Shown here: in pieces, positions 1-64,000 of the stretch | Position numbering within the stretch: the first letter of the stretch is position 1 | Layout of the letters: each line of letters starts with the position of its first letter | NCBI RefSeq assembly: GCF_002874965.1 | Contig: NZ_CP025624.1 | Location: 3,472,001 to 3,536,000 of the forward strand | Origin: Pseudomonas sp. NC02 | Lineage (GTDB): Bacteria; Pseudomonadota; Gammaproteobacteria; Pseudomonadales; Pseudomonadaceae | Direction of reading: 5' to 3' | Length of the DNA stretch: 64,000 nt | Translations under genes and position numbers: made by a program | The notes under the pieces: model-generated | Told to the model about the DNA's origin: nothing | Seen by the model: the letters and a program-made list of their open reading frames with translations, nothing else | Databases searched by the model: none

Positions 1-267
1 ACGCTGAAAATCGATATCGCGTTTATCCGCGAAGTCACCAGCAACCCGCAGGACGCGGCTATCACCCGCACCATCATCGAACTGGCCCACAGCCTGAAGC
101 TGCGAGTGGTGGCCGAAGGCGTGGAAACCCAGGCGCAGCTGGAGTTTCTGCGGGAAGCCGGCTGCGATCAGATCCAGGGGTATCTGTTCAGCCGGCCTTT
201 GCCGATGAAGGAGCTGGAGCGCCTGCTGCTGGATAAGCGCAGCCTGGTCAGGCCGCAGCCTCACTGA
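1..267 (+). CDS. EAL-domain protein (cyclic-di-GMP phosphodiesterase), C-terminal fragment
   Basis: The first base is already inside this reading frame, which runs 88 codons to a TGA at 265-267. The peptide has the late EAL-domain signatures: [10 protein letters not shown] near its start (the KID strand that binds metal), then VVAEGVET, then a [10 protein letters not shown] ending. EAL domains hydrolyse cyclic di-GMP to pGpG. What lies upstream (GGDEF, PAS or membrane segments) cannot be seen. The tail overlaps the 3' end of the convergent chemoreceptor gene by 20 bases. The family assignment is firm; activity cannot be judged without the missing EAL and metal residues. Confidence 0.88.
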
Positions 268-2398
268 CTTCGAACAACCCCACCAGCTTCTGCAACTTGT
301 TGGCATTGACCCGCACGGTTTCCGCGCTGGTCTGCAACACCCCTACGGTCAGGCGCATTTGCTCCGAAGAGTGGCTGACCTGCTTGATGGTCTTGCCATA
401 GTCGAGGCTGCGGGCGTTGAGCTGCTGGATGATGCTGAACATGCTCTCCACCGCCTGGTGCAGGTGCACGTTCTCCGAGGAGGCGTCCTCGGCCAGGCGC
501 AGGCTGCTGTCGACGTTGGTCACGCCGTTTTCCATGAAGCCTACGGCCTTGCGGGTTTCGCCTTGCAGGCCCTCGACCATCTGGCGAATGTCTTCCGCTG
601 CGTTGGAAGTGCGTGACGCCAGGGTGCGGACTTCGTCGGCCACCACCGCAAAACCGCGGCCATGCTCGCCTGCCCGCGCCGCTTCGATGGCCGCATTCAG
701 GGCCAGCAGGTTGGTCTGGTTGGTGATGTCGCTGATCAACCCGGTGATGTTGCTGATCTGTGCCATGCGGCTGTCCAGCAGTTGCACGCTTTCCGAGGAG
801 CGCTGCACCACATCGCGAATCGACTGGGTGCCGACCTGTACCGCGAGGAATTGCTCGCGGGCCCGGCTGACCACCTCGTCCATGGCCTGCTTCATTTGCT
901 CGGCGCTCACCGAGGCTTGCTGGATTTCTCCCAGTTGCTCTTCAACGATGATCATCATGCGGTGGGTGGCGTCGGCCACTTCATGGGACATCAACCCGGC
1001 CGCCTCGCTGCGGCCGAGCATCAATTGGTTGGTGTTGCCAACGCTGTGGCTGGCCTTGACCACCTGGCCGACCACCGAATCCAGGCGGTCGATGAAGCTG
1101 TTGATCCAGCGGCTCATGTCGCCGGTTTCGTCGTTGACCATGCGCCCGCTGTCCAGGCGTTGGCGCAGGTTGCCCTCGCCTTCGGCAATGGTGCGGATGA
1201 CCTCGGTCATTTCATTCAGGCGTGCGGCCAGGCGCCTGGGGCCCAGGCGGCTGAACAGCAAGGCCGCGACGACCATGCTCAGCACCTCGCACGCATCGGT
1301 CCAGGCGGCGGGCAAACCACTGTAGTGACGGACCAGGAAGTTGCAGGCAAACAGGCCGGCCATGGTCGCCAGATAGGGCTTCATCAAGCCGTGGCTCAGG
1401 GAGCGCCGGCGGTAGACCTCTTCCAGGTCGGCCTCGCACATCATGCCCCAGCGATCCGGCGAGCCCGGCAGTTCGAAGGTCACGCCCTTGCCCACCACCG
1501 GGATGTGACGGTAGTCGGAATAGCCGGGATAGGTGACAAACAGATTCGAGCCCTTGCGGATGGTTTCCCGCACGCCGGGGTGCAGTTGTTGGGTGGCGGG
1601 GTCGATAAACCGCAATTCCAGTTCGGTATGGCGCTGGATCTGTACGGTTTTCCAGGGTGTGTGCACGCCGCTCTTGAGATTTTCACCGTGGGTGAAGGTG
1701 CCGTCCTCGAAGCGTGAGCGGGACAGCGCAATGCCCGGCTGCAGCGCCGGGTCGAAGCGCGATTGCACCATGAACAGGTAGTTATCGCCGGACTCGGGGA
1801 AGATATGCCCGGCCTCGCGCTGGATCAAATCCCCGAGTATGTCGTTGGGCACCCGACCGCAGAGGCAGCCGACCACCCTGCCCTCGCGGGTCAATGGTTG
1901 GTAGAACATCAGGGTCACTTCGTCATGGAAGCGCGAAGACGAAGGGCCGATCTGCAAGGTCAGCGGGTCGCTGTAGGGACCGTGGAGGAATGGCGCCTTG
2001 AGCCCGGCGGCCAGGGCTTGTTGATTGAGCGCGCGGTGACTGGCCTGGCTCCAGGTACTCGCCAGTAATTCGCCCTTTGGGTCGACGATAAACAGCTCGG
2101 AGAAATCCCCGGCCTGGTGCAGTTTTTCCAGCAGCAGGCTGTTGTCGGTGAGCACGGAATCGCGGGCCAGTGTCGTGGCCAGTTCGTTGAGGTGTTCCCA
2201 CTGTTCGCGGGTCCAGGTTTGCAGGAGTTTGACCCGGGTTTCGGCAATGGCCTCGAAGGTTTGCTCCATCACCGGGTACACCGCGCGGTTGAGGTGGCAG
2301 GACCAGCCCATGGCGAACTTGCCGGTTTTGCCCCACCAGGGCAGCCAGCTTTTCTCGGCGGAAGATAACTGCATCGTGCTGCTCGACAGGCTGCTCAT
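248..2398 (-). CDS. Methyl-accepting chemotaxis protein with PDC/Cache-like sensor
   Basis: A 716-residue chemoreceptor. The C-terminal half has the conserved signalling tip, [20 protein letters not shown] continuing into FAVVADEVR, at about residues 557-590, which docks CheA and CheW. A HAMP-like stretch follows two hydrophobic segments at about 338-358 and 370-390. The N-terminal 330 residues resemble a PDC/Cache sensor ([12 protein letters not shown]; a [18 protein letters not shown] ending), but no clear membrane segment precedes them. I chose ATG 2398 (MSSLSSS) because GGAG sits 7 bases upstream; the frame stays open to 2554 without a better start. The ligand is unknown. Two close hydrophobic segments after the sensor would put the sensor in the cytoplasm, which is unusual. 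Confidence 0.9.
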
Positions 2399-2500
2399 GG
2401 CGGACTCCGGAGTGATGTCTAATTGCCATATTTCAAGGCAATTAATGCGCCAATTAGCTAGCTTGCTATTGATTAGGCTGTTTGGCCTGCCATGCGGGTC

Positions 2501-2525
2501 AACGGGAGCGAGCTTCCTCGCTACA
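2501..2525. repeat. Solitary REP-like palindrome
   Basis: A 25-base imperfect palindrome with arms GGGAGCGAGC and GCTCGC..., resembling one half of the TGTGGCGAGGGAGC elements found elsewhere in this window (for example 59581-59695). It stands alone upstream of the chemoreceptor gene. Between 2399 and 2641 I see no gene; the AT-richer stretch at 2420-2480 is the likely promoter region of the chemoreceptor. Confidence 0.45.
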
Positions 2526-2641
2526 AAAAGCTGCATGCAATCAAGAGCATGCACCAGCGGGTGGCAGTGAGATCGCTTGTCGGGTGGGATGTCCCAGGGG
2601 GGCCGTGGTTTTCGAGATCGAATATCGGCGGAATTTTGGGG

Positions 2642-3431
2642 GCATATCCGTTATTTAGGTAATGGCGGCTTATGGTTTCGCTCTTACAGCGAGTCACTTT
2701 GCAAAAGCGGCAAAGTAACCAAAGCGCTCTGCCCCGCCTGTCGGCGCCTCGCCTAGGCTCGGCGTTCCCTCACTCCGGCATTACTCCGCGGGCCGCCGCG
2801 ATGGGCCATCCATGGCCCAGCGCGGCTAAACCGGCGTCCTGCCGGTTTACCCGCTCCGCAATACCTGCGTTCGGCCTCGGGCTTATTGGGGCAGTCAGAG
2901 CAAGATCAAGATCAAAAGCAAGAGCACGGCGGCCTGAGAGCCGACCTGAGTGTTAAAAGCCAGATCAAAAACCAGAGCGAAAGCAGAGCCGCTTTTCTGT
3001 AGGAGCTGGCTTGCCGGCGATGCGGACACCTCGGTGCATCAGGTACACCCAGTTGATGCCATCGCCGGCAAGCCAGCTCCTAAAGTGGACCGTGCCCGCT
3101 TTAGCTTTTGATTTTGCTCTTCAACACTCAAGCCGGCCGGTAGGCCGCTGTGCTGTTGATCTGCTTTTGATCTTGGGCGCCCCGTTAAACCACGCTGGCC
3201 GAACGCAGGCTTTGGAGCGTGGGTAACCCGGCAGGACGCCGGGTTAGCCGTCCTGGGCCAGGGATGGCCCATGACGGCGGCCCACGGTCCAAAGCCGGAG
3301 TGAGGGCACTCCGAGCCTAAGCGAGGAGCCGAGTGGTGGGGCAAGAGCGTTTTGCTTACTTTTGCGCTGTTCAAAAGTGAGCCGCTGTAAGAGCGGAACC
3401 AATACCAGCCATAACCGAAGAAACGGATATG
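2642..3431. repeat. Long imperfect inverted repeat, about 790 bp, with central REP pair
   Basis: The left part (2642-2995) and the reverse complement of the right part (3085-3431) can be aligned almost throughout. Shared blocks include CATATCCGT at the outer ends, CTCTTACAGCG, GCTCGG, CCTCACTCCGGC, GGGCCGCCG, ATGGGCCATCC and CCGGCGTCCTGCCGG, and nearer the centre GATCAAAAGCA and GAGTGTT. I judge identity at about 80 percent by eye. The centre holds a REP pair (2998-3083). The element fills the gap between the deacylase 3' end and the chemoreceptor upstream region. Short open frames inside it read through the repeat and are not credible genes. Dispersed repeats of this general kind are known in P. 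fluorescens genomes; the family name was not determined. Confidence 0.75.
2998..3083. repeat. REP pair, type TAGGAGCTGGCTTGCC
   Basis: Two inverted copies of TGTAGGAGCTGGCTTGCCGG face each other around a 36-base spacer, the layout of a REP doublet (REPIN). The same type recurs at 23384-23454. It forms the centre of the long inverted repeat 2642-3431. Confidence 0.8.
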
Positions 3432-3440
3432 TACTCCCGC

Positions 3441-4436
3441 CTAAGGATCCAACACCCCCCCGCTGTACCCCTCAGACAACCGCGTCCCGGTAAACTTGGC
3501 CACCACCGAACCCTGTGAAACCAGCCGCTCCCGATGCCCCGTCACCATCCGCCCGGTTTGCGCCGCATGCAGCACAACCTCAGAAGCCGGATCCCCAGGC
3601 CGCCGAATAATCCGCGCAAACCGCTCACCCTTTTCCACCTGTTCACCCAAACCTTTCTCAAACACCAACACCCCGGCACACGGCGCCAGGATGGTCTCCA
3701 TGCAGCCCATATCCACCACCTGCCCGTGCCATTGCGCAATCACCGGCGCCTCATCAATCACCCCACTGGCACAAAGCCAACCCCAGATCCCATCACCATC
3801 CTGCCCGGCCAGGGCATCACTCACATCCGCCTGCCCACGCAATTCAATCGTCGCCGCCAACCGCGGCTGCCCATGATCAATGATGGTCTCCTCAAACGAC
3901 CCATCACCACCCTCGTCCCAGACAATCACCACATCCACCTGCAACGCCGCCGCAAGCGCCCGGCCCGCGGGCCAAAAGCTGCGGTGGATGTAGAGATATG
4001 GCAGGGCTTCATCATCGGTGTGCAGGTCCAGCACCAGGTCAGCATCGGCGGCCAGTTGCACCAGGCTTTTCTGCCATTGCGCCAGGTTGCTGGCCGGCCG
4101 CTCCATGGCCAATGAATGATCAAACGCCCGGTTGAAATTCTGCCCGGTGGCTTCGTGAAACCGCCCCAACAACCGCCCCTGGCGAAACTGGCCAATGCCA
4201 AACGGGTTGGCCTGGGGCACCACCGTCACCGTGCCCTTGAGCCGGCCCTGATCCTGGCAGGCCTGCAAACGCGGCAGCAGTTGATGCAACACCAGCATCC
4301 CGGCGATTTCATCGGCATGCACACCGGCCTGCAGGTGCACCCGAGGGCCGTCGCCGTCACCCTCGAAGCGCCAGGCGCCAATGTGCAGGGTGTTCCCGGA
4401 ATCCCCGGGGACTTGCCACGAAAGGTCTTTTGCCAT
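3441..4436 (-). CDS. AstE/AspA-family (succinylglutamate desuccinylase/aspartoacylase-like) zinc deacylase
   Basis: A 331-residue zinc carboxypeptidase-fold deacylase. Zinc ligands expected for the family are visible: H40 and E43 in GVHADEI and H139 in LDLHTDDE. A GQNFNR motif near residue 98 matches the substrate-carboxylate site, and TIELRG holds the likely catalytic Glu. Members remove acyl groups from N-acyl amino acids; the substrate here is unknown. ATG 4436 (MAKDLSW) is preferred because GAGGAGGG lies just upstream, rather than the GTG/ATG options to 4493 that run into the operator. Divergent from the TetR gene, with the palindrome at 4474-4489 between them, so it is probably under that regulator. 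Downstream lies the long inverted repeat. Confidence 0.85.
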   Translation of the reverse strand: MAKDLSWQVPGDSGNTLHIGAWRFEGDGDGPRVHLQAGVHADEIAGMLVLHQLLPRLQACQDQGRLKGTVTVVPQANPFGIGQFRQGRLLGRFHEATGQNFNRAFDHSLAMERPASNLAQWQKSLVQLAADADLVLDLHTDDEALPYLYIHRSFWPAGRALAAALQVDVVIVWDEGGDGSFEETIIDHGQPRLAATIELRGQADVSDALAGQDGDGIWGWLCASGVIDEAPVIAQWHGQVVDMGCMETILAPCAGVLVFEKGLGEQVEKGERFARIIRRPGDPASEVVLHAAQTGRMVTGHRERLVSQGSVVAKFTGTRLSEGYSGGVLDP

Positions 4437-4473
4437 GCCGTTGCCCTCCTCTTGTTGGTTCTGCAGGTATATA

Positions 4474-4489
4474 TTGAACACACGTTCAA
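4474..4489. promoter_or_regulatory. Palindromic operator TTGAAC-N4-GTTCAA, putative TetR site
   Basis: A perfect 6-bp inverted repeat with a 4-base centre (ACAC) lies in the 74-base gap between the divergent deacylase and TetR genes, where a repressor would cover both promoters. A near copy sits at 10485-10500 upstream of the transporter operon. The assignment to the TetR protein is inferred from position and from the usual symmetry of TetR operators. Confidence 0.7.
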
Positions 4490-4510
4490 CCATGTATCTT
4501 CACCGAGGGT

Positions 4511-5119
4511 GTGCCTGTGGCCGAAGACCGTCGCGACCTGTTGATTGCCGCCACCCTCACCAGCCTCGCCCGTGACGGGCATGCCGGCATTTCCGTGCGG
4601 CGCATCGCCGCTGAAGCCGGGGTTTCGGTGGGGTTGCTCAATCACCATTTCGGCAGCATCGATGCACTGATCGCCGAGACCTACCACAAACTCGCCAGCG
4701 AACTGACCACCGCCCTGTGGCAGGAAGTCGACCAGGCCGTGGGCCCTGCCGCGCGGCTCGATGCATTCCTCGCCGGTTCGTTTTCCTCGCGGGTCATGGA
4801 CCCGAAACTGTTGGGCGTCTGGGTGGTGTTCTGGAGCCTGATCCGCCACTCGAACCACGTGAATGACTCCCATGAAAAAAGCTACCGCGCCTACCTCGAA
4901 CTGATCCGCCAGTTGCTCGACGACTTGGCCGAGAGCGAAGGCTTCGTGATCCACGACACGCGCCTGGCCGCCATCGGCTTATCGGCGATGCTCGACGGAC
5001 TCTGGCTCGAGTGGTGCCTCAACCCCGGCACCTTCAGCCCCGCCAACGGGCTGCACATCTGCCGTTGCTGGATACAGGGGCTGCGTCACGGAGCATTCGG
5101 CGCCGACCACATCCTGTGA
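4511..5119 (+). CDS. TetR/AcrR-family regulator, BetI-like
   Basis: A 202-residue regulator. The N-terminal helix-turn-helix is clear: DGHAGISVRRIAAEAGVSVG followed by LLNHHFGSIDALIAETY, as in BetI-type TetR proteins. The C-terminal part (GVWVVFWSLIRHS, AMLDGLWLEWCL) matches the BetI ligand domain. The start is GTG at 4511, or GTG at 4517 which is better spaced from AGGG at 4506; no ATG is available. It is divergent from the deacylase and convergent with the EamA transporter, whose 3' end it overlaps by 141 bases. It probably represses its own promoter and the nearby uptake operon through the palindromes at 4474 and 10485. The effector molecule is unknown. Confidence 0.88.
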   Translation: MPVAEDRRDLLIAATLTSLARDGHAGISVRRIAAEAGVSVGLLNHHFGSIDALIAETYHKLASELTTALWQEVDQAVGPAARLDAFLAGSFSSRVMDPKLLGVWVVFWSLIRHSNHVNDSHEKSYRAYLELIRQLLDDLAESEGFVIHDTRLAAIGLSAMLDGLWLEWCLNPGTFSPANGLHICRCWIQGLRHGAFGADHIL

Positions 5120-5977
5120 CACGGGGTGCCGGGCGCTGAGCATGGCCAGGGTGCCGCTGATGGCGATCAGCACGGCGCCGAAAATCAGCGACACGTCCAT
5201 CACCGTGCCCCAGACCAGGCTCGACAGCAGGAACGCCCAGATCAAACCAGTGTATTCAAACGGCGCCAGCAGCGTCGCCGTGGCCCGGCGGAAGCTCGCA
5301 AACAGCAGGAACTGGCCAATCCCGCCCACCAGCCCCGCGCCGAGCATGCCCAGCCATGCCGGGGTCGGCGATGGCGTGTGGGTCCAGGGCAGCGTCAGCG
5401 CCATGCAGATTACAAACACCACATTGGTGATCAGCATCTGCTCCAGCACCGAGGTGTTGTCGTCCACCTGGCGCAACTGGATATAGGTAAACGCCCAGCA
5501 CAGTGCTGCCGCCAATGTCAGGGCGATTGGCAACGGATCGAGCATGTTGCTGGGGCGACAAGCGATCACCACGCCGACAAAGCCGATGATCAGCGAAATC
5601 CACTGGCCGCGACTGGCGCGCTCCTTGAGGATCAATGCCGCGAGCAACGTGACCATGATCGGTGCGGAAAAATACAGCGTGGTCATTTCCGCCAGGGTCA
5701 GGTCTCTGGCGGCGGTGTAGTACAGCAGCCAGGCCAGCAGCGACAGCAGGCCGCGGATGATCAACAGCTTGCGGCTGACCGAGTGCCAGGCTCGCTTGAG
5801 CAAACCCATTCGCCCGGCGATCACGCACGCGGCGACCACCACCAGGCTGCGCCAGAACAGGATGGTGAACACTGAATAGTCGGCCACCAGCCATTTGATC
5901 CCGGCGTCCTGCAGCGCCAGGAACGCATAGGCCAGCGAGCACAGGGCAATCCCTTGCAACGAGCGATCGGTTTTCAT
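4979..5977 (-). CDS. DMT-superfamily (EamA) transporter
   Basis: A 332-residue membrane protein with about ten hydrophobic segments in two repeated halves, typical of EamA exporters. Signatures include LYFSAPIMVTLLAALILKER at the end of the first half and LAPFEYTGLIWAFLLSSLVW in the second. Family members export amino acids or metabolites; the substrate is unknown. Its ATG overlaps the TGA of the upstream permease (ATGA), so it is the last gene of the transporter operon. The last 45 or so residues after MLSARHP are hydrophilic and rich in G, E and P. They are encoded entirely antisense to the TetR 3' end and look like an extension by loss of an earlier stop. Confidence 0.87.
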   Translation of the reverse strand: MKTDRSLQGIALCSLAYAFLALQDAGIKWLVADYSVFTILFWRSLVVVAACVIAGRMGLLKRAWHSVSRKLLIIRGLLSLLAWLLYYTAARDLTLAEMTTLYFSAPIMVTLLAALILKERASRGQWISLIIGFVGVVIACRPSNMLDPLPIALTLAAALCWAFTYIQLRQVDDNTSVLEQMLITNVVFVICMALTLPWTHTPSPTPAWLGMLGAGLVGGIGQFLLFASFRRATATLLAPFEYTGLIWAFLLSSLVWGTVMDVSLIFGAVLIAISGTLAMLSARHPVSQDVVGAECSVTQPLYPATADVQPVGGAEGAGVEAPLEPESVEHRR

Positions 5978-6672
5978 CCGGCAGACCTGCGCAACGGTGT
6001 GCCGCGTCGCTCGGCAATGGCGTACAGGGCTTCAATCAAAAAGGTCAGGCACAGGTAGACCCCGGCCACCAGCAGCAGCGGCTGGTAGATCTGCAAGGTC
6101 TGGGCGCGTACCACGTTGGCGGCGCCAAGCAGGTCGACCACGGCAATGGTCGAGGCCAGCGCCGTGGACTTGAGCAGCATCACCGTCTCCCCCGCCAGGG
6201 TCGGCAGCAGCAGGCGCATGGCCCGTGGCAGGCGCACCCGCAACAGTGCCTGGCGTGGCGTCATGCCGAACGCCGAGGCGGCTTCCATTTCACCCTTGGG
6301 CACGGCCAGCAGCCCGCCGCGAATCACTTCACCGACGTACGCGCCCACCGACAACACCAGGGCGAACACGATGTACCAGTAACCGTCCCGCAGGAACGGC
6401 CAGAGGAAACTCCCGCGAATCATCGGGAACTGGGCAAACAGGCTGCCCAGGCCGTAATAGAAGATGTAGATCTGGATCAGCAACGGCGTGCCCCGCAGCA
6501 CACTGGTGTAGCCCAGTGCGCAACGGGCCAGCCACTTGCGCCGGGACAGCCGCGCCAGCGCTACCAGCACCGCCAGGGCGAAGCCGAGCACTGCCGAGAT
6601 CACCAGCAGCGACAGCGTCGTCTGCAAGCCCTTGGCGATCAGTCCTGCGTAATAACTTATCCACTCAGGCAT
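5974..6672 (-). CDS. Amino-acid ABC transporter permease (HisM/ArtM type)
   Basis: A 232-residue inner-membrane permease of the polar amino acid uptake family. It has an N-terminal TTLSLLVISAVLGFALAVLVA helix-rich segment. The EAA loop, EMEAASAFGMTPRQALLRVRLPRA, contacts the ATPase. ATG 6672 is chosen over an in-frame TTG at 6690: it lies 7 bases after the upstream permease stop and has GAGTGAG upstream. Its stop overlaps the start of the EamA gene. It should form a heterodimer with the 6680-7384 permease and use the ATPase domain of the 8412-10406 protein. Confidence 0.92.
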   Translation of the reverse strand: MPEWISYYAGLIAKGLQTTLSLLVISAVLGFALAVLVALARLSRRKWLARCALGYTSVLRGTPLLIQIYIFYYGLGSLFAQFPMIRGSFLWPFLRDGYWYIVFALVLSVGAYVGEVIRGGLLAVPKGEMEAASAFGMTPRQALLRVRLPRAMRLLLPTLAGETVMLLKSTALASTIAVVDLLGAANVVRAQTLQIYQPLLLVAGVYLCLTFLIEALYAIAERRGTPLRRSAG

Positions 6673-6679
6673 GTGCGGC

Positions 6680-7384
6680 TCACTCGACAACCGGCATCCA
6701 GCGACGAATACGTCGCTCCAGGCGCCCGGACAGGTAGTTGGAGGCCAGTGTCACCAGGTAATACAAGGCGGCGGCCGTGAGGTAGAACAACAGGTAATGC
6801 CGGGTCGAGCCCGCCGCCTGTTTGGCGGTGTACAGCAGTTCGTTGGTGCCCACTACGCTGATCAGCGCGCTGTCCTTGATCAGATTGATCCACAGGTTGG
6901 ACATCCCCGCCAGGGCGTATGGCGCCATGATCGGCAGGGTCACCCGACGGAACAGGCCAAAACCGCTCAAGCCAAACGCCCGCGCCGCTTCGATCTGGCC
7001 ATGGGGAATCGCGAGGATCGCCGCGCGGAAAATCTCCGAGGCGTACGCGCCTTGCACCAGCCCCAGTACCAGGACCGCTACCAGCGGGCCGCTGATGTTG
7101 AACTGCGCAAACCCCAGCCACAGCATCAATGCGTTGAGGCCCATCGAGCCTGCGTAATACAGCAGCAGGATCAGCAGCAACTCGGGCACCGCGCGAAACA
7201 CCGTGGTGTAGCCGCGCATCAGCATGGCTATCGGGCGCGGTGCACTGAGCTTGGCGCAGGCCACCACCAGGCCGATCAGCAGCCCCACCGCAAACGAGCC
7301 GGCGGAGATCTGCAGGGTCATCCATAACCCCTTGAGCAATGCGTTGCCCCAACCTTGTTCGCTGAAGCTGAGTAGATCGAACAT
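6680..7384 (-). CDS. Amino-acid ABC transporter permease (HisQ/ArtQ type)
   Basis: A 234-residue permease with the same architecture as its downstream partner. The EAA loop is QIEAARAFGLSGFGLFRRVTLPI and the first membrane segment lies in LQISAGSFAVGLLIGLVVACA. GGGAG sits 6 bases before ATG 7384. It is the first of the two permeases, separated from the binding-protein gene by 165 bases holding a REP pair, and from the next gene by a 7-base gap. Substrate is expected to be a polar or basic amino acid or a derivative, by family; nothing in the sequence narrows this. Confidence 0.92.
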   Translation of the reverse strand: MFDLLSFSEQGWGNALLKGLWMTLQISAGSFAVGLLIGLVVACAKLSAPRPIAMLMRGYTTVFRAVPELLLILLLYYAGSMGLNALMLWLGFAQFNISGPLVAVLVLGLVQGAYASEIFRAAILAIPHGQIEAARAFGLSGFGLFRRVTLPIMAPYALAGMSNLWINLIKDSALISVVGTNELLYTAKQAAGSTRHYLLFYLTAAALYYLVTLASNYLSGRLERRIRRWMPVVE

Positions 7385-7418
7385 CGCGGCTCCCTATTTC
7401 GATTACACGCGGTGACCC

Positions 7419-7530
7419 TGTGGCGAGGGAGCTTGCTGTGGCGAGGGAGCTTGCTCCCGCTGGACTGCGTAGCAGGCCCATTGTTTGGGGGCGCTTCGCA
7501 CCCCAGCGGGAGCAAGCTCCCTCGCCACAA
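7419..7530. repeat. REP pair inside the transporter operon, with an 18-bp tandem duplication
   Basis: Outer arms TGTGGCGAGGGAGCTTGCTC and its inverse at the right end flank about 50 bases that form a second imperfect palindrome. The left arm begins with two perfect tandem copies of an 18-base unit, TGTGGCGAGGGAGCTTGC (7419-7436 and 7437-7454). The element sits between the binding-protein gene and the first permease, the same place where a REP element lowers permease expression in the enteric hisJ-hisQ operon. Confidence 0.85.
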
Positions 7531-7549
7531 GCACTCCCTTTCTACCGGA

Positions 7550-8386
7550 TTAGTTTGTGTAGGGGCTATCGCAGACTTTGCTCACATAGGCAGGCGTGTC
7601 GGCGCGTTTGCACGGGCTGACCGATACCCCAAACACGCTCTGGGACAGGTCGGCGTAGTCCTTGCTCACCAGCAACTCACCGATGGCCTTGTCGAGCCGG
7701 GCCTTGAGTTCGGTGTCTTCCTTGCGCAGGCCAGCCCCCACGCCGCGGCCGATGATCGGGTCATAAGGCACTTCGGCGATTTCGGCCAGGCCCTGGGCCT
7801 CAGGCGTCTTGACCATCATGGCGATGGCGACGCCGTCGGCCATCATCAGGTCGGTGCGCCCGGCAATCAGGTCGGCGTTGGCCGATTCCTGGGTATCGTA
7901 GTACTTCAGGTCAGCAATGTTCTCGTAGTACTTCTTCAGGTAGTTGGCGCTGACCGTGGAGATCTGCACGCCGATGATCTTGCCCTTCAGCCCTGCCGGC
8001 GAGACTTCGACGGTGGTGCCCTTGGGGCCGGCAATGCCCAGCAGCGAATCGTAGTAGGCGCGGCTGAACGCGATCTGTTTTTCGCGCTCTTCGGTGACCG
8101 ACATCGAGGAGAAAATCACGTCGATTTTCTTCGCCAGCAGCGACGGAATAATCCCGTCCCAGGCCACTTCCTTGATCTGGCACTCAGCCTTCATCAAGCC
8201 GCAGAGCTTGTGAATCAGGTCCACCTCAAAGCCGGACCACTCCCCGTTGCCGCCCTTCACCGTGAACGGTGGGTAGGGTTCTGCCGCCACCGCGAACACA
8301 ATGGGTTTCTCCGCCGCCAACGCAGTACCTGCCGCCAGTATCAACACAGCACTGCTCAACCACTTTGCCAATCGTTTGGATTTCAT
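7550..8386 (-). CDS. Periplasmic amino-acid-binding protein (HisJ/ArtJ-like)
   Basis: A 278-residue type II periplasmic binding protein. MKSKRLAKWLSSAVLILAAG starts a Sec signal peptide with a probable cut after ALAA (about residue 22). The mature part opens with KPIVFAVAAEPYPPF and has EVDLIHKLCGLM and SSMSVTEEREKQIAFSRAYY, typical of polar amino-acid binders; the latter Arg is usual for the ligand alpha-carboxylate. The start is ATG 8386 behind GACGGGGC; the frame extends upstream to 8455 but would bury the signal peptide. It is encoded directly after the fused aminotransferase-ATPase and before the REP pair, so it should be the high-copy member of the system. Confidence 0.92.
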   Translation of the reverse strand: MKSKRLAKWLSSAVLILAAGTALAAEKPIVFAVAAEPYPPFTVKGGNGEWSGFEVDLIHKLCGLMKAECQIKEVAWDGIIPSLLAKKIDVIFSSMSVTEEREKQIAFSRAYYDSLLGIAGPKGTTVEVSPAGLKGKIIGVQISTVSANYLKKYYENIADLKYYDTQESANADLIAGRTDLMMADGVAIAMMVKTPEAQGLAEIAEVPYDPIIGRGVGAGLRKEDTELKARLDKAIGELLVSKDYADLSQSVFGVSVSPCKRADTPAYVSKVCDSPYTN

Positions 8387-8411
8387 GATCTTGCCCCGTC
8401 TTTTTTTGGAG

Positions 8412-10406
8412 TTAGCGAGTTTGATGCGCGTTGACGAACTGCCGGCAACGTTCACTGCGTGGGTCGATAAACACCGAGTCCGGCGAGCCGGTTTCCTCGA
8501 TCAGGCCTTGATGCAAAAACGCGACTTTGGATGACACATCCCGGGCGAACGCCATTTCATGGGTCACCAGGATCATGGTGCGGCCTTCTTCGGCCAGGGA
8601 GCGAATCACCCGCAGGACTTCGCCCACCAGCTCCGGGTCGAGGGCCGAGGTGGGTTCGTCGAACAGCATGACTTTGGGGCGCATGGCCAGGGCTCGGGCG
8701 ATGGCCACCCGCTGCTGCTGGCCGCCGGAGAGGAACGCCGGGTATTCATTGCGCTTGGCGGCCAGGCCAACCCGGTCGAGCAAGGCTTCGGCGCGCTCGA
8801 TGGCTTCGGCCCGGCTTTCGCGCAGCACCTGGGTCGGCGCTTCGATCAGGTTCTCCAGCACGGTGCGATGGGGCCACAAGTTGAAGTTCTGGAACACCAT
8901 GCCGAGTGTCGAGCGAATCCGCACCAGTTGCCTGGCGTCGGCCACCAGCGGTGCGCCGGGCCGGCCGTAGTTGAGCTTGATGCTTTCACCGTCGACGTGG
9001 ATGCTGCCCTGGTCCGGCACTTCGAGCATGTTGATGCAGCGCAGCAAGGTGCTTTTGCCCGAGCCGCTGGCGCCGATCAGCGAGATCACCTCGCCTTCGT
9101 GGGCGGTCAGGGAGATGCCCTTGAGCACCTCGATATTGCCAAAGCGTTTGTGCAGATCGAGCACCTCGATCATCTTCTTCGCCGCCACCGGCTGTACGCT
9201 GATGATTTTCGCCGCAGGCTCGATTCGCGGTTCTCCGACGAGCTTGGCGACGAAGCGGCTGATACGTTCACAGGCTTCGGCCAGTCGCGCTTCACCCAGG
9301 GTAAACGACAGCCGCACAAAACCCTGGGCCGGCTCGCCGAAGGCCGCGGCATCCAGCACGGAAACCCCTGCTTCGCGGAACAGCCGCCAGGCGAAATCCA
9401 GGGAGCCGAGGCCGGTGTCCCGCACATCCACCAACACGAACATGCCTGCCTGCGGGGCCCGCACGTGAATGCCCGGGCAACCGCCGAGGCCTGCTACCAC
9501 CAGGTCGCGGCGACGGCGGTAGGTTTCGCGCATGCCCTGGGTGACTTCATCGTGGGCCAGCACGGCGGCGGTCGCGGCCTCCATCACGAACCCCGGCAAG
9601 CCGTAGAGCATGCTCAATACCAGGGTTTCCGCGTGGGCCACCATCGCAGGCGCGGCGACGATCCAGCCGATGCGCCAGCCGGTCATGGCATGGGACTTGG
9701 ACAGGCTGCCGATCACGATGCAGCGATCGGCCATGCCCGGCAACGCGGCCAGGCTATGGTATTCGCCATCGAACACCAGGCTTTCGTAGACCTCGTCCAC
9801 CACGATCCACAGTTCATGCTCGATCGCCAGGTCGGCGATCACCTGCAATTCCTGAGGGTTGAGGACAACGCCGGTGGGATTGTTGGGGTTGGAGAAGAAG
9901 ATCGCCCGGGTGCGAGGCGTAATGGCGGCAGCCAGCAGTGCCGGGTCGAGGCGAAAGCCCGAGTCGGCGGAACACGGCACCCGCACCAGCGTTGCGCCGC
10001 TGGCCTTGAGGGTCGCTTCGTAGGTGACGTACATCGGGTCGAGCACGATCACTTCATCACCGGCCTGCAACAGGCACAGCGAGGTGACGAACAAGGCGTT
10101 CTGCGCACCGGCCACGGTGATGACGTTTTCAGCGTCGAGCGGGCGAGCCAGGGACTGGCTGTAGCGCGCGGCGATGGCATCGCGCAGTGCCGGGCGGCCG
10201 GGGATTTCGGTGTAGTGGGTGTCGCCCTGGCGCAGGGCCTCGACGGCGGCGTCGGTGATGAACGAGGGTGTGGCGAAATCCGGATCGCCCACACTCAGGA
10301 TGATGATGTCTTCGCCTTTGCTGCTGGCCTGGAAGGCGGCGTGGTGGATGTCCCAGGCGGCTACGCCCTGCCCTGCAATTCGCTCGACAAAAGGTGAAAA
10401 CCGCAT
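8412..10406 (-). CDS. Fusion protein: class I/II aminotransferase + amino-acid ABC transporter ATPase
   Basis: One uninterrupted 664-codon frame. Residues 1 to about 395 are a fold-type I PLP aminotransferase: VGDPDFATPSF, SNPNNPTG, VDEVYE, and the Schiff-base lysine K237 in SLSKSHAMTGWRIGW. Residues 412-664 are a HisP-like ATPase starting at an internal Met (MIEVLDLHKRFG), with Walker A GASGSGKST (445-453), LSGGQ (559-563) and Walker B FDEPTSALD (582-590). The linker 396-411 is short and no frameshift is needed. GAGAGG precedes ATG 10406. Internal initiation at M412 could also give a free 253-residue ATPase, the normal family length. It is the first gene of the uptake operon and lies behind the operator-like palindrome at 10485-10500. 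Confidence 0.88.
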   Translation of the reverse strand: MRFSPFVERIAGQGVAAWDIHHAAFQASSKGEDIIILSVGDPDFATPSFITDAAVEALRQGDTHYTEIPGRPALRDAIAARYSQSLARPLDAENVITVAGAQNALFVTSLCLLQAGDEVIVLDPMYVTYEATLKASGATLVRVPCSADSGFRLDPALLAAAITPRTRAIFFSNPNNPTGVVLNPQELQVIADLAIEHELWIVVDEVYESLVFDGEYHSLAALPGMADRCIVIGSLSKSHAMTGWRIGWIVAAPAMVAHAETLVLSMLYGLPGFVMEAATAAVLAHDEVTQGMRETYRRRRDLVVAGLGGCPGIHVRAPQAGMFVLVDVRDTGLGSLDFAWRLFREAGVSVLDAAAFGEPAQGFVRLSFTLGEARLAEACERISRFVAKLVGEPRIEPAAKIISVQPVAAKKMIEVLDLHKRFGNIEVLKGISLTAHEGEVISLIGASGSGKSTLLRCINMLEVPDQGSIHVDGESIKLNYGRPGAPLVADARQLVRIRSTLGMVFQNFNLWPHRTVLENLIEAPTQVLRESRAEAIERAEALLDRVGLAAKRNEYPAFLSGGQQQRVAIARALAMRPKVMLFDEPTSALDPELVGEVLRVIRSLAEEGRTMILVTHEMAFARDVSSKVAFLHQGLIEETGSPDSVFIDPRSERCRQFVNAHQTR

Positions 10407-10484
10407 GCCAGTGCCTCTCGTTCAATCAGAAAAAGCGCAAGCCCGCCTGTTACCAGGCAGGGGGTGCAGCCAACATAATTGAAA

Positions 10485-10500
10485 CTGAACACTCGTTCAA
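10485..10500. promoter_or_regulatory. Second TetR-type operator, CTGAAC-N4-GTTCAA
   Basis: The sequence CTGAACACTCGTTCAA keeps the same half-sites and the same 4-base spacing as the palindrome at 4474-4489, with one mismatch at the outer base. It lies 79 bases upstream of the fusion gene start, between that gene and the 3' end of cdh, where the promoter of the operon must be. It suggests common control of the deacylase, TetR and transporter genes. Confidence 0.65.
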
Positions 10501-10509
10501 CGGCAAACT

Positions 10510-11301
10510 TCACCGGATGTCGTTAACAGCTAAAACAGGTCGTTGTGGTGGTTTGCCCATCAGGTTGCATTGGCGGTCCTGCAGTTCTTCGGCGGAGGCC
10601 AGGTTCCATTCCTTGAGCGTCAACCGCGTGGTCAACAGTACGAAGTTGCCGTTCGCCGCCGGTGCCAACAGCAAGCTGTAACTGGCCATGGCATCGCCCT
10701 GGGCCTGCACGTAGTCATTCAGGATGGCCAATGGGTCGCGCAGGTCGAATTCCACCGCCGACAACGTACGGGCACTGTAGGTATGCCCCTGCAGTTTTAC
10801 CGGCAGGGTTTGCCAGTGCTCGTCGAGGGTTGCCGCGCGTTCATTGAGGGTGTTGAAAATGTCGGGGCGCAGGCAGGCGATATGAATGTGCAACTGGTTT
10901 TGCGTGCGGCCATACCGCGAGTTGATCGCCAGGGATACATAACGGTCGGCAATCGGTGTTTGCAGGCCGGCCGAGAGTACATCGTGGTGTTTCCAGGCCT
11001 GGGCAAAGTAATGCGGCAACAAGTCCCGGGCCAGCGCGACGTCTTCGATTCCGGTGACTTTATCGGTGGGGATCAGTAAGTCCTGGTACGGGCCGTTGAG
11101 GTCCTTGAGCAGCGCGAACCCCTTGTCCGGATCAACCTCGAGGCAGGGGCGCGGATTCTGGTGCTGGTTCTGGTCGGGCACGCATTGACGGCTGACGATC
11201 TGCCACAGCACATCGGGATTGCCGCGCCATTTCCAGGCGGCTGCCACCGCCACCACACACAGCAAACCACCCATGATCTTGAACAAGGGACCGCGCTTCA
11301 T
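10510..11301 (-). CDS. cdh: CDP-diacylglycerol pyrophosphatase
   Basis: A 263-residue protein that hydrolyses CDP-diacylglycerol to phosphatidate and CMP. The recalled E. coli Cdh landmarks are present in order: QNPRPCLEV, ALLKDLNGPYQDLLIPT, DRYVSLAINSRYGRTQNQLH followed by IHIACLRPD, and NFVLLTTRLTLKEWNLASAE with EELQDRQCN. The HIHI motif is the HIT-like catalytic site. A single membrane anchor lies at about residues 7-25 (FKIMGGLLCVVAVAAAW), leaving the catalytic part outside the cytoplasm. ATG 11301 follows GAGG by 8 bases; the frame reaches 11367 but without a ribosome site. It follows the aldo/keto reductase gene by 69 bases. Confidence 0.9.
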   Translation of the reverse strand: MKRGPLFKIMGGLLCVVAVAAAWKWRGNPDVLWQIVSRQCVPDQNQHQNPRPCLEVDPDKGFALLKDLNGPYQDLLIPTDKVTGIEDVALARDLLPHYFAQAWKHHDVLSAGLQTPIADRYVSLAINSRYGRTQNQLHIHIACLRPDIFNTLNERAATLDEHWQTLPVKLQGHTYSARTLSAVEFDLRDPLAILNDYVQAQGDAMASYSLLLAPAANGNFVLLTTRLTLKEWNLASAEELQDRQCNLMGKPPQRPVLAVNDIR

Positions 11302-11370
11302 GCCAAAAACCTCAACGCCAAAGGAATGTCTTTTGTGTTTTGCAGCTGCAAGACATCCCTGTCGCAAAGG

Positions 11371-12354
11371 TTAACGCTGGGCCGGGGCCATGAACTCCGG
11401 CCCTACCGGGTCTTTTATCGTGCTGGCCAGAATACGGTCGATATGTTGCAGGTCATCGGCCGTGAGCTGCCAGCCGAACGCATCTTCAACGCCTTTGAGC
11501 TGCTCCGGCCGGCGGGCGCCCCACAGTGCAACCGTGGGGCCCTGGTCCAGCACCCAGCGCAACGCCAGGGCCAGCACAGACTTGCCGTGGCATTCGCGAG
11601 CGTACACGTCCAATGCCGCGACCGCCGCCAGGTACTGCTCAAAGCGTGGCGCCTTGAATTTCGGGTCGAGCTTGCGCACGTCATCCCCGGTAAAACCCGT
11701 GGCCGCGTGCATGCTGCCGCTCAACAAACCCCGGCACAGCGAACCGTAAGCCAAAACCACCAGTGAATTTTGCTTGGCGTACGGCAGGATATCGCTGTCG
11801 ATCGCCCGCTCAAACAGGTTGTAGGGCGGCTGCACGGTGTCCAGGTGCGTGTACTGGCGGAAATCGTCCATTTGCGCAGGCGAATAATTGCTCACCCCCA
11901 CGGCAAGGATCTTGCCTTCACGGCGCAGTTTTTCCAGCTCGCCGGCGGTTTCCTCCTGAGCTACCAACGGGTCGGGCCAGTGAATCTGGTAGAGGTCGAT
12001 GTAGTCGGTTTCGAGGCGCAGCAGTGAGTCTTCGATTTCCTTGCGGATACGTCGGGCCGTGGCATTGCGGCGCACCGTGCCGTCGTCCCATTGCAACCCG
12101 GCCTTGGTGGCGATCACCGCCGTGTGGCGTACGCCGCGCAGGGCCCGGCCGATCAGTTCTTCCGACAGCCCAAGGCCGTAGACCGGCGCACTGTCGATAA
12201 AGTTGATGCCGCTGGCCAGCGCATGGCGAATGGTCTTGACCGAGACCTCATTATCGGCGCCGCCCCACATCGAGCCACCCATGGACCAGGTGCCCAGGGC
12301 AATCCGCGAGACGGCCTTGTCGATGCCCGGGATCTTGATGGTTTCGATACTCAT
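11371..12354 (-). CDS. Aldo/keto reductase
   Basis: A 327-residue NADPH-dependent reductase with a TIM-barrel fold. The catalytic tetrad residues are in place: Asp in NFIDSAPVYG, Tyr in the same motif, Lys in VIATKAGLQ, and His in YQIHWPDP. The C-terminal part carries the cofactor loop WGARRPEQLKGVEDAFGW. The start has GGAGG 8 bases upstream of ATG 12354. The gene is divergent from a LysR regulator (start 12466), the usual arrangement for a regulator and its target. Physiological substrate unknown. It resembles the YajO/Tas branch rather than sugar reductases by eye. Confidence 0.9.
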   Translation of the reverse strand: MSIETIKIPGIDKAVSRIALGTWSMGGSMWGGADNEVSVKTIRHALASGINFIDSAPVYGLGLSEELIGRALRGVRHTAVIATKAGLQWDDGTVRRNATARRIRKEIEDSLLRLETDYIDLYQIHWPDPLVAQEETAGELEKLRREGKILAVGVSNYSPAQMDDFRQYTHLDTVQPPYNLFERAIDSDILPYAKQNSLVVLAYGSLCRGLLSGSMHAATGFTGDDVRKLDPKFKAPRFEQYLAAVAALDVYARECHGKSVLALALRWVLDQGPTVALWGARRPEQLKGVEDAFGWQLTADDLQHIDRILASTIKDPVGPEFMAPAQR

Positions 12355-12465
12355 GAAAAAGCCTCCGCCAGAAACAATCAGTAAAAAAACGATTACTCTA
12401 GATCATCCGTGGTTGAATCGGGCTCAACGCCGCGTGCAACCCAAACCCCATAAAAGGTGCTTGAT

Positions 12466-13377
12466 ATGGCTGCGTTCAATCGCTCCGAGTTGGCCGACCT
12501 GAATGTCTTCATGGCGATCATCCGTCGCCGCAGTTTCCGGCATGCCGCCAATGAACTTGGCGTCACCACCTCGGCCCTGAGCCACACCATGCGCAACCTG
12601 GAAACGCGCCTGGGGGTCAAATTGCTGTATCGCACCAGCCGCGCCGTAGAGCCTACCGATGCCGGTGTGGTACTGGCGGAAAAACTCAGTGCCGGCTTTG
12701 CGACGATCCAGGACGGCCTCGACACCCTCGAACTGTACCGCGAGGCGCCGATTGGCCGCCTGCGCCTGAACGTACCCCGGGATGCCGCGGTGCTGCTGAT
12801 TTCGCCGGTGCTCGGCGAGTTCACCCGCACCTACCCGCAACTGCGCCTGGACGTGATGATCGAGGACCGCATGCTCGACATCGTCGCAGAGGGCTACGAC
12901 GCAGGGATCCGCTATGGCGCCACGGTGCCCCAGGACATGGTGGCCGTGCCGCTGACCGGCGAGCTGCGCTGGATCATGGTCGCCTCCCCGGCCTACCTCG
13001 CACAGGCAGGGACACCCGCAGTGCCCAGGGACTTGCTCACGCACTCCTGTGTACGCATGTACCTGGGCGACAAGACCACCTACAAATGGGAACTGGGCAA
13101 TGGCGTACGCCAGCAGCGGCTCGATGTGCCCGGCCACTTCAGCGCGGCCGACACCCAGACCATCGTTGATGCGGCCCTGCAAGGCGTGGGTATCGCCTAC
13201 TGCCTGGAGAATCGCGTGCTGGCGGAACTGGCCGACGGGCGCCTGGTGGAAGTGCTGCCCGACTGGGCCTGCATCGGCGCGCCGCTGTGCATGTACTACC
13301 CCAGCCGGCGTCAGTCGCAGCCGGGATTGCGCCAACTGATCGACATGATTCGGCTGAGGACCGCGGCGCACCCTTAG
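12466..13377 (+). CDS. LysR-family transcriptional regulator
   Basis: A 303-residue LysR protein. The winged helix-turn-helix is at the N-terminus (AFNRSELADLNVFMAIIRRR, then SFRHAANELGVTTSALSHTM), followed by the linker helix and a substrate-binding domain with RYGATVPQDMVAVPL and SAADTQTIVDAALQGVGIAY. ATG 12466 lies 8 bases after AAAAGG; an in-frame GTG at 12457 is less well placed. It is divergent from the aldo/keto reductase with 111 bases between starts, so that gene is the likely target. No convincing T-N11-A box could be singled out. By eye it belongs with the GstR/DsdC-like group of Pseudomonas regulators near oxidoreductases. Confidence 0.92.
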   Translation: MAAFNRSELADLNVFMAIIRRRSFRHAANELGVTTSALSHTMRNLETRLGVKLLYRTSRAVEPTDAGVVLAEKLSAGFATIQDGLDTLELYREAPIGRLRLNVPRDAAVLLISPVLGEFTRTYPQLRLDVMIEDRMLDIVAEGYDAGIRYGATVPQDMVAVPLTGELRWIMVASPAYLAQAGTPAVPRDLLTHSCVRMYLGDKTTYKWELGNGVRQQRLDVPGHFSAADTQTIVDAALQGVGIAYCLENRVLAELADGRLVEVLPDWACIGAPLCMYYPSRRQSQPGLRQLIDMIRLRTAAHP

Positions 13378-13430
13378 CATGGGCGCGTAAAACGCCGTAT
13401 CAATCTGCATGCCAGTGGGATGGAATCGCT

Positions 13431-13514
13431 GAGGGGGCATCGGGTACGAAGAGTTACACCCGCTGGAGCGAAGCGCTGCTTGGGTGTACTCGATAAATTA
13501 CCGGATCCCCTCCT
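13431..13514 (+). promoter_or_regulatory. Structured leader directly upstream of the 1251-residue protein
   Basis: Nested inverted repeats cover the whole stretch. GAGGGGGCATCGGGTA (13431-13446) can pair with TACCGGATCCCCTC (13499-13512), which ends two bases before the ATG. Inside it TACACCC (13455-13461) pairs with GGGTGTA (13482-13488), and AGCG (13467-13470) with CGCT (13474-13477). No purine-rich ribosome site precedes the ATG; the region is CCCCTCCT instead. The fold would cover the translation start. Confidence 0.55.
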
Positions 13515-16500
13515 ATGACAATTGCTCCTACTCAGGCTACGGCTTCTTTCATTCCTTTGAACGCACCTGACAAGCCGCTTCCCCCGGCGCGGCTCCTGGC
13601 CGCAGCGCCGGAAAATGCCGCGCCAGGCTCCCCCGGGACCAGGATCCCCAGCCCGCGTGCCGATGCCGACGGTGAACTGGCAGGCCAGGTAGCCAGCGCG
13701 CTGCGTCAGGTCAAGGGCGACGGCCATGACGACGCGATCATGGTCGAGAACATTCCGCCGAACTCAACGTTCGGGCAGTGGTGGTCGCAGTTGGGGCGTG
13801 CCATGGAGTCCCCGCAAGTCCGTGACTGGATGAGGGAAAACGGGATAAACCCCAATTCAGTGATGATTGACCCCAATACCGGGAAGATCACCTACCAGCG
13901 AAGGCCCTCCGCCGCCGCGCAACCCAACGGCCCCGATGACAAAGGCTGGGCGCAGGTGGGCGCACAGGTCAGGGACGCCGCACGCGTTATCGGCGACGGT
14001 AACCCGATCCCCTTCAAACCGCCGCTCTCCCAAAACAGCAACAGTGCCCCCCTGTGGTTGGTGAGCCAATTCTACAAAGAGCAAGAACATATCCTGCCGG
14101 ATCATGCCCACGAGCGTGCAGATGAGTTGGCGCGCGACAAAGCTTTTACCGGCGTGAGCGGCCCGCGTTTTGCGGACCTGCACGAAACCCGTGGTGAGGA
14201 TGAGGTTGAGCGCCAGAAAGCCCTGGTGGGCAATACCCAGACGCTGAACACCGTGGGGCGTGAACTCAATTACCTGCTTGAGCGGATTCGATCGGGCAGC
14301 ATTGGGAGCGGTGACGTTCTCGACTACCTGCAAAAGAATAAAGTCGAGCTTCACCCCGACAGCGCTTACCGCCAGGTCGGGAGCACCGACTCAGGGAGCA
14401 CCATTAGCCTCAAGGAATTCCTTGAGATCAATGGCTGGGACGTGCCAACCACGCCCGAGGAGGTGGAGAACCTGACGAATTATCTGCTCAGGCCTGAACT
14501 CCAGACGCCGCTCCATGGCAATTATGGCGGTGCGCTGGAATGGCAGCCCCCGCTTGCGCCCGAGGCGGCGAATCAGCTGCGGTCCGACCTGCGCCGCGGC
14601 AAGATCGGCGACGTTGATTTGAACGGCGCCAGGAACGTAGTGGAATACCTCATGCAGGGCAAGTCGTTCACGCCTTCCGAGCTGGCTGACCCGCAGCGGG
14701 TGCTCGACTCGCTGATCCGCTCCCCCAAGGGCAAGGCGTTGGGCGAGGCCCTCCAGGCAAAATTTGACGCGCAGTCCATCAAAGGCAGTGCCACTGATTG
14801 GCTGTTGGCAGCCATGAGTGTGGACAAAGACAACTCGTTCCGCGCGACAGACCCCAGGTCCAGGCATCACATCGCCGGTTTTGCCGTGACCGGGAACAGT
14901 ACCTGGGGCAAACCCGCCTCCGGTATCGTCAGCCGGTTGGCCGAACATCTTGTCAGCACCGGCAAGGCATCGTCACCCGAGGCAGCGGCGCTACAAGCGC
15001 ATCTGCTGCTCTCCACCCGCGCTCCGGAGTTCCTGGTTAAAGACATCCCGGACCAGGTCACCCCGGGTTCCCATAGTTGGGTCAGTTTTGTCACCGCGGT
15101 AGAACGCATCGAAGCGCAGTCTCCGGGTTCAACCGCAGGGATGTCCTATGGGCAGGTCATGCTCCACGCTGAGGTCGCGCCGGTCTCCGCCCAGGAGCGT
15201 TATGTCGAATATGCCGCCCAGCAAGAGGCGCTCAAGGATTGGGGAAGCGCGAACGGTATGCCGTATCCGGTGACCGAAGGCCAAATGAATGATGTACGCG
15301 ATGCATTCGATGCGCAGATCACCGAGCTGAGCGCGGCCAGTCAAACACAGAGCATGCCGATGCCATTACGCAAGGAAATGGCCCTGGAGCAGTTGCGCAA
15401 AGCCCTGCCAGGCATGGATACGGCAACCCTGGAAGACAAGAGCATCACGCTGGAACCCGCCCATAGCGATTTCCCGGGGCCTTATTCGATCCTCGACTTG
15501 TATATGAAGGACGCGCTTCACCATCGACCTGGCGTCGAAGAACCACCGGCCGTAGGGGTACTTGGAATTGGGCCCCCGCCCCCCGCTGACAATCAGTGGG
15601 TGACCTCATCCAGTACGTTGAACCTCAGCGAGGTGCTGGAAAAAACCAAAGACCTGCCAAGTATGCCGAACGTGTTCCAGGACGCGTTCGGGGAATACGC
15701 CGACGGCATCGAAAAAAGCGTCGCGGCCCAGGTCAAGTGGATGGTTTCGCGGCTCCCTGAAGAAGACCGTAAAAACCTGGAATACGGCGAAATCACAGTG
15801 GTCAGGGAAGTCGACGTCGATAAGGACAACTTTGGCAAGGAAACCCGCAAGCGGGTGCCCGAAGACAATTGCCTGCTGGTGAAAACCAGGCGCAAAAACC
15901 AGGTGCACACCTACGAAATCAATCTCAGGACCGCGAAGATTACCGAGCGTACGGACCTGGGTGACTTCACGGCAGGCAAACAGCCTTCCAACCACACCCA
16001 TTACCATAAAGACCTGGAAGAAGTCATACCTTCGGGCGAGTACGCACCCGGGTTGACGGATGAAAAAATCCAGGACGCCAACCCCAAGAGCTTTGGCAGT
16101 GCCCGAACGTCTTATATTGCCGATGCCATGGTGACGGATGTTGATATCCGGTCATTCAAAAAAGAGGCCGAGGGGGTCACCACGCTTGATACCGAGGTTC
16201 CCTTTTACAAGAAAGTCAATGAATTCCTCCTCAACCTGATCCCCTTGAGGTCGGCAATCGTCAACTTTCAAAACGGCAACATCGGCGAAGGTGTCGGCGA
16301 CCTGGCCCTGGATATATTTGGGTTTGCCGTGGGCCTCGGTGCGGCAGCCAGGGGGGCCAAGGCCGTGGCCGCCGGCGCATCGGCTTTCAGCAAGTTCGCC
16401 CAGGGCGCGAAGATTGTCGGGCGCGCGGCGCTGGGGAGTTTCAATCCGTTGAGCGGGGCTGATGATCTGGCCCGGAGTGCATTGAAGCTGGGGCGCACCA

Positions 16501-17270
16501 CGCTGACCGCTGGACGTAACGGCGTCAATCATCTGCGTGGCGCCTTGCGCAGTGTCGACCTGACGTCACTGGCGAAAAAGCCCGGCATTGCCGAAGGCAC
16601 TTACAAGGCGGCCAATGCGACCGAAGAAGCCAAGGTGTTTGCGAAGTTTGATGACGCCACCGGTAATTGGCACGCCTTGAATGTGAAAACCAGACAGCCC
16701 TTTGGCGAGCCGCTGGAAAATTTCAAAGCTGACGCCGTGCCCGTAGAAGCGCTTCGCGACAAACTGGAGAAGCTCCATGCCAAAACGGGATACACCGGGA
16801 CAATCTGCTACGAAAAAACCATGTTCGTCGGGATGGCAGACAATGCACTCCCGTTGAAAACTCGCGAGGCCGTGCTGGGCAGTGTGGTCAGGAGCGGGGA
16901 TTCCAATTACACGCAACGCTACAAGGATCTGATGGGTATTACCGCGGAGAATACCAGCGCCGTATTCAGGCCCGCGGACATTACCGAATCAGGCGTTATC
17001 AATTTCATGAGCAATAAAGCAGACGGCAATATCGTACACACCGCCTATATTCAAAAGAGCAGTGATGGAAAGCTCTATATCTACAACACCAACCAAGCCG
17101 GCCTGGACAAAGCCATGTTCGATGCCACTGGCACTCTTGATCAATCGGTCGGTGCAACGGTATTCAGTCTTGATAATGACGGGCTGCAAAAGTTTCTCGA
17201 CTCGGGGTTCACCTTCTCCTTCACCCCAAACAGCACCCTCAATGCCAACGTAACACGCCTGGCGACCTGA
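13515..17270 (+). CDS. Large toxin/effector-like protein with candidate C-terminal papain-like domain
   Basis: A 1251-residue protein not recognised over most of its length. It has no Sec signal peptide; the first 60 residues are rich in A, P and T. A hydrophobic Gly/Ala-rich stretch at about 905-965 (DLALDIFGFAVGLGAAARGA) is flanked by PFYKKVNEFLLNLIPLRSAI, a pattern seen in large Pseudomonas toxins with membrane-inserting regions. The last 200 residues contain C1098 (TGTICYEKT), H1175 (NIVHTAYI) and N1191 (YIYNTN); the 16-residue His-Asn spacing equals that of papain, and YopT-type effectors have a similar His-Asp spacing. It is a single gene with a terminator after it and no obvious secretion or immunity partner. 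Function is inferred only. Confidence 0.6.
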   Translation: MTIAPTQATASFIPLNAPDKPLPPARLLAAAPENAAPGSPGTRIPSPRADADGELAGQVASALRQVKGDGHDDAIMVENIPPNSTFGQWWSQLGRAMESPQVRDWMRENGINPNSVMIDPNTGKITYQRRPSAAAQPNGPDDKGWAQVGAQVRDAARVIGDGNPIPFKPPLSQNSNSAPLWLVSQFYKEQEHILPDHAHERADELARDKAFTGVSGPRFADLHETRGEDEVERQKALVGNTQTLNTVGRELNYLLERIRSGSIGSGDVLDYLQKNKVELHPDSAYRQVGSTDSGSTISLKEFLEINGWDVPTTPEEVENLTNYLLRPELQTPLHGNYGGALEWQPPLAPEAANQLRSDLRRGKIGDVDLNGARNVVEYLMQGKSFTPSELADPQRVLDSLIRSPKGKALGEALQAKFDAQSIKGSATDWLLAAMSVDKDNSFRATDPRSRHHIAGFAVTGNSTWGKPASGIVSRLAEHLVSTGKASSPEAAALQAHLLLSTRAPEFLVKDIPDQVTPGSHSWVSFVTAVERIEAQSPGSTAGMSYGQVMLHAEVAPVSAQERYVEYAAQQEALKDWGSANGMPYPVTEGQMNDVRDAFDAQITELSAASQTQSMPMPLRKEMALEQLRKALPGMDTATLEDKSITLEPAHSDFPGPYSILDLYMKDALHHRPGVEEPPAVGVLGIGPPPPADNQWVTSSSTLNLSEVLEKTKDLPSMPNVFQDAFGEYADGIEKSVAAQVKWMVSRLPEEDRKNLEYGEITVVREVDVDKDNFGKETRKRVPEDNCLLVKTRRKNQVHTYEINLRTAKITERTDLGDFTAGKQPSNHTHYHKDLEEVIPSGEYAPGLTDEKIQDANPKSFGSARTSYIADAMVTDVDIRSFKKEAEGVTTLDTEVPFYKKVNEFLLNLIPLRSAIVNFQNGNIGEGVGDLALDIFGFAVGLGAAARGAKAVAAGASAFSKFAQGAKIVGRAALGSFNPLSGADDLARSALKLGRTTLTAGRNGVNHLRGALRSVDLTSLAKKPGIAEGTYKAANATEEAKVFAKFDDATGNWHALNVKTRQPFGEPLENFKADAVPVEALRDKLEKLHAKTGYTGTICYEKTMFVGMADNALPLKTREAVLGSVVRSGDSNYTQRYKDLMGITAENTSAVFRPADITESGVINFMSNKADGNIVHTAYIQKSSDGKLYIYNTNQAGLDKAMFDATGTLDQSVGATVFSLDNDGLQKFLDSGFTFSFTPNSTLNANVTRLAT

Positions 17271-17275
17271 CAAAC

Positions 17276-17309
17276 CGCGCATTGTCCGAGCAGTCAATGC
17301 GCGTTTTTT
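17276..17309 (+). terminator. Rho-independent terminator
   Basis: GCGCATTG (17277-17284) pairs perfectly with CAATGCGC (17295-17302) across a 10-base loop, followed by a run of six T. It starts six bases after the stop codon of the 1251-residue protein gene. Confidence 0.88.
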
Positions 17310-17368
17310 GAACCTCTCTCTCCCGGCAAACCTCAAACGTTCACACAGACCATGCCCGGGACTATTCA

Positions 17369-18715
17369 ATGACCTTCATCCAATGGATGGCCGTACTGGG
17401 CGCGGTGTTGCTCACCCTCGCCCTCACCTCCTCCTACCTGCGCTGGATGCCGGTCACCACCTCGGCGGTGTGCCTGTTGCTCGGCGTGTGTATCGGCCCG
17501 CTGGGCATGGACCTGCTGCATCTGGACATCAAGGCCTCGGCCAGTTGGATGGAACACCTGACGGAAGTCGCGGTGCTGTTTTCGCTGTTCGTCAGCGGGC
17601 TGAAACTGCGCCTGCCCCTCAAGCACCGAACCTGGCGCATTGCGTTTGGCATGGCCGGGCCGGTGATGCTCTTGACCATCCTCGGGACGTGCCTGGTGCT
17701 GCATTGGCTGCTGGGGTTGTCGTGGGGGGTTTCACTGCTGGTGGGGGCGATTCTTGCGCCCACCGACCCGGTGCTCGCGGGCCTGGTGCAGGTCAATAAC
17801 GCGCAGGATTATGACGCGCTGCGCTTCGGTCTTTCCGGTGAGGCAGGCTTGAACGACGGCACGGCCTTCCCGTTCGTGATCTTTGCGCTGATTTTCATGC
17901 AGCACGGCGGGTTCGACGGTGACTGGCTGGGCGGCTGGGTGCTGAAAAACCTGCTCTGGGCCGTACCTGCCGGGTTGCTCGTGGGCTACTGGATGGGGCG
18001 TGGCATCGGTCGCGTCACCCTGAAGATGCGTATCACCAATGCCGACAGCACCCTGTCACCGAATGACTACCTGACGCTGGCCCTGATCGCCCTCGCCTAT
18101 GTGGTGGCCGAAGCCATCGGCGGCTACGGCTTCCTGTCGGTATTTGCCGCCGGCCTGGGGCTGCGCCAGGCCGAGTTCAAGTCCACCGGCAACTCACAAA
18201 CCCCGGCGGAACATCTGGCACAGCCGGTGGTTGGCCACATGGAAGTTGAGCCGGAGCATGCGTTGCATGGCGATGTCGGGCAACTGCAGGACACGCAAAT
18301 CGCCGCCGGGGTGATGATGGGCGACATGCTCGCCTTTGGTGGGCTGGTGGAGCGTTCGATGGAAGTGTTCCTGGTGACCTTGCTGGGCGTGGTGCTGGTC
18401 AGCCATTGGGACTGGCGGGCGCTGGCGGTGGGGGCGGCGCTGTTTTGCGTGATTCGCCCCCTCAGCGTGCTGTCGATACCCTGGGGCAGCTTGCTGAATC
18501 GCCATCAGCGCGGGCTGGTGGGCTGGTTCGGGATTCGCGGGATCGGCAGCATCTACTACCTGTTCTATGCCATCAACCACGGGCTGGTGGGCACCAGCAG
18601 TGCGGTCGCGGTGAACCTGACGCTGTCAGTCATTGCCCTGAGCATCGTGGTTCATGGTCTCAGCACGCAGCCGATGCTGGCGTGGTATGAACGACGTGCC
18701 CAGGCACAACAATGA
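17369..18715 (+). CDS. Cation/proton antiporter, CPA1 (NhaP-type)
   Basis: A 448-residue inner-membrane protein with about twelve hydrophobic segments. Family signatures are LVGAILAPTDPVLAG (the unwound-helix TDP motif) and FGLSGEAGLNDGTAFPF, where the Asn-Asp pair is the CPA1 ion-binding site. Members exchange Na+ or K+ for protons and serve pH and salt homeostasis. A hydrophilic insertion at about 275-320 (TGNSQTPAEHLAQPVVGHME) interrupts the second half; it is in frame and probably a cytoplasmic loop. The ATG at 17369 has only a weak GGGA upstream. It stands alone after the terminator at 17276-17309 and its stop lies 3 bases before the stop of a convergent small gene. Confidence 0.9.
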   Translation: MTFIQWMAVLGAVLLTLALTSSYLRWMPVTTSAVCLLLGVCIGPLGMDLLHLDIKASASWMEHLTEVAVLFSLFVSGLKLRLPLKHRTWRIAFGMAGPVMLLTILGTCLVLHWLLGLSWGVSLLVGAILAPTDPVLAGLVQVNNAQDYDALRFGLSGEAGLNDGTAFPFVIFALIFMQHGGFDGDWLGGWVLKNLLWAVPAGLLVGYWMGRGIGRVTLKMRITNADSTLSPNDYLTLALIALAYVVAEAIGGYGFLSVFAAGLGLRQAEFKSTGNSQTPAEHLAQPVVGHMEVEPEHALHGDVGQLQDTQIAAGVMMGDMLAFGGLVERSMEVFLVTLLGVVLVSHWDWRALAVGAALFCVIRPLSVLSIPWGSLLNRHQRGLVGWFGIRGIGSIYYLFYAINHGLVGTSSAVAVNLTLSVIALSIVVHGLSTQPMLAWYERRAQAQQ

Positions 18716-18718
18716 CGT

Positions 18719-18859
18719 CTACTCCTGGTTTTCAGTGTTGCCGACGTCAGCGGCATCATCCAGGTCGTTAAGCGGTACTTCGGCATCATCCATCAATGAA
18801 CCCGGGTCTTCATTGCCCGGGTCATTGAGTTCATCGTCTTCGTCTATTTCAACTGACAT
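18719..18859 (-). CDS. Small acidic protein, 46 residues
   Basis: A short frame of 46 codons starting MSVEIDEDDELNDPGNEDPG and ending NTENQE. It is preceded by GAGGAGACGGTG directly before ATG 18859, a strong ribosome site. About 20 of its residues are Asp or Glu and none is Lys or Arg, so it would be highly negatively charged and disordered. It follows the 70-residue gene by 11 bases on the same strand and probably shares its transcript. No family was recognised. Reality rests on the ribosome site and the operon context. Confidence 0.6.
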   Translation of the reverse strand: MSVEIDEDDELNDPGNEDPGSLMDDAEVPLNDLDDAADVGNTENQE

Positions 18860-18870
18860 CACCGTCTCCT

Positions 18871-19083
18871 CTAACCGCCTTGGGTATCGATATCGGCATC
18901 GGTTTCAGGCTTGGGCTCGCGCTCGGGCTTGAAGTCTGGACTGTAGTCGTTTTCCTTGGCCTTGGGGTCGCTGGCAGGCTTGGGGTCTTTTGGCGCGTCG
19001 GCCGCGGTGCCGGGGGCCGGTTCGCCGCGGTCGATGGCGGGATCGTTACGGTTGCTGGTTTGCGGGTCGTTGTCTGTGCTCAT
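18871..19083 (-). CDS. Small disordered hydrophilic protein, 70 residues
   Basis: The sequence runs MSTDNDPQTSNRNDPAIDRG and continues with Lys-Pro and Asp-Pro repeats (PKDPKPASDPKAKENDYSPD; FKPEREPKPETDADID). It has no hydrophobic core and looks intrinsically disordered. GAGGTGAGCC precedes ATG 19083. It lies between the membrane protein gene at 19156 and the 46-residue gene, all on the minus strand, 72 bases from the former. The composition resembles stress-associated hydrophilic proteins, but that is only a comparison of composition. Confidence 0.65.
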   Translation of the reverse strand: MSTDNDPQTSNRNDPAIDRGEPAPGTAADAPKDPKPASDPKAKENDYSPDFKPEREPKPETDADIDTQGG

Positions 19084-19155
19084 GGCTCACCTCTGTTGGA
19101 AAACGCAGACTGCGTAAAGGTAAGGTCCCGTGCGGGTCGGTGAAGTTCCAATTGC

Positions 19156-19701
19156 TTATGAGCCGGGATTGTCCACCTGGATGTAAAACGCGTAGGCCCC
19201 CAGCATCACCCAGAACACCATGAACAGCCAGGGCGCGCGCATCGAGAACAACAGCGACTTGCGATAGCCCTTGTGGGACGACTCCATCTCACTGAACAGT
19301 GGCGACTCATCGTAGGCCAGGCCCATGACCGGCTCGCTGCGCAGCAGTTCGCTCTGCTTGTAATGCCAGTGGTCGATGATTTCGTAGGCCGCCCGAATCC
19401 CCGGCCAGGCGTTGAGGGAACTGAGAATGCCCAGGGTCGCCAGGAACACGGGCACCACCAGGGTGAACAGCTTGCCCCATTCGGGGTTCAGGTTGCCCAT
19501 GCCGGACACGAAGGCGATCACCAGGAATGACTGGGCCGTGAGGTAGGCGTCGGTGCGGTTGGCCAGGATGCTGGTTTCGTACTGGATTTCACGCCGGTAA
19601 AAGTCGAGACGGTCCTTGGGCGAACCGAAAATCTTAGCGTTGTGTTCGCTGTGGTCGGTCAGGCTCGATTCCGGGGTGTCGGGTGAGATGATTCTGGGCA
19701 C
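19156..19701 (-). CDS. Conserved-looking membrane protein of unknown function
   Basis: About 181 residues. The N-terminal third is hydrophilic (FGSPKDRLDFYRREIQYETS). Two membrane segments are close together (AYLTAQSFLVIAFVSGMG; LFTLVVPVFLATLGILSSLNA) and a third is at the C-terminus (APWLFMVFWVMLGAYAFYIQ). I prefer GTG 19701 because GGAG lies 7 bases upstream; ATG 19722 in the same frame (MPARSTDVPR) is the alternative. It has an amphipathic middle stretch with WHYKQSELLRSEPVMGLAYD. I do not recognise a named family. It is the first of three minus-strand genes ending at 18719. Confidence 0.7.
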   Translation of the reverse strand: MPRIISPDTPESSLTDHSEHNAKIFGSPKDRLDFYRREIQYETSILANRTDAYLTAQSFLVIAFVSGMGNLNPEWGKLFTLVVPVFLATLGILSSLNAWPGIRAAYEIIDHWHYKQSELLRSEPVMGLAYDESPLFSEMESSHKGYRKSLLFSMRAPWLFMVFWVMLGAYAFYIQVDNPGS

Positions 19702-20114
19702 ATCCGTGCTCCGTGCTGGCATTTGAAGCAGTTTAGAAGAACCGGGCTGGTGCAAAGTTCAAGTAATCAGTGCACCGTTTTGAGGCGATAGGGCCGCATC
19801 GGTGGCGCGGGAGCTTGGGCCCGCTGGACCGGGACAGCGCTCCAGTGCGCAGCGGTCTGATTCCTTTTTGGGGCCCCTGCGCAGCCCAGCGGGAGCAAGC
19901 TCCCTCGCCACAAGGTGGATGGCACAGGCATTGCTTTAGTCCTTTATCTGCCCGGATACAGGAGCAATCGTTACCCCCCGACCCAGAGCCCACCCCAAAA
20001 GAAAGTAAGGACCAGGCCTGCTGGCACCATCAGCCACGGGCTCATAAAAAAATGCGTTTTCTAAAGCGGCAGTGCCAAAGCGCAGTTAGTCCCGGCACTG
20101 ACAAGGTAATTGGA
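19702..20114. other. Intergenic region between divergent genes
   Basis: 413 bases without a convincing gene. It holds the REP pair at 19801-19913 and, in 19930-20114, the presumed promoter of the ATP-grasp gene. The frame of the ATP-grasp gene is open upstream to 19770 through the REP pair, but codon content and the family length argue against using it. No clear sigma-70 or sigma-54 promoter could be assigned. Confidence 0.6.
19801..19913. repeat. REP pair with one degenerate arm
   Basis: The right arm, CCCAGCGGGAGCAAGCTCCC followed by TCGCCACAA, is intact and the same type as at 7419-7530. The left arm (GGTGGCGCGGGAGCTTGGGC) has several changes. An inner palindrome of the same type lies between them. 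Confidence 0.8.
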
Positions 20115-21524
20115 ATGGCTCGATCTTTCTTTGATGAAATGAATGACGCACAAGGCGTTTGCCGTGCGCATTATCAGGAATTCTCCCGCTGGCTGGCCAA
20201 CACGCCGCCAGAACTGCTGGCCCAGCGCCGCCGTGAAGCCGACCTGCTGTTTCACCGCGCGGGGATCACCTTCACCCTGTATGGCGACGAGCAAGACACC
20301 GAGCGCCTGATCCCCTTCGATATCATCCCCCGCAGCATCCCCGCCAGTGAGTGGAGTGTCATCGAGCGTGGCTGTATCCAGCGGGTGAATGCGCTGAACA
20401 TGTTCCTTGCCGACATCTACCACGACCAACGCATCATCAAGGCCGGGATCATTCCCGCCGATCAGGTGCTGGGCAACGAGGGATACCAGAAAGCCATGGT
20501 CGGCCTGGACCTGCACCGCGATATCTACTCGCACATCTCCGGGGTCGACCTGGTGCGCGATGGCGACGGCACCTACTACGTGCTCGAAGACAACCTGCGT
20601 ACCCCCAGCGGCGTGAGCTACATGCTCGAAGACCGCAAGATGATGATGCGCCTGTTCCCCGAGGTGTTCGCCAAGCAACGCATCGCCCCGGTGGACCACT
20701 ATCCCAACCTGCTGCTCAAGACCCTGAAAAGCTCCAGCCGCCTGGACAACCCGAATGTGGTGGTGCTGACGCCGGGCCGGTTTAACAGCGCGTTCTTCGA
20801 GCATGCATTCCTGGCCCGGGAAATGGGCGTGGAGCTGGTGGAAGGCGCCGACCTGTTCGTGCACGACCTCAAGGTGTTCATGCGTACCACCGACGGCCCC
20901 AAGGCCGTGGATGTGATCTACCGCCGCATCGACGATGCCTTCCTCGATCCGCAGGCTTTCAACCCCGATTCGATGCTCGGCGTGCCCGGCCTGGTCGCGG
21001 CGTACTGCGCGGGCAACGTAGTGCTGGCGAATGCGATCGGCACCGGCGTGGCGGACGACAAGTCGATCTACCCGTACGTGCCGGAAATGATCCGGTTCTA
21101 CCTGGATGAAGAGCCGGTCCTGCAAAACGTGCCGACGTTCCAGTGCCGCAAGCCGGATGAGCTGTCCCACGTACTGGCGCACCTGCCGGAACTGGTGGTC
21201 AAGGAAACCCAGGGTTCCGGCGGCTACGGCATGCTGGTGGGCCCGGCGTCCAGCGCGGCCGAGATCGAGGACTTCCGCCAGCGTATCAAGGCCCGCCCTC
21301 ACGCCTACATCGCCCAACCGACCTTGAGCCTGTCCACTTGCCCGACATTTGTCGAAAACGGCATCGCGCCGCGGCATATCGACCTGCGACCGTTCGTGCT
21401 CTCGGGCAAGGAAACCCGCCTGGTGCCCGGTGGCTTGACCCGCGTGGCGCTGCGCGAAGGCTCATTGATCGTCAACTCGTCGCAAGGCGGCGGAACCAAG
21501 GACACCTGGGTGGTGGAGGGCTGA
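20115..21524 (+). CDS. Circularly permuted ATP-grasp protein (DUF404/407 type)
   Basis: A 469-residue member of the circularly permuted ATP-grasp family. Typical stretches are PFDIIPRSIPASEWSVIERG, ADIYHDQRIIKAG, YVLEDNLRTPSGVSYMLEDR, the LPELVVKETQGSGGYGMLVG ATP-binding segment, and LVPGGLTRVALREGSLIVNS near the end. The family is proposed to form peptide-like amide bonds together with an alpha-E protein. ATG 20115 follows AAGG; the family normally starts close to this point. The alpha-E gene begins two bases after its stop, so they are translated together. A transglutaminase-like third gene often found next to this pair is absent here. Confidence 0.9.
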   Translation: MARSFFDEMNDAQGVCRAHYQEFSRWLANTPPELLAQRRREADLLFHRAGITFTLYGDEQDTERLIPFDIIPRSIPASEWSVIERGCIQRVNALNMFLADIYHDQRIIKAGIIPADQVLGNEGYQKAMVGLDLHRDIYSHISGVDLVRDGDGTYYVLEDNLRTPSGVSYMLEDRKMMMRLFPEVFAKQRIAPVDHYPNLLLKTLKSSSRLDNPNVVVLTPGRFNSAFFEHAFLAREMGVELVEGADLFVHDLKVFMRTTDGPKAVDVIYRRIDDAFLDPQAFNPDSMLGVPGLVAAYCAGNVVLANAIGTGVADDKSIYPYVPEMIRFYLDEEPVLQNVPTFQCRKPDELSHVLAHLPELVVKETQGSGGYGMLVGPASSAAEIEDFRQRIKARPHAYIAQPTLSLSTCPTFVENGIAPRHIDLRPFVLSGKETRLVPGGLTRVALREGSLIVNSSQGGGTKDTWVVEG

Positions 21525-21526
21525 GT

Positions 21527-22477
21527 ATGCTGAGTAGAACCGCCGCAGATCTGTATTGGATGTCCCGTTACCTGGAGCGTGCCGAGAACCTGGCGCGCAT
21601 GCTGGAAGTCAGTTATTCGCTGTCGTTGATGCCCCAGGCCGGGCGCAGTGACGGGCTGGACGAGTTGGCCATGTCGCTGCTCAGCAGCGGCACCCTGGAC
21701 AGTTACCTTGAGCGCCATCAGCAACTGGACGCCGAGCGCATGCTGCACTTCTTCGCCCTCGACGAGGAAAACCCCGCCAGTATCTACAATTGCCTGCGGG
21801 CTGCACGGGGTAATGCCCATGCGGTACGGGGGCGGATCACGGCTGATATGTGGGAAAACCTCAACGCCACCTGGCTGGAGATGCGCAGTATTGCGGCCGG
21901 CGGGTTGGCGCGGCATGGCATCAGCCACTTTTGTGACTGGGTGAAGCAGCGCTCGCACCTGTTTCGTGGGGCGACGTCCGGGACGATCATGCGTAACGAT
22001 GCGTATCGGTTTATTCGGCTGGGGACGTTTGTCGAGCGGGCGGATAACACGTTGCGGTTGCTGGACGCGCGGTATGAAATGTTTGGGGAAGAGTCCGAGG
22101 AAGTCAGCGACCTTTCGGCACGCGGGTATTACCAGTGGAGCGCGTTGTTGCGGGCGCTGTCGTCGTTTGAGGCGTATACCGAGCTGTACCCGAATGCGCT
22201 GAATGCGCGGTCGGTGTCGGAGTTGTTGCTGTTGCGCAGTGATGTGCCGCGCTCGTTGCATGCGTGTATCGAGGAGTTGAGCCATATCCTGGCGGACCTG
22301 CCGGGGAGTTATGGGCGTACGGCCCAGCGTTTGGCGGCGGAGTTTGAGGCGCGGCTGAGGTATACGGGGATTGATGAGATTCTGGAGGATGGGCTGCATA
22401 GCCGGTTGACGGATTTTATCGACACCGTGCGGGAGTTGGCGCGGGCGATTCATAGCTCCTACCTTGAAGTCGTCTGA
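21527..22477 (+). CDS. Alpha-E domain protein (DUF403)
   Basis: A 316-residue, mostly helical protein. It opens MLSRTAADLYWMSRYLERAE, the typical alpha-E beginning, and contains WENLNATWLEM, RFIRLGTFVERADNTLRLLD and SDVPRSLHACIEELSHILAD, all family landmarks. It pairs with the upstream ATP-grasp protein; the two are found together across bacteria and are predicted to act in one complex. From about base 21990 onward the codon choice shifts toward G-ending codons (cgg, gtg, ttg), unlike the first half. The gene ends just before a block of REP-like palindromes. Confidence 0.9.
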   Translation: MLSRTAADLYWMSRYLERAENLARMLEVSYSLSLMPQAGRSDGLDELAMSLLSSGTLDSYLERHQQLDAERMLHFFALDEENPASIYNCLRAARGNAHAVRGRITADMWENLNATWLEMRSIAAGGLARHGISHFCDWVKQRSHLFRGATSGTIMRNDAYRFIRLGTFVERADNTLRLLDARYEMFGEESEEVSDLSARGYYQWSALLRALSSFEAYTELYPNALNARSVSELLLLRSDVPRSLHACIEELSHILADLPGSYGRTAQRLAAEFEARLRYTGIDEILEDGLHSRLTDFIDTVRELARAIHSSYLEVV

Positions 22478-22479
22478 TA

Positions 22480-22643
22480 ATCGTTCCCACGCTGATCGTT
22501 CCCACGCTCCGCGTGGGAATGAATCCGGTGACGCTCCGCGTCACGACTTCAAGAGCGGACGCAGAGCGCCCTGGCGGCGTTCCCACGCAGAGCGTGGGAA
22601 CGATCGTCCTGCGTGGGAACGAGCGTCGAGAGTGGGAACGATC
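22480..22643. repeat. REP-like block, type TCGTTCCCACGC
   Basis: Several overlapping palindromes: TCGTTCCCACGC at the left edge, CCCACGCTCCGCGTGGGAAT, GTGACGCTCCGCGTCAC, and GTTCCCACGCAGAGCGTGGG AACGAT near the right edge, then two further partial copies. Elements of the same type occur at 36665-36800 and 55149-55247. It fills the gap between the convergent alpha-E and msrA genes and could act as a bidirectional transcript end. Confidence 0.75.
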
Positions 22644-22649
22644 ATAGGT

Positions 22650-23345
22650 CTACTGGTTTTTCACCAGTACCGGTTCTGCGCGGTACTGCTCAGGGAACAA
22701 TTTTTTCAGCTGGGCCACCTTTGGCAGGTCGTTGATCACGATGTAGGGGTACGACGGGTTTTCGGTCAGGAAGTCCTGGTGATAGGACTCCGCCGGGTAG
22801 AAGGCTTTGCCCATCTCGATCTTGGTCACGATCGGCTTGTCGAAGGCTTTCGCGGCGTCGAGCTGGGCGATGTAGGCCTGGGCGACTTTTTGCTGTTCGG
22901 CGTTCTGGGCAAAGATCGCCGAGCGGTACTGGGTACCGCTGTCCGGGCCCTGGCGGTTGAGTTCCGTGGGGTTGTGGGCGACCGAGAAGTAGATCTGCAG
23001 CAGCTTGCCGTAGCTGACCTTGCTCGGGTCGTAGGTCACGGCGACGGACTCGGCGTGGCCGGTGTCGCCGCCGCTGACGCTTTCGTACTGCGCGGTGCTC
23101 GCCGCGCCGCCGTCATAGCCGGAGACGGCGTTTTTCACCCCTTGCACATGCTGGAACACACCCTGCACGCCCCAGAAGCAGCCGCCGGCGAAGACCGCGG
23201 TTTGCAGGTTGTTCGCGTCTGCCGGCAGGTCCATGGCCGGCGGCGCGATGGCCACGGCGTCGTCGGACGGGCCGAAGGAGAACGCCGAGCTGTGGCCGAC
23301 AAAGGCGGCGAACGCCAGGGCCGGTAAGTACTTAAGCAGTTTCAT
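22650..23345 (-). CDS. msrA: Peptide methionine-S-sulfoxide reductase MsrA, exported
   Basis: A 231-residue MsrA with an N-terminal export signal (MKLLKYLPALAFAAFVGHSS AFS). The catalytic Cys is C56 in VFAGGCFWGVQG. Other family marks are GVKNAVSGYDGG, GHAESVAVTYDP, YFSVAHNPTELNRQG and PYIVINDLPKV. It reduces the S epimer of methionine sulfoxide in proteins; the signal peptide puts it in the periplasm. ATG 23345 follows GGAG by 8 bases. It is the third gene after msrB and dipZ, separated from dipZ by 144 bases with a REP pair. Confidence 0.93.
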   Translation of the reverse strand: MKLLKYLPALAFAAFVGHSSAFSFGPSDDAVAIAPPAMDLPADANNLQTAVFAGGCFWGVQGVFQHVQGVKNAVSGYDGGAASTAQYESVSGGDTGHAESVAVTYDPSKVSYGKLLQIYFSVAHNPTELNRQGPDSGTQYRSAIFAQNAEQQKVAQAYIAQLDAAKAFDKPIVTKIEMGKAFYPAESYHQDFLTENPSYPYIVINDLPKVAQLKKLFPEQYRAEPVLVKNQ

Positions 23346-23383
23346 CTCAGTCACTCCGAAACATCAGGATAAATGCGGTCAAC

Positions 23384-23454
23384 TGTGGGAGCTGGCTTGC
23401 CTGCGATTGAGGTGGTGAATTCAACATCGCTATCGCAGGCAAGCCAGCTCCTAC
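23384..23454. repeat. REP pair, type GGGAGCTGGCTTGCC
   Basis: CTGTGGGAGCTGGCTTGCCT and its inverse AGGCAAGCCAGCTCCTACA surround about 30 bases including CGAT and ATCG. It matches the element at 2998-3083 and lies between dipZ and msrA within the operon. Confidence 0.82.
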
Positions 23455-23489
23455 ATGATCGGGTTAACCATGCCAAATTTCGCTATGGG

Positions 23490-25247
23490 TTAGCCGAAGG
23501 TGAAGGCATAGGCCGCCACTTGCGGGTCCAGGAACTCGATGGTGAAGGTCCGGTCCTTGACCGCGCCCGGCTGGCGCACCAGTTGATACAGGCGTTGTTC
23601 GGTCACGGTGCCGCTGCCATCCGGTGCGACGTCGGTGCCGTGGGCATCCCCCGGCGCCTGGCCGTCGATGCTGACCTTGAAGCGCACCGGCTTGCCGTCG
23701 GCGCCCGGGCCCAGCACCAGGTGCAGGTCACGGGCGTGGAAGCGGTAGACGATCTTGCCGTTGGCCGCTGCGAGGGTGGCTTGCTGGCCGCCGACGTTCC
23801 ATGGGCCTTCCAGGGTCCAGTTATTCAAGGCCAGGTTGCCGGCTGCCGGGTAGTTCACCACCTTGTCGGTGCCCAGGGTGCCGGTGGTCACGAAGTTCTC
23901 GGCGCGCTGGAAGCCCAGGTAGGTTTCCGGCGACTGCACTTCGTTCATGTCCGGTGCGGCCTGGATGCCCTTGGCATCGGCTTCGATCAAGCCGCCCGCC
24001 ACCTTGGTAGCGCCCGCCTCCCGCAGCAGTTGCTGGATCACTCGCTCGGACTCGGCGTAGTCACCCTCGCCAAAATGGTGATAGCGGATCTGGCCCTTGG
24101 CATCGGCAAAGTAATGCGCCGGCCAGTACTGGTTGTTGAAGGCGCGCCAGATCTTGTAGTTGTTGTCGATGGCCACCGGGTAAGTGATGCCCAGGTCCTT
24201 CATGGCCTTGGTGACGTTGTTCACGTCGCGTTCGAAGGCGAATTCCGGAGCGTGCACACCGATCACCACCAGGCCCTGGTCGCGGTATTTCTCGGCCCAG
24301 GCCTTGACGTACGGCAAGGTGCGCAGGCAGTTGATGCAGGAGTAGGTCCAGAAATCCACCAGCACCACCTTGCCTTTCAACGCCTCGGCAGTCAGTGGCT
24401 CGGAGTTGAGCCATTGCACGGCACCGTCCAGCGGCGGCAACTGGCCTTCCACTGGCAGCGTGTCACTGTGGTTGGCGGCCATCATCGCGCCGCCGGCCAT
24501 CATCGCCCCGCTCTTCTGTTCAGGCTTGGCGCTGAGTTTCTCCACCAGGCTTTGTTCCAGGCCACCGGTTGACGCCGTCGACAGGCGCGCCAGGATCCCG
24601 GTGTCCAGGCCCAGGGCGATGGCCGCCACACCGGCCAACATCAGGGCGCCGAGACCACGACGCAGCCATTCACCAGCGCCCAGCGAACGCTTCATGAAAC
24701 CGAAGACTTTACCGCCGACCAGCAGCGCCAAGGCCAGGGAGGTGGCAGCCCCTGCCGCGTAGGCCAGCAAGAGCAAGGTAGTGCCGATACTGGCGCCCTG
24801 CAGCGCGGCGCCCGTCAGCACCAGCCCGAGGATGGGCCCGGCGCACGGCGCCCACAGCAGCCCGGTGGCCACGCCGATCAGGAACGATGCGCCCGGACGC
24901 GGCCGCGAATCGGCCCCGGCGGCTTCCGACAGGCGACTGCCCGCGGCCACCAGCGGCCGGGTCAGGCGCTCGGACAGGCTTGGCAGCAGCAGCGTCAGCC
25001 CGAATAGCGCAACAAACAGCAACGCGAGCCAGCGACCGTACTGATTGACTTGCACCACCCAACCGCCGCCCACCGCCGCGAGCGAGGCGACCAGGGCGAA
25101 GGTCATCGCCATCCCCAGCAGCAGCGGCAAGCCACTGCGCAAAAACGGCTGCCCGGTGCGAGCGAAGACAAAAGGCAGAACCGGCAGGATGCAGGGACTG
25201 ACAATCGTCAGCACGCCGCCCAGATATGCGAGAACCAAAAGCCACAT
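23490..25247 (-). CDS. dipZ: DipZ-like thiol:disulfide interchange protein (CcdA + thioredoxin + C-terminal domain)
   Basis: A 585-residue three-part protein. Residues 1 to about 240 are a CcdA/DsbD-like membrane domain with the redox cysteines in VSPCILPVLPFVF and LLWAPCAGPILG. The middle is a TlpA-like thioredoxin domain with WTYSCINCLRTLPY (CxxC). The last 150 residues form a beta-rich module of the kind seen in DipZ proteins. The membrane part takes electrons from cytoplasmic thioredoxin and the outer thioredoxin domain passes them on. Encoded 29 bases after msrB and before msrA, it is the likely electron donor for both exported reductases. AAGGG lies 9 bases before ATG 25247. Confidence 0.9.
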   Translation of the reverse strand: MWLLVLAYLGGVLTIVSPCILPVLPFVFARTGQPFLRSGLPLLLGMAMTFALVASLAAVGGGWVVQVNQYGRWLALLFVALFGLTLLLPSLSERLTRPLVAAGSRLSEAAGADSRPRPGASFLIGVATGLLWAPCAGPILGLVLTGAALQGASIGTTLLLLAYAAGAATSLALALLVGGKVFGFMKRSLGAGEWLRRGLGALMLAGVAAIALGLDTGILARLSTASTGGLEQSLVEKLSAKPEQKSGAMMAGGAMMAANHSDTLPVEGQLPPLDGAVQWLNSEPLTAEALKGKVVLVDFWTYSCINCLRTLPYVKAWAEKYRDQGLVVIGVHAPEFAFERDVNNVTKAMKDLGITYPVAIDNNYKIWRAFNNQYWPAHYFADAKGQIRYHHFGEGDYAESERVIQQLLREAGATKVAGGLIEADAKGIQAAPDMNEVQSPETYLGFQRAENFVTTGTLGTDKVVNYPAAGNLALNNWTLEGPWNVGGQQATLAAANGKIVYRFHARDLHLVLGPGADGKPVRFKVSIDGQAPGDAHGTDVAPDGSGTVTEQRLYQLVRQPGAVKDRTFTIEFLDPQVAAYAFTFG

Positions 25248-25276
25248 GGGGTAGACCCTTATAGGAAGACATTGAA

Positions 25277-25789
25277 TTAAGTCGCGGTGAACGTCATGGC
25301 TGCGCCGTTCATGCAGTAGCGCAGGCCGGTGGGTGCCGGGCCGTCATCGAACACGTGGCCCTGATGACCGCCGCAGCGGCGGCAGTGGATTTCCTTGCGT
25401 ACCACGCCGAAGGAGGTGTCGACGTGGCTGGCCACGGCGTTTTCCAGGGGTTGCCAGAAGCTGGGCCAGCCGGTGTGGCTTTCGAATTTGGTGGCTGAGG
25501 CGTACAGGGGCAAAGCGCAACCGGCGCAGGCGAAGGTGCCGTTGCGGTGTTCACTGTTAAGGGCGCTGCTGTAGGGGCGTTCGGTGCCCTCCTCCCGCAG
25601 GATCGCGTACTGCTCGGCGGTCAGCAGGGTGCGCCATTCGGCGTCGGTGTGGCTGACTTCGAAATGTTCGGCGGCTTCGGCTTCGGCGATCAGGGCGGGG
25701 CCGGCGTTGATTTTTTGCAGCAGGCCACCGGCGATTACTGCGAGGCCGAGGCCGCCGCCGGCGAGCAGGATCTGTCGACGTGAATACAT
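25277..25789 (-). CDS. msrB: Peptide methionine-R-sulfoxide reductase MsrB, Tat-type signal
   Basis: A 170-residue MsrB. It begins MYSRRQILLAGGGLGLAVIA, a twin-arginine-like signal, so it should be exported folded. Structural zinc cysteines are C88 and C91 (CAGC) and C136 and C139 (CRRCG), and the catalytic Cys is C159 in LRYCMNGAAM. The stretch FESHTGWPSFWQPL is diagnostic. It reduces the R epimer of methionine sulfoxide in proteins. AGGAG precedes ATG 25789 at ideal distance; the open frame to 25981 is not used. It is the first gene of msrB-dipZ-msrA and divergent from a two-component system 210 bases away. Confidence 0.93.
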   Translation of the reverse strand: MYSRRQILLAGGGLGLAVIAGGLLQKINAGPALIAEAEAAEHFEVSHTDAEWRTLLTAEQYAILREEGTERPYSSALNSEHRNGTFACAGCALPLYASATKFESHTGWPSFWQPLENAVASHVDTSFGVVRKEIHCRRCGGHQGHVFDDGPAPTGLRYCMNGAAMTFTAT

Positions 25790-25999
25790 GAGTTGCTCCT
25801 CACACAAGTGCGGATGGCTGGCGAAGCCCCTATGGCTGATAAACAAACTGTGGCGAGGAGGGCGTACTTTTGCCATTGCGATGAGTAAGGTTAGGCCCGG
25901 GGTGGTCGCGGAATCCTCACGCAGAGTTAAACAATTCGTGATAACTACACTGTTGCAAAAGCCGCACAATGCGCGAATCAAGAAGACAGGTTTTTATCA

Positions 26000-26710
26000 A
26001 TGGATCAGCCCAAACGTGTCCTGGTGGTCGAGGACGATGCCCATATTGCCGATTTGATCTGCCTGCACCTGCGGGACGAGCAGTTCGAGGTGGTTCACAG
26101 TGCCGATGGTGACGAAGGCCTGCGCCTGCTGGAGCAAGGCGGCTGGGATGCGTTGATCCTGGACCTGATGCTGCCCGGCGTCGACGGCCTGGAGATCTGC
26201 CGGCGGGCCCGGGCGATGACGCGCTACACGCCGATCATTATCACCAGTGCCCGCTCCAGCGAGCTGCATCGCATCCTCGGCCTGGAACTGGGGGCGGATG
26301 ACTACCTGGCCAAGCCGTTTTCCATGCCGGAGCTGGTGGCGCGGGTCAAGGCGCTGCTGCGCCGGGTCGACGCCATGGCGCGCAACTTGAAGATGGACGC
26401 CGGCAGCCTCGACCTCGGCCAGTTGTTCATCAACCCGCTGACCCGTGACGCCACCCTGCAAGGCCAGCGGCTGGACCTCACGCCCCGGGAATTCGACCTG
26501 CTGTACTTTTTCGCCCGCCAACCGGGCAAGGTATTCTCGCGCATGGACCTGCTCAACGCCGTGTGGGGCTACAGCCACGAAGGTTACGAACACACCGTCA
26601 ATACCCATATCAACCGCCTGCGGGCCAAGGTCGAGGCCGATCCGGCCAACCCGGCGCGCATCCTCACGGTGTGGGGCCGTGGCTACAAGTTTGCCGAGCA
26701 ATCGGCATGA
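26000..26710 (+). CDS. OmpR-family response regulator
   Basis: A 236-residue response regulator. The receiver domain has the acidic pair in VVEDDAHIADLI, phosphorylation site D55 (LILDLMLPGVDGLEI), Thr/Ser in IITSARSS and Lys in DDYLAKPFSMPEL. The C-terminal winged helix is of OmpR type (LTPREFDLLYFFARQPGKVF; YEHTVNTHINRLRAKVE; WGRGYKF). Its stop overlaps the kinase start (ATGA). It is divergent from the msrB-dipZ-msrA operon, so control of that operon in response to oxidative damage is plausible, but no binding site could be identified. Confidence 0.93.
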   Translation: MDQPKRVLVVEDDAHIADLICLHLRDEQFEVVHSADGDEGLRLLEQGGWDALILDLMLPGVDGLEICRRARAMTRYTPIIITSARSSELHRILGLELGADDYLAKPFSMPELVARVKALLRRVDAMARNLKMDAGSLDLGQLFINPLTRDATLQGQRLDLTPREFDLLYFFARQPGKVFSRMDLLNAVWGYSHEGYEHTVNTHINRLRAKVEADPANPARILTVWGRGYKFAEQSA

Positions 26711-28173
26711 GGCTGACCCTTACCCAGCGCCTGTCCCTGGTGTTCGCGCTGTTGCTGCTGATTTGCAGCGGCACGTCGGCCTGGCTGCAAGTGCGCTCCA
26801 ACCACATGCATGAACTGGAAGTGGTGCAAGGCCTGTCCCGCGACCTCGCCGCGCACATCGCCCGGGATACGCAGTTGATGGACGCCGACGGTCTCAAGCC
26901 GGACGCGGTGCGCAACCTGTTCAGCCAGTTGATGCTGGTAAACCCGAGTGTCGAGGTGTACCTGCTGGACATTAACGGGCGCGTGGTCGGCAACGCTGCG
27001 CCCAGCGGCCACCTGCGCCGCGACCAGGTCAACCTGGAACCGGTGCGCCGTTTCCTCAGCGGCGCGATGCTGCCGATCCTCGGCGACGACCCACGCAGCG
27101 TCGACGGCCTCAAGGTGTTCAGCGCCGCGCCGCTGCGGGTCAACGGCCAGCAGGCCGGCTACCTGTATGTGGTGCTGCTGGGCGAAGCCCATGATGTGTT
27201 CGACGCCCGGGATGCCACCGGCATGGCACTGAACATCGCCCTGTGGTCCATCGCCCTGGTGGCATTGTTGTGCTTGCTCGCGGGTTTGACCGCGTTCGCC
27301 TGGATCACCCGGCCCTTGCGGCAACTGACCGAGAAGGTCGGCCAGTTCGACATCAACGGCGCACCGAAAGTCCCGCAGGCCGTGGCGCCCGAGGTTGCCA
27401 GCCAGGATGAAATCGCCGTGCTCGACCACGCATTCGTGCAGATGGAGAACCGCCTGGGTGAACAGTGGCGCGCCATCACCCATCAAGAGCAGGAACGCCG
27501 GGAGATGGTCGCGAATATTTCCCATGACCTGCGCACACCGCTGGCCTCCTTGCATGGCTACCTGGAAACCCTGTCCCTGAAAGACGCCAGCCTGACCCCG
27601 CAGGAACGCCGGCGTTACCTGGGCATCGCCCTCGACCAGAGCCGCAAGGTCGGCGGGCTGGCCCAGTCGCTGCTGGAACTGGTACGCCTGGAACACGGGT
27701 TTGTGCAGCCGGTCATCGAAGGCTTTTCAATACCCGACCTGGTGCAGGACATTTTCCAGAAGTTCGAACTGACCGCGGAAGCCCGGGCGATCACCCTCAC
27801 CGCCAGCCTGCCGCCGGTGGTGCCAACCGTATTGGCCGACCTGGGCCTGATCGAACGGGTACTCACCAACCTGCTGGATAACGCCCTGCGCCATACACCG
27901 CCCAATGGCGAAGTTGAAGTGACCCTGGCCCCCAAGTCCGGTTTTGTTGAAGTCACGGTGAGCGACAGCGGCCCCGGGATTTCGGCGGATCTGCGCGAAG
28001 GTCTGTTCCTGCGCGCCTTCACCATTGGTGGGGCTCGACGCGATGGCGGCCTGGGCTTGCGCATCGTGCACCGGATCCTGCAACTGCACGGTCAGGAAAT
28101 CCGCCTGATCGATGTGCCAGGACGCGGCGCGACGTTCACGTTCGCCCTAGAAACCCGAGCAGCAGTTCGTTGA
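26707..28173 (+). CDS. Sensor histidine kinase
   Basis: A 488-residue membrane kinase paired with the upstream regulator. TM1 is near the N-terminus (LSLVFALLLLICSGTSA). A periplasmic sensor of about 150 residues follows, TM2 lies in NIALWSIALVALLCLLAGLT, then HAMP (WITRPLRQLTEKV). The phospho-acceptor is H273 in NISHDLRTPLASLHGYLE. The ATPase domain shows NLLDNALRHTPPNG, DSGPGIS and GGLGLRIVHRI. The start is ATG 26707, overlapping the regulator stop. The signal is unknown; proximity to the Msr genes suggests cell-envelope oxidation. The last 38 bases overlap the convergent hydrolase gene. Confidence 0.93.
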   Translation: MRLTLTQRLSLVFALLLLICSGTSAWLQVRSNHMHELEVVQGLSRDLAAHIARDTQLMDADGLKPDAVRNLFSQLMLVNPSVEVYLLDINGRVVGNAAPSGHLRRDQVNLEPVRRFLSGAMLPILGDDPRSVDGLKVFSAAPLRVNGQQAGYLYVVLLGEAHDVFDARDATGMALNIALWSIALVALLCLLAGLTAFAWITRPLRQLTEKVGQFDINGAPKVPQAVAPEVASQDEIAVLDHAFVQMENRLGEQWRAITHQEQERREMVANISHDLRTPLASLHGYLETLSLKDASLTPQERRRYLGIALDQSRKVGGLAQSLLELVRLEHGFVQPVIEGFSIPDLVQDIFQKFELTAEARAITLTASLPPVVPTVLADLGLIERVLTNLLDNALRHTPPNGEVEVTLAPKSGFVEVTVSDSGPGISADLREGLFLRAFTIGGARRDGGLGLRIVHRILQLHGQEIRLIDVPGRGATFTFALETRAAVR

Positions 28174-29077
28174 CCTTGGGCCCCTGCTCGTTCTGAATCC
28201 AGTGGCCGCAGTTGGCCAGGACGCTTTGTTGCAGGTTCGGCACGACGTCGGGCATGCGCTTGAGGGTGTGGGCTTCGAACACGCCGACCGGGTCGCGGTC
28301 GCCGATCAGGAACAGCGTCGGTTGCAGCACCTGCCTGCCGGCGAGAAACTCGGTACGCTGCCAGTTGCGCTCGAAGTTGCGGTACCAGTTCAACGGGCCG
28401 CGAAAGCCGTCATTGGCGAAGGTCTGAACATACACGTCGAGGTCCTGCTGGCTGCACCAGGCCGGGAGCTTGGCCGGCAGCGGCACACCTTCCAGCAGCT
28501 TCGCGCTGGCGGGTTTCTTCTGCAGGAAAACGTCCTGGTCCTGCATGAACAGCCGTAATGTCCGCTCGATATCGGCATCCAGTTCCTTTTCAGCCACGCC
28601 CGGGGCCTGGAAGTACAGGATGTAATTGAAGCGATCGGCGTACAGCTCGCGCATGATCTCGATCACCGGCCTGCGGGAGCGTCCGGCGAACGGTACCGAC
28701 ATCGTCACCAACTGGCTGACGCGCTCTGGCTCCAGCAACGCCAGGTGCCAGGCCACCACGGCGCCCCAGTCATGGCCAATCATGACGACCCGGCGATGCC
28801 CGAACAGGTCCATGGCGCCCTGGATATCGGCGCACAGGGTCAGCAGGTCATAGTCGGCCACTTCCGGCGGCGCGCTGGATTGTCCATAGCCGCGCATTTC
28901 CGGGACAAACACCCGATAACCCTGGGCCACCAGCGCCGGAATCTGCTCGCGCCAGGAGTGCCAGCACTCGGGAAACCCATGCAGCAACCACACCGGCGGG
29001 CCGCTCTCGGGGCCGGCGATGTGCACGTTCAACTCAATGCCGTTGACCTTGACCTTCTGCTGCTGGATTTCGCTCAT
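28136..29077 (-). CDS. Alpha/beta hydrolase, epoxide-hydrolase-like
   Basis: A 313-residue hydrolase. The oxyanion-hole motif is WLLHGFPECWHSW and the nucleophile is the Asp in MIGHDWGAVVAWHLA, an Asp rather than Ser, as in epoxide hydrolases and haloalkane dehalogenases. A cap-domain stretch precedes YRNFERNW, and LANCGHWIQNEQGP carries the catalytic His. ATG 29077 has AAGGAA upstream, with a GTG just before it at 29080. It overlaps the AraC gene on the same strand by 44 bases, so the two are probably co-transcribed. Substrate unknown. Confidence 0.9.
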   Translation of the reverse strand: MSEIQQQKVKVNGIELNVHIAGPESGPPVWLLHGFPECWHSWREQIPALVAQGYRVFVPEMRGYGQSSAPPEVADYDLLTLCADIQGAMDLFGHRRVVMIGHDWGAVVAWHLALLEPERVSQLVTMSVPFAGRSRRPVIEIMRELYADRFNYILYFQAPGVAEKELDADIERTLRLFMQDQDVFLQKKPASAKLLEGVPLPAKLPAWCSQQDLDVYVQTFANDGFRGPLNWYRNFERNWQRTEFLAGRQVLQPTLFLIGDRDPVGVFEAHTLKRMPDVVPNLQQSVLANCGHWIQNEQGPKVNELLLGFLGRT

Positions 29078-29996
29078 CACTGGGTTCCTTGTGTGGGGTT
29101 CGCTCGCGGTATTCCCGGGGAGAACAAGCCATCACGCGCTTGAAAGCATTGCTGAAAGCGCTGTCTGACTGATAACCCAGGGACTGGCCGATCGTGGACA
29201 CGCTGTTGTCGCTGGCTTTCAAGGCCTGTACCGCCAGGTGCATACGCCAGCGGGTCAGGTATTCCTGCGGTGCCAGCCCTACCCGTTGCTTGAAGTGCAA
29301 GGCGAAGGTGGAGCGGGATTGACTCGCCACGTCGGCCATTTCACTCAATGTCCAGCGCCGGGCGGGTGCTGCGTGAATTTCCCGCAGCACCGGGGCCAGC
29401 CTTGGATCCGTCAAGGCTCCCAGCCAGCCGGTGGTATGGGTGCCCATGGAAGATTGATAGAGCCGCAGGATTTGCACCAGCATCATTTGCGCCAAATGCT
29501 CGGTCATCAGCGCCGCGCCTTGTAACGGGCTGGCGTATTCCCGGGCCAGGCGATCCAGGCACCAACGCAACACGGCGGCCTGTTCGGAGTTGGCACTCAC
29601 CCGCAACACCGGCGGCAGGCTATCCAGCAACAGTCGGGCGTCGTCCCCGTAGATAAAGCGCCCGGCGATCAAAAACAGATCCACCGTGTCCCCCAACGTG
29701 GCGATGCCGCCCACCGCGTCGGCATACACCTCACGTGCATCGAGTCCTTCAGGGCACAGATTGCTGGACAGCCTCCACGGGCGTGCCTGGGTCAACAGGA
29801 AACAATCTCCCTCATACAAGCGTATCGGTACTGCCAGCCCTTCCACTTCCAGCCAGCAACTACCCTCCACCACCGCGTTGAACTTGATGCCATCCGGCGC
29901 CGCAAAGTCAATGGCCCAGGTGCCCCCAGCCTTCAGGCCGGCGAAGGTCGAGCGATGGCTTTTTAACAGTGCCAGCACATCGGAAAGGGTATCCAT
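29034..29996 (-). CDS. AraC-family regulator with N-terminal cupin
   Basis: A 320-residue regulator. The N-terminal cupin-like half (FNAVVEGSCWLEVEGLAVPI; YEGDCFLLTQARPWRL) is of the AraC_binding_2/cupin_6 type. The C-terminal half holds two helix-turn-helix units: WTLSEMADVASQSRSTFALHF and STIGQSLGYQSDSAFSNAFK, followed by the typical SPREYR. GGAG is 7 bases before ATG 29996. It is divergent from the short-chain dehydrogenase gene with 97 bases between starts, and is followed by the hydrolase, so it probably controls both. Members of this group often respond to small hydrophobic compounds. Confidence 0.92.
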   Translation of the reverse strand: MDTLSDVLALLKSHRSTFAGLKAGGTWAIDFAAPDGIKFNAVVEGSCWLEVEGLAVPIRLYEGDCFLLTQARPWRLSSNLCPEGLDAREVYADAVGGIATLGDTVDLFLIAGRFIYGDDARLLLDSLPPVLRVSANSEQAAVLRWCLDRLAREYASPLQGAALMTEHLAQMMLVQILRLYQSSMGTHTTGWLGALTDPRLAPVLREIHAAPARRWTLSEMADVASQSRSTFALHFKQRVGLAPQEYLTRWRMHLAVQALKASDNSVSTIGQSLGYQSDSAFSNAFKRVMACSPREYRERTPHKEPSDERNPAAEGQGQRH

Positions 29997-30093
29997 AAAA
30001 GCTCCGGACGATCGCGACAGAAACACGGACTCTAGGGCATTCCGCGTCCGGGCTCCAGCGAGAGACTCTAGGCCTCCCATAAGGAGATCTTTC

Positions 30094-31053
30094 ATGGCTG
30101 ACAAACAAACCCCAATTGGCAGCGGCTTCGATGCCGGCACTACCGCCCAGCAAGCCTTGGCGGGCAGCGATTTGCGAGGCAAGACGGTGATTGTCACCGG
30201 TGGCTACTCCGGCATTGGCCTGGAAACGGTTCGCGTGTTGGTCGACGCGGGTGCGCAGGTGATCGTTCCCGCGCGGGATCCTGAAAAGGCCGAACGCAAC
30301 CTCTCGGGCATCATCGGTGTTGAACACGCCAGCCTGGATTTACTCGACCCGATTTCCATCGACCGTTTTGCCGAAAACTTCCTCGCCAGCGACCGGGCAT
30401 TGAACCTTCTGATCAATAGCGCCGGAATCATGGCCACACCACTGCAACGGGATACGCGAGGTTTCGAAGCGCAGTTCGCCACCAACCACCTGGGCCACTT
30501 CCAGCTAACCGCGCGGTTGTGGCCGGCGCTGCGTGAGGCTAATGGCGCACGAGTGGTTTCGGTATCATCCCTCGGCCATCGTCTCAGCCCTGTGCATTTC
30601 GATGACCCGCAATTTGAACACCGCCCCTATGACAAGTGGCTCGCCTACGGCCAATCAAAAACCGCCAACGCACTGTTCGCGGTAGCACTGGACCGACGAG
30701 GTAAAGCGGAGGGTGTGCGCGCATTTTCCGTACACCCGGGGGAAATCCTCACCGACCTGATCCGCTACCTGGACAAGGACGACCTGGCATTCGTCGGCGC
30801 ACTGGATGAGCACGGCAATATCCGCCGCGCCAGTCACTACAAGAGCCCCGAGCAAGGCGCCGCGACCTCGGTGTGGTGCGCTGTCAGCCCGCAACTGGAG
30901 GGCATGGGCGGACTCTACTGCGAAGATTGCGATGTGGCCGCTTCGTCGCAGGATGACACCAGCCGTAACGGCGTATGGCCCTGGGCTGTCGACCCGGAGC
31001 AGGCCGAACGCTTATGGGCAGTGAGTCAGCAGTTGTGCAATGTCACGTTGTAG
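30094..31053 (+). CDS. Short-chain dehydrogenase/reductase
   Basis: A 319-residue oxidoreductase with a Rossmann fold. The cofactor motif is TVIVTGGYSGIGLETVRVLV, the second marker is NLLINSAGIMATPL, the Ser is in VVSVSSLGHRLS and the catalytic Tyr/Lys pair in YGQSKTANALFA. It resembles the retinol-dehydrogenase/WW-oxidoreductase-like branch (FATNHLGHFQLTARLWP). AAGGAG precedes ATG 30094. It is divergent from the AraC regulator and is the likely target. The longer open frame upstream to 29686 runs through the regulator and is rejected. Confidence 0.92.
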   Translation: MADKQTPIGSGFDAGTTAQQALAGSDLRGKTVIVTGGYSGIGLETVRVLVDAGAQVIVPARDPEKAERNLSGIIGVEHASLDLLDPISIDRFAENFLASDRALNLLINSAGIMATPLQRDTRGFEAQFATNHLGHFQLTARLWPALREANGARVVSVSSLGHRLSPVHFDDPQFEHRPYDKWLAYGQSKTANALFAVALDRRGKAEGVRAFSVHPGEILTDLIRYLDKDDLAFVGALDEHGNIRRASHYKSPEQGAATSVWCAVSPQLEGMGGLYCEDCDVAASSQDDTSRNGVWPWAVDPEQAERLWAVSQQLCNVTL

Positions 31054-31111
31054 TCCGGGACCCCAGCGTTCATATTTGGCAGTCATGCACTGCCAATGAG
31101 CGACCTGAACC

Positions 31112-32320
31112 ATGCAGCCTCCTGCCAGATACCTCGTGCCCCTTGCCGCCTCCCTTTGCGCCACCCTCGCCTGCGCCGACAGCCACGACCCACTGCTCGC
31201 CAAGCGCGTGGATGCGGTGGTCGACAGCGCCATTGCCGACAATCGCCTGGTGGGCACCGTGGTGATGGTGCTGCGGGACGGGCAGCTGGTTTATCACCGT
31301 GCTGCCGGCTTGGCGGACCGCGAAGACGGGCGCCCGATGACAGAGGACACGATCTTTCGCCTGGCATCGGTGACCAAACCGCTGGTATCCGCTGCCGCGA
31401 TGCACCTGGTGGAACAAGGTCGCTTGGGCCTGGACGATCCGGTCAGCCGCTGGCTGCCCGACTTCAATCCCAAGCTGGCGGATGGCACCATCCCGGTGAT
31501 CACCGTCAGCCAGTTGCTCAACCACACCGCCGGCCTCAGCTACGGATTTCTGGAAAGCCCGCAGGGACCCTACCGCACCGCCGGGGTTTCCGATGGTTTG
31601 GGCGAGCCCGAGATCAGCTTTGCCGAGAATCTCAAGCGTATCGCGAGCGTGCCCCTGAGTTACCCGCCGGGCACCGGCTGGCAGTATTCGATGGCCACCG
31701 ATGTGCTGGGTGCGGTACTGGAAAAGGCGTCCGGCCAGAGCCTGCCGGCATTGCTCCGCGACTCGGTGACCGAACCACTGGGGCTAAGCGATACCGGGTT
31801 TTCCGTGACGGATATAAAACGCCTGTCCGCCGCCTATCAGGATGGCTCGCCACAGCCGTTGCGCATGGTCGACAAGGCCACGATCACCTCGGGCAACAGC
31901 ACCGCGCTGTTTGATGTGCGGCGGATTCTCGATCCCCAGTCCTACCCTTCCGGCGGCGCAGGCATGGCCGGGACGGCAGGTGATATTGCGCGGTTCCTGG
32001 AAACCATTCGCCGGGGCGGCGCTCCGATCCTGTCGGCACACAGCGTGCAGTTGATGGTCACCGATTCGGTCGGCGCCAAGGCGCAAACCCAGGACCCGGG
32101 CTGGGGGTTCGGTTATGGCTGGGCGGTGCTGGATGACCCGGCGTTGACAGGCACACCGCAATCCCGGGGCACCTTTGAATGGGGCGGCGCCTACGGTCAC
32201 AGCTGGTTTGTCGACCCGCAGCAGAAGCTTACGGTGGTGGCACTGACCAATACGGCTTACGAAGGCATGTCCGGCCAGTTCACCCACCAGTTGCGGGATG
32301 CGGTGTATCCGCCGCAGTGA
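31112..32320 (+). CDS. Serine hydrolase of the beta-lactamase (class C)/esterase family
   Basis: A 402-residue protein. The start MQPPARYLVPLAASLCATLA is a signal peptide, likely cut near ACADS. The SxxK active site is in RLASVTKPLVSAA; the second motif region is WQYSMATDVLG, where YSM replaces the usual YxN; and the C-terminal block WGGAYGHSWFVDPQ supplies the third motif, with His in place of Lys-Thr-Gly. Such proteins act as esterases or D-amino peptidases rather than true beta-lactamases. It follows the dehydrogenase by 58 bases on the same strand and its 3' end overlaps the convergent helicase by 41 bases. Ribosome site weak. Confidence 0.88.
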   Translation: MQPPARYLVPLAASLCATLACADSHDPLLAKRVDAVVDSAIADNRLVGTVVMVLRDGQLVYHRAAGLADREDGRPMTEDTIFRLASVTKPLVSAAAMHLVEQGRLGLDDPVSRWLPDFNPKLADGTIPVITVSQLLNHTAGLSYGFLESPQGPYRTAGVSDGLGEPEISFAENLKRIASVPLSYPPGTGWQYSMATDVLGAVLEKASGQSLPALLRDSVTEPLGLSDTGFSVTDIKRLSAAYQDGSPQPLRMVDKATITSGNSTALFDVRRILDPQSYPSGGAGMAGTAGDIARFLETIRRGGAPILSAHSVQLMVTDSVGAKAQTQDPGWGFGYGWAVLDDPALTGTPQSRGTFEWGGAYGHSWFVDPQQKLTVVALTNTAYEGMSGQFTHQLRDAVYPPQ

Positions 32321-34568
32321 TCGACCACCAGCGCGGTAATAACTGCCGCACCCGCGCTTCGCCAAACCGGTCATCAATCAGCATTACCACCCCTCGGTCC
32401 TGCTGGCTGCGGATCACCCGGCCCGCAGCTTGCACCACCTTCTGGATGCCCGGATAAAGGTAGGTGTAGTCATAACCGGCGCCGAAAATCGCGCCCATCC
32501 GCAGCTTGAGCTGCTCGTTCACCGGGTTGAGTTGCGCCAGGCCCAGGGTGGCGATAAACGCGCCAATCAGGCGGGTTCCCGGCAGGTCGATGCCTTCGCC
32601 GAATGCCCCGCCGAGCACGGCGAAACCGATGCCCTGGCTGTGCTGGGTGAACTGGTCGAGAAATGCCTGGCGTTCAGCCTCGGCCATGCCCCGTGACTGC
32701 TGCCACAGCGGGATGTGCGGGTGTCGCTCGGCAAGCAATTGCGCCACTTGCTGCAGATAATCAAAACTGCTGAAAAACGCCAGGTAGTTGCCCGGCGCCT
32801 GGGCAAACTGCGCTGCAATCAGCTCGACGATGGGCTCCAGGGACGCCTGGCGATGGACAAACCGGGTGGAGATCCGGTCGACGATATGCACCCGCAGCTG
32901 CTCGGCCTTGAACGGTGATTCCACATCCACCCAGGCCGTGTCGGGCGGCATTCCCAGCAAGTCCGCGTAGTAGTGCCGCGGGCTCAGGGTTGCGGAAAAC
33001 AACACGCTGCTGCGGGCCGCTGTCAGCCGGGGCCGAATGAATTCGGCGGGCACCACGTTGCGCAGGCACAGGTTTGATGAACTGCGCTTGCCGCTGAGTT
33101 CGCGTTTGCTGATGTCGAAAATGAAGTGTTCGTTGAACAGCTCGGCGACCTTGGCAAACTGCAAGGCCTCGAAGTAGAAGGCTTGCAGTTCGCCATTGAG
33201 TGCTTCGGGATGGTCGTTGAAATATTCACCCATAGCGCTGGTGCACAGACTCAGCGCCTGCAGCAGTTTGTCGGGTTTCTGGGCGTAGGCCTGATAAGGC
33301 GCCACTTGCTCCTTGTGCAGGGCATTCCACTCACGGTTCAGGCGCTGGAGCGGCTTTTTCAGCGGCTCGGGTGCGATCTCGCGCAGGGTCTTGAGCGTGT
33401 ACTGGTCGAGGGCCGCGCTGTACATCGAGCGGCCACGCTCCACCAGGTTGTGGGCTTCGTCCACCAGCACCGCGACGCGCCACTGGTTGAGCTGGGCCAG
33501 GCCGAACAGCATGGCGCCGAAGTCGAAGTAATAGTTGTAGTCGGCGACCACCACGTCGGCCCAGCGTGCCATTTCCTGGCTCAGGTAATAGGGGCAGACG
33601 TCATGGGCCAAGGCGACTTCCCGCAGGTTGCGCTGGTCCAGCAGGCGCACGCGGGAAGCGGCTTCGCGGGCCGCCGGCAAGCGGTCATAAAAACCCTTCG
33701 CCAGTGGGCAGGAGTCGCCGTGGCAGGCTTTGTCCAGGTGTTCGCAGGCCTTGTCCCGCGCCACCAGCTCCAGCACCCGCAATGGCAGATCGGGGCTGCT
33801 GTCATACAGCACCTGCGCCGCATCCAGCGCGAGTTTGCGGCCCGGGGTCTTGGCGGTCAGGAAGAACACCTTGTCCAGCTGTTGCGGCGCCATGGCCTTG
33901 AGCATCGGGAAAATCGTGCCGACGGTCTTGCCAATTCCGGTAGGCGCCTGGGCCATCAGGCAGCGGCCGGTGCTGACCGCCTTGTAGACCGTTTCCGCCA
34001 GGGCGCGCTGGCCTGGGCGAAACGCCGCATGGGGAAAGCCCAGGGTAACCGCTGCGGCATTGCGGGCTTCGCGCTGGTGCATTTCCTGTTCGGCCCAGCC
34101 GAGGAACAGGGCGCATTGCTGCACGAAGAATGCCTGCAGGTCATCAGCCTGAAACCGTTGGCTGAGCAGCGTCTCATGCTCGCCAACAATGTCGAAGTAC
34201 ACCAGCGCCAGGACAATCTCCGACAACCCGAGCTTCTGGCACATCAACCAGCCGTAGACCTTGACCTGTGCCCAGTGCAGTTGCCGGTGGTTTGCCGGTT
34301 GTTTGTCCAGGTCGCCGCGATAGGTTTTCACCTCTTCCAGCTGGTTGCGGTCCGGGTCGTAGCCATCCGCCCTGCCCCGGACTTTCAACTGCTGGTATTC
34401 GCCCTCCAGCGCGACTTCATTCTGGTAATGGGCGCTGCGCCGCGAGGCCACGGTGCGGTGGCCGACAATCCCTTCCTGGGCACTGGGAGACGGGGTAAAG
34501 CGCAGGTCGAGGTCGCCGACCTTGGCGGTGAATTCACATAACGCACGCACCGCAACGCTGTAGCTCAA
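32280..34568 (-). CDS. PD-(D/E)xK nuclease fused to XPD/DinG-type iron-sulfur helicase
   Basis: About 762 residues. The first 120 resemble a Cas4/RecB-type nuclease: GRADGYDP (D68), EEVKTYRG (E79, K81) and QVKVY (Q101, Y105). A superfamily 2 helicase follows with Walker A APTGIGKT (208-215), four cysteines fitting a 4Fe-4S cluster (C275, C282, C287, C325), DEAH at 370-373, SATLSPRHYY, GAFGEGIDLPG and the motif VI stretch QAAGRVIRS. No ATG start exists; TTG 34568 overlaps the stop of the upstream nuclease gene and has GGGGCAGG before it, suggesting coupled translation. Predicted to unwind and process damaged or branched DNA with its partner. Confidence 0.87.
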   Translation of the reverse strand: MSYSVAVRALCEFTAKVGDLDLRFTPSPSAQEGIVGHRTVASRRSAHYQNEVALEGEYQQLKVRGRADGYDPDRNQLEEVKTYRGDLDKQPANHRQLHWAQVKVYGWLMCQKLGLSEIVLALVYFDIVGEHETLLSQRFQADDLQAFFVQQCALFLGWAEQEMHQREARNAAAVTLGFPHAAFRPGQRALAETVYKAVSTGRCLMAQAPTGIGKTVGTIFPMLKAMAPQQLDKVFFLTAKTPGRKLALDAAQVLYDSSPDLPLRVLELVARDKACEHLDKACHGDSCPLAKGFYDRLPAAREAASRVRLLDQRNLREVALAHDVCPYYLSQEMARWADVVVADYNYYFDFGAMLFGLAQLNQWRVAVLVDEAHNLVERGRSMYSAALDQYTLKTLREIAPEPLKKPLQRLNREWNALHKEQVAPYQAYAQKPDKLLQALSLCTSAMGEYFNDHPEALNGELQAFYFEALQFAKVAELFNEHFIFDISKRELSGKRSSSNLCLRNVVPAEFIRPRLTAARSSVLFSATLSPRHYYADLLGMPPDTAWVDVESPFKAEQLRVHIVDRISTRFVHRQASLEPIVELIAAQFAQAPGNYLAFFSSFDYLQQVAQLLAERHPHIPLWQQSRGMAEAERQAFLDQFTQHSQGIGFAVLGGAFGEGIDLPGTRLIGAFIATLGLAQLNPVNEQLKLRMGAIFGAGYDYTYLYPGIQKVVQAAGRVIRSQQDRGVVMLIDDRFGEARVRQLLPRWWSITAADTPHPATGG

Positions 34569-36214
34569 GCGGCCTGCCCCGCCCAGCGCACATAACACAC
34601 AGTGACGGGCATCTGGTGTTCGCCGCAGAACTCCAGCCAGCGCAGCTGGTTGTCCTGCAGGCGATCACCGGGGCCTTTGACTTCGATCATGCGGTAGGTT
34701 TTTTCTTCGGGCCAGAACTGGATCAGGTCGGGCATGCCGGCGCGGTTGGCGCGGATATCCAGCAGCAGGCGTTCGAACCAGTGGCGCAGGTGCGCCGCAG
34801 GCAGGCAGTCGAGGGCCTGATCGAGCAGTTCTTCGCTGAGCACGTTCCAGAACACGAAGGGTGACTGGATGCCCCATTTGTCTACATAACGCTGGCGAAT
34901 GGTGTGCTTGTAGCGCCCATCGTCCAGTTGGCCCAGGCACTCGGCGAACAGCTCGGCGCGCCGCAGATGAAAATCCTCGCTGTGCAGGTCTACCGGCCCG
35001 CGCTGGAACGGGTGGAAAAACGACCCCGGCAACGGCGCGAAAATCGCCGGCCAGCACAGCAGGCCAAACAGCGAATTGATCAGGCTGTTCTCGACGTAAT
35101 GCACGGGTGCACCATGGTCGCTGAGGTGCGCCTGTACGCAATACTCCACCGACATCATCGGTTCCGGAGCCGGCAGTTCGAGGTCCAGGCGCACGATCTC
35201 GCGAGGTTTTGCCTTGGGCAGCGCCGGCTCGCCGAGCTTGCGTCGCAGCCTGGGTATCACGCGCAGCAAGTGCTGCTGTTCGGCAGCGCTTTCCGGGGCC
35301 TGTTGCGCCTCACGGGCCAGCCCCATCGCCTGGGCAAAATCCTCCTGGCGCTCCAGCACCCGGATCAGCCGCGCCCGTGCGCCCGGATAGGTGCAGCCCC
35401 GGTAGATAGCTTCCGCCAGGGCCAACTCGGCGCTGCGCTCACAATACTGGCCCACCTGGAACAACAGCTTGGCTCGACGTTTCTCCAGCCAGGGGTTGTC
35501 GGTGTGCAAGGTAGCGATTTGTTCCAGCACGCCATCGAGTGCCTCGCCCGCTTCAAAGGCCTGCTGGCACTGATGCAGGAACAGGAAGCCGTGCACATCG
35601 TCACGGCTGCGCAAACCGCGGGATTCGGCGCAGAATTCGACTTTCTCGTAGGTAAAGATCCCCAGGTCCGCCAACACAAATTCCGACCAGTCCTGATAGA
35701 GATTACCGAAGAACATCAGGCGCAGGCGGTCGCACAGTTCCATCACGGTGAGGCTGTAAAGCTGATCGGCCAGGTCCGGGCACCAGTGCTGGAAGTGACG
35801 CAGTTCACAAAACTGCGTTGACAGCGTTTCCAGCCAGTCCGCCTTCCTGGCCTTGGGTTGCTCGATCCAGGGTTTGAACGCCGCCAGGATTTCCGCTTTC
35901 TGCAACAGGCCGAACAACTCGCCGAACGACAACAGGCATTGGTCCGTCACCCAACCCTGTTCCAGCAAAGGCACGACCGCCTCGTGCACCGCGCCGATCT
36001 CGACATAGTTGAGCTTGCCCGCCCGGAAATGCGCGCCCTTGCGCATCACCATGCGTACCAGTAACGCCTGGGATGCCTGCGGCAAGCTGTCAAATTGCTG
36101 AATGAAATGCTCTTCGTCCGGGGCCAGCAAATCGGCATAACGCTGCCCCAGCCAGGCGAGCACTTGGCGGAAGTTATGCAGGTAATAGAGCGGATCTTCT
36201 AGGGGATTGGACAT
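34565..36214 (-). CDS. VRR-NUC nuclease, FAN1-like
   Basis: A 549-residue protein. The C-terminal VRR-NUC domain has the active-site pattern GMPDLIQFWPEEKTYRMIEV then KG, giving D496, E511 and K513 of a PD-(D/E)xK nuclease. The N-terminal and middle parts are helical and TPR-like (AELALAEAIYRGCTYPGARA), as in FAN1, and CVQAHLSDHGAPVHYVENSL then FGLLCW precedes the nuclease. FAN1 enzymes, including the crystallised Pseudomonas one, cut 5' flaps and unhook interstrand crosslinks. ATG 36214 (MSNPLEDP) is preferred, with GTG 36235 as an alternative. The helicase gene begins at its stop codon. Confidence 0.9.
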   Translation of the reverse strand: MSNPLEDPLYYLHNFRQVLAWLGQRYADLLAPDEEHFIQQFDSLPQASQALLVRMVMRKGAHFRAGKLNYVEIGAVHEAVVPLLEQGWVTDQCLLSFGELFGLLQKAEILAAFKPWIEQPKARKADWLETLSTQFCELRHFQHWCPDLADQLYSLTVMELCDRLRLMFFGNLYQDWSEFVLADLGIFTYEKVEFCAESRGLRSRDDVHGFLFLHQCQQAFEAGEALDGVLEQIATLHTDNPWLEKRRAKLLFQVGQYCERSAELALAEAIYRGCTYPGARARLIRVLERQEDFAQAMGLAREAQQAPESAAEQQHLLRVIPRLRRKLGEPALPKAKPREIVRLDLELPAPEPMMSVEYCVQAHLSDHGAPVHYVENSLINSLFGLLCWPAIFAPLPGSFFHPFQRGPVDLHSEDFHLRRAELFAECLGQLDDGRYKHTIRQRYVDKWGIQSPFVFWNVLSEELLDQALDCLPAAHLRHWFERLLLDIRANRAGMPDLIQFWPEEKTYRMIEVKGPGDRLQDNQLRWLEFCGEHQMPVTVCYVRWAGQAA

Positions 36215-36408
36215 TTCAGGCACTGGATCAACCACTGTTTATGCATACAGAGTGCCGTCCCTGACCGACTGTTGCAATCAGTAATAGATCAAAGGCACAC
36301 GCAACTTTTTGCGTAATAATGATCAGATGGCTGTCAGCCACATTAAATGAGTCTCCCCCGACCGCTCAGGTGCGGGGTTTTCGAAGGATCAGGGTAAGGG
36401 TTATGAGC

Positions 36409-36627
36409 ATGAAGAATTTGGGTCTGGCGGTGGGTATGTTCACGTTGCTGGTATTGGCCGGTTGCTCCACGCAGACGGTGGTGACGTTGCAGAACGGCAC
36501 TCAATACCTGACCAAGGACGTGCCCAACGCGAAAACCGCCGATGGCTTCTACGAATTCACCGATATCGCCGGCAAGCATATTCGCGTCAAGGCCGATGAC
36601 GTCGCGACCGTGATGAAGGAGAAATAA
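36409..36627 (+). CDS. Small YgdI/YgdR-like lipoprotein
   Basis: A 72-residue lipoprotein. The signal peptide MKNLGLAVGMFTLLVLAGCS ends in a lipobox (LAGC), and the mature part (VVTLQNGTQYLTKDVPNAKT; FYEFTDIAGKHIRVKADDVA) has the YgdI/YgdR-type SH3-like pattern. ATG 36409 is 8 bases after AAGGG; an ATG two codons earlier (36403) is too close to the ribosome site. It is divergent from the FAN1-like gene and followed at once by a strong terminator. The role of this family is unknown. Confidence 0.88.
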   Translation: MKNLGLAVGMFTLLVLAGCSTQTVVTLQNGTQYLTKDVPNAKTADGFYEFTDIAGKHIRVKADDVATVMKEK

Positions 36628-36660
36628 AAAGTGGGAGCCCGTCGGCTCCCACTTTTCTTT
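36627..36660 (+). terminator. Rho-independent terminator
   Basis: AAAGTGGGAGCC pairs with GGCTCCCACTTT around a four-base loop (CGTC), followed by TTTTCTTT. It begins at the lipoprotein stop codon and the A-rich and T-rich flanks make it work in both directions. Confidence 0.92.
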
Positions 36661-36664
36661 GCCA

Positions 36665-36800
36665 TGATCGTTCCCACGTTCTACGTGGGAATGCATCCCG
36701 TGACGCTCCGCGTCACCACTGCGCAAGACATGAACCGTGGGTTGGCCGTTGGACGCAGAGCGTCCGGGGCGGCGTTCCCACGCAGAGCGTGGGAACGATC
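36665..36800. repeat. REP-like block, type TCGTTCCCACG
   Basis: ATCGTTCCCACGTTCTACGT on the left and GCGTTCCCACGCAGAGCGTG on the right form the outer arms, with GTGACGCTCCGCGTCAC and GGACGCAGAGCGTCC palindromes inside. It is the same type as 22480-22643 and 55149-55247, and separates the lipoprotein terminator from the 3' end of tliA. Confidence 0.78.
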
Positions 36801-36815
36801 AATCCGTGGCGCTAC

Positions 36816-38246
36816 TTAGCCGATGGAAACCCCATCGCCCCAAACCCCGACGAGCCCGACGCCAACCAGCGTCACCGAGTCCGCGCCAAAACTCAGCACG
36901 GTATCGCCCCCCACCACCTTGGCGTGGTCACGCCAGTCCGCACTGCCCTCCACGTCCCGGAACACCAGCTTGTCGGTCGGCTGATAACCAATCACCCGGT
37001 CCTGCCCAAACTGCCCGCCGAACACAAAGGTGTTATGCCCGCTGTTGTCGCGGATCGTGTCATTGCCCTTGCCGCCCTCGATGAAATCCACACCCTTGCC
37101 ACCCTGGATCAAGTCATCGCCATCACTGCCGATGATGAACGTGTTGCCCTTGTGCGGCTCGGCATTGCGGTTGAGGTCCTGCACCCAGGTATTGGCCCGG
37201 GCCGGGTCCGACAGGTTGGCCACGATAATCGTCGAGTCCCGGCTGGTCAGGTCGTAGAACTGCGAGTCCAGGACCCGCGTCATGCCATCCCCATACCCGG
37301 TGGGCAAATGAGAAAGCCAGGTGGGAACATTGACGATGGAAAACGGCAGGACATTCCACAGCGTCGACGCGTAGTGATCGTTGAAGCTGACGATATTGTC
37401 CGTGGTCGACTCATGGGGCTTGTCGTGCACGCCCAGTGACGAGAAGTTGAACGACGAGCCGTCCAGCGCGCGAAACACCGGGTCGTTTTCATAACCGATG
37501 TTCAGCACCTTGTCGCCGGTACTCTGGGTTGGCGAGGCATAGGCCACATAGTTGGAGTCCTTGTAGAACCCCGACCATTTATTGCCGCTCAGGTCGGCCA
37601 TGCTGTTGACCGCCAGGCCACCCAGGCTATGACCGCTGACCACCACGTCCTTGCCCGTCAGGCCATGACTGCCGGCATACGCCGCGACATCCTTGAGCAA
37701 GGTGCCGAAGGCTTCGCCGGCGTAGTTTTTCGCGTAGTCCTTGGGCCCCAGCGCCGCCAGCAGGTCACTGACCAGATCGCCGATGGAGTCGCTGATCAAG
37801 GTTTCCCGAGGCCCCGAAGTCCCGCGAAAACCAATGCCGATTTCCAGCAGCTTGCCGTCGCCATCGTACTTGCCCAGCACTTCCACCTGCGCGGTGGTGT
37901 AGCCGGGCTTTTCACCGAAGAACGTGCCCCGGGCGTCCACCTTGCCGCCGTAGCCCAGGGTACTGGCGCTGATGGGCGTCCAGCCGGCCTTGTTGACCGC
38001 CTCGAGGGCGGTTTTTTCCGAATCCGGGTTCCAGGGAATTCCCGGAATCACCCCCTGTGAATCGGTGCTGCCCAGCAGCGCCCCCACCAGAGTGGCGGGC
38101 AGCCCCAGGCCAAAACCGTTGTGCTGGTAACCCACGGCAAAGCCGTTGTCCAGATTGTGATAGGAGTACAGCGTGATCGCCATGGCATCGGCGAACAACG
38201 CTTTGGAGCCCTCGGTGCCGAGGTTTTTATAGTCGAAAACACCCAT
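36816..38246 (-). CDS. tliA: Extracellular lipase TliA (family I.3), type I secreted
   Basis: A 476-residue lipase, the exact length known for TliA/LipA of P. fluorescens. The nucleophile is S207 in VVVSGHSLGGLAV. The C-terminal part has the calcium-binding RTX nonapeptides (GSDGDDLIQGGKGVDFIEGG, KGNDTIRD), and the end ...GVWGDGVSIG is the uncleaved type I secretion signal. There is no N-terminal signal peptide. It hydrolyses long-chain triacylglycerols outside the cell. It is the last gene of the apr-prt-tli locus and depends on AprDEF for export. GAGAGG precedes ATG 38246. A REP pair separates it from prtB. Confidence 0.96.
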   Translation of the reverse strand: MGVFDYKNLGTEGSKALFADAMAITLYSYHNLDNGFAVGYQHNGFGLGLPATLVGALLGSTDSQGVIPGIPWNPDSEKTALEAVNKAGWTPISASTLGYGGKVDARGTFFGEKPGYTTAQVEVLGKYDGDGKLLEIGIGFRGTSGPRETLISDSIGDLVSDLLAALGPKDYAKNYAGEAFGTLLKDVAAYAGSHGLTGKDVVVSGHSLGGLAVNSMADLSGNKWSGFYKDSNYVAYASPTQSTGDKVLNIGYENDPVFRALDGSSFNFSSLGVHDKPHESTTDNIVSFNDHYASTLWNVLPFSIVNVPTWLSHLPTGYGDGMTRVLDSQFYDLTSRDSTIIVANLSDPARANTWVQDLNRNAEPHKGNTFIIGSDGDDLIQGGKGVDFIEGGKGNDTIRDNSGHNTFVFGGQFGQDRVIGYQPTDKLVFRDVEGSADWRDHAKVVGGDTVLSFGADSVTLVGVGLVGVWGDGVSIG

Positions 38247-38317
38247 GGTATTGCCTCTCTTTTGTTGGAATTGTCGAGAAAGCCGAATCTACACAAATGG
38301 ACGATTGGAACCGGATC

Positions 38318-38411
38318 AATGTGGGAGCGGGCTTGCTCGCGAAGGCGGTGTGCCAGTCGGTGGATGGGTTGACTGATCCACCACTTTCGCGAGCAAGCCC
38401 GCTCCCACATT
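38318..38411. repeat. REP pair between prtB and tliA, type GTGGGAGCGGGCTTGC
   Basis: AATGTGGGAGCGGGCTTGCT CGCGAA and its exact inverse at the right end enclose about 40 bases with an inner imperfect palindrome. The same type is at 41603-41691. Both arms are well preserved. Confidence 0.88.
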
Positions 38412-38425
38412 TCGAACCGCAGTGT

Positions 38426-41400
38426 TTAGAAAGCCCAGTCCAGGCTCAAACCCACCCCGTGGACTTTCTCCTTGCTGGCCAGCAGGCCGTTGTAATCCAG
38501 ATTCACCTTCGCCTCCTTGCTAAGCGCCAGGCTGACCCGCGCCCCCACCAATGCCGCATCACGCACCATCGACGAACTCTCCACAGTGAACGAAGGGCCG
38601 CCCGAGGCAAACGCCAGGTGCCGCTCGGAATCGACGCTGCTCAGGTTGTGCTGCCAACCCAGGGTGCCGGAAAGCTCCAGTTGCTGATGGTCATTGATAT
38701 TCAAGGTTTTCAGCGCTCGAGCACCCAGGGTACTCAACACCACATCGCGGCTGTCATCCCGGCCCTTCAAGGCCGCCGCATCACCCTTCTCGGTAAACCC
38801 ATCGGCATCCAGATGCACATACGCCAGGTTGGCGAACGGTTCCAGGGCCAGGGGTTGCAGGTTCAGGCGATACGCCGCTTCGGTAAACACCTGGGTACTG
38901 CGGGCATCCACCTTGGCTTTCTGCTTGCCGGCGACTTCACCGTATTGCAGCTCGCGCTTCACATCGGCGCGGTGCCAGCTGTAGGTCGCACCACCGCTCA
39001 AGCGCAAGGCACCGATTTCATGCCCGGCATACGCACCCAGGTGATAGCTGTCCACCGATGCCCGGGAATGGGTGTCGCTGCCCATGTTCAGCGATGTATC
39101 GCTGTACCCCGCCACCAGGCCTACACGGGTGTCTTCATCCAGCGCGCCGTCCACACCCGCCAGCATGCCGCCAATGGAGGTGGTGTAGCCCGCCGTATCG
39201 CTGCCGCTGTTGGTCTTGCCCCAGGCGCCCAACGCCTTGACCCAGACGTTGCCACGGCTATCGACGGTCTGGCTCGATGCGCCCATTGCCCCTTGCTGCA
39301 AACGCTCGCCCACGGCTTCGCGCAGGTAGCGGTTGTCATTCACCAACGCGGTTTCCAGCGCCGGGTAGATTTCCCCGGACAGCTGCTGGAATGCACCCTG
39401 GGCCGAAGCCGCATTCGGCGCCAGCAACAGGCTTTCGTACACGGCGTTGCCCGCGCCCAACTGCTCGGCAGCAGCGGCCACCGAACGTTGGTTCGGGGTG
39501 GCGGCCACACTGGCAAAGGTGTTGGCATTGCGCCCCACATCCAGCTGCACGCCGTTGGCGGCGTAGTTCAGGGTACCGCCGATAAACAGATAGTTGGGCA
39601 GCACCGAACCGAAGCTGCCGGTAATCCCGCCCGCAGCCTGCAGGATGTTGTACTGGCGACCGATCAGGCTTTCGGCCTGGGTCTGGGTCAGCAGCGTCGG
39701 GCTGTTTTCCAGGGCCAGGGTCACCGTGCCGCCGCTGAGGGTGGCCTTGCCACCGGCGACGATGCGATCACTGTTGGTGGCCGACAACTCCACCGCATAG
39801 GTGGAGCCCGCCGCGAAGTTCACATCCCCGGCCACGTTCAGGGTGCCGATGGAGTTGCCCGGCGCCACGGTACCGCCGCTGTTCGCTGTCAGCGAACCAA
39901 TGCGCCCGGAACCACCCACTACCCCGCTGTTACTGACGGTGACGTCGGAGGTGATCGAGCCATTGATCGCCAGCAACCCTTGGTTGACCAGGGTCGGGCC
40001 GCTGTAGGTGTTGGTGCCGGTCAGTACCAGCGCGCCAATGCCCTGCTTGGTCAGGCCGCCATGCCCGGAGATATCGTTGCTCCACACATCCAGCCCGCAA
40101 TGCACATCGGTGCACGTGCGCTGGGTCGGTTTGCCGGCATCCACCACGGCGCCAATCCCTGGCAGGTCCGCGACAAACTGGCCGGAGCCGTAGGCGCCGT
40201 CGATACGAAACTCCGCCGGGATATCCCCAGCCGTCACAAACATCCCCGGGCCGTTGATGGCCTTGCCCAGGTTGATCATGCCCCAACCGTACAGGGAGTC
40301 GATGCCCGGTGCGCCGAGGTCGGTCGCGGTGGTTTTCAGCAGCGTGGAGATCTGGTCGCCGCTCATGTACGGGAAGCGCTCCATCAACACCGCTGCACTG
40401 CCGGCCACATGCGGCGCGGCCATGGAGGTGCCGTTGAAATTGGCGTAGTCGGTGGTCAGGTTTTCCAGGGAGGTGCCGTTGATCACCGAACTGTAGATCT
40501 TGGTGCCGGGGGCCGCGACGCAGAAGCTGGCGGCATACCCGCAGCGCGAGGAAAACGTACTGATCACGTAAGGATCGGAACTGGCGGTGTCGGGATTCTG
40601 TTGCAAGGCCGCCACCGACAGCCAGTTGGGTGCAATCTCCGGCACGAAGTACGCCAGGCCCGAGATCGCATCCGGGTTGTTGCGGTTGTAATCGTTTCCG
40701 GCGGCAAAGATCGTCAGCACGCCGCTGCGGGCCGCATCAATGGCGCCCTGATAAGCGCCACCTGCGATCGTCCCAAGGATCGGCCGAATGTTATTGAACT
40801 GCGCCTGGGCTTCATTGACCGTGAAGTTGGGGAATGCCGGATCTCGGCCGCCCTTGGCGTACTGGTCACCGATGCCGATGCCCCAGCTGTTGTTGATAAT
40901 GCGTGCGCCGCTGGCCACCAGCGCGTCCCAACCGGCTTTGTAGACCGCACCGTCGTTGCCCAGGATGATCCCGTCTTCGGGGCCCGGGTCACCGTTTTCG
41001 GCGCTGATGATCTGCGCATCGAACGCCACGCCGTGCATTGGCCCGCCGTCGCGGTTACCCGCAGCGATCCCGCCTACGTGGGTGCCGTGATTGCCGAGCT
41101 TGCCGTTGGAACCCAGGGAAGGCGTGCCGTCGTAGCGAAACGCGTCCCCGGCCTTCACCGGGATGTACGGGTCGGTGTATTGGCGAATGCCTTCGGTCAC
41201 GATCGTGACGACTTTGCCGGGGCTGGCGAATTCCGGATGCTGGGCATACACCGGCTGGTCGAAGATCCCCAGCTTCACACCCTTGCCGGTGTAGCCGGCG
41301 GCGTAGGCGGCGTCTGCATGCACGGCGCCCAGGCCCCAATCGGCCTTGAATTCATTACTGCGCCAACTGGCAGCATCTCCCAGTTTTCCGGTTTCCACGT

Positions 41401-41536
41401 AGGGTGCGGCCTGGGCGGTACCCAGGCTGGCCAGGCAACACAGCAACGCGCCGTATGGCACGCAGCTCAGGGCCTTGAGCGGGTAGCCCGGGCCTGTTGG
41501 GATGGCGGATTGAAACCCTCGTTTTGTTTTTTTCAC
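38426..41536 (-). CDS. prtB: Autotransporter subtilisin-like serine protease PrtB
   Basis: A 1036-residue autotransporter. After a long signal peptide (about residues 1-44, AQA) comes a subtilase domain with D93 (KLGIFDQPVYAQHPE), H150 (LGNHGTHVGGIAAG) and S371 (NFNGTSMAAPHVAG). A passenger-associated repeat (LTGTNTYSGPTLVNQGLLAI NGS) leads to the C-terminal beta-barrel, which ends WAF with the terminal aromatic residue typical of outer-membrane proteins. It passes the inner membrane by Sec and inserts its own barrel. It is the paralogue of PrtA upstream; the last 500 residues of the two are far more alike than their catalytic domains. A REP pair lies on each side. Confidence 0.94.
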   Translation of the reverse strand: MKKTKRGFQSAIPTGPGYPLKALSCVPYGALLCCLASLGTAQAAPYVETGKLGDAASWRSNEFKADWGLGAVHADAAYAAGYTGKGVKLGIFDQPVYAQHPEFASPGKVVTIVTEGIRQYTDPYIPVKAGDAFRYDGTPSLGSNGKLGNHGTHVGGIAAGNRDGGPMHGVAFDAQIISAENGDPGPEDGIILGNDGAVYKAGWDALVASGARIINNSWGIGIGDQYAKGGRDPAFPNFTVNEAQAQFNNIRPILGTIAGGAYQGAIDAARSGVLTIFAAGNDYNRNNPDAISGLAYFVPEIAPNWLSVAALQQNPDTASSDPYVISTFSSRCGYAASFCVAAPGTKIYSSVINGTSLENLTTDYANFNGTSMAAPHVAGSAAVLMERFPYMSGDQISTLLKTTATDLGAPGIDSLYGWGMINLGKAINGPGMFVTAGDIPAEFRIDGAYGSGQFVADLPGIGAVVDAGKPTQRTCTDVHCGLDVWSNDISGHGGLTKQGIGALVLTGTNTYSGPTLVNQGLLAINGSITSDVTVSNSGVVGGSGRIGSLTANSGGTVAPGNSIGTLNVAGDVNFAAGSTYAVELSATNSDRIVAGGKATLSGGTVTLALENSPTLLTQTQAESLIGRQYNILQAAGGITGSFGSVLPNYLFIGGTLNYAANGVQLDVGRNANTFASVAATPNQRSVAAAAEQLGAGNAVYESLLLAPNAASAQGAFQQLSGEIYPALETALVNDNRYLREAVGERLQQGAMGASSQTVDSRGNVWVKALGAWGKTNSGSDTAGYTTSIGGMLAGVDGALDEDTRVGLVAGYSDTSLNMGSDTHSRASVDSYHLGAYAGHEIGALRLSGGATYSWHRADVKRELQYGEVAGKQKAKVDARSTQVFTEAAYRLNLQPLALEPFANLAYVHLDADGFTEKGDAAALKGRDDSRDVVLSTLGARALKTLNINDHQQLELSGTLGWQHNLSSVDSERHLAFASGGPSFTVESSSMVRDAALVGARVSLALSKEAKVNLDYNGLLASKEKVHGVGLSLDWAF

Positions 41537-41602
41537 GGTGACCTTCCTTAGTTTTTATTGCACTTGTATAAATCACGTTTCTCCCAAGCGTCGCCGACCC
41601 AA

Positions 41603-41691
41603 TGTGGGAGCGGGCTTGCTCGCGAATGCGGTGGCTCAGCTACAGGTGCGTCGACTGACACACCGCATTCGCGAGCAAGCCCGCTCCCACA
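41603..41691. repeat. REP pair between prtA and prtB, type GTGGGAGCGGGCTTGC
   Basis: TGTGGGAGCGGGCTTGCTCG and its inverse near the right end, with about 35 bases between containing TGCGGTG and CACCGCA, flanked by cgaatgcgg and ccgcattcg. It is the same type as 38318-38411. Confidence 0.88.
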
Positions 41692-41720
41692 GTTGACCTC
41701 TTTCGGCCTCAGGATCTTGC

Positions 41721-44678
41721 TCAGAACTGCCAGTTCAGGCTCAAACCCACACCCTGGATTTTTTCCCGGCCAGCCAATTGGCCGGTGTAGTCGAGGTTGA
41801 CCCGTGTGCTTTTGCTCAACGCCAGGCTCGCCTGCACGCCCACCAATGCCGCGTCGCGCATCAACGGCGAGCTTTGCACCGCAAACGACGGCCCTCCGGC
41901 GACAAACGCCAGGTGCTCTTCGGATTCAACGGCACTCAGGCTGTGCTGCCAGCCCAGCGAGCCGGAAACGTCCAGTTGCTGGCGGTCATTGAGGGGGAAG
42001 GTTTTTGCCGCCCGCAGGCCCAGGGTGCTCAGCACCGCATCGCGGCTGTCACTGCCACTCTCCAGCGCGGCGGCGTCGCCTTTCTCGTGAAAGCGTTCGT
42101 TGTCCAGATGCACGTAAGCCAGGTTGGCGAACGGCTCCAGCGCCACCGAGGACACGTTCAAACGGTAGGCCGCTTCGGTAAATACCTGGGCGCTGCGCGC
42201 ATTCAGCTTGCCCTTCTGCTTGCCGCTGACTTCGCCGTACTGCAAGTCGCGTTTCACGTCGCCGCGATGCCAGCTGTAGGCACCGCCGACGCTCAAGCGC
42301 CAATTGCCCAGCTCATGCCCGGCGTAGGCGCCGAGGTGGTAGCTGTCGATGGACGCCGATGAATGCGTGCCGCTGCCCATGTTCAGCGAGCTGTCGCTGT
42401 AACCGGCCACGAGACCGGCACGGGTCTGCTCGTCCAGCGCGCCGTCGACACCGGCCAGCATGCCGCCCAGTGAGCTGGTGTAGCCTGCCGTGTCGCTGCG
42501 GCTGTCGGTCTTGCCCCAACTGCCGAGCGCCTTGACCCACACGTTGCTCTCACCGGTAACCGGCGTATGGCGCAGGCGCTCGCCCACGGCATCGCGTACC
42601 TGGCGGCTGTCATTGATCAGCATTGTGCCGATGGCCGGGTAGATTTCTCCCGACAGCTGCTGGAAACCCGACTGCGCCGTGGCTGCCGAGTCTGACCGCA
42701 GGATGCTTTCGTACACCGGATTACCGGCGCCCAACTGCTCGGCGGCCGCCGCCACCGAACGCTGGTTACGAGTGGCACCGACACTGGCGAAACTCGCATC
42801 ACTGCGGGCAATGTCCAGTTGCACACCGTTGGCGGCATAGTCGAGGGTGCCGCCGAGGAACAGGTAGTTGGGCAACACGGCACCGAACTGGCCCTGGACC
42901 CCGCCAGCCGCCTGGAGGATGTTGTACTGGCGCCCCACCAGGCTTTCCGCCTGTTGCAGGCTGAGCAGGGTCGGGCTGTTTTCCAGGGCCAGGGTCACGG
43001 TGCCGCCGCCGAGGATTGCCTTGCCCGTGGCGACAATCCGGTCGCTGGTGGTGGGGGTGAGTTCGACCGCATAGGTCGAGCCGGCGGCGAGGTTTACATC
43101 CCCGGCCACCTGCAAGGTGCCCACGGAATTGCCCGGCGCCACGGTGCCGCCGCTATTGACCTGTAACGCCGCGATGCGACCGGAGCCGCCCAACGTGCCG
43201 CTGTCATTGACCGTCACCGCGGACGTCAGCGAGCCACTCACCGCCAACCGGCCGCCATTCACGGTGGTCGGGCCACGGTAGGTGTTGTCGCCCGCCAGGA
43301 TCAGGCTGCCCGCACCGGATTTGGTCAGGCTGCCTTCGTAGATACGCTGGGCCGCGGCTGCCGCACGGGCAGTGCCAACGGCATAGTCCGTCTGGTCCTG
43401 CTGACTCGCGCCGGCGCCCACGCCGTTCTCCCAGCCCTTGTCGCGCAGGGTTTGCTGCCAGGCCAGGGTTTCGGCGCTGTCTTCGGCCTGACGCTGGATC
43501 AGCGCCTTGTCGGAGATCGCATTGCTCCACACATCGCCCTGCCCGGCCGCCAACGTGACATTCATCGGCCCGAGCAATTGCCCGGGCCCGTGCATTGCTC
43601 GGCCAAGGTCCGGCACGCCCCAGCCGACCTGAGTGGTCGGTGCATCGGTGACCGCGCCATTGAGCTGGGTGGCCGTGGTCAACAGCACCTGCAAGGCCTG
43701 TTCGTTGTTCAGGTATGGATAGCGTTCCATCACCAGCGCCAGTGCGCCGGTGGCATGGGGCGCCGACATCGAGGTGCCGGATTTCACCCCATAACCGCCA
43801 TCGGGAATGGTGCTGTTGATCAACGCCCCGGGGGTGGAAATGCACCAGTACTTGGCGATGCCGCACTGGTTGTATTTCTGGTTGTTCGCCTTGTCCAGGC
43901 CCGATACCGCCAGCCAGTGGCCTTCCAGCTCCGGCTGGAAATAAGGCAAGGCCGAACGCACGCTGGCGTTGGCGTAGCCGCTGTTGCCAGCACTGAACAC
44001 GTTGATCACCCCGGCCTTGGCCACCTCCGCAGCGGCATCCAGCCAGGTGTTCTGGTTGTAGTGCTGGGCATAGGCAGCGTGCAGGTCGCCAATGGTCTGG
44101 TAGCTGACATCCTTGGGTTGGCTGCCCCAACTGTTATTGATCGCGCGCACGCCGGAATCCACCAGCGCGCTGTACACCGCCTTGAAGTACTTGGGGTCTG
44201 GCGAGGGGCCGAACAGGAAGCTGTCGCTGGCGTTGGTGTTGCCGACGTAGATCTGCGCGTTGTACGCCACGCCGTGCATGCCCACGCCATCGCGGGCTGC
44301 GCCCATGGTGCCGGTCACGTGGGTGCCGTGGGAGTCATTGTTTGGGTTGAGCGCGCCGGTGGTCGTGAAGGGGCTACCATCGACATAGGTGCCGCTGGCG
44401 GTGACCGCGTGATAGCGGTTTTTTGAGGCTTCGGGATGGTTGGGGTCGAAACCCGAATCCAGAGCGCCGATCTTCACGCCACTGCCGGTGATGCCGCTCG
44501 CATAGGCCTCGTTGGCTTTCATCCGCTCCAGGCCCCAGTCGCTCTGGAACTCGGCGGAACGCCAACTGCCGGGGTCGCCGACTTTGCCGGCTTCGATGTA
44601 CTGCCCGTGGGCCGCCACTGACAGCAGCAGCAAGGAGCCTGCGGTGAAGGGTTTGAAGCGAGGTGAACCAGTGATCAT
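41721..44678 (-). CDS. prtA: Autotransporter subtilisin-like serine protease PrtA
   Basis: A 985-residue autotransporter. A signal peptide (MITGSPRFKPFTAGSLLLLS VAAHG) precedes a subtilase domain with D74 (KIGALDSGFDPNHPE), H117 (DSHGTHVTGTMG) and S303 (GVKSGTSMSAPHATG). GSLTKSGAGSLILAGDNTYR GPT starts the autotransporter-associated repeat, and a beta-barrel of about 270 residues ends in LNWQF. It is a secreted protease anchored or released at the cell surface. It follows aprF by 215 bases that hold a REP pair and is followed by its paralogue prtB. AAGGA lies 8 bases before the ATG at 44678. Confidence 0.94.
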   Translation of the reverse strand: MITGSPRFKPFTAGSLLLLSVAAHGQYIEAGKVGDPGSWRSAEFQSDWGLERMKANEAYASGITGSGVKIGALDSGFDPNHPEASKNRYHAVTASGTYVDGSPFTTTGALNPNNDSHGTHVTGTMGAARDGVGMHGVAYNAQIYVGNTNASDSFLFGPSPDPKYFKAVYSALVDSGVRAINNSWGSQPKDVSYQTIGDLHAAYAQHYNQNTWLDAAAEVAKAGVINVFSAGNSGYANASVRSALPYFQPELEGHWLAVSGLDKANNQKYNQCGIAKYWCISTPGALINSTIPDGGYGVKSGTSMSAPHATGALALVMERYPYLNNEQALQVLLTTATQLNGAVTDAPTTQVGWGVPDLGRAMHGPGQLLGPMNVTLAAGQGDVWSNAISDKALIQRQAEDSAETLAWQQTLRDKGWENGVGAGASQQDQTDYAVGTARAAAAAQRIYEGSLTKSGAGSLILAGDNTYRGPTTVNGGRLAVSGSLTSAVTVNDSGTLGGSGRIAALQVNSGGTVAPGNSVGTLQVAGDVNLAAGSTYAVELTPTTSDRIVATGKAILGGGTVTLALENSPTLLSLQQAESLVGRQYNILQAAGGVQGQFGAVLPNYLFLGGTLDYAANGVQLDIARSDASFASVGATRNQRSVAAAAEQLGAGNPVYESILRSDSAATAQSGFQQLSGEIYPAIGTMLINDSRQVRDAVGERLRHTPVTGESNVWVKALGSWGKTDSRSDTAGYTSSLGGMLAGVDGALDEQTRAGLVAGYSDSSLNMGSGTHSSASIDSYHLGAYAGHELGNWRLSVGGAYSWHRGDVKRDLQYGEVSGKQKGKLNARSAQVFTEAAYRLNVSSVALEPFANLAYVHLDNERFHEKGDAAALESGSDSRDAVLSTLGLRAAKTFPLNDRQQLDVSGSLGWQHSLSAVESEEHLAFVAGGPSFAVQSSPLMRDAALVGVQASLALSKSTRVNLDYTGQLAGREKIQGVGLSLNWQF

Positions 44679-44709
44679 GAAGAGTCCTTTTTCTTATTGT
44701 TGAAATACC

Positions 44710-44804
44710 TGTGGCGAGGGAGCTTGCTCCCGCTGGAGTGCGCAGCGCTCCCAAGATCTTGGGGCCGCTACGCAGCCCAGCGGGAGCAAGCTCCCTCGCC
44801 ACAA
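44710..44804. repeat. REP pair between aprF and prtA
   Basis: TGTGGCGAGGGAGCTTGCTC and CGGGAGCAAGCTCCCTCGCC ACA form the outer arms; GCGCAGCGCTCCCAAGATCT TGGGGCCGCTACGCAGC is the inner palindrome. It is the type found at 7419-7530 and 59581-59695. Confidence 0.86.
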
Positions 44805-44875
44805 CAAGCGCCCTTGCCACAGAAAACTCCCTTGCCAAAACAAGCGCCCATGCCACCAAAGCTCCCTTGCACCAA
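44785..44875. repeat. Degenerate tandem copies of a REP half-arm
   Basis: The right arm of the REP pair (AGCAAGCTCCCTCGCCACA) is followed by four decayed copies: ACAAGCGCCCTTGCCACAG, AAAACTCCCTTGCCAAA, ACAAGCGCCCATGCCACC and AAAGCTCCCTTGCACC. Units are 16-19 bases. The array reaches to within 20 bases of the aprF stop codon. Confidence 0.6.
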
Positions 44876-44893
44876 GTGCTACTCGTCCAGGCA

Positions 44894-46237
44894 TCAGCGG
44901 CTCTCAGGACCAAACGCCTCGTCCACCTTGGCCAGGTCGGTGTCACGCAAGTTGCCCGCGTAGTAATGCAATTTGGTCCAGGCCATCAGGTAGTCGTACC
45001 GTGCCTGGGCCAGGTCGCGACGGGTGCTGTACAACTGCTGCTCGGCGTTCAGCGCATCGAGGTTGACCCGCTCGCCCCCGAGGATGCTTTGCTTGGTCGA
45101 GACCACCAGCGCTTCAGCCGAAGTCAGCGCCTTTTGATACGCCCGCAACTTGCTGACGCCCGACAGGCAAGCACTGAACTGGCGTCGCAGTTCGATCAGG
45201 GTTTCGCGGGTCTTGCCTTCCAGTTCGTACTCGGCCTGCTCCATGGCGCGGCTGGCCTGGCGGGTGGAAGCCGAGACGCCGCCACCGGCATACAACGGCA
45301 TGCTGACTTCGATGCCGATGGTGTTGGTGTCGTAGCGCTGGTTGTAGGTGTTGCCGCTGTCGGATTCCTGCTGGCGCGAGCTGGCATACGCCGTGATGCG
45401 TGGCAGGTGCCCCGAACGGTTGCGCTCCACTTCATAACGCGCCACTTCCACGGACTGGCGTTGCGAGGCCAGGTTGGGGTTGTTGGTCAGCGCCAGTTCG
45501 TGCCAGGTGTCGTAATTGGCCGGGGTCAGGGTGAAGGCGGCAAACCCCGGGTTCAGCGGCGCCAGGTCGTTGATATTGACGCTCTGCACGCCAATCAGCG
45601 CCCCGAGTTCGCGCAGCGAGGCGTCCTGTTCATCCAGCGCCTGGATCTCTTCGGCAGTCGCCAGCTCATAGCGCGACTCGGCTTCCAGGATGTCGGTGCG
45701 GGTGCCCTCACCCTGCTGGAACAGATGCTGGTTCTGCTGGAACTGCTGCTCGTAGGCCTTTTTCTTGGCGCGGGCAATGTCGATCTGGTCCTGGGCAAAC
45801 AACGCCTGGGTGTAATAGGTCAGCACCCGCACCAGCAGCGCCTGGCTCTTGTCGCGGAAGCTCTCGTCGGCAAACAGTGCCTGGGCCACGCCCTTGCGGT
45901 AGTTGGCATAGGCTTCGTAGTCGAACAGCGGCTGTTGCAGGGTGAACGTGGAGCCATAGCTGTTGTAGTTGCGGTCATCGTGATAATTGCCGCCGCGCCC
46001 GTCGGGCAAGGTGGCCTGGGAGTTGTTGCGGCCCTTGTTGTAGTTGTACGAGAGCTTGGGCAGCAGGCCGGCGCGGCCGATGGTGCGGTTTTCCAGGCCG
46101 GCGTCGCGCTCCTTGATGGCGCCGAGGAATACCGGGTCGTTGCGCAGGGCCTGTTCGTAGACATCGAACGGGCCCATGGCGGCCTGGGCGCTGCTGCAGG
46201 CGAGCAGCAAGGCGATGAACATCGGCTTCATGCTCAT
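44894..46237 (-). CDS. aprF: Type I secretion outer-membrane channel AprF
   Basis: A 447-residue TolC-family protein. It has a signal peptide (MSMKPMFIALLLACSSAQAA) and the two internally repeated helical-hairpin blocks typical of the family (NRTIGRAGLLPKLSYNYNKG; DTWHELALTNNPNLASQRQS VEVARYEVERN). It forms a trimer spanning the outer membrane and periplasm and docks on AprE. Its ATG overlaps the aprE stop (ATGA), so aprD, aprE and aprF form one translational chain. It ends at 44894, before a decayed REP array. Confidence 0.95.
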   Translation of the reverse strand: MSMKPMFIALLLACSSAQAAMGPFDVYEQALRNDPVFLGAIKERDAGLENRTIGRAGLLPKLSYNYNKGRNNSQATLPDGRGGNYHDDRNYNSYGSTFTLQQPLFDYEAYANYRKGVAQALFADESFRDKSQALLVRVLTYYTQALFAQDQIDIARAKKKAYEQQFQQNQHLFQQGEGTRTDILEAESRYELATAEEIQALDEQDASLRELGALIGVQSVNINDLAPLNPGFAAFTLTPANYDTWHELALTNNPNLASQRQSVEVARYEVERNRSGHLPRITAYASSRQQESDSGNTYNQRYDTNTIGIEVSMPLYAGGGVSASTRQASRAMEQAEYELEGKTRETLIELRRQFSACLSGVSKLRAYQKALTSAEALVVSTKQSILGGERVNLDALNAEQQLYSTRRDLAQARYDYLMAWTKLHYYAGNLRDTDLAKVDEAFGPESR

Positions 46238-47568
46238 TCCTCGGTCAATGCCGAGCCGGCGCGGTCCAGCAGCGGCTTGAACAGGTAATTGAGCAAGGAG
46301 CGCTCGCCGGTGCGGATGAACATCTCGGCGGGCATCCCCGGCTTGATCACCAGGCCATGGAGTTTCTCCAGGGCGTTGCTGCTGACGGTGGTGCGCAGCA
46401 CGTAGTAAGGCATGCCGGTTTTTTCGTCGAGCATCTGGTCGGCGGAGATCAGGCTCACCTCCCCCGGCACCCGCGGCGTGCGGCTCTGATTGAAGGCGGT
46501 GAAGAGAATATCCACCGGCAAGTGCGCGCCGACCTTGTCCACCAGGTGCACCGGCAGGCGCCCTTCGACTTCCAGGCGGGTGTCCTGGGGCACGATTTCC
46601 AGCAGGGTTTCACCGGCACGCACCACGGCGCCTTCGGTGTGCACGCCCAGGTTGACCGCGATGCCATCGGCGGGCGCGTTGATCTCGCTGTGCTGCAGGT
46701 CGAAACCGGCGGAGGTCAGTTGTTGTTCCAGGGTCAGGCTGCGCAGCTGCGCGTCGGCCAGTTGGCTGCGCACTTCCTTCTGGTACTCCTCGCTGTGCTG
46801 CTGCAACTTGAGGCGCGATTCGAGGATGCCCTGCTCCACCCGCCCGCTTTCGCCGGTGTTCTGCGCCAGGTCCTGTTGCACCTGGGACAGTTGCCGCTGG
46901 TATTCCATCAGCCGGTTGCGCGGGATGTAGCCGTTGTCGGCCAGGGGTTGCAGGTTGTTCAACTGGTCTCGCAGGGATTGCGCCTGGGCCGTCAGGTCAC
47001 TGCGGGCGCGGCGCATGCCGTTCAGTTGCGCCGTAGCGCCTTCGATACTGGCGCGAATCCCGGCCTGTTCCCGGGCAAAGGCTTCGCGGCGGCTGCTGAA
47101 CAGTTGACGCTGGCCTTCGAGGACCAGTGCCAGGGCTTGGTCCGGGTTGCCGCTCAATTGCGCCGGAAAGGTGATCGTCGACTGGTTATCCCGCTCGCTC
47201 TGCCACCGTGCCACGCTGGCCCAGGCCATGCGGTACTGGGCTTGCAGGGAGTGCACGTCGGCCTGGTTCTGCGTCTGGTCGAGCCGGAACAGTGGCTGGC
47301 CCTGCTTCACCGCCTCGCCCTCACGCACCAGGATCCGGCTGACCACGCCGGGGCTCAGGGTTTGCACCGCCTTGCGCTTGCCCGATACCACCACCGTGCC
47401 TTGTACCGGGATCCCCTGGTCCAGCGGCGCCAGACTGGCCCAGAGGAAAAACCCGCCGGCGCCGACCACTGTCAGCAGCCAGCCCATGCGGGCGAAGAAA
47501 CGCGCGTCGTGCTCGGGGTGGGTCTGTTCGTAATCGCGGTTGATTTGAATGCTGCTGTCGCTGCTCAT
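46234..47568 (-). CDS. aprE: Type I secretion membrane fusion protein AprE
   Basis: A 444-residue HlyD-family adaptor. A single membrane anchor near the N-terminus (MGWLLTVVGAGGFFLWASLA) is followed by the biotinyl-lipoyl-like half GTVVVSGKRKAVQTLSPGVV SRILVREGEAV, a long coiled coil (about residues 100-280) and the second lipoyl half (EINAPADGIAVNLGVHTEGA VVRAGETLLEIVP). It links AprD in the inner membrane to AprF. Start and stop overlap aprD and aprF by four bases each. Confidence 0.95.
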   Translation of the reverse strand: MSSDSSIQINRDYEQTHPEHDARFFARMGWLLTVVGAGGFFLWASLAPLDQGIPVQGTVVVSGKRKAVQTLSPGVVSRILVREGEAVKQGQPLFRLDQTQNQADVHSLQAQYRMAWASVARWQSERDNQSTITFPAQLSGNPDQALALVLEGQRQLFSSRREAFAREQAGIRASIEGATAQLNGMRRARSDLTAQAQSLRDQLNNLQPLADNGYIPRNRLMEYQRQLSQVQQDLAQNTGESGRVEQGILESRLKLQQHSEEYQKEVRSQLADAQLRSLTLEQQLTSAGFDLQHSEINAPADGIAVNLGVHTEGAVVRAGETLLEIVPQDTRLEVEGRLPVHLVDKVGAHLPVDILFTAFNQSRTPRVPGEVSLISADQMLDEKTGMPYYVLRTTVSSNALEKLHGLVIKPGMPAEMFIRTGERSLLNYLFKPLLDRAGSALTEE

Positions 47569-49316
47569 GCGCCTGGATTCCTTCCGGCTTGATACTGACG
47601 GCTGAGGCTGACCCCGGCCTTTTCTCGTGGTGCTTCCTGCTGGCCGGACAGTGCGCGCAGCACGTCCTGGCTCGGACCAAATGCCTGCAAACGACCTTCG
47701 TTCAGCACCAGCAGCTTGTCGGCCTGGGCCAACGCCGAGGAACGGTGAGTCACCAGCACCACCGTGCTGCCCTGGGCTTTCATCTGCATGATCGCGCTGG
47801 CCAGGGCGGCTTCACCCACGGTGTCGAGGTTGGAGTTGGGCTCGTCGAGCACGATCAGGCGTGGCCCGCCGTACAGCGCGCGGGCCAGGGCGACCCGTTG
47901 CTTCTGCCCACCGGACAGGCCGCTGCCCTCGTCACCGAGCACGGTGTCGTAGCCGTGGGGCAAGCGCAGGATCAATTCGTGCACACCTGCCTGTTGGGCG
48001 GCCTGCACCACCAAATCCGGGTCGGCTTCGCGAAAGCGCGCGATGTTGTCGGCGATGCTGCCGCTGAACAGTTCGATGTCCTGGGGCAGATAACCGATAT
48101 GCGGTCCGAGGTCGTCGCGGTCCCAGCGATGAATGTCGGCTCCGTCCAGGCGCACGGTGCCCGCCAGGGTTGGCCATACGCCCACCAGCACGCGGGCCAG
48201 CGTCGACTTGCCGGAGCCGGAAGCACCCAGCACGCCGAGCACTTCGCCCGCAGTCAGGTTGAAGCTGACTTGATGCAAGGTTGGCACGCGTCGCCCCGGC
48301 GGGCCTGCGCTGACTTGCTCGAAACTCACATTGCCCTTGGGCGCCGGTAAGGCCATCTGCTCGCCCTGGGGCGGAAACTCGCGCATCAGGTTGTCCAGGC
48401 GCTGGTAGGCCAGTTTGGCCGAACTCCATTGCTTCCACACGGCAATCAACTGGTCGATGGGGCTCAACACCCGCCCCATCAAAATGGAGCCTGCGATCAT
48501 CATCCCGGCGGTCATGTCGCCCTTGATCACCAGGAGCGCACCCAGGCCCAGCACCAACGATTGCAGGCACAGGCGCAGGGATTTACTCAGGGAACTGATG
48601 ATCGAGCCGGTGTCGCTGGCCTTGTTCTGCAGGCCCAGGAACTGCGAATGCACCTTGAACCAGCGCTTGCGCAATGCACTCAGCATGCCCATGGCCTGGA
48701 TGGTTTCGGCGTTGTGCAGGTGGCTGGTGGCCAATTGGGTGGATTGCTGGGAATAACCGCTGGCTTCACCCAGAGGCTTTTTGGTCAGGTATTCGTTAAG
48801 GCACGCCAGGGCAATCAGCAGCACGGCACCGGCACTGGCCAAGACACCCAGCCACACGTTGAACAGGAAAATCACGAACAGATAGATCGGAAACCACGGC
48901 GCGTCGAAAAACGCGAACAGCGCAGGCCCGGTGATGAATTGGCGGATGTGGGTCAGGTCCCCCAGGGATTGCCCGCCATGGCCTTCGCCCCGTTGCAGGT
49001 TGCGCTCGAAAGCGGCCTTGTAGACCCGCAGGTTGAAACGCCGCTCCAGTTGGCTGCCGATGCGAATCACGATAAAGCTGCGGATCACCTCCAGCACACC
49101 GATAAAGGCGAAGAACCCCACCACCATCAGCGTCAACATCACCAGGGTGGTTTCGTTCTGTGAAGACAGCACGCGGTCGTAGACTTGCAACATATAAATC
49201 GACGGCACCAACATCAATACGTTAATCAATGCCGTGAAACAGCCAATACTGATCAGAATACTTTTGTAGTCGCCGAGTGCCTTGAACAGTGGTGCAACGG
49301 GAGTGGTCTTCGCCAT
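47565..49316 (-). CDS. aprD: Type I secretion ABC transporter AprD
   Basis: A 583-residue half-transporter of the PrtD/HlyB family. The N-terminal half has about six membrane segments (SILISIGCFTALINVLMLVP; TTLVMLTLMVVGFFAFIGVL) without a C39 peptidase domain, as expected for exporters of RTX proteases and lipases with uncleaved signals. The ATPase half shows VLGASGSGKSTLARVLVG, GLSGGQKQRVALARAL and RLIVLDEPNSNLDTVGE. It energises export of AprA and TliA and selects them through their C-terminal signals. It starts 104 bases after the inhibitor gene, with a small hairpin in between. Confidence 0.96.
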   Translation of the reverse strand: MAKTTPVAPLFKALGDYKSILISIGCFTALINVLMLVPSIYMLQVYDRVLSSQNETTLVMLTLMVVGFFAFIGVLEVIRSFIVIRIGSQLERRFNLRVYKAAFERNLQRGEGHGGQSLGDLTHIRQFITGPALFAFFDAPWFPIYLFVIFLFNVWLGVLASAGAVLLIALACLNEYLTKKPLGEASGYSQQSTQLATSHLHNAETIQAMGMLSALRKRWFKVHSQFLGLQNKASDTGSIISSLSKSLRLCLQSLVLGLGALLVIKGDMTAGMMIAGSILMGRVLSPIDQLIAVWKQWSSAKLAYQRLDNLMREFPPQGEQMALPAPKGNVSFEQVSAGPPGRRVPTLHQVSFNLTAGEVLGVLGASGSGKSTLARVLVGVWPTLAGTVRLDGADIHRWDRDDLGPHIGYLPQDIELFSGSIADNIARFREADPDLVVQAAQQAGVHELILRLPHGYDTVLGDEGSGLSGGQKQRVALARALYGGPRLIVLDEPNSNLDTVGEAALASAIMQMKAQGSTVVLVTHRSSALAQADKLLVLNEGRLQAFGPSQDVLRALSGQQEAPREKAGVSLSRQYQAGRNPGA

Positions 49317-49363
49317 GTTGCCTGATCTTCCCTGAGCCGAATGACGCGCAATAGTTTACCGAG

Positions 49364-49380
49364 CGCCCCAATAAGGGGCG
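49364..49380. other. Small GC hairpin between inh and aprD
   Basis: CGCCCC and GGGGCG pair perfectly around AATAA within the 104-base gap between the inhibitor stop and the aprD start. No T-run follows on the minus strand, so it is not a standard terminator; it may slow decay or transcription between the genes. Confidence 0.45.
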
Positions 49381-49420
49381 GGCAAACATTAAAATCGGGT
49401 TATATCGTTATAACGAACTA

Positions 49421-49789
49421 TTACGGTGCACGTTGCAATATCAATACCGCGCCGTTTTTTGCGCGACCTTCATATTCGCCTTCTTTCTGGCGATTCAAAT
49501 GGGTTATGCCGGTGCCTTCGGCATTCATCAGCCAAATACCATCGGGAGTAGGCGTCCAACTAACGGGGGCTTCCCCCAGCCATTGTCCGGCGCACTCCAC
49601 ATCGCCCCCTAACGCGTTAGCCTGCTCAATCAAGTCCAGTGCGCACACCTGCTCTTGCTGATGCAGCGCCCAATGCCCGGCCAACTGCGCGGAAGTAGGT
49701 AAAACCAGACTGCTTGCCATTGCTGTGGCTCCTGCCGACATAAGCAACACCTGGAAACTCCAGGCCACGGTACTGCGAAATAGCGTCAT
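49421..49789 (-). CDS. inh: Periplasmic alkaline protease inhibitor (Inh/AprI)
   Basis: A 122-residue protein. It has a signal peptide (MTLFRSTVAWSFQVLLMSAG ATAMA) and then begins SSLVLPTSAQLAGHWALHQQ, the family feature: the first residues of the mature inhibitor plug the active site of AprA-type metalloproteases. The pair of cysteines (QVCALDL; DVECAGQW) forms the conserved disulfide, and the WxL...W strand pattern is a lipocalin-like beta-barrel. It guards the periplasm against misplaced AprA. GAAGGTG stands before ATG 49789; the frame upstream to 49819 is not needed. It lies between aprA and aprD, as in related species. Confidence 0.94.
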   Translation of the reverse strand: MTLFRSTVAWSFQVLLMSAGATAMASSLVLPTSAQLAGHWALHQQEQVCALDLIEQANALGGDVECAGQWLGEAPVSWTPTPDGIWLMNAEGTGITHLNRQKEGEYEGRAKNGAVLILQRAP

Positions 49790-49824
49790 CACCTTCGCCC
49801 GTTCATGGGGTGGATGCAAGGGCA

Positions 49825-49850
49825 GAGGGCGGCGCGTGTGCGCTACCCTC
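49825..49850 (-). other. Hairpin between aprA and inh
   Basis: GAGGG and GCGC pair with GCGC and CCCTC with a 2 by 2 internal loop and a four-base apical loop, in the 74 bases between the aprA stop and the inh start. There is no T-run after it on the minus strand. Such a structure may protect the aprA messenger end or lower read-through into inh. Confidence 0.45.
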
Positions 49851-49863
49851 CTTTACGCGTGTA

Positions 49864-51312
49864 TCAGGCCACGATGTCGGTGACGGCTGCCTGGCCAACG
49901 GTGGTGACGAGGAAATCCGCCACGCCGTGCCCGGAGAAGTCCACGGCCAATGTGCCCAGGTTGGTACCCGAAGCGTAGGACAGCACCGCGTCGCCGGCAT
50001 GACCGGTAAACGCGTTGACGAAGGTCAGGCCTGCACCTTTGGTGATGCCGGTGAGGTCGATCTTGTCCGAACCCGAGGTGAAGTCGAAGATCTTGTCGGC
50101 CGCACCCGGCTTGGAGTCGGAGCTGGCGCCGAACACGAAGGTGTCGTTGCCTGAGCCGCCCCACAGCTGGTCTGCACCGCCGCCGCCGAAGATGATGTCG
50201 TTGCCGGCACCGCCCTTGAGGACGTTGGCGGCTGCGTTACCGATCAGCAGGTCGTTGCCCGAACCGCCGATGGCGTTCTCCACGGTCACACCCTTGGCGA
50301 TGGAAACGTTGCCCACCAGGCCGCCAACGTCGGAGAACGAGGTTTCATTGAGGTTGATCTTCTGGTTCTGGGTAAAACCGGAGAAGTCCAGGGTGTCGTT
50401 GCCGCCACCGTCCCACACCGAGAACACCAGCTTGTCGGCCGATGAAGTGGCGCTGAGGAAATCACGCCCGGTGTTGGAGTTGAAGCCGTAGGTGGTGTCG
50501 CCGGCGCGGGTGTTGTAGTTGGCGCCGTAGAGCTTCTGGATCGCGGCGATGTCGTCAATCAGCGGGCCGGACGAGTAGGCTTCTACCCCGCCTTTGCTGA
50601 AGTTCTGGTTGGTGTTGCTCTCGCTCCAGTAACTCATGACGCTGTAGCCACGCGTGTCCTGTCCATAGTCCGCGTCTTTGTACGAAGGGTTGCCGGTCCC
50701 GGCGTTGTAGTCGCCAGGGTGGTCCAGGCCCAGGGTGTGGCCGATTTCGTGGGTCAGGGTCTGCCGGCCATAGTTGTTCAGGTCCGGGGTCTTGTTCGGC
50801 GTGTAGCTGTTGTTCGTCAGGTACCAGGAAGTGCCGTCAAGGCCGCTTTCGTTGTACTTGGCGTTGGTGCCTGGCAGGTAGGCAAAGGCCGCTGCGCCGT
50901 CCTGGCCGCCGCTGTAGTTGCCGAAGGTCATGTGGAAGTCACCGCCCGAGGCTTTCTCGGTGAAGGTGACATTGGCCACATCGGCCCAGGATTGCATGGC
51001 CAGTACGGCCTGTGCTTTCTGCTGGGTGTTGAACTGGCTGAACCCGGTGATCCCATGCTTGTTCATGGTCGCGTTCGAAGCCGAAGTCAGGAAGGTGTAG
51101 GTGAGATCGATCTTGCCGTTGCCATCCACGTCCCGGTACGCGGCGTTCTCACGCAGCAGGTGGTCGGCGGCCTGGTCAACGGTGAACGACGGTTTGCCAT
51201 TGACCGTGAGGTTGCCACCGCGGTCGTATTGATGGCTAAAGCTATCGATCTGGGTGTAAGCGGTACTTGCTTGAGCCGCCGACACAATAGCTTTGTCTTT
51301 TACTTTTGACAT
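49864..51312 (-). CDS. aprA: Extracellular alkaline metalloprotease AprA (serralysin)
   Basis: A 482-residue serralysin. The zinc site is [11 protein letters not shown] with H188, E189, H192 and H198, and the Met-turn is [12 protein letters not shown] nonapeptide repeats follow ([44 protein letters not shown]), and the end [16 protein letters not shown] is the C-terminal secretion signal. There is no signal peptide; a short propeptide ends near [11 protein letters not shown]. It is exported by AprDEF and degrades casein and other proteins outside the cell. The start is ATG 51312 behind AAGGAAG; the frame upstream to 51432 lacks support. The ribosome site overlaps a perfect RsmA-type motif. 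Confidence 0.96.
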
Positions 51313-51318
51313 AAACGT

Positions 51319-51328
51319 ACTTCCTTGT
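51319..51328 (-). promoter_or_regulatory. RsmA/RsmE-type binding site over the aprA ribosome site
   Basis: Read on the minus strand the bases are ACAAGGAAGT, a full match to the RsmA/RsmE consensus (A/U)CANGGANG(U/A), with GGA being the Shine-Dalgarno core six bases before the ATG of aprA. In P. fluorescens CHA0 aprA is known to be controlled by Gac/Rsm; the site here is read from sequence. Confidence 0.7.
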
Positions 51329-51642
51329 TTGCAAGTGGAACAGTTTTTGTCCGACCGGACCCACTCTGGCGAGTAAGTCCGATCACTCGCCCCTTTTGAA
51401 GGCGAAAGAAAACTGACACAACCTGAAATCATTCGTCCAGCGGTTTTTATCCAAGGATAAAGTTGGGCCGGTGAACAAAACCTGCAAACACTGGTAAATA
51501 GCTCCTTATTAAAATCCAGCTATTTAAATATTAAATACTCCTAAAGACATTTAGCCACGAATGGATCCAAAGTATTGACTGAGGTGCACTAAGAAAGTGT
51601 CACCGTGTCATTGTTAGTATTGAATAGCCACTATTTAAGTGT

Positions 51643-51664
51643 TTGTCCCGTATTACCGGGACAA
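51643..51664. terminator. Terminator-like palindrome downstream of the DmpA-like gene
   Basis: TTGTCCCG and CGGGACAA form a perfect 8-bp stem with a six-base loop, 12 bases after the stop of the minus-strand peptidase gene. The T-run beyond it is weak, so it may be a partial or factor-aided terminator insulating the aprA promoter. Confidence 0.5.
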
Positions 51665-51676
51665 GACTTAGTTTAC

Positions 51677-52777
51677 TTACTGGCCGCGCCAGCCGGTTTG
51701 GCGCAATGCCTGCAGGAGCGTGTGGGCATCCAGCGCGGGCACCCGCACACCCTGGTCGGTGGTCATGTCTTCGCCGGCCACTATGGCATTAATGATCGCC
51801 TCTTCCACGGCCTCCGCCGCCGCGCTGAACAGCGGTGAAATGTGGTCGTTATTGACCATTTGCAGGGCTGTGCTGAGGGGCGAGCCCTTGCGCCCGTAGT
51901 CGGCCACCGGCAAATCCTGATTGCCGGTGGCGAACGCCAGGAACAGGTCCCCGCTGGAGTCCTCGGTACCGCCACCCGTGCGCGCAATCCCGATGGACGC
52001 GCGTTGTGCCAGGCGCTGGCATTGATGGGGCAGCAACGGCGCATCGGTGGCGATGATCACCACGATGGAGCCCATGCCGGGTGTGCCGCGATCGGCAAAG
52101 GGTGACGGGATGTCCATCAATTGCCGGCCTACCGGGTAACCATCCACGCGCAGTTCCTGACGCTTGCCATGGTTGGCCTGCACCAGCACACCGACGGTCC
52201 AGCCACCCTGCTCCGCCGGCAAGCGCCGTGACGCGGTACCGATGCCCCCCTTGAACTCATGGCAGATCATCCCCGTGCCGCCGCCCACGGCGCCCTCCGC
52301 CACCGGCCCGGATTCGGCGTTGGCCAGCGCCTCGCGCACATGCTCCGAGCCGACGTGCTGGCCCCAGATATCGTTCAGCAAGCCGTCGTAGGTTTCCATC
52401 ACCACTGGCATGCACCAGTACACGGCGGGGTCTTCGAGGCTTTCGCGCTCCAGGGCGATCAGCGTGTCGCGCACAATCCCGATGCTGTGGGTGTTGGTGA
52501 TCGCCAGCGGCGTGGTCAGCAACCCCGATTCGCTGATCCACTCAAGCCCCGTGGCGTCGCCATTGCCGTTGAGCACGTGGTAGCCGGCAAAACATGGCTG
52601 ATACCGCGCGGCACCGGCCCGGGGCTGGATCGCCGTCACGCCGGTACGTACCTGTTTGCCGTCGATGCGGGTCTTGATCGTACTGTGGCCGACCCGAACC
52701 CCTGGAACGTCGGTGATGGCATTCAACTCACCGGGTGTGCCCAGTCCCAACGTGATGCCCAATTGACGTGCACGCAT
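51677..52777 (-). CDS. DmpA-like L-aminopeptidase/D-esterase (P1 family, S58)
   Basis: A 366-residue enzyme of the autoprocessing DmpA/BapA family. The N-terminus (LGLGTPGELNAITDVPGVRV GHST) and the AVGGGTGMICHEFKGGIGTA SR block are diagnostic. The likely self-cleavage and nucleophile residue is S237 in GMGSIVVIIATDAPLLPHQ, giving alpha and beta chains. Such enzymes release N-terminal amino acids, some beta-amino acids or D-residues from small peptides. It has no signal peptide. ATG 52777 follows AAGGAG; two codons upstream (GTG 52783) is less well placed. It lies nine bases after the permease and is likely co-transcribed. Confidence 0.93.
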   Translation of the reverse strand: MRARQLGITLGLGTPGELNAITDVPGVRVGHSTIKTRIDGKQVRTGVTAIQPRAGAARYQPCFAGYHVLNGNGDATGLEWISESGLLTTPLAITNTHSIGIVRDTLIALERESLEDPAVYWCMPVVMETYDGLLNDIWGQHVGSEHVREALANAESGPVAEGAVGGGTGMICHEFKGGIGTASRRLPAEQGGWTVGVLVQANHGKRQELRVDGYPVGRQLMDIPSPFADRGTPGMGSIVVIIATDAPLLPHQCQRLAQRASIGIARTGGGTEDSSGDLFLAFATGNQDLPVADYGRKGSPLSTALQMVNNDHISPLFSAAAEAVEEAIINAIVAGEDMTTDQGVRVPALDAHTLLQALRQTGWRGQ

Positions 52778-52786
52778 AACCACTCC

Positions 52787-54151
52787 TTACAATTTCTGAA
52801 ACGCCGGACTCAACCGGCCACTGATGCAATACAGGATCACCGACAGTGCCAACAGGCCGATGATAATCATGATGTCGCGAACCGAGGCGGCAATCGCCAG
52901 GGTCACCAACAGGTAGCCGGCGCCCAGCACCGCCAGCAAGGCCGGCACCGGCCACAACGGCATGCGATACGGGTGCTCGCGGTCACGCAGCAACACCCGG
53001 CTCATCAACGCGCTCAACGCCACGATCAGGTACACCAGCATGATCAGCAGCACGCTGAAAGACGTCAGGTCCGCCAGGTTGGAGCTGAAGCTGAGCAATG
53101 CCGAAGGGACCGCCAGGAACAGCGTAGCCAACCACGGGGAATCCCAGCGTGGATGAATCCGGGTGAAGAGTTTGTTGATGGTGGGTGTCCACAGCGCATC
53201 GCGGCCGCTGCTGAACACCACCCGGCCAATCTGGATGACGATGGCGACGATGGCGTTGAACACCGACAGGAAGATCCCGGCGCTGACCAGCCGCGACAGG
53301 GTTTCGTTACCGTGGCTGGTCAGCAGGTAGCCGATCGGGTCGGGGCTGCTGATCATCGCGCTGAGGGATGGCGCACCGATCAGCAAGGCGGTGATCGGCA
53401 CCAGCTCGATGACCACCACCAGGCCCAGGGACCACAACACTGCCTTGTGCACGCCCCTGCCGCCGCACTTCATGTCTTCGGCCAGCAATACGGCGGGACC
53501 GTAGCCATTGAACGAGAACAGGCCGATGCCCACCGCGCCGATGACCAGCGCCCAGGGCGCCAGGTGCAGCACGCCGTTCTCGACGATTTGCGGTTGCAAC
53601 AGCACGCTGACCGGCTGCACCGGGTTGCCGAAGCCGATAAACACGATCACCAGCAACGCCGCCACTTCCAGCAGCAGGCAGGTGCCGGTGATCCAGGCAT
53701 TCAGCTTGATATTGAGGATGCCCAGGGCGTAGCTGCACACCACAATCACCAGGGCCACGGTTTGCGAATCGAATTGGGTGCCGAGGGCGTTATTCAGGTA
53801 AGTCGCCGCCCCGGTGGCCAGTACCGGCGGGATAAACAGCAGCATCACCAGTACCGTGAGGAACGTCGCGTAGCCGGCCATGCCGCCGAACACCCGCTTG
53901 GCATACACGTATTCGCCGCCGGCGCTGTTGTGGGCACGCCCGAGTTCGGCGTAGCAAAAGGCGAACATCAGCGCGAGCAAGGCGGCCATCACAAAGGCCA
54001 GGAACACCCCGCTGCCGGCCTGCTGGATGGCAAACGGCGCAATCACGAACACTGAACTGGCCGGGGTGACCGCCGAGACGGTGATGGCCACTACATCGAA
54101 TACGCTCAGGGTGGGTTTCAGCACGCCGTCGGGCGTGGAAGGAGCACTCAT
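52787..54151 (-). CDS. APC-family amino acid permease
   Basis: A 454-residue transporter with about twelve membrane segments. LSVFDVVAITVSAVTPASSV F at the start and AFCYAELGRAHNSAGGEYVY AKRVFGG are APC-superfamily motifs. It imports an amino acid or small peptide-like substrate by proton symport. The link to a DmpA-like peptidase suggests peptides or beta-amino acid derivatives. GAGGATAACGAT precedes ATG 54151. It is divergent from the LuxR regulator, 197 bases away. Confidence 0.92.
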   Translation of the reverse strand: MSAPSTPDGVLKPTLSVFDVVAITVSAVTPASSVFVIAPFAIQQAGSGVFLAFVMAALLALMFAFCYAELGRAHNSAGGEYVYAKRVFGGMAGYATFLTVLVMLLFIPPVLATGAATYLNNALGTQFDSQTVALVIVVCSYALGILNIKLNAWITGTCLLLEVAALLVIVFIGFGNPVQPVSVLLQPQIVENGVLHLAPWALVIGAVGIGLFSFNGYGPAVLLAEDMKCGGRGVHKAVLWSLGLVVVIELVPITALLIGAPSLSAMISSPDPIGYLLTSHGNETLSRLVSAGIFLSVFNAIVAIVIQIGRVVFSSGRDALWTPTINKLFTRIHPRWDSPWLATLFLAVPSALLSFSSNLADLTSFSVLLIMLVYLIVALSALMSRVLLRDREHPYRMPLWPVPALLAVLGAGYLLVTLAIAASVRDIMIIIGLLALSVILYCISGRLSPAFQKL

Positions 54152-54276
54152 ATCGTTATCCTCTTGATTGTTCTTGGTTTGAGGCAGAAACGAAAAGGTG
54201 AAGCGGCGCAGGGTATGTTCCCCACTGACTGACGGCCAACTTAAACACTCTGTGTAAATCGGCCAATTCCCCTATT

Positions 54277-54286
54277 GGAGTACTCC
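54277..54286. promoter_or_regulatory. Palindrome GGAGTACTCC, putative operator
   Basis: A perfect ten-base palindrome set in CCCCTATTGGAGTACTCCCC lies in the divergent gap between the permease and LuxR-type regulator genes, 62 bases before the regulator start. Its position fits an operator of the LuxR protein, but no second copy was found in the window. Confidence 0.45.
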
Positions 54287-54348
54287 CCTTGACGCCGCCG
54301 GGCAAAAGTCGAACCCTTGCGGCCTGAATCCTTAGCGTGGAGCTGCAC

Positions 54349-55143
54349 ATGAGCCTGTTCAGGGAAGTCGGCATGCACGCGGGCCTGGGGCGTACCGTCG
54401 CACAGATCGGCACCGGGCGTTTCTGGAAGCAACTGGTGCTGTTGCTGCACCAATGCCTGCCCTTCGACAATGCCCTGGCGATCTTCTACCCCGCCGATGG
54501 CCCGCCCGAAGCGCTGGAAGAATACGACGCACAACCGAGCAGCAAACCGGCGTCGATGCTGGTTTATCTGAATGGTTTGTACCTGTTGGACCCGTTTTTC
54601 CAGGCGTGTCGCGAGGGGTATGCCAGTGGCGTGTACCGCCTTGAGGAAGTGGCGCCGGATCATTTTCGCCAGAGTGAATACTTCCTCAATTACTTCCACG
54701 ACAACGTGCTGGAAGACGAGGTGCAATTCATCCTGCAATTGCCGGGTGCGGGGACGTTATCGCTGTCGTTGGGAATGCAGCGGTTGTTTACCGGCGAGGA
54801 AACGGGGTTGATGACCATGCTCGCGGCCTGGGTATTGCCGTTGATGCAGCAGCATTGGCAGCAAAGCACCCAGCGAGTGGCCGCGCCGGCGGAAATGGCC
54901 AGCCAGATACGGGACGCGTTGAGTCATTTCGGCTGTGGCGTGTTGTCGGAGCGGGAACTGGAAATAGCGCGATTGGTGTTGCGTGGGTTTTCGTCAAAAG
55001 CCATGGCCGAACGGCTGAATATCTCGCCGGATACGGTCAAGGTTCACCGCCGGCACCTGTATGCCAAGCTGGATATCTCGTCGCAGCCGGAGCTGTTTTC
55101 GTTGTTTATCCAGTCGTTGGGGCATGACTTGGAGAATCCTTGA
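54349..55143 (+). CDS. LuxR-family transcriptional regulator
   Basis: A 264-residue regulator. The C-terminal helix-turn-helix is of LuxR/GerE type: LSERELEIARLVLRGFSSKA MAERLNISPDTVKVHRRHLY AKLDISSQPELF. The N-terminal 170 residues form a sensor region without autoinducer-binding landmarks, so quorum-signal binding is unlikely. ATG 54349 lies after GTGGAGCTGCAC; an in-frame GTG at 54337 is weaker. It is divergent from the permease/DmpA-like pair, which it probably controls; regulators of this form often activate amine or amino-acid catabolism in Pseudomonas. A REP-like block follows the stop. Confidence 0.92.
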   Translation: MSLFREVGMHAGLGRTVAQIGTGRFWKQLVLLLHQCLPFDNALAIFYPADGPPEALEEYDAQPSSKPASMLVYLNGLYLLDPFFQACREGYASGVYRLEEVAPDHFRQSEYFLNYFHDNVLEDEVQFILQLPGAGTLSLSLGMQRLFTGEETGLMTMLAAWVLPLMQQHWQQSTQRVAAPAEMASQIRDALSHFGCGVLSERELEIARLVLRGFSSKAMAERLNISPDTVKVHRRHLYAKLDISSQPELFSLFIQSLGHDLENP

Positions 55144-55148
55144 TTCCG

Positions 55149-55247
55149 CGGCGTGGGAACGCCGCCCTGGACGCTCCGCATGCGCTTTTGAAGTCGTGAC
55201 GCGGAGCGTCACAGGATGCATTCCCACGCGGAGCGTGGGAACGATCA
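55149..55247. repeat. REP-like block, type CGTGGGAACG
   Basis: GCGTGGGAACGCC on the left and ATTCCCACGCGGAGCGTGGG AACGATCAT on the right, with GACGCTCCGC and GTGACGCGGAGCGTCAC inside. It is the same family as 22480-22643 and 36665-36800. It fills the gap between two convergent genes, whose stops lie at its edges. Confidence 0.78.
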
Positions 55248-56327
55248 TCAACGCCCGGTACGAATGGTGTTCCACACCCGCGTACGAATCCGGTCGATGT
55301 TCAGTGGCATTGCTTCCAGTGCGAACAACTTGCCCATCATTTCCGGGCTTGGGTACACCTTGGTGTCGCTCTTGATTGCCGGGTCCACCAGGCTGTCCGC
55401 CGCGGCATTGCCGTTGGCGTAGTGCACGTAGTTGGTGATGCTGGCCATCACTTCCGGGCGCAGCAGGTAGTTCATGAACGCATAGCCGGCTTTTTCATCC
55501 GGAGCATCGGCGGGCATGGCGACCATGTCGAACCAGATCGCGGCGCCTTCTTTCGGAATGTTGTAGCCGATGTTCACGCCATTCTTGGCTTCCTTGGCGC
55601 GGCTTTCGGCCTGGAGGATGTCGCCGGAGAAGCCGACGGCCACGCAGATGTCACCATTGGCCAGGTCGGCGGTGTATTTCGAGGAGTGGAAATACGCCAC
55701 GTACGGCCGCACTTTCATCAGCAGGTCCTCGGCCTTTTTGTAGTCTTCCGCCTTCTTGCTGTGGTGCGGCAGGCCCAGGTAGTTGAGGGCCGCGGGCAGC
55801 AGCTCCGGGCCGTTGTCGAGGATGGCGACGCCACACTTCTGCAGTTTTTGCATGTTCTCGGGCTTGAAGATCAGGTCCCAGGAATCCACTGGGGCGTTGT
55901 CGCCGAGTACCGCCTTGACCTTGTCGATGTTGTAGCCGATACCGGTGCTGCCCCACAGGTACGGGAAGCCGTGGGCATTGCCCGGGTCGTTGTTTTCCAG
56001 GGCCTTGAGCAGCACCGGGTTGAGGTTCTTCCAGTTGGGCAACTGGCTCTTGTCGAGTTTGTTCAGCGCCCCGCCCTGGATCTGCCGGGCCATGAAGTGG
56101 TTGGAGGGGAACACCACGTCATAGCCGGATTTGCCGGTCATCAACTTGCCGTCGAGGGTTTCGTTGCTGTCGTACACGTCGTAGGTGAAACCGATGCCGG
56201 TTTCTTTCTGGAAGTTCTTGGTGGTGTCGGGGGCGATATAGTCCGACCAGTTGTAGATCTTCACCGTCTCGGCGGCTTGGCTGAGGGTGGCGACGAATAC
56301 CAGCGGCAACAGGGCAATGGGTCTCAT
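55248..56327 (-). CDS. Polyamine-type periplasmic binding protein (PotF/SpuD-like)
   Basis: A 359-residue binding protein. Signal peptide [20 protein letters not shown]; then [23 protein letters not shown], the PotF/PotD signature. Further matches are [33 protein letters not shown] [13 protein letters not shown], and [15 protein letters not shown]. It should deliver putrescine, spermidine or a similar amine to an ABC transporter, but no permease or ATPase genes are adjacent. It lies 60 bases after the cupin gene and is the last of four minus-strand genes. Confidence 0.92.
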
Positions 56328-56387
56328 GGTTCGATTTCCTGGCGGTTTTAGGGCTGTTTTTATGGCAGGCGATCAAAGATCAAAGAA

Positions 56388-56729
56388 TCAGAGGATCAAT
56401 ACATAGGTCTTGCGCACGGTTTCCTGGATGTCCCAGATACCGGTGCTGTTGGCCGGCAACATCAGTGCGTCGCCGGCTTCTATGTGGAGCATTTCCCCGT
56501 TGTCGGGGGTGAAGGTGCACCGTCCCTGGATAAAGTGGCAAAACTCCTGGGCTTTGATCTGCCGGCGCCAGCGCCCGGGCGTGCATTCCCAGATGCCGGT
56601 TTCGACGCCGTCGCTATGTTCCACGCTCAAGGTCGAGGCCACCGCGACCGGTGTGCCCAGTGGCACGGCGACGGGCGAGGAGTCCGGCAAATGGGCGCTG
56701 AGTGTGTCTCTGAACTGGGTAATGCTCAT
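56388..56729 (-). CDS. Cupin-domain protein
   Basis: A 113-residue single-domain cupin of the Cupin_3 type (IWECTPGRWRRQIKAQEFCH FIQGRCTFTPDNGEMLHIEA GDALMLPANSTGIWDI). EFCHFIQGRCTF holds the first cupin motif and GDALMLPANSTGIWDI the second. Small cupins like this often sit beside FAD amine oxidases in polyamine pathways, as here. ATG 56729 has AGGT seven bases upstream, while ATG 56735 lies too near it. The gap to the oxidase gene is 27 bases. Confidence 0.88.
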   Translation of the reverse strand: MSITQFRDTLSAHLPDSSPVAVPLGTPVAVASTLSVEHSDGVETGIWECTPGRWRRQIKAQEFCHFIQGRCTFTPDNGEMLHIEAGDALMLPANSTGIWDIQETVRKTYVLIL

Positions 56730-56756
56730 GTTCATACCTGTGGTGATTGAAACGAC

Positions 56757-58163
56757 TTAGTGCATGAAACCTTCCATGAACCCGGCAACCCCGCTGGCCA
56801 GTTTGCGGCGCCACGGGGCGGTATTGGGGTTGGCCAACACCTGGTCCTCATGCACAAAACTGCGGATGAGCGCGTTGTAGCCCAGCCAGCGGCAGGGTTC
56901 CGGTTCCCAGGCCTTGAGCCCGTCCAGCCGGCCCGGCTGAATCACCCATGGCTGGCGAACCAACGGCGTATCGAGCCCCAGGATCAAGTCCGCCAGGGTG
57001 CGGCCACCGAGGTTGCTGGCGCCTACGCCCTCGCCGCCGTAACCACCGGCCAGGGCGATGCCTGCCGCGTGATCGCAGAGCATGTGCGGCTTGAAGCGCC
57101 GGGACATGCCCAGGTTGCCGCCCCAGGCGTGGGTGATCCGGACTTTCTTGAGCTGCGGGAACAGTTCGCCGAACAGGTAGCGACGCAGCTCGACTTCGCT
57201 GTCGGTGAGCTCGAAGTTGTGCCGCAACTTGCCGGCAAACTGATAACCCCCGCGAGCGCCGAACACCAGGCGGTTGTCCGCCGAACGCTGGCCGTAAGTC
57301 ACTTGCCGGCTGCTCTCGCCGAACGCCTGGCCACGATTCAGGCCGATCTCGTCCCAGGTGCTGGCCGGCAACGGCTCGGTGGCAACGATCAGGCTTTGCA
57401 CCGGCAACTGATAGCGCCCCAGCGGAGCCAGCGTGGTGGCATACCCTTCCACCGCCGGCACCACCCAGGAGGCGCGCACCGAGGCTTTGTCCGTGCGCAG
57501 GCTGCCGGACTGCCAATGAGTGACGGGACTGTTTTCGTAGATCTTGACGCCCATCCGCTCCACCAACCGCGCCAGGCCGCGCACCAGCTTGGCCGGGTGA
57601 ATCGTGGCAACGTGGGGTGCATAGATGCCGCCATAAGGCTTGGCGATACGGATCTGCTCGGCCAGTTGTTGCGGGCCAAGCCAACGGTAATCGTCGTCGG
57701 TCAGGCCCTGGCTGTGAAGTTTGGCCAGGTACGCACGCAGGGTGGCTTCCTGTTCGGGGTAGCGCGCGGCGCAATACAGCACACCACCCTTGCGGTAGTC
57801 GCAGTCGATGCCTTCGCGCTCGATCACTTGCGCGACTTCGTCGGGGATGGCGTGCAGCAGGTCGAACGAGGCCCGGCGCTGTTCCGGGGTCAGGCCGGCC
57901 AACAGGCGGTCCTCTCCCAGCAGGTTGCCCATCAGCCAGCCGCCGTTACGGCCCGAGGCACCGAACCCGGCGGTTTGCGCCTCGATGATTGCGATTTTCA
58001 GCTCGGGCGCCTGGCGCTTCAGGTAATACGCGGTCCAGAGCCCGGTGTAGCCGGCGCCGATGATGGCCACGTTGACGTCCAGGTCCTGCTCCAGGGACGC
58101 GCGTGCCAGCAGCGGCTCGTCCAGCTGGTCCATCCATAAACTGATATTGCGCCATGCAGGCAT
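56757..58163 (-). CDS. FAD-dependent amine oxidoreductase (PuuB/DAO family)
   Basis: A 468-residue flavoenzyme. The dinucleotide-binding fold is VNVAIIGAGYTGLWTAYYLK RQAPELKIAIIEA, followed by GASGRNGGWLMGNLLGE, typical of gamma-glutamylputrescine oxidase-like enzymes. LVFGARGGYQFAGKLRH and the C-terminal GGYGGEGVGASNLGGRTLAD L also fit. It should oxidise an amine or amino acid, giving aldehyde, ammonia and peroxide. ATG 58163 follows GGAG by 7 bases; the open frame to 58181 adds six residues. It lies between the regulator and the cupin in one operon. Confidence 0.92.
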   Translation of the reverse strand: MPAWRNISLWMDQLDEPLLARASLEQDLDVNVAIIGAGYTGLWTAYYLKRQAPELKIAIIEAQTAGFGASGRNGGWLMGNLLGEDRLLAGLTPEQRRASFDLLHAIPDEVAQVIEREGIDCDYRKGGVLYCAARYPEQEATLRAYLAKLHSQGLTDDDYRWLGPQQLAEQIRIAKPYGGIYAPHVATIHPAKLVRGLARLVERMGVKIYENSPVTHWQSGSLRTDKASVRASWVVPAVEGYATTLAPLGRYQLPVQSLIVATEPLPASTWDEIGLNRGQAFGESSRQVTYGQRSADNRLVFGARGGYQFAGKLRHNFELTDSEVELRRYLFGELFPQLKKVRITHAWGGNLGMSRRFKPHMLCDHAAGIALAGGYGGEGVGASNLGGRTLADLILGLDTPLVRQPWVIQPGRLDGLKAWEPEPCRWLGYNALIRSFVHEDQVLANPNTAPWRRKLASGVAGFMEGFMH

Positions 58164-58212
58164 GCCAAGCTCCACCACCACACTTCGATGGCAGTGATCC
58201 TAGAGCCTGGCC

Positions 58213-59028
58213 TCAGGGGCTGTCTTGCGCGCGTGCACGCAGGGAAATTTGTTTGACGTAGGCCTTGGGCGACTGGCCGGTGTGCTGGCGGAAGCTGCTG
58301 TAGAACGCAGACGTCGAATTGAAGCCGGCGGCAAACGCCAGTTCGTCGATGCGGATCGGCGGCGCGGCCATTTCCAGTGCAGCCAGCAAATGCTGGAGGC
58401 GTGCCTGGTTGACGTAGCGATAAAAACTTTGCCCCAGCACCTGGTTCAACAGGTAGGAAATCTGGTTGCGGCTGTACCCGCACTCCTTCGCCACCCGTTG
58501 CAGGTCCAGTTCGGGGTCCAGATAGGGTTGCTGGCGCTCGAAGTACTGTTGCAGGTCGTTGGCCATGTAGCTCAGTTGCTGCGGCGACAGGCCCAGGCGG
58601 CTGACGGTCGGGCGTGTGGTCTCGCGGCGGCTGGCAGACTGCTCGTGGACCAGGGAGGCGTACTCGTTGACCCGCCAGATCAAGCCATCGCGCACGGTAA
58701 TCGCTTCGCTGGTGCGAAACGACACCAGGCCCTGGCCGCCACGCAAGGTGATGCGGTATTGGATGAACGCGGTGTCGCCGTCGGCGCGGATGCGGTCGGT
58801 GTGTTCGATCGCTTCGTCGGCGCCACGGGGCATGCTGGCTTGCAGGTATTCGCGCAGCTCGCCGGCACCCACCACGCGGTTCTGGAAGAAATCGTGGTAC
58901 TGGATGTCCGGATGGTAGTACGACATCACTCCATCCAGGTCCCGATCCCGCCAGCACAGATGGTGACGCAGTACCAGCTTGGCCGTAGCTTGGGTTTTCT
59001 GGGAGTCATCCGGAATGATGTCTTGCAT
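58213..59028 (-). CDS. AraC-type regulator with N-terminal SnoaL/NTF2-like domain
   Basis: A 271-residue protein. The first 130 residues look like an NTF2/SnoaL fold (RHHLCWRDRDLDGVMSYYHP DIQYHDFFQNRVVGAGELRE), ending SLIWRVNEYASL-like GLIWRVNEYASL. The last 100 residues carry two AraC helix-turn-helix units (LDLQRVAKECGYSRNQISYL LN; IRIDELAFAAGFNSTSAFYS SF) and QSPKAYVKQ. The start is ATG 59028; the frame runs back to 59196 without support. It precedes the oxidase by 49 bases. The sensing domain probably binds the pathway substrate; this is inferred. Confidence 0.88.
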   Translation of the reverse strand: MQDIIPDDSQKTQATAKLVLRHHLCWRDRDLDGVMSYYHPDIQYHDFFQNRVVGAGELREYLQASMPRGADEAIEHTDRIRADGDTAFIQYRITLRGGQGLVSFRTSEAITVRDGLIWRVNEYASLVHEQSASRRETTRPTVSRLGLSPQQLSYMANDLQQYFERQQPYLDPELDLQRVAKECGYSRNQISYLLNQVLGQSFYRYVNQARLQHLLAALEMAAPPIRIDELAFAAGFNSTSAFYSSFRQHTGQSPKAYVKQISLRARAQDSP

Positions 59029-59289
59029 TGAGCGCTCTACGCCGGTGAAAAAAGAGGCAGCTTGCCCAACTGCCCGTACCCGCTCAACGGCCATTTGATA
59101 TTTCCGACTAATGGCCTTTCGCTTAATACCACGCAGCACGTGACCCATATCAACGTTATTGAAAACAACTGCCGGACGGGACGAAAAAACTCCCATGCCC
59201 GATGCGAACGAATGCTATTTTTAGTGCTCACGACGGCCAGGACCAGTGACGGTCATGGCGCCCCTGCAGCGAGCTAAAGGAAGCGCTCA

Positions 59290-59562
59290 ATGAACAAGGT
59301 GGGCAACATGAACAAAGTGACATTCCCCAATGCCTGCCAGTTGATGCGCTGGCACTTTCATCCTATGGGCTTTGAGGCGAGCATGGATGCTCCCGGCAGT
59401 ATGATCGCCCGCCTGTTCGACCGCGCCAGCGGGGAAACCCTGATTGCAATTGCCGGTATCCCTTGCGCCACGGTGATGAACGCTGCTGACGTGGAGCGGA
59501 TCATCGAGGCGGTTGAGGATGAACTGGAGTCGTTTGTGCCGCCGCTGTCGCTGCGGGCTTGA
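59290..59562 (+). CDS. DUF1652-family protein
   Basis: A 90-residue protein of a family found mostly in Pseudomonas. FPNACQLMRWHFHPMGFEAS MDAPGSMIARLFDRASGETL and AIAGIPCATVMNAADVERII EAVEDELE match DUF1652. No function is known. GGAAG precedes ATG 59290; a second in-frame ATG is six codons on. It stands alone, 261 bases from the divergent regulator, and a REP pair follows its stop. Confidence 0.9.
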   Translation: MNKVGNMNKVTFPNACQLMRWHFHPMGFEASMDAPGSMIARLFDRASGETLIAIAGIPCATVMNAADVERIIEAVEDELESFVPPLSLRA

Positions 59563-59580
59563 TCTGGCAACGCAGGTATC

Positions 59581-59695
59581 CTGTGGCGAGGGAGCTTGCT
59601 CCCGCTGGGTTGCGTAGCAGCCCCAAAATCCTGGGAGCGCTGCGCACTCCAGCGGGAGCAAGCTCCCTCGCCACAGCAAGCTCCCTCGCCACAGG
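59581..59695. repeat. REP pair with an 18-bp tandem duplication
   Basis: TGTGGCGAGGGAGCTTGCTC and its inverse are the outer arms, with an inner palindrome GCAGCCCCAAAATCCTGGGA GCGCTGC. The right arm ends in two perfect copies of GCAAGCTCCCTCGCCACA (59658-59675 and 59676-59693). It lies between two convergent genes. Confidence 0.87.
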
Positions 59696-59710
59696 ATTCA
59701 ACGTCATCCC

Positions 59711-62179
59711 TTATGATTTGCTGATGCGCTGGTCGTCAAAAAACGGTTTGTCCCCGGCAACCCGGTCCGAAGCCTTTGGCACATTCACCCCTTGGCCATC
59801 CTGGGCGTCGACATACCAATAGCAATGGCTCACCGCCCGGGTAATGCCCACGTAGGCCAGGCGCAGCACTTCGTCTTTCTGCGCGCTGTCGTAAGCTTCG
59901 GTATCGCCGTCCTTGCCCAGTCCTGCCATGCGGTAGACCTGGTTCTTGTACGGCGAACTGGTCAAGTGCTGGCAGTCGCCCAGCAGGAATACCGCATCCG
60001 CTTGCAGGCCCTTGGCGCTGTGATAAGTCAGTTGCTTGAGCCGGCGGCTGCTGTACGGCAAACTAGAATCCACATTAACTACCGACTGAATATGTTCTTG
60101 CATCAATGACTTATCGCTGCTTTTTCGATACAGCATTAACACCGAGTCACCCTTTTGATAGTGCGCCAGCAGTTGTTGGCCCAGTGCCGCATCGTCACGG
60201 TCACGCACCGTGACCGGCACCAACTCCTTCGCGGTTCCACTGGCCTTGGCTTTCTTGCCGCTGATGGCCGGGGCCGCCCGCACAATGTGCTCGGCAGCAT
60301 CGATCACGTGCTGATGGCTGCGGTAGTTCTCGCCCAGCATCACCCGGGTGGTCGTGGGTGACGGGAACTCCTTGTTGAACTCCATGAAATACTTGGGCGA
60401 ACTGCCACGCCAGCCATAGATCGACTGCCAGTCATCGCCCACGCACAACAGCGAAGAGCGCTGGGCCCCACGCCCCACGTGCATGGCCGGCCCGCGGCTG
60501 CGGATCTCCCGCAAGCTGGCCCGGATCCACGAGACGATCTGCGGCGATACGTCCTGGAATTCGTCGATCATCAGGTGCGACATCGGCCGTAGCAGCGGGT
60601 CGCTGAGCAACTTCAGGTTCTCCGGGGTGTTTTCGCCAAACAGCGAGAACATCCGGTTGTAGGTCATGACCGGTGGCGACTGGTCCAGCAAGTGATCTTC
60701 GAGGGCCTTCCAGAAAATGCTCAGTGCCTCGAAGTAAAAACGGTCTGGATCATCCTTGGCAAAACTCATCTTGCCCACGGCGGTGGGCACATCCAGCCCG
60801 AGGTTCTCGATGAACCCGGCGGCGGCAACAAAGCTGTCCAGCAACGGTGCCGAACCCAGCTCGCCCTTGACCTTGTAATCGAAGCCCGGGCCCGCTGTTG
60901 CGTCACCTGCCAGGCTGCTTAAAAGCCGCCTGGAAGACTCGTAGCTTTCTAGCCATATCAATGGCTTACGGCAGAAAGCTTGAAACAGGGTTCGCTTTAC
61001 CGCCCATTCGGCACGTACTGACAGCTTGGACCCGGGTCGACTGACCTGGGCATTTTCCCGCGGGTCGAAGCCCAGTACGACCCAGGCATCCAGTTCGGCA
61101 ATGTAACCATGGCAGTGAAACTTCGCGCCGTTGATATCGAACGTCTGGCGATTGGGCTCGATGCCCTTGATCGGCCAGGCGCCGGCACGAAACCACAGGT
61201 CTTCGATCACATCGCAGAGTTCTTCATCGCGCTTGGCCGCCAGTTCGGTCACCGCCACGCGTTTTTGCACGTCCGGGTGATCGCGCTCCAGCTCCTTGAG
61301 TTGCAGGGCATGGCGCGCCAGCGGGGCGATCAGTTCGCGGAAGCGTTCATGGCGGCCATGCAGCCGGTGATAGCAGGCATTCAGTTGCTGGCGCTGGGCG
61401 TCGTTGATCCGCAATTCGAAGGGGTTGCTGTCGGCCTCATCAAAGCCCGCTTCGGTCCGCGCATTGAGGTTCTCGAACGCCTGTAGCCGCTCAAGGCCCG
61501 GCAGGCTGCGCACCATTGGCAGGATGCGTGAGTGAAAGGTCCGCACCACCGCTTGCGCGTCTTTCATACCAAGGGGTTGGCCCCACAAGGCGAGAATTTC
61601 CATGAGCTTGTTGATGAAGTCCTTGCGCGACTCACGGGTGAAGGTCACCACCGTCATCGAGCTCAGCTCGAAGCCCAGGTAATGGGTCAGCAGCAGGATA
61701 CGCAGTACCAGCGAGGTGGATTTACCCGCGCCGGCGCCGGCGATCACCGAGGTGGACGGCGTGTCGCTGAAGATCATCTTCCATTGCGCCGCACTCGGCT
61801 GGGCATGGGCCGGCAGCAGGCGCGCCACATCAGCCTTGATGCGTTTTTTCAATTCGGCGGTCAGCGGCAGGCGCCAATCATCGAACAGATTGTCGTCAAC
61901 ACCCGGCGCAGTGTGCTCATCCGGCCGGAAGTCACGAATCAGCAGGACCTGGCGGCCTTCTTCGATACCATCCGCCTTGCCTTCCTTATAGCCATACTCC
62001 ACGCCGGCCGTGTGGCCACTGCGAAAGCCGTCGGCCTGGCCATGCAGCCATGAGAAACGGTGCTGTGCCCGCAGGCGCGTCAGGCCGTGACCGAATAATC
62101 GGGCGGCGAGCCGTTTCAACAGGGGCATTTCGGCCAGTGGCCGCAGTTCGGGAGGCAGATCGGGGGTGTGTTGCGGCAC
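59711..62179 (-). CDS. UvrD/Rep-type superfamily 1 DNA helicase
   Basis: An 822-residue helicase. Motif I is VIAGAGAGKSTSLVLRILLL, motif II is HLMIDEFQDVSPQIV, motif III LLCVGDDWQSIYGWRGS, motif IV LGENYRSHQHVIDAAE, and motif VI KDEVLRLAYVGITRAVSHCY. It has a long extra N-terminal region (about 140 residues) and a wide insertion in the first domain, as in helicase IV-like proteins. It should translocate 3' to 5' on single-stranded DNA in repair. The start is GTG 62179 with AGGAGTCCGC before it. It is convergent with the DUF1652 gene and divergent from pirin. Confidence 0.93.
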   Translation of the reverse strand: MPQHTPDLPPELRPLAEMPLLKRLAARLFGHGLTRLRAQHRFSWLHGQADGFRSGHTAGVEYGYKEGKADGIEEGRQVLLIRDFRPDEHTAPGVDDNLFDDWRLPLTAELKKRIKADVARLLPAHAQPSAAQWKMIFSDTPSTSVIAGAGAGKSTSLVLRILLLTHYLGFELSSMTVVTFTRESRKDFINKLMEILALWGQPLGMKDAQAVVRTFHSRILPMVRSLPGLERLQAFENLNARTEAGFDEADSNPFELRINDAQRQQLNACYHRLHGRHERFRELIAPLARHALQLKELERDHPDVQKRVAVTELAAKRDEELCDVIEDLWFRAGAWPIKGIEPNRQTFDINGAKFHCHGYIAELDAWVVLGFDPRENAQVSRPGSKLSVRAEWAVKRTLFQAFCRKPLIWLESYESSRRLLSSLAGDATAGPGFDYKVKGELGSAPLLDSFVAAAGFIENLGLDVPTAVGKMSFAKDDPDRFYFEALSIFWKALEDHLLDQSPPVMTYNRMFSLFGENTPENLKLLSDPLLRPMSHLMIDEFQDVSPQIVSWIRASLREIRSRGPAMHVGRGAQRSSLLCVGDDWQSIYGWRGSSPKYFMEFNKEFPSPTTTRVMLGENYRSHQHVIDAAEHIVRAAPAISGKKAKASGTAKELVPVTVRDRDDAALGQQLLAHYQKGDSVLMLYRKSSDKSLMQEHIQSVVNVDSSLPYSSRRLKQLTYHSAKGLQADAVFLLGDCQHLTSSPYKNQVYRMAGLGKDGDTEAYDSAQKDEVLRLAYVGITRAVSHCYWYVDAQDGQGVNVPKASDRVAGDKPFFDDQRISKS

Positions 62180-62397
62180 GCGGACTCCTGCGATGCTTTA
62201 ACTCGGACAAGAGCCCTATGGTCGCCGCAAATGCCCCACAGTTCCAGCCAATTGCTTTGCGCTCATGCAGTTAGGCGATGAAGTGAAGACAAGTCCTGAG
62301 CATCGGCATCGAAGCATTCGATAGGAATCCAGCATTTTTTACGCTTTTTATCGATCTGGCGCTGCTGGATGATGGCTCCCATCCACAGGAGACGATC

Positions 62398-63093
62398 ATG
62401 CTTGAACTTCGACCTTTCAACACCCTGGGCGGCGCCAATCACGGTTGGCTGGACGCTCACCACCACTTCTCGTTTGCCGAATACCATGACCCCAAGCGCA
62501 TGCACTGGGGCAACCTGCGGGTGTGGAACGATGACCTCATCGCACCGGGCACCGGCTTCCCGCAGCACCCGCACCGGGACATGGAAATCATCACCTATGT
62601 GCGTGAAGGCGCCATCAGCCATGCCGACAACCTGGGCAACCAGGGCCGCACCGAGGCCGGCGACGTCCAGGTAATGAGCGCCGGCACCGGGATCGCCCAC
62701 AGCGAGTACAACCTGGAAGCTACGCCGACCAAGATTTTCCAGATCTGGATCATTCCCAATGAGGCCGGTTTGCCGCCGTCATGGGGCGCGAAGCCGTTTC
62801 CGAAGGGTGACCGCGAAGGGTTTGTGACCCTGGCCAGTGGCAAGGCCGGAGACAGCGAAAGCCTGCGGATTCGGGCCGATGCACGCTTGGTAGCGGCGAA
62901 TCTGAAAGCCGGTGAAAGTGCCGAGTATCGGCTGGACAACGGACGCCGGGCGTACCTGGTACCGGCCACCGGGGTGATTGAAGTCAATGGCTTGCGTGCA
63001 CAAGCTCGAGACGGTGTGGCGGTTGAGGATGAGCAGGTACTGCGGGTGACAGCGGTTGAGGACAGCGAGATCGTGTTGGTCGACCTCGCCTGA
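62398..63093 (+). CDS. Pirin-family protein (YhhW-like)
   Basis: A 231-residue bicupin. The first cupin has the metal ligands FPQHPHRDMEIITYVREGAI SHAD (H-x-H pattern) and VQVMSAGTGIAHSEYNLE. LRPFNTLGGANHGWLDAHHH FSFAEYHDP at the start is the pirin signature. E. coli YhhW of this family oxidises quercetin; the physiological role in Pseudomonas is unclear. CAGGAG stands 7 bases before ATG 62398. It is divergent from the helicase with 218 bases between starts and convergent with pgm. Confidence 0.93.
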   Translation: MLELRPFNTLGGANHGWLDAHHHFSFAEYHDPKRMHWGNLRVWNDDLIAPGTGFPQHPHRDMEIITYVREGAISHADNLGNQGRTEAGDVQVMSAGTGIAHSEYNLEATPTKIFQIWIIPNEAGLPPSWGAKPFPKGDREGFVTLASGKAGDSESLRIRADARLVAANLKAGESAEYRLDNGRRAYLVPATGVIEVNGLRAQARDGVAVEDEQVLRVTAVEDSEIVLVDLA

Positions 63094-63104
63094 CCGAGCT
63101 TGAA

Positions 63105-63134
63105 TGTGGTGAGGGAGCTTGCTCCCTCGCCACA
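63105..63134. repeat. Single REP palindrome between pirin and pgm
   Basis: TGTGGTGAGGGAGC and GCTCCCTCGCCACA pair with one G-T mismatch around TT, making one compact hairpin between the stops of two convergent genes. It could serve as a shared transcript end. Confidence 0.75.
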
Positions 63135-63158
63135 GGTTAATCAGTCATAGGCTGGGTA

Positions 63159-64000
63159 TCAGTTAGCCGAGATCGCCCCGTCCACCAACACCTGGGCCTC
63201 TTCCACCAGTTGCTTGAGGTGATCTTCGCCGATAAAGCTCTCGGCGTAGATCTTGTAGATGTCCTCGGTGCCCGATGGCCGTGCGGCAAACCAACCGTTT
63301 TCAGTCATGACTTTCAGCCCGCCGATCGCCTGGTCATTGCCCGGCGCGTGGCTGAGGATCTGCTGGATGCTTTCCCCGGCCAACTGCGTGGACGTCACCT
63401 GGTCTGGCGACAGCTTGCCCAACAAGGCCTTCTGCGCCGGAGTCGCCTTGGCATCCACCCGAATGGCGAACGGCTCACCCAGTGCATCGGTCAGCCCGCG
63501 ATAAATCTGGCTTGGGTCCTGGCCTTTGCGCGAGGTCATTTCCGCCGCCAGCAGCGCCGGGATCAAACCGTCCTTGTCAGTGCTCCACACGCTGCCGTCC
63601 TTGCGCAGGAACGAGGCGCCGGCACTTTCTTCGCCACCAAAACCCAGCGAACCGTCAAACAGGCCATCGGCAAACCACTTGAAGCCCACCGGCACTTCGT
63701 ACAGGCGACGGCCAATGCGCTTGGCCACGCGATCAATCAAGCCGCTGCTGACCACGGTCTTGCCCACCGCAGCATCAGCGCGCCATTCGGGGCGGTTCTG
63801 GAACAGGTAGTCGATGGACACGGCCAAGTAGTTGTTCGGCGCCAGCAAGCCACCGGACGGCGTCACGATGCCATGGCGGTCGTGGTCCGGGTCGCAGGCG
63901 AATGCCACGTCATAACGGTCCTTGAGGCCGATCAACCCCTGCATGGCGTAGCTGGAGGACGGGTCCATGCGGATCTGGCCGTCCCAGTCGACGCTCATGA
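63159..64000 (-). CDS. pgm: Phosphoglucomutase, C-terminal part
   Basis: The gene enters from beyond the right edge; 280 codons plus the stop are visible. The metal-binding loop [13 protein letters not shown], the sugar-binding loop [14 protein letters not shown] and the phosphate-binding [13 protein letters not shown] match domains 2-4 of the Pgm family, and the sequence follows E. coli Pgm closely ([20 protein letters not shown]). The catalytic phosphoserine lies outside the window. The enzyme interconverts glucose 1-phosphate and glucose 6-phosphate. Confidence 0.93.

Follow-up and report, generated by a model that had tools for sequence, protein, structure and literature searches.

Results

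An aminotransferase and an importer ATPase share one reading frame

In the 64,000-nucleotide stretch of Pseudomonas sp. NC02 analyzed here (the window; NZ_CP025624.1, positions 3,472,001 to 3,536,000), we found a gene in which a class-I aminotransferase half (AT), a short linker and a HisP-type ABC ATPase half (ATPase) follow one another in a single frame. The fusion is real and old. It probably gives one bifunctional protein that couples the import of a cationic amino acid to its transamination, the fusion having arisen once. That it is expressed as one chain is something we infer, as are its substrate, its oligomer and any trapping or channelling. The gene and its neighbours are as follows (window coordinates).

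9243..10406, minus strand: PLP aminotransferase domain, fusion residues 1-388 (K237); PF00155, PDB sequence matches, invariant catalytic residues, dN/dS 0.08
9174..9242, minus strand: linker, fusion residues 389-411, no stop; low pLDDT, dN/dS 0.26
8415..9173, minus strand: HisP-type ABC ATPase domain, fusion residues 412-664, with the stop at 8412-8414; PF00005, Foldseek match to HisP 1b0u, dN/dS 0.03
7550..8386, minus strand: periplasmic substrate-binding protein, family 3 (PF00497); start at 8386 chosen by eye, 25 bp past the fusion stop
6680..7384, minus strand: importer permease 1 (PF00528)
5974..6690, minus strand: importer permease 2 (PF00528), overlapping permease 1
4979..5977, minus strand: EamA/DMT-family transporter (PF00892), last gene of the operon
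4511..5119, plus strand: TetR regulator with a BetI-type C-terminal domain (PF13977/PF00440), convergent with the operon
3441..4493, minus strand: AstE/AspA-type (succinylglutamate desuccinylase/aspartoacylase) hydrolase (PF24827, 93.8 bits), divergent from the TetR gene

The fusion gene (10406-8412, minus strand) encodes 664 amino acids with zero stops. Since the stop-to-stop frame around it comprises 669 amino acids, the ATG at 10406 is near the earliest possible start. The first-pass annotation, which named no strand, had described two complete domains, the second HisP-like, joined without a stop although such proteins are normally separate; the frame reads through the junction, and the domain searches, motifs and structure comparisons agree with that description. 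Pfam placed Aminotran_1_2 at residues 33-382 (229.4 bits) and ABC_tran at 428-587, with both domains complete. The AlphaFold model (mean pLDDT 74.9) showed two folded domains and a low-confidence join at 395-409 (pLDDT below 50). In Foldseek, the AT half matched aminotransferases with TM up to 0.87 by target among the matches listed, and the ATPase half matched HisP 1b0u with TM 0.92 by target and 60% identity. A profile of 32 fusions matched HisP (1b0u) over 412-661 and aminotransferases within about 9-391; none of the chains among the matches listed had a best stretch spanning both halves. The dN/dS values were obtained from 18 same-length gene rows, a few of which share one genome. On the opposite strand, a 612-amino-acid open frame runs antiparallel to the fusion (8559-10397), likely a by-product of G+C-rich coding sequence.

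The PDB sequences nearest to the AT half are class-I aminotransferases. In an alignment of 33 fused sequences, K237, Y65, N176, D204, Y207, R245 and R365 were invariant, so that PF00155 comes with the PLP lysine and its partner residues, as in class I/II aminotransferases. GASGSGKST (445-453), Q506, LSGGQQQR (559-566), LFDEP (581-585) and H616 were likewise invariant, and Walker A and B, Q-loop, LSGGQ and H-loop are intact in all 33, as in HisP-type ATPases of PAAT importers. The ATPase shares all these motifs with HisP of the histidine permease (PDB 1b0u) and with the PAAT ATPases ArtP and EhuA, as well as an operon with a family-3 binding protein and two permeases; 1b0u differs in being a free ATPase of 262 residues. 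More specific family assignments were rejected. The ATPase scored 350.6 bits against the HisP equivalog NF007908 (cut-off 466) and 314.8 bits against ectoine EhuA TIGR03005 (cut-off 345.4), and the AT domain scored 301.3 bits against the gamma-hydroxyarginine cyclodehydratase GntC, NF041364 (cut-off 415). The AT half fell below the cut-off of every NCBIfam aminotransferase model among those listed, and a literature search yielded no link to the D-lysine aminotransferase AmaC, a candidate that we dropped.

The fusion gene heads the operon of a probable cationic amino acid importer

The ATPase is encoded together with a family-3 binding protein and two BPD permeases, in the window and likewise in relatives. 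The nearest PDB sequences to the binding protein are octopine-, arginine- and Lys/Arg/Orn-binding proteins. The EamA gene holds the same position in A. rubi, in the split locus L090 and in the majority of those same-genus fused loci whose sequence reaches far enough; no EamA match was found in L098 or in the loci of the other two genera. The TetR gene is retained in most fused loci. A homologue of the AstE/AspA-type hydrolase is present in 44 of the 47 fused loci whose downstream sequence extends for 5.8 kb or more, and missing from three, A. rubi among them. This neighbour hints that the imported compound or its product is acylated. The convergent EamA and TetR genes share 141 bp at their 3' ends (4979-5119); the overlap is 132-135 bp in 22 loci whose aligned parts overlap, and the annotated genes of A. 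rubi share only 13 bp.

The fusion is conserved in three genera and on a plasmid

The unbroken full-length fusion was present in 36 of 199 same-genus genomes, including the window's own, to which they are 80-98% identical. Among 298 family genomes we found it in 43, in 39 by one match and in four as two matches within one 692-amino-acid frame (AT 63-67%, ATPase 81% identical). The two counts share three genomes. Searching other genomes for the two-domain architecture, a check put forward with the original prediction, thus returned 76 distinct genomes and an Agrobacterium rubi plasmid. These copies cover three genera plus A. rubi, the fusion of the two other genera being 70-74% identical. Full fusions made up 12 of the best 80 loci in the species collection, every one in a record named Pseudomonas. 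With the thresholds applied, no fusion turned up beyond the family in the order sample (293 genomes), and the class sample (369 genomes) yielded the window's own alone. Locus L166, whose match begins at residue 349, proved on reading to be a plain ATPase gene. Relatives with AT only, at 74-85% identity, occurred in 6 of the 199 genus genomes and 5 of the 298 family genomes.

In the plasmid collection, two of 1,678 matching records cover 80% of the fusion query. The A. rubi conjugative plasmid pW2_73_1 carries a true AT-ATPase fusion in the same order as the window (fusion, binding protein, two permeases, EamA, TetR; 53-76% identity), named in RefSeq only 'aminotransferase class I/II-fold pyridoxal phosphate-dependent enzyme'. 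The second record, from Shinella, holds separate neighbouring genes and is not a fusion.

These counts bear on whether two separate proteins merely look fused because of an assembly or sequencing error. Stops do occur at the junction site in two same-order genomes, as such an error would have it. Against this, the frame is open in the 36 genus and 43 family genomes, several of them single-contig assemblies, and linker lengths vary over 61 genes yet always remain in frame. Because independent genomes, 80-98% identical, keep the same open frame, sequencing error is excluded, and we give this explanation practically no chance. The situation named at the outset as fatal to the prediction, relatives uniformly split by a stop together with a sequencing error, is not what the genomes show.

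The linker is variable, and an internal start is not supported as a general feature

By one and the same measure, the linker of the 61 fused genes spans 23-48 residues. Such a variable, fast-evolving segment fits a loose tether and not a fixed channel. In six of the 61 genes (L083:4292-4379, L062 and L085-L088), a repeat which we take to be of the REP type is translated within the linker, as a full inverted pair in L062 and L083. Exact copies of the 23-base repeat unit number 451 in one genome and 633 in another, against 0 for the reversed control.

The original prediction also held that an internal Met at the usual ATPase start, Met412 (ATG at 9171-9173), could give a free ATPase. Among 61 distinct fused genes, the codon at this place is ATG in 44, GTG in seven, GTC in seven, with CGC, GTA and AAG found once each. 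In the gene with CGC, the codon just before is ATG. Leaving that gene out, nine of 61 lack both ATG and GTG. For eight of these, a GTG follows three codons into the ATPase; the ninth, L085, has no ATG, GTG or TTG in the 30 codons before the ATPase, and its only alternative is a TTG 31 codons upstream. All 15 rows of one genus-level lineage lack an ATG at this position, as does A. rubi. Calculated pairing with the 16S tail averaged -2.7 kcal/mol at the 44 ATPase-start ATGs, compared with -2.1 at 968 other internal ATGs and -5.75 at the AT start. The Met412 site of the window scored -5.1 kcal/mol, within the best 12% of the internal-ATG background.

Some internal initiation in the window gene is possible, since its site scores -5.1. 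It would allow the cell to make both the fusion and a free ATPase, and the importer would then be mixed, the enzyme being attached to some of its ATPases only. We regard this two-product arrangement as unlikely. It would suit the ATG in 44 of 61 fused genes and the window's own site; the missing ATG in a whole lineage and in A. rubi, a mean close to the background and well short of the AT start, and an invariant Pro-Ala at the matching place in seven DUF2817 fusions (see below) argue against it. The internal Met as a source of free ATPase found no support as a general feature and might apply at the window's own site.

Relatives of AT suggest a link to arginine transamination

Many unfused AT relatives are located near the same kind of importer. 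A thiamine-dependent decarboxylase homologue (at least 40% identity) lies 15 bp to 4.9 kb from AT in 26 of 46 unfused rows, a count that excludes a 31% match in L024 and in which some rows come from the same genome. The 46 rows include nine AT-only derivatives of the fused clade, none of which has the decarboxylase. All six homologues scanned, five from unfused loci and one from the fused locus L044, exceeded the cut-off of NF005712, 5-guanidino-2-oxopentanoate decarboxylase (640-791 bits versus 500). In fused loci with at least 2.2 kb upstream, a same-strand decarboxylase homologue precedes the fusion by 245 bp to 1.8 kb in 7 of 45; it was not in the fetched flanks of the other 38, nor is it beside the window gene. 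The window's genome has two decarboxylase homologues elsewhere.

The decarboxylase-linked ATs are 38-59% identical to the AT of the window. Judged by these relatives, AT probably belongs with arginine-transaminase (AruH-type) operons. P. aeruginosa AruH is the transaminase of the AruH-AruI arginine pathway. According to PMC7268258, which also names P. aeruginosa AruH, the S. meliloti enzyme AspC uses arginine, agmatine, ornithine and putrescine as amino donors to pyruvate, and the decarboxylase that acts with it has a preference for 5-amino-oxopentanoate. The present system resembles AruH-AruI and S. meliloti AspC-IlvB1 in the AT family and in having relatives at 54-59% identity that neighbour an importer of this kind and share their locus with an NF005712-type decarboxylase. 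It differs in that the transaminase and importer ATPase of the AruH-AruI pathway are separate genes, often with the ATPase first and AT last, and in that the decarboxylase is not adjacent in the window. We propose an arginine- or guanidino-like substrate because of the binding-protein likeness, the decarboxylase-linked relatives and the AstE/AspA-type neighbour.

A second enzyme-like domain is fused to the same ATPase end in alphaproteobacteria

Seven of the best 80 loci in the species collection contained HisP-type ATPase frames with 403-458 extra N-terminal residues, in records named Paracoccus, Mesorhizobium, Ensifer, Rhizobium and Agrobacterium. The extension is DUF2817 (324-330 bits in the four scanned with Pfam), and all seven matched a DUF2817 query. 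DUF2817-ATPase fusions were located in L128, L129, L130, L132, L134, L141, L144, L195 and L196. One such protein matched 19 plasmid records, 16 of them over at least 80%, and a phylum scan gave four frames of 716-717 amino acids, of which the two read were both DUF2817. Where RefSeq names the whole gene, it is a 'DUF2817 domain-containing protein'. An AlphaFold model of the DUF2817 fusion was of low quality, with a mean pLDDT of 52.7. Two of four DUF2817 proteins gave slight matches to AstE_AspA (25.2 and 27.9 bits, cut-off 25), with no single stretch significant, which suggests that DUF2817 may be a hydrolase. On one plasmid a 'histidinol-phosphate transaminase' gene directly precedes the DUF2817 fusion; another plasmid has none near.

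This second fusion resembles the first in the ATPase family, in the site where the added domain is attached and in its operon order (fusion, binding protein, permease, permease). It differs in domain family, ATPase clade and origin: in a quick ATPase tree, seven DUF2817-fused and 21 AT-fused rows fell on opposite sides of a 98% branch. Since the two kinds lie in separate ATPase clades, extra domains were joined to the same ATPase end at least twice. Five more HisP-type genes in stop-to-stop frames of 510-610, from the phylum scan, were not counted as fusions. In L189, L191 and L192 the long frame runs through the upstream permease gene in another frame, L193 is a normal 276-amino-acid ATPase gene, and the N-terminal extension in L190 had no likeness by eye.

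The fusion most simply arose once and later lost halves

In two of the 293 order-sample genomes, G599 and G738 from one other family, AT and ATPase are direct neighbours that keep order and frame, separated by two TAA codons or by one. These in-frame split genes likely represent the pre-fusion state. In the AT tree (101 rows), all 61 fused rows and eight AT-only rows formed one clade (99/95), with the split row of G599 (L065) as its sister (86/77); the row of G738 (L066) fell in another part of the tree, weakly supported (91/49). Long branches lead to L065 and to the A. rubi row, and the composition of L065 is odd. The pre-fusion reading is not firm owing to that branch length and composition, the 86/77 support and the position of L066. 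The tree needs five label changes, most simply read as a single fusion followed by about four losses, the count alone being equally silent on gain and loss. The simplest route to that single fusion would be loss of the stop that separated two neighbouring genes in one frame.

The AT-only genes stop shortly past the position of the fused linker, some with tails that look linker-like by eye, and no orthologous transporter genes were found in their fetched flanks. A 1251-amino-acid open frame in the window (13515-17270) is 34% identical over 637 columns to a 1681-amino-acid frame beside the AT-only locus L019. In G422 (L089:7734-9308), the AT half is shortened by deletions of 126, 21, 18 and 333 bp, all multiples of three, which take away the greater part of the NPNNPTG loop and a large share of the C-terminal region; the ATPase half is intact and its protein nearly identical to that of the nearest relative. 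A free ATPase gene would not need the upstream frame that G422 has kept, and translational coupling could also explain it. This kept frame, the codons and calculated pairing at the ATPase start, and linkers that never leave the frame speak indirectly for a fused product. Eight tree rows have retained AT alone, and in G422 an intact ATPase persists behind a broken AT, so tethering can be dispensed with.

The fusion might also be real yet have no function of its own, a stop having been lost harmlessly between co-transcribed neighbours, so that equal amounts of the two products are made and AT acts as if free in the cytoplasm. This is quite possible, if short of probable. It would account for the variable, fast-evolving linker that tolerates repeat elements, for the survival of either half without the other and for the same genes being clustered in many unfused relatives. 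It does not predict that, within the fetched flanks, none of the 69 fused-clade rows has both halves as separate genes in one locus, though one nonsense change in the linker would do where the ATG remains, nor that a second enzyme-like domain was independently fused at the same place. We favour the bifunctional protein.

Discussion

In the bifunctional protein that we propose, the C-terminal half would be the ATPase of a PAAT-type importer with a cationic, probably arginine- or guanidino-like, amino acid as cargo, and the N-terminal half an AruH-type transaminase taking the amino group off the incoming substrate. The families of both halves act as homodimers, and two copies of the fusion could form the importer's ATPase pair and hold an aminotransferase dimer under the permease. 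By converting the arriving substrate into a 2-oxo acid, the transaminase would trap it; the 2-oxo acid may then feed the thiamine-dependent decarboxylase that a minority of the fused loci and many of the unfused relatives encode nearby. Functional coupling as a shared pathway and co-expression is likely, and physical channelling is possible. The tether between enzyme and importer suggested by the first-pass annotation keeps its plausibility, now that the other importer genes and the pathway neighbours of relatives are identified; an effect of the tether beyond co-expression is hypothetical.

An ABC importer is commonly regarded as working apart from the enzymes that consume its cargo. Our literature search, which covered titles and abstract openings in a full-text library, found no aminotransferase-ATPase or DUF2817-ATPase fusion. 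GlnPQ-type importers also combine importer parts in one chain; as described in PMC8025302, they carry binding domains on the transmembrane domain and not a metabolic enzyme on the ATPase. More tentatively, we suggest that there may be enzyme-armed ABC importers, in which catabolic enzymes on the N terminus of the ATPase of cationic amino acid importers evolved at least twice (an aminotransferase in Pseudomonas and a hydrolase-like DUF2817 in alphaproteobacteria) and would convert the substrate at the inner mouth of the permease, coupling import with trapping. Fusions of this kind fall into an annotation blind spot, being named by one half only, as with the A. rubi aminotransferase and DUF2817.

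The present fusion places a metabolic enzyme within the motor subunit of an importer, an arrangement kept across three genera and a plasmid. It makes substrate channelling from an ABC importer testable, in one gene with natural splits, losses of single halves and a decayed enzyme half; the decayed AT half of G422 is a natural experiment on what the enzyme half contributes. With the importer motor and an amino-acid enzyme made in one piece in many Pseudomonas species, the fusion points to a physical tie of uptake to the initial step of processing.
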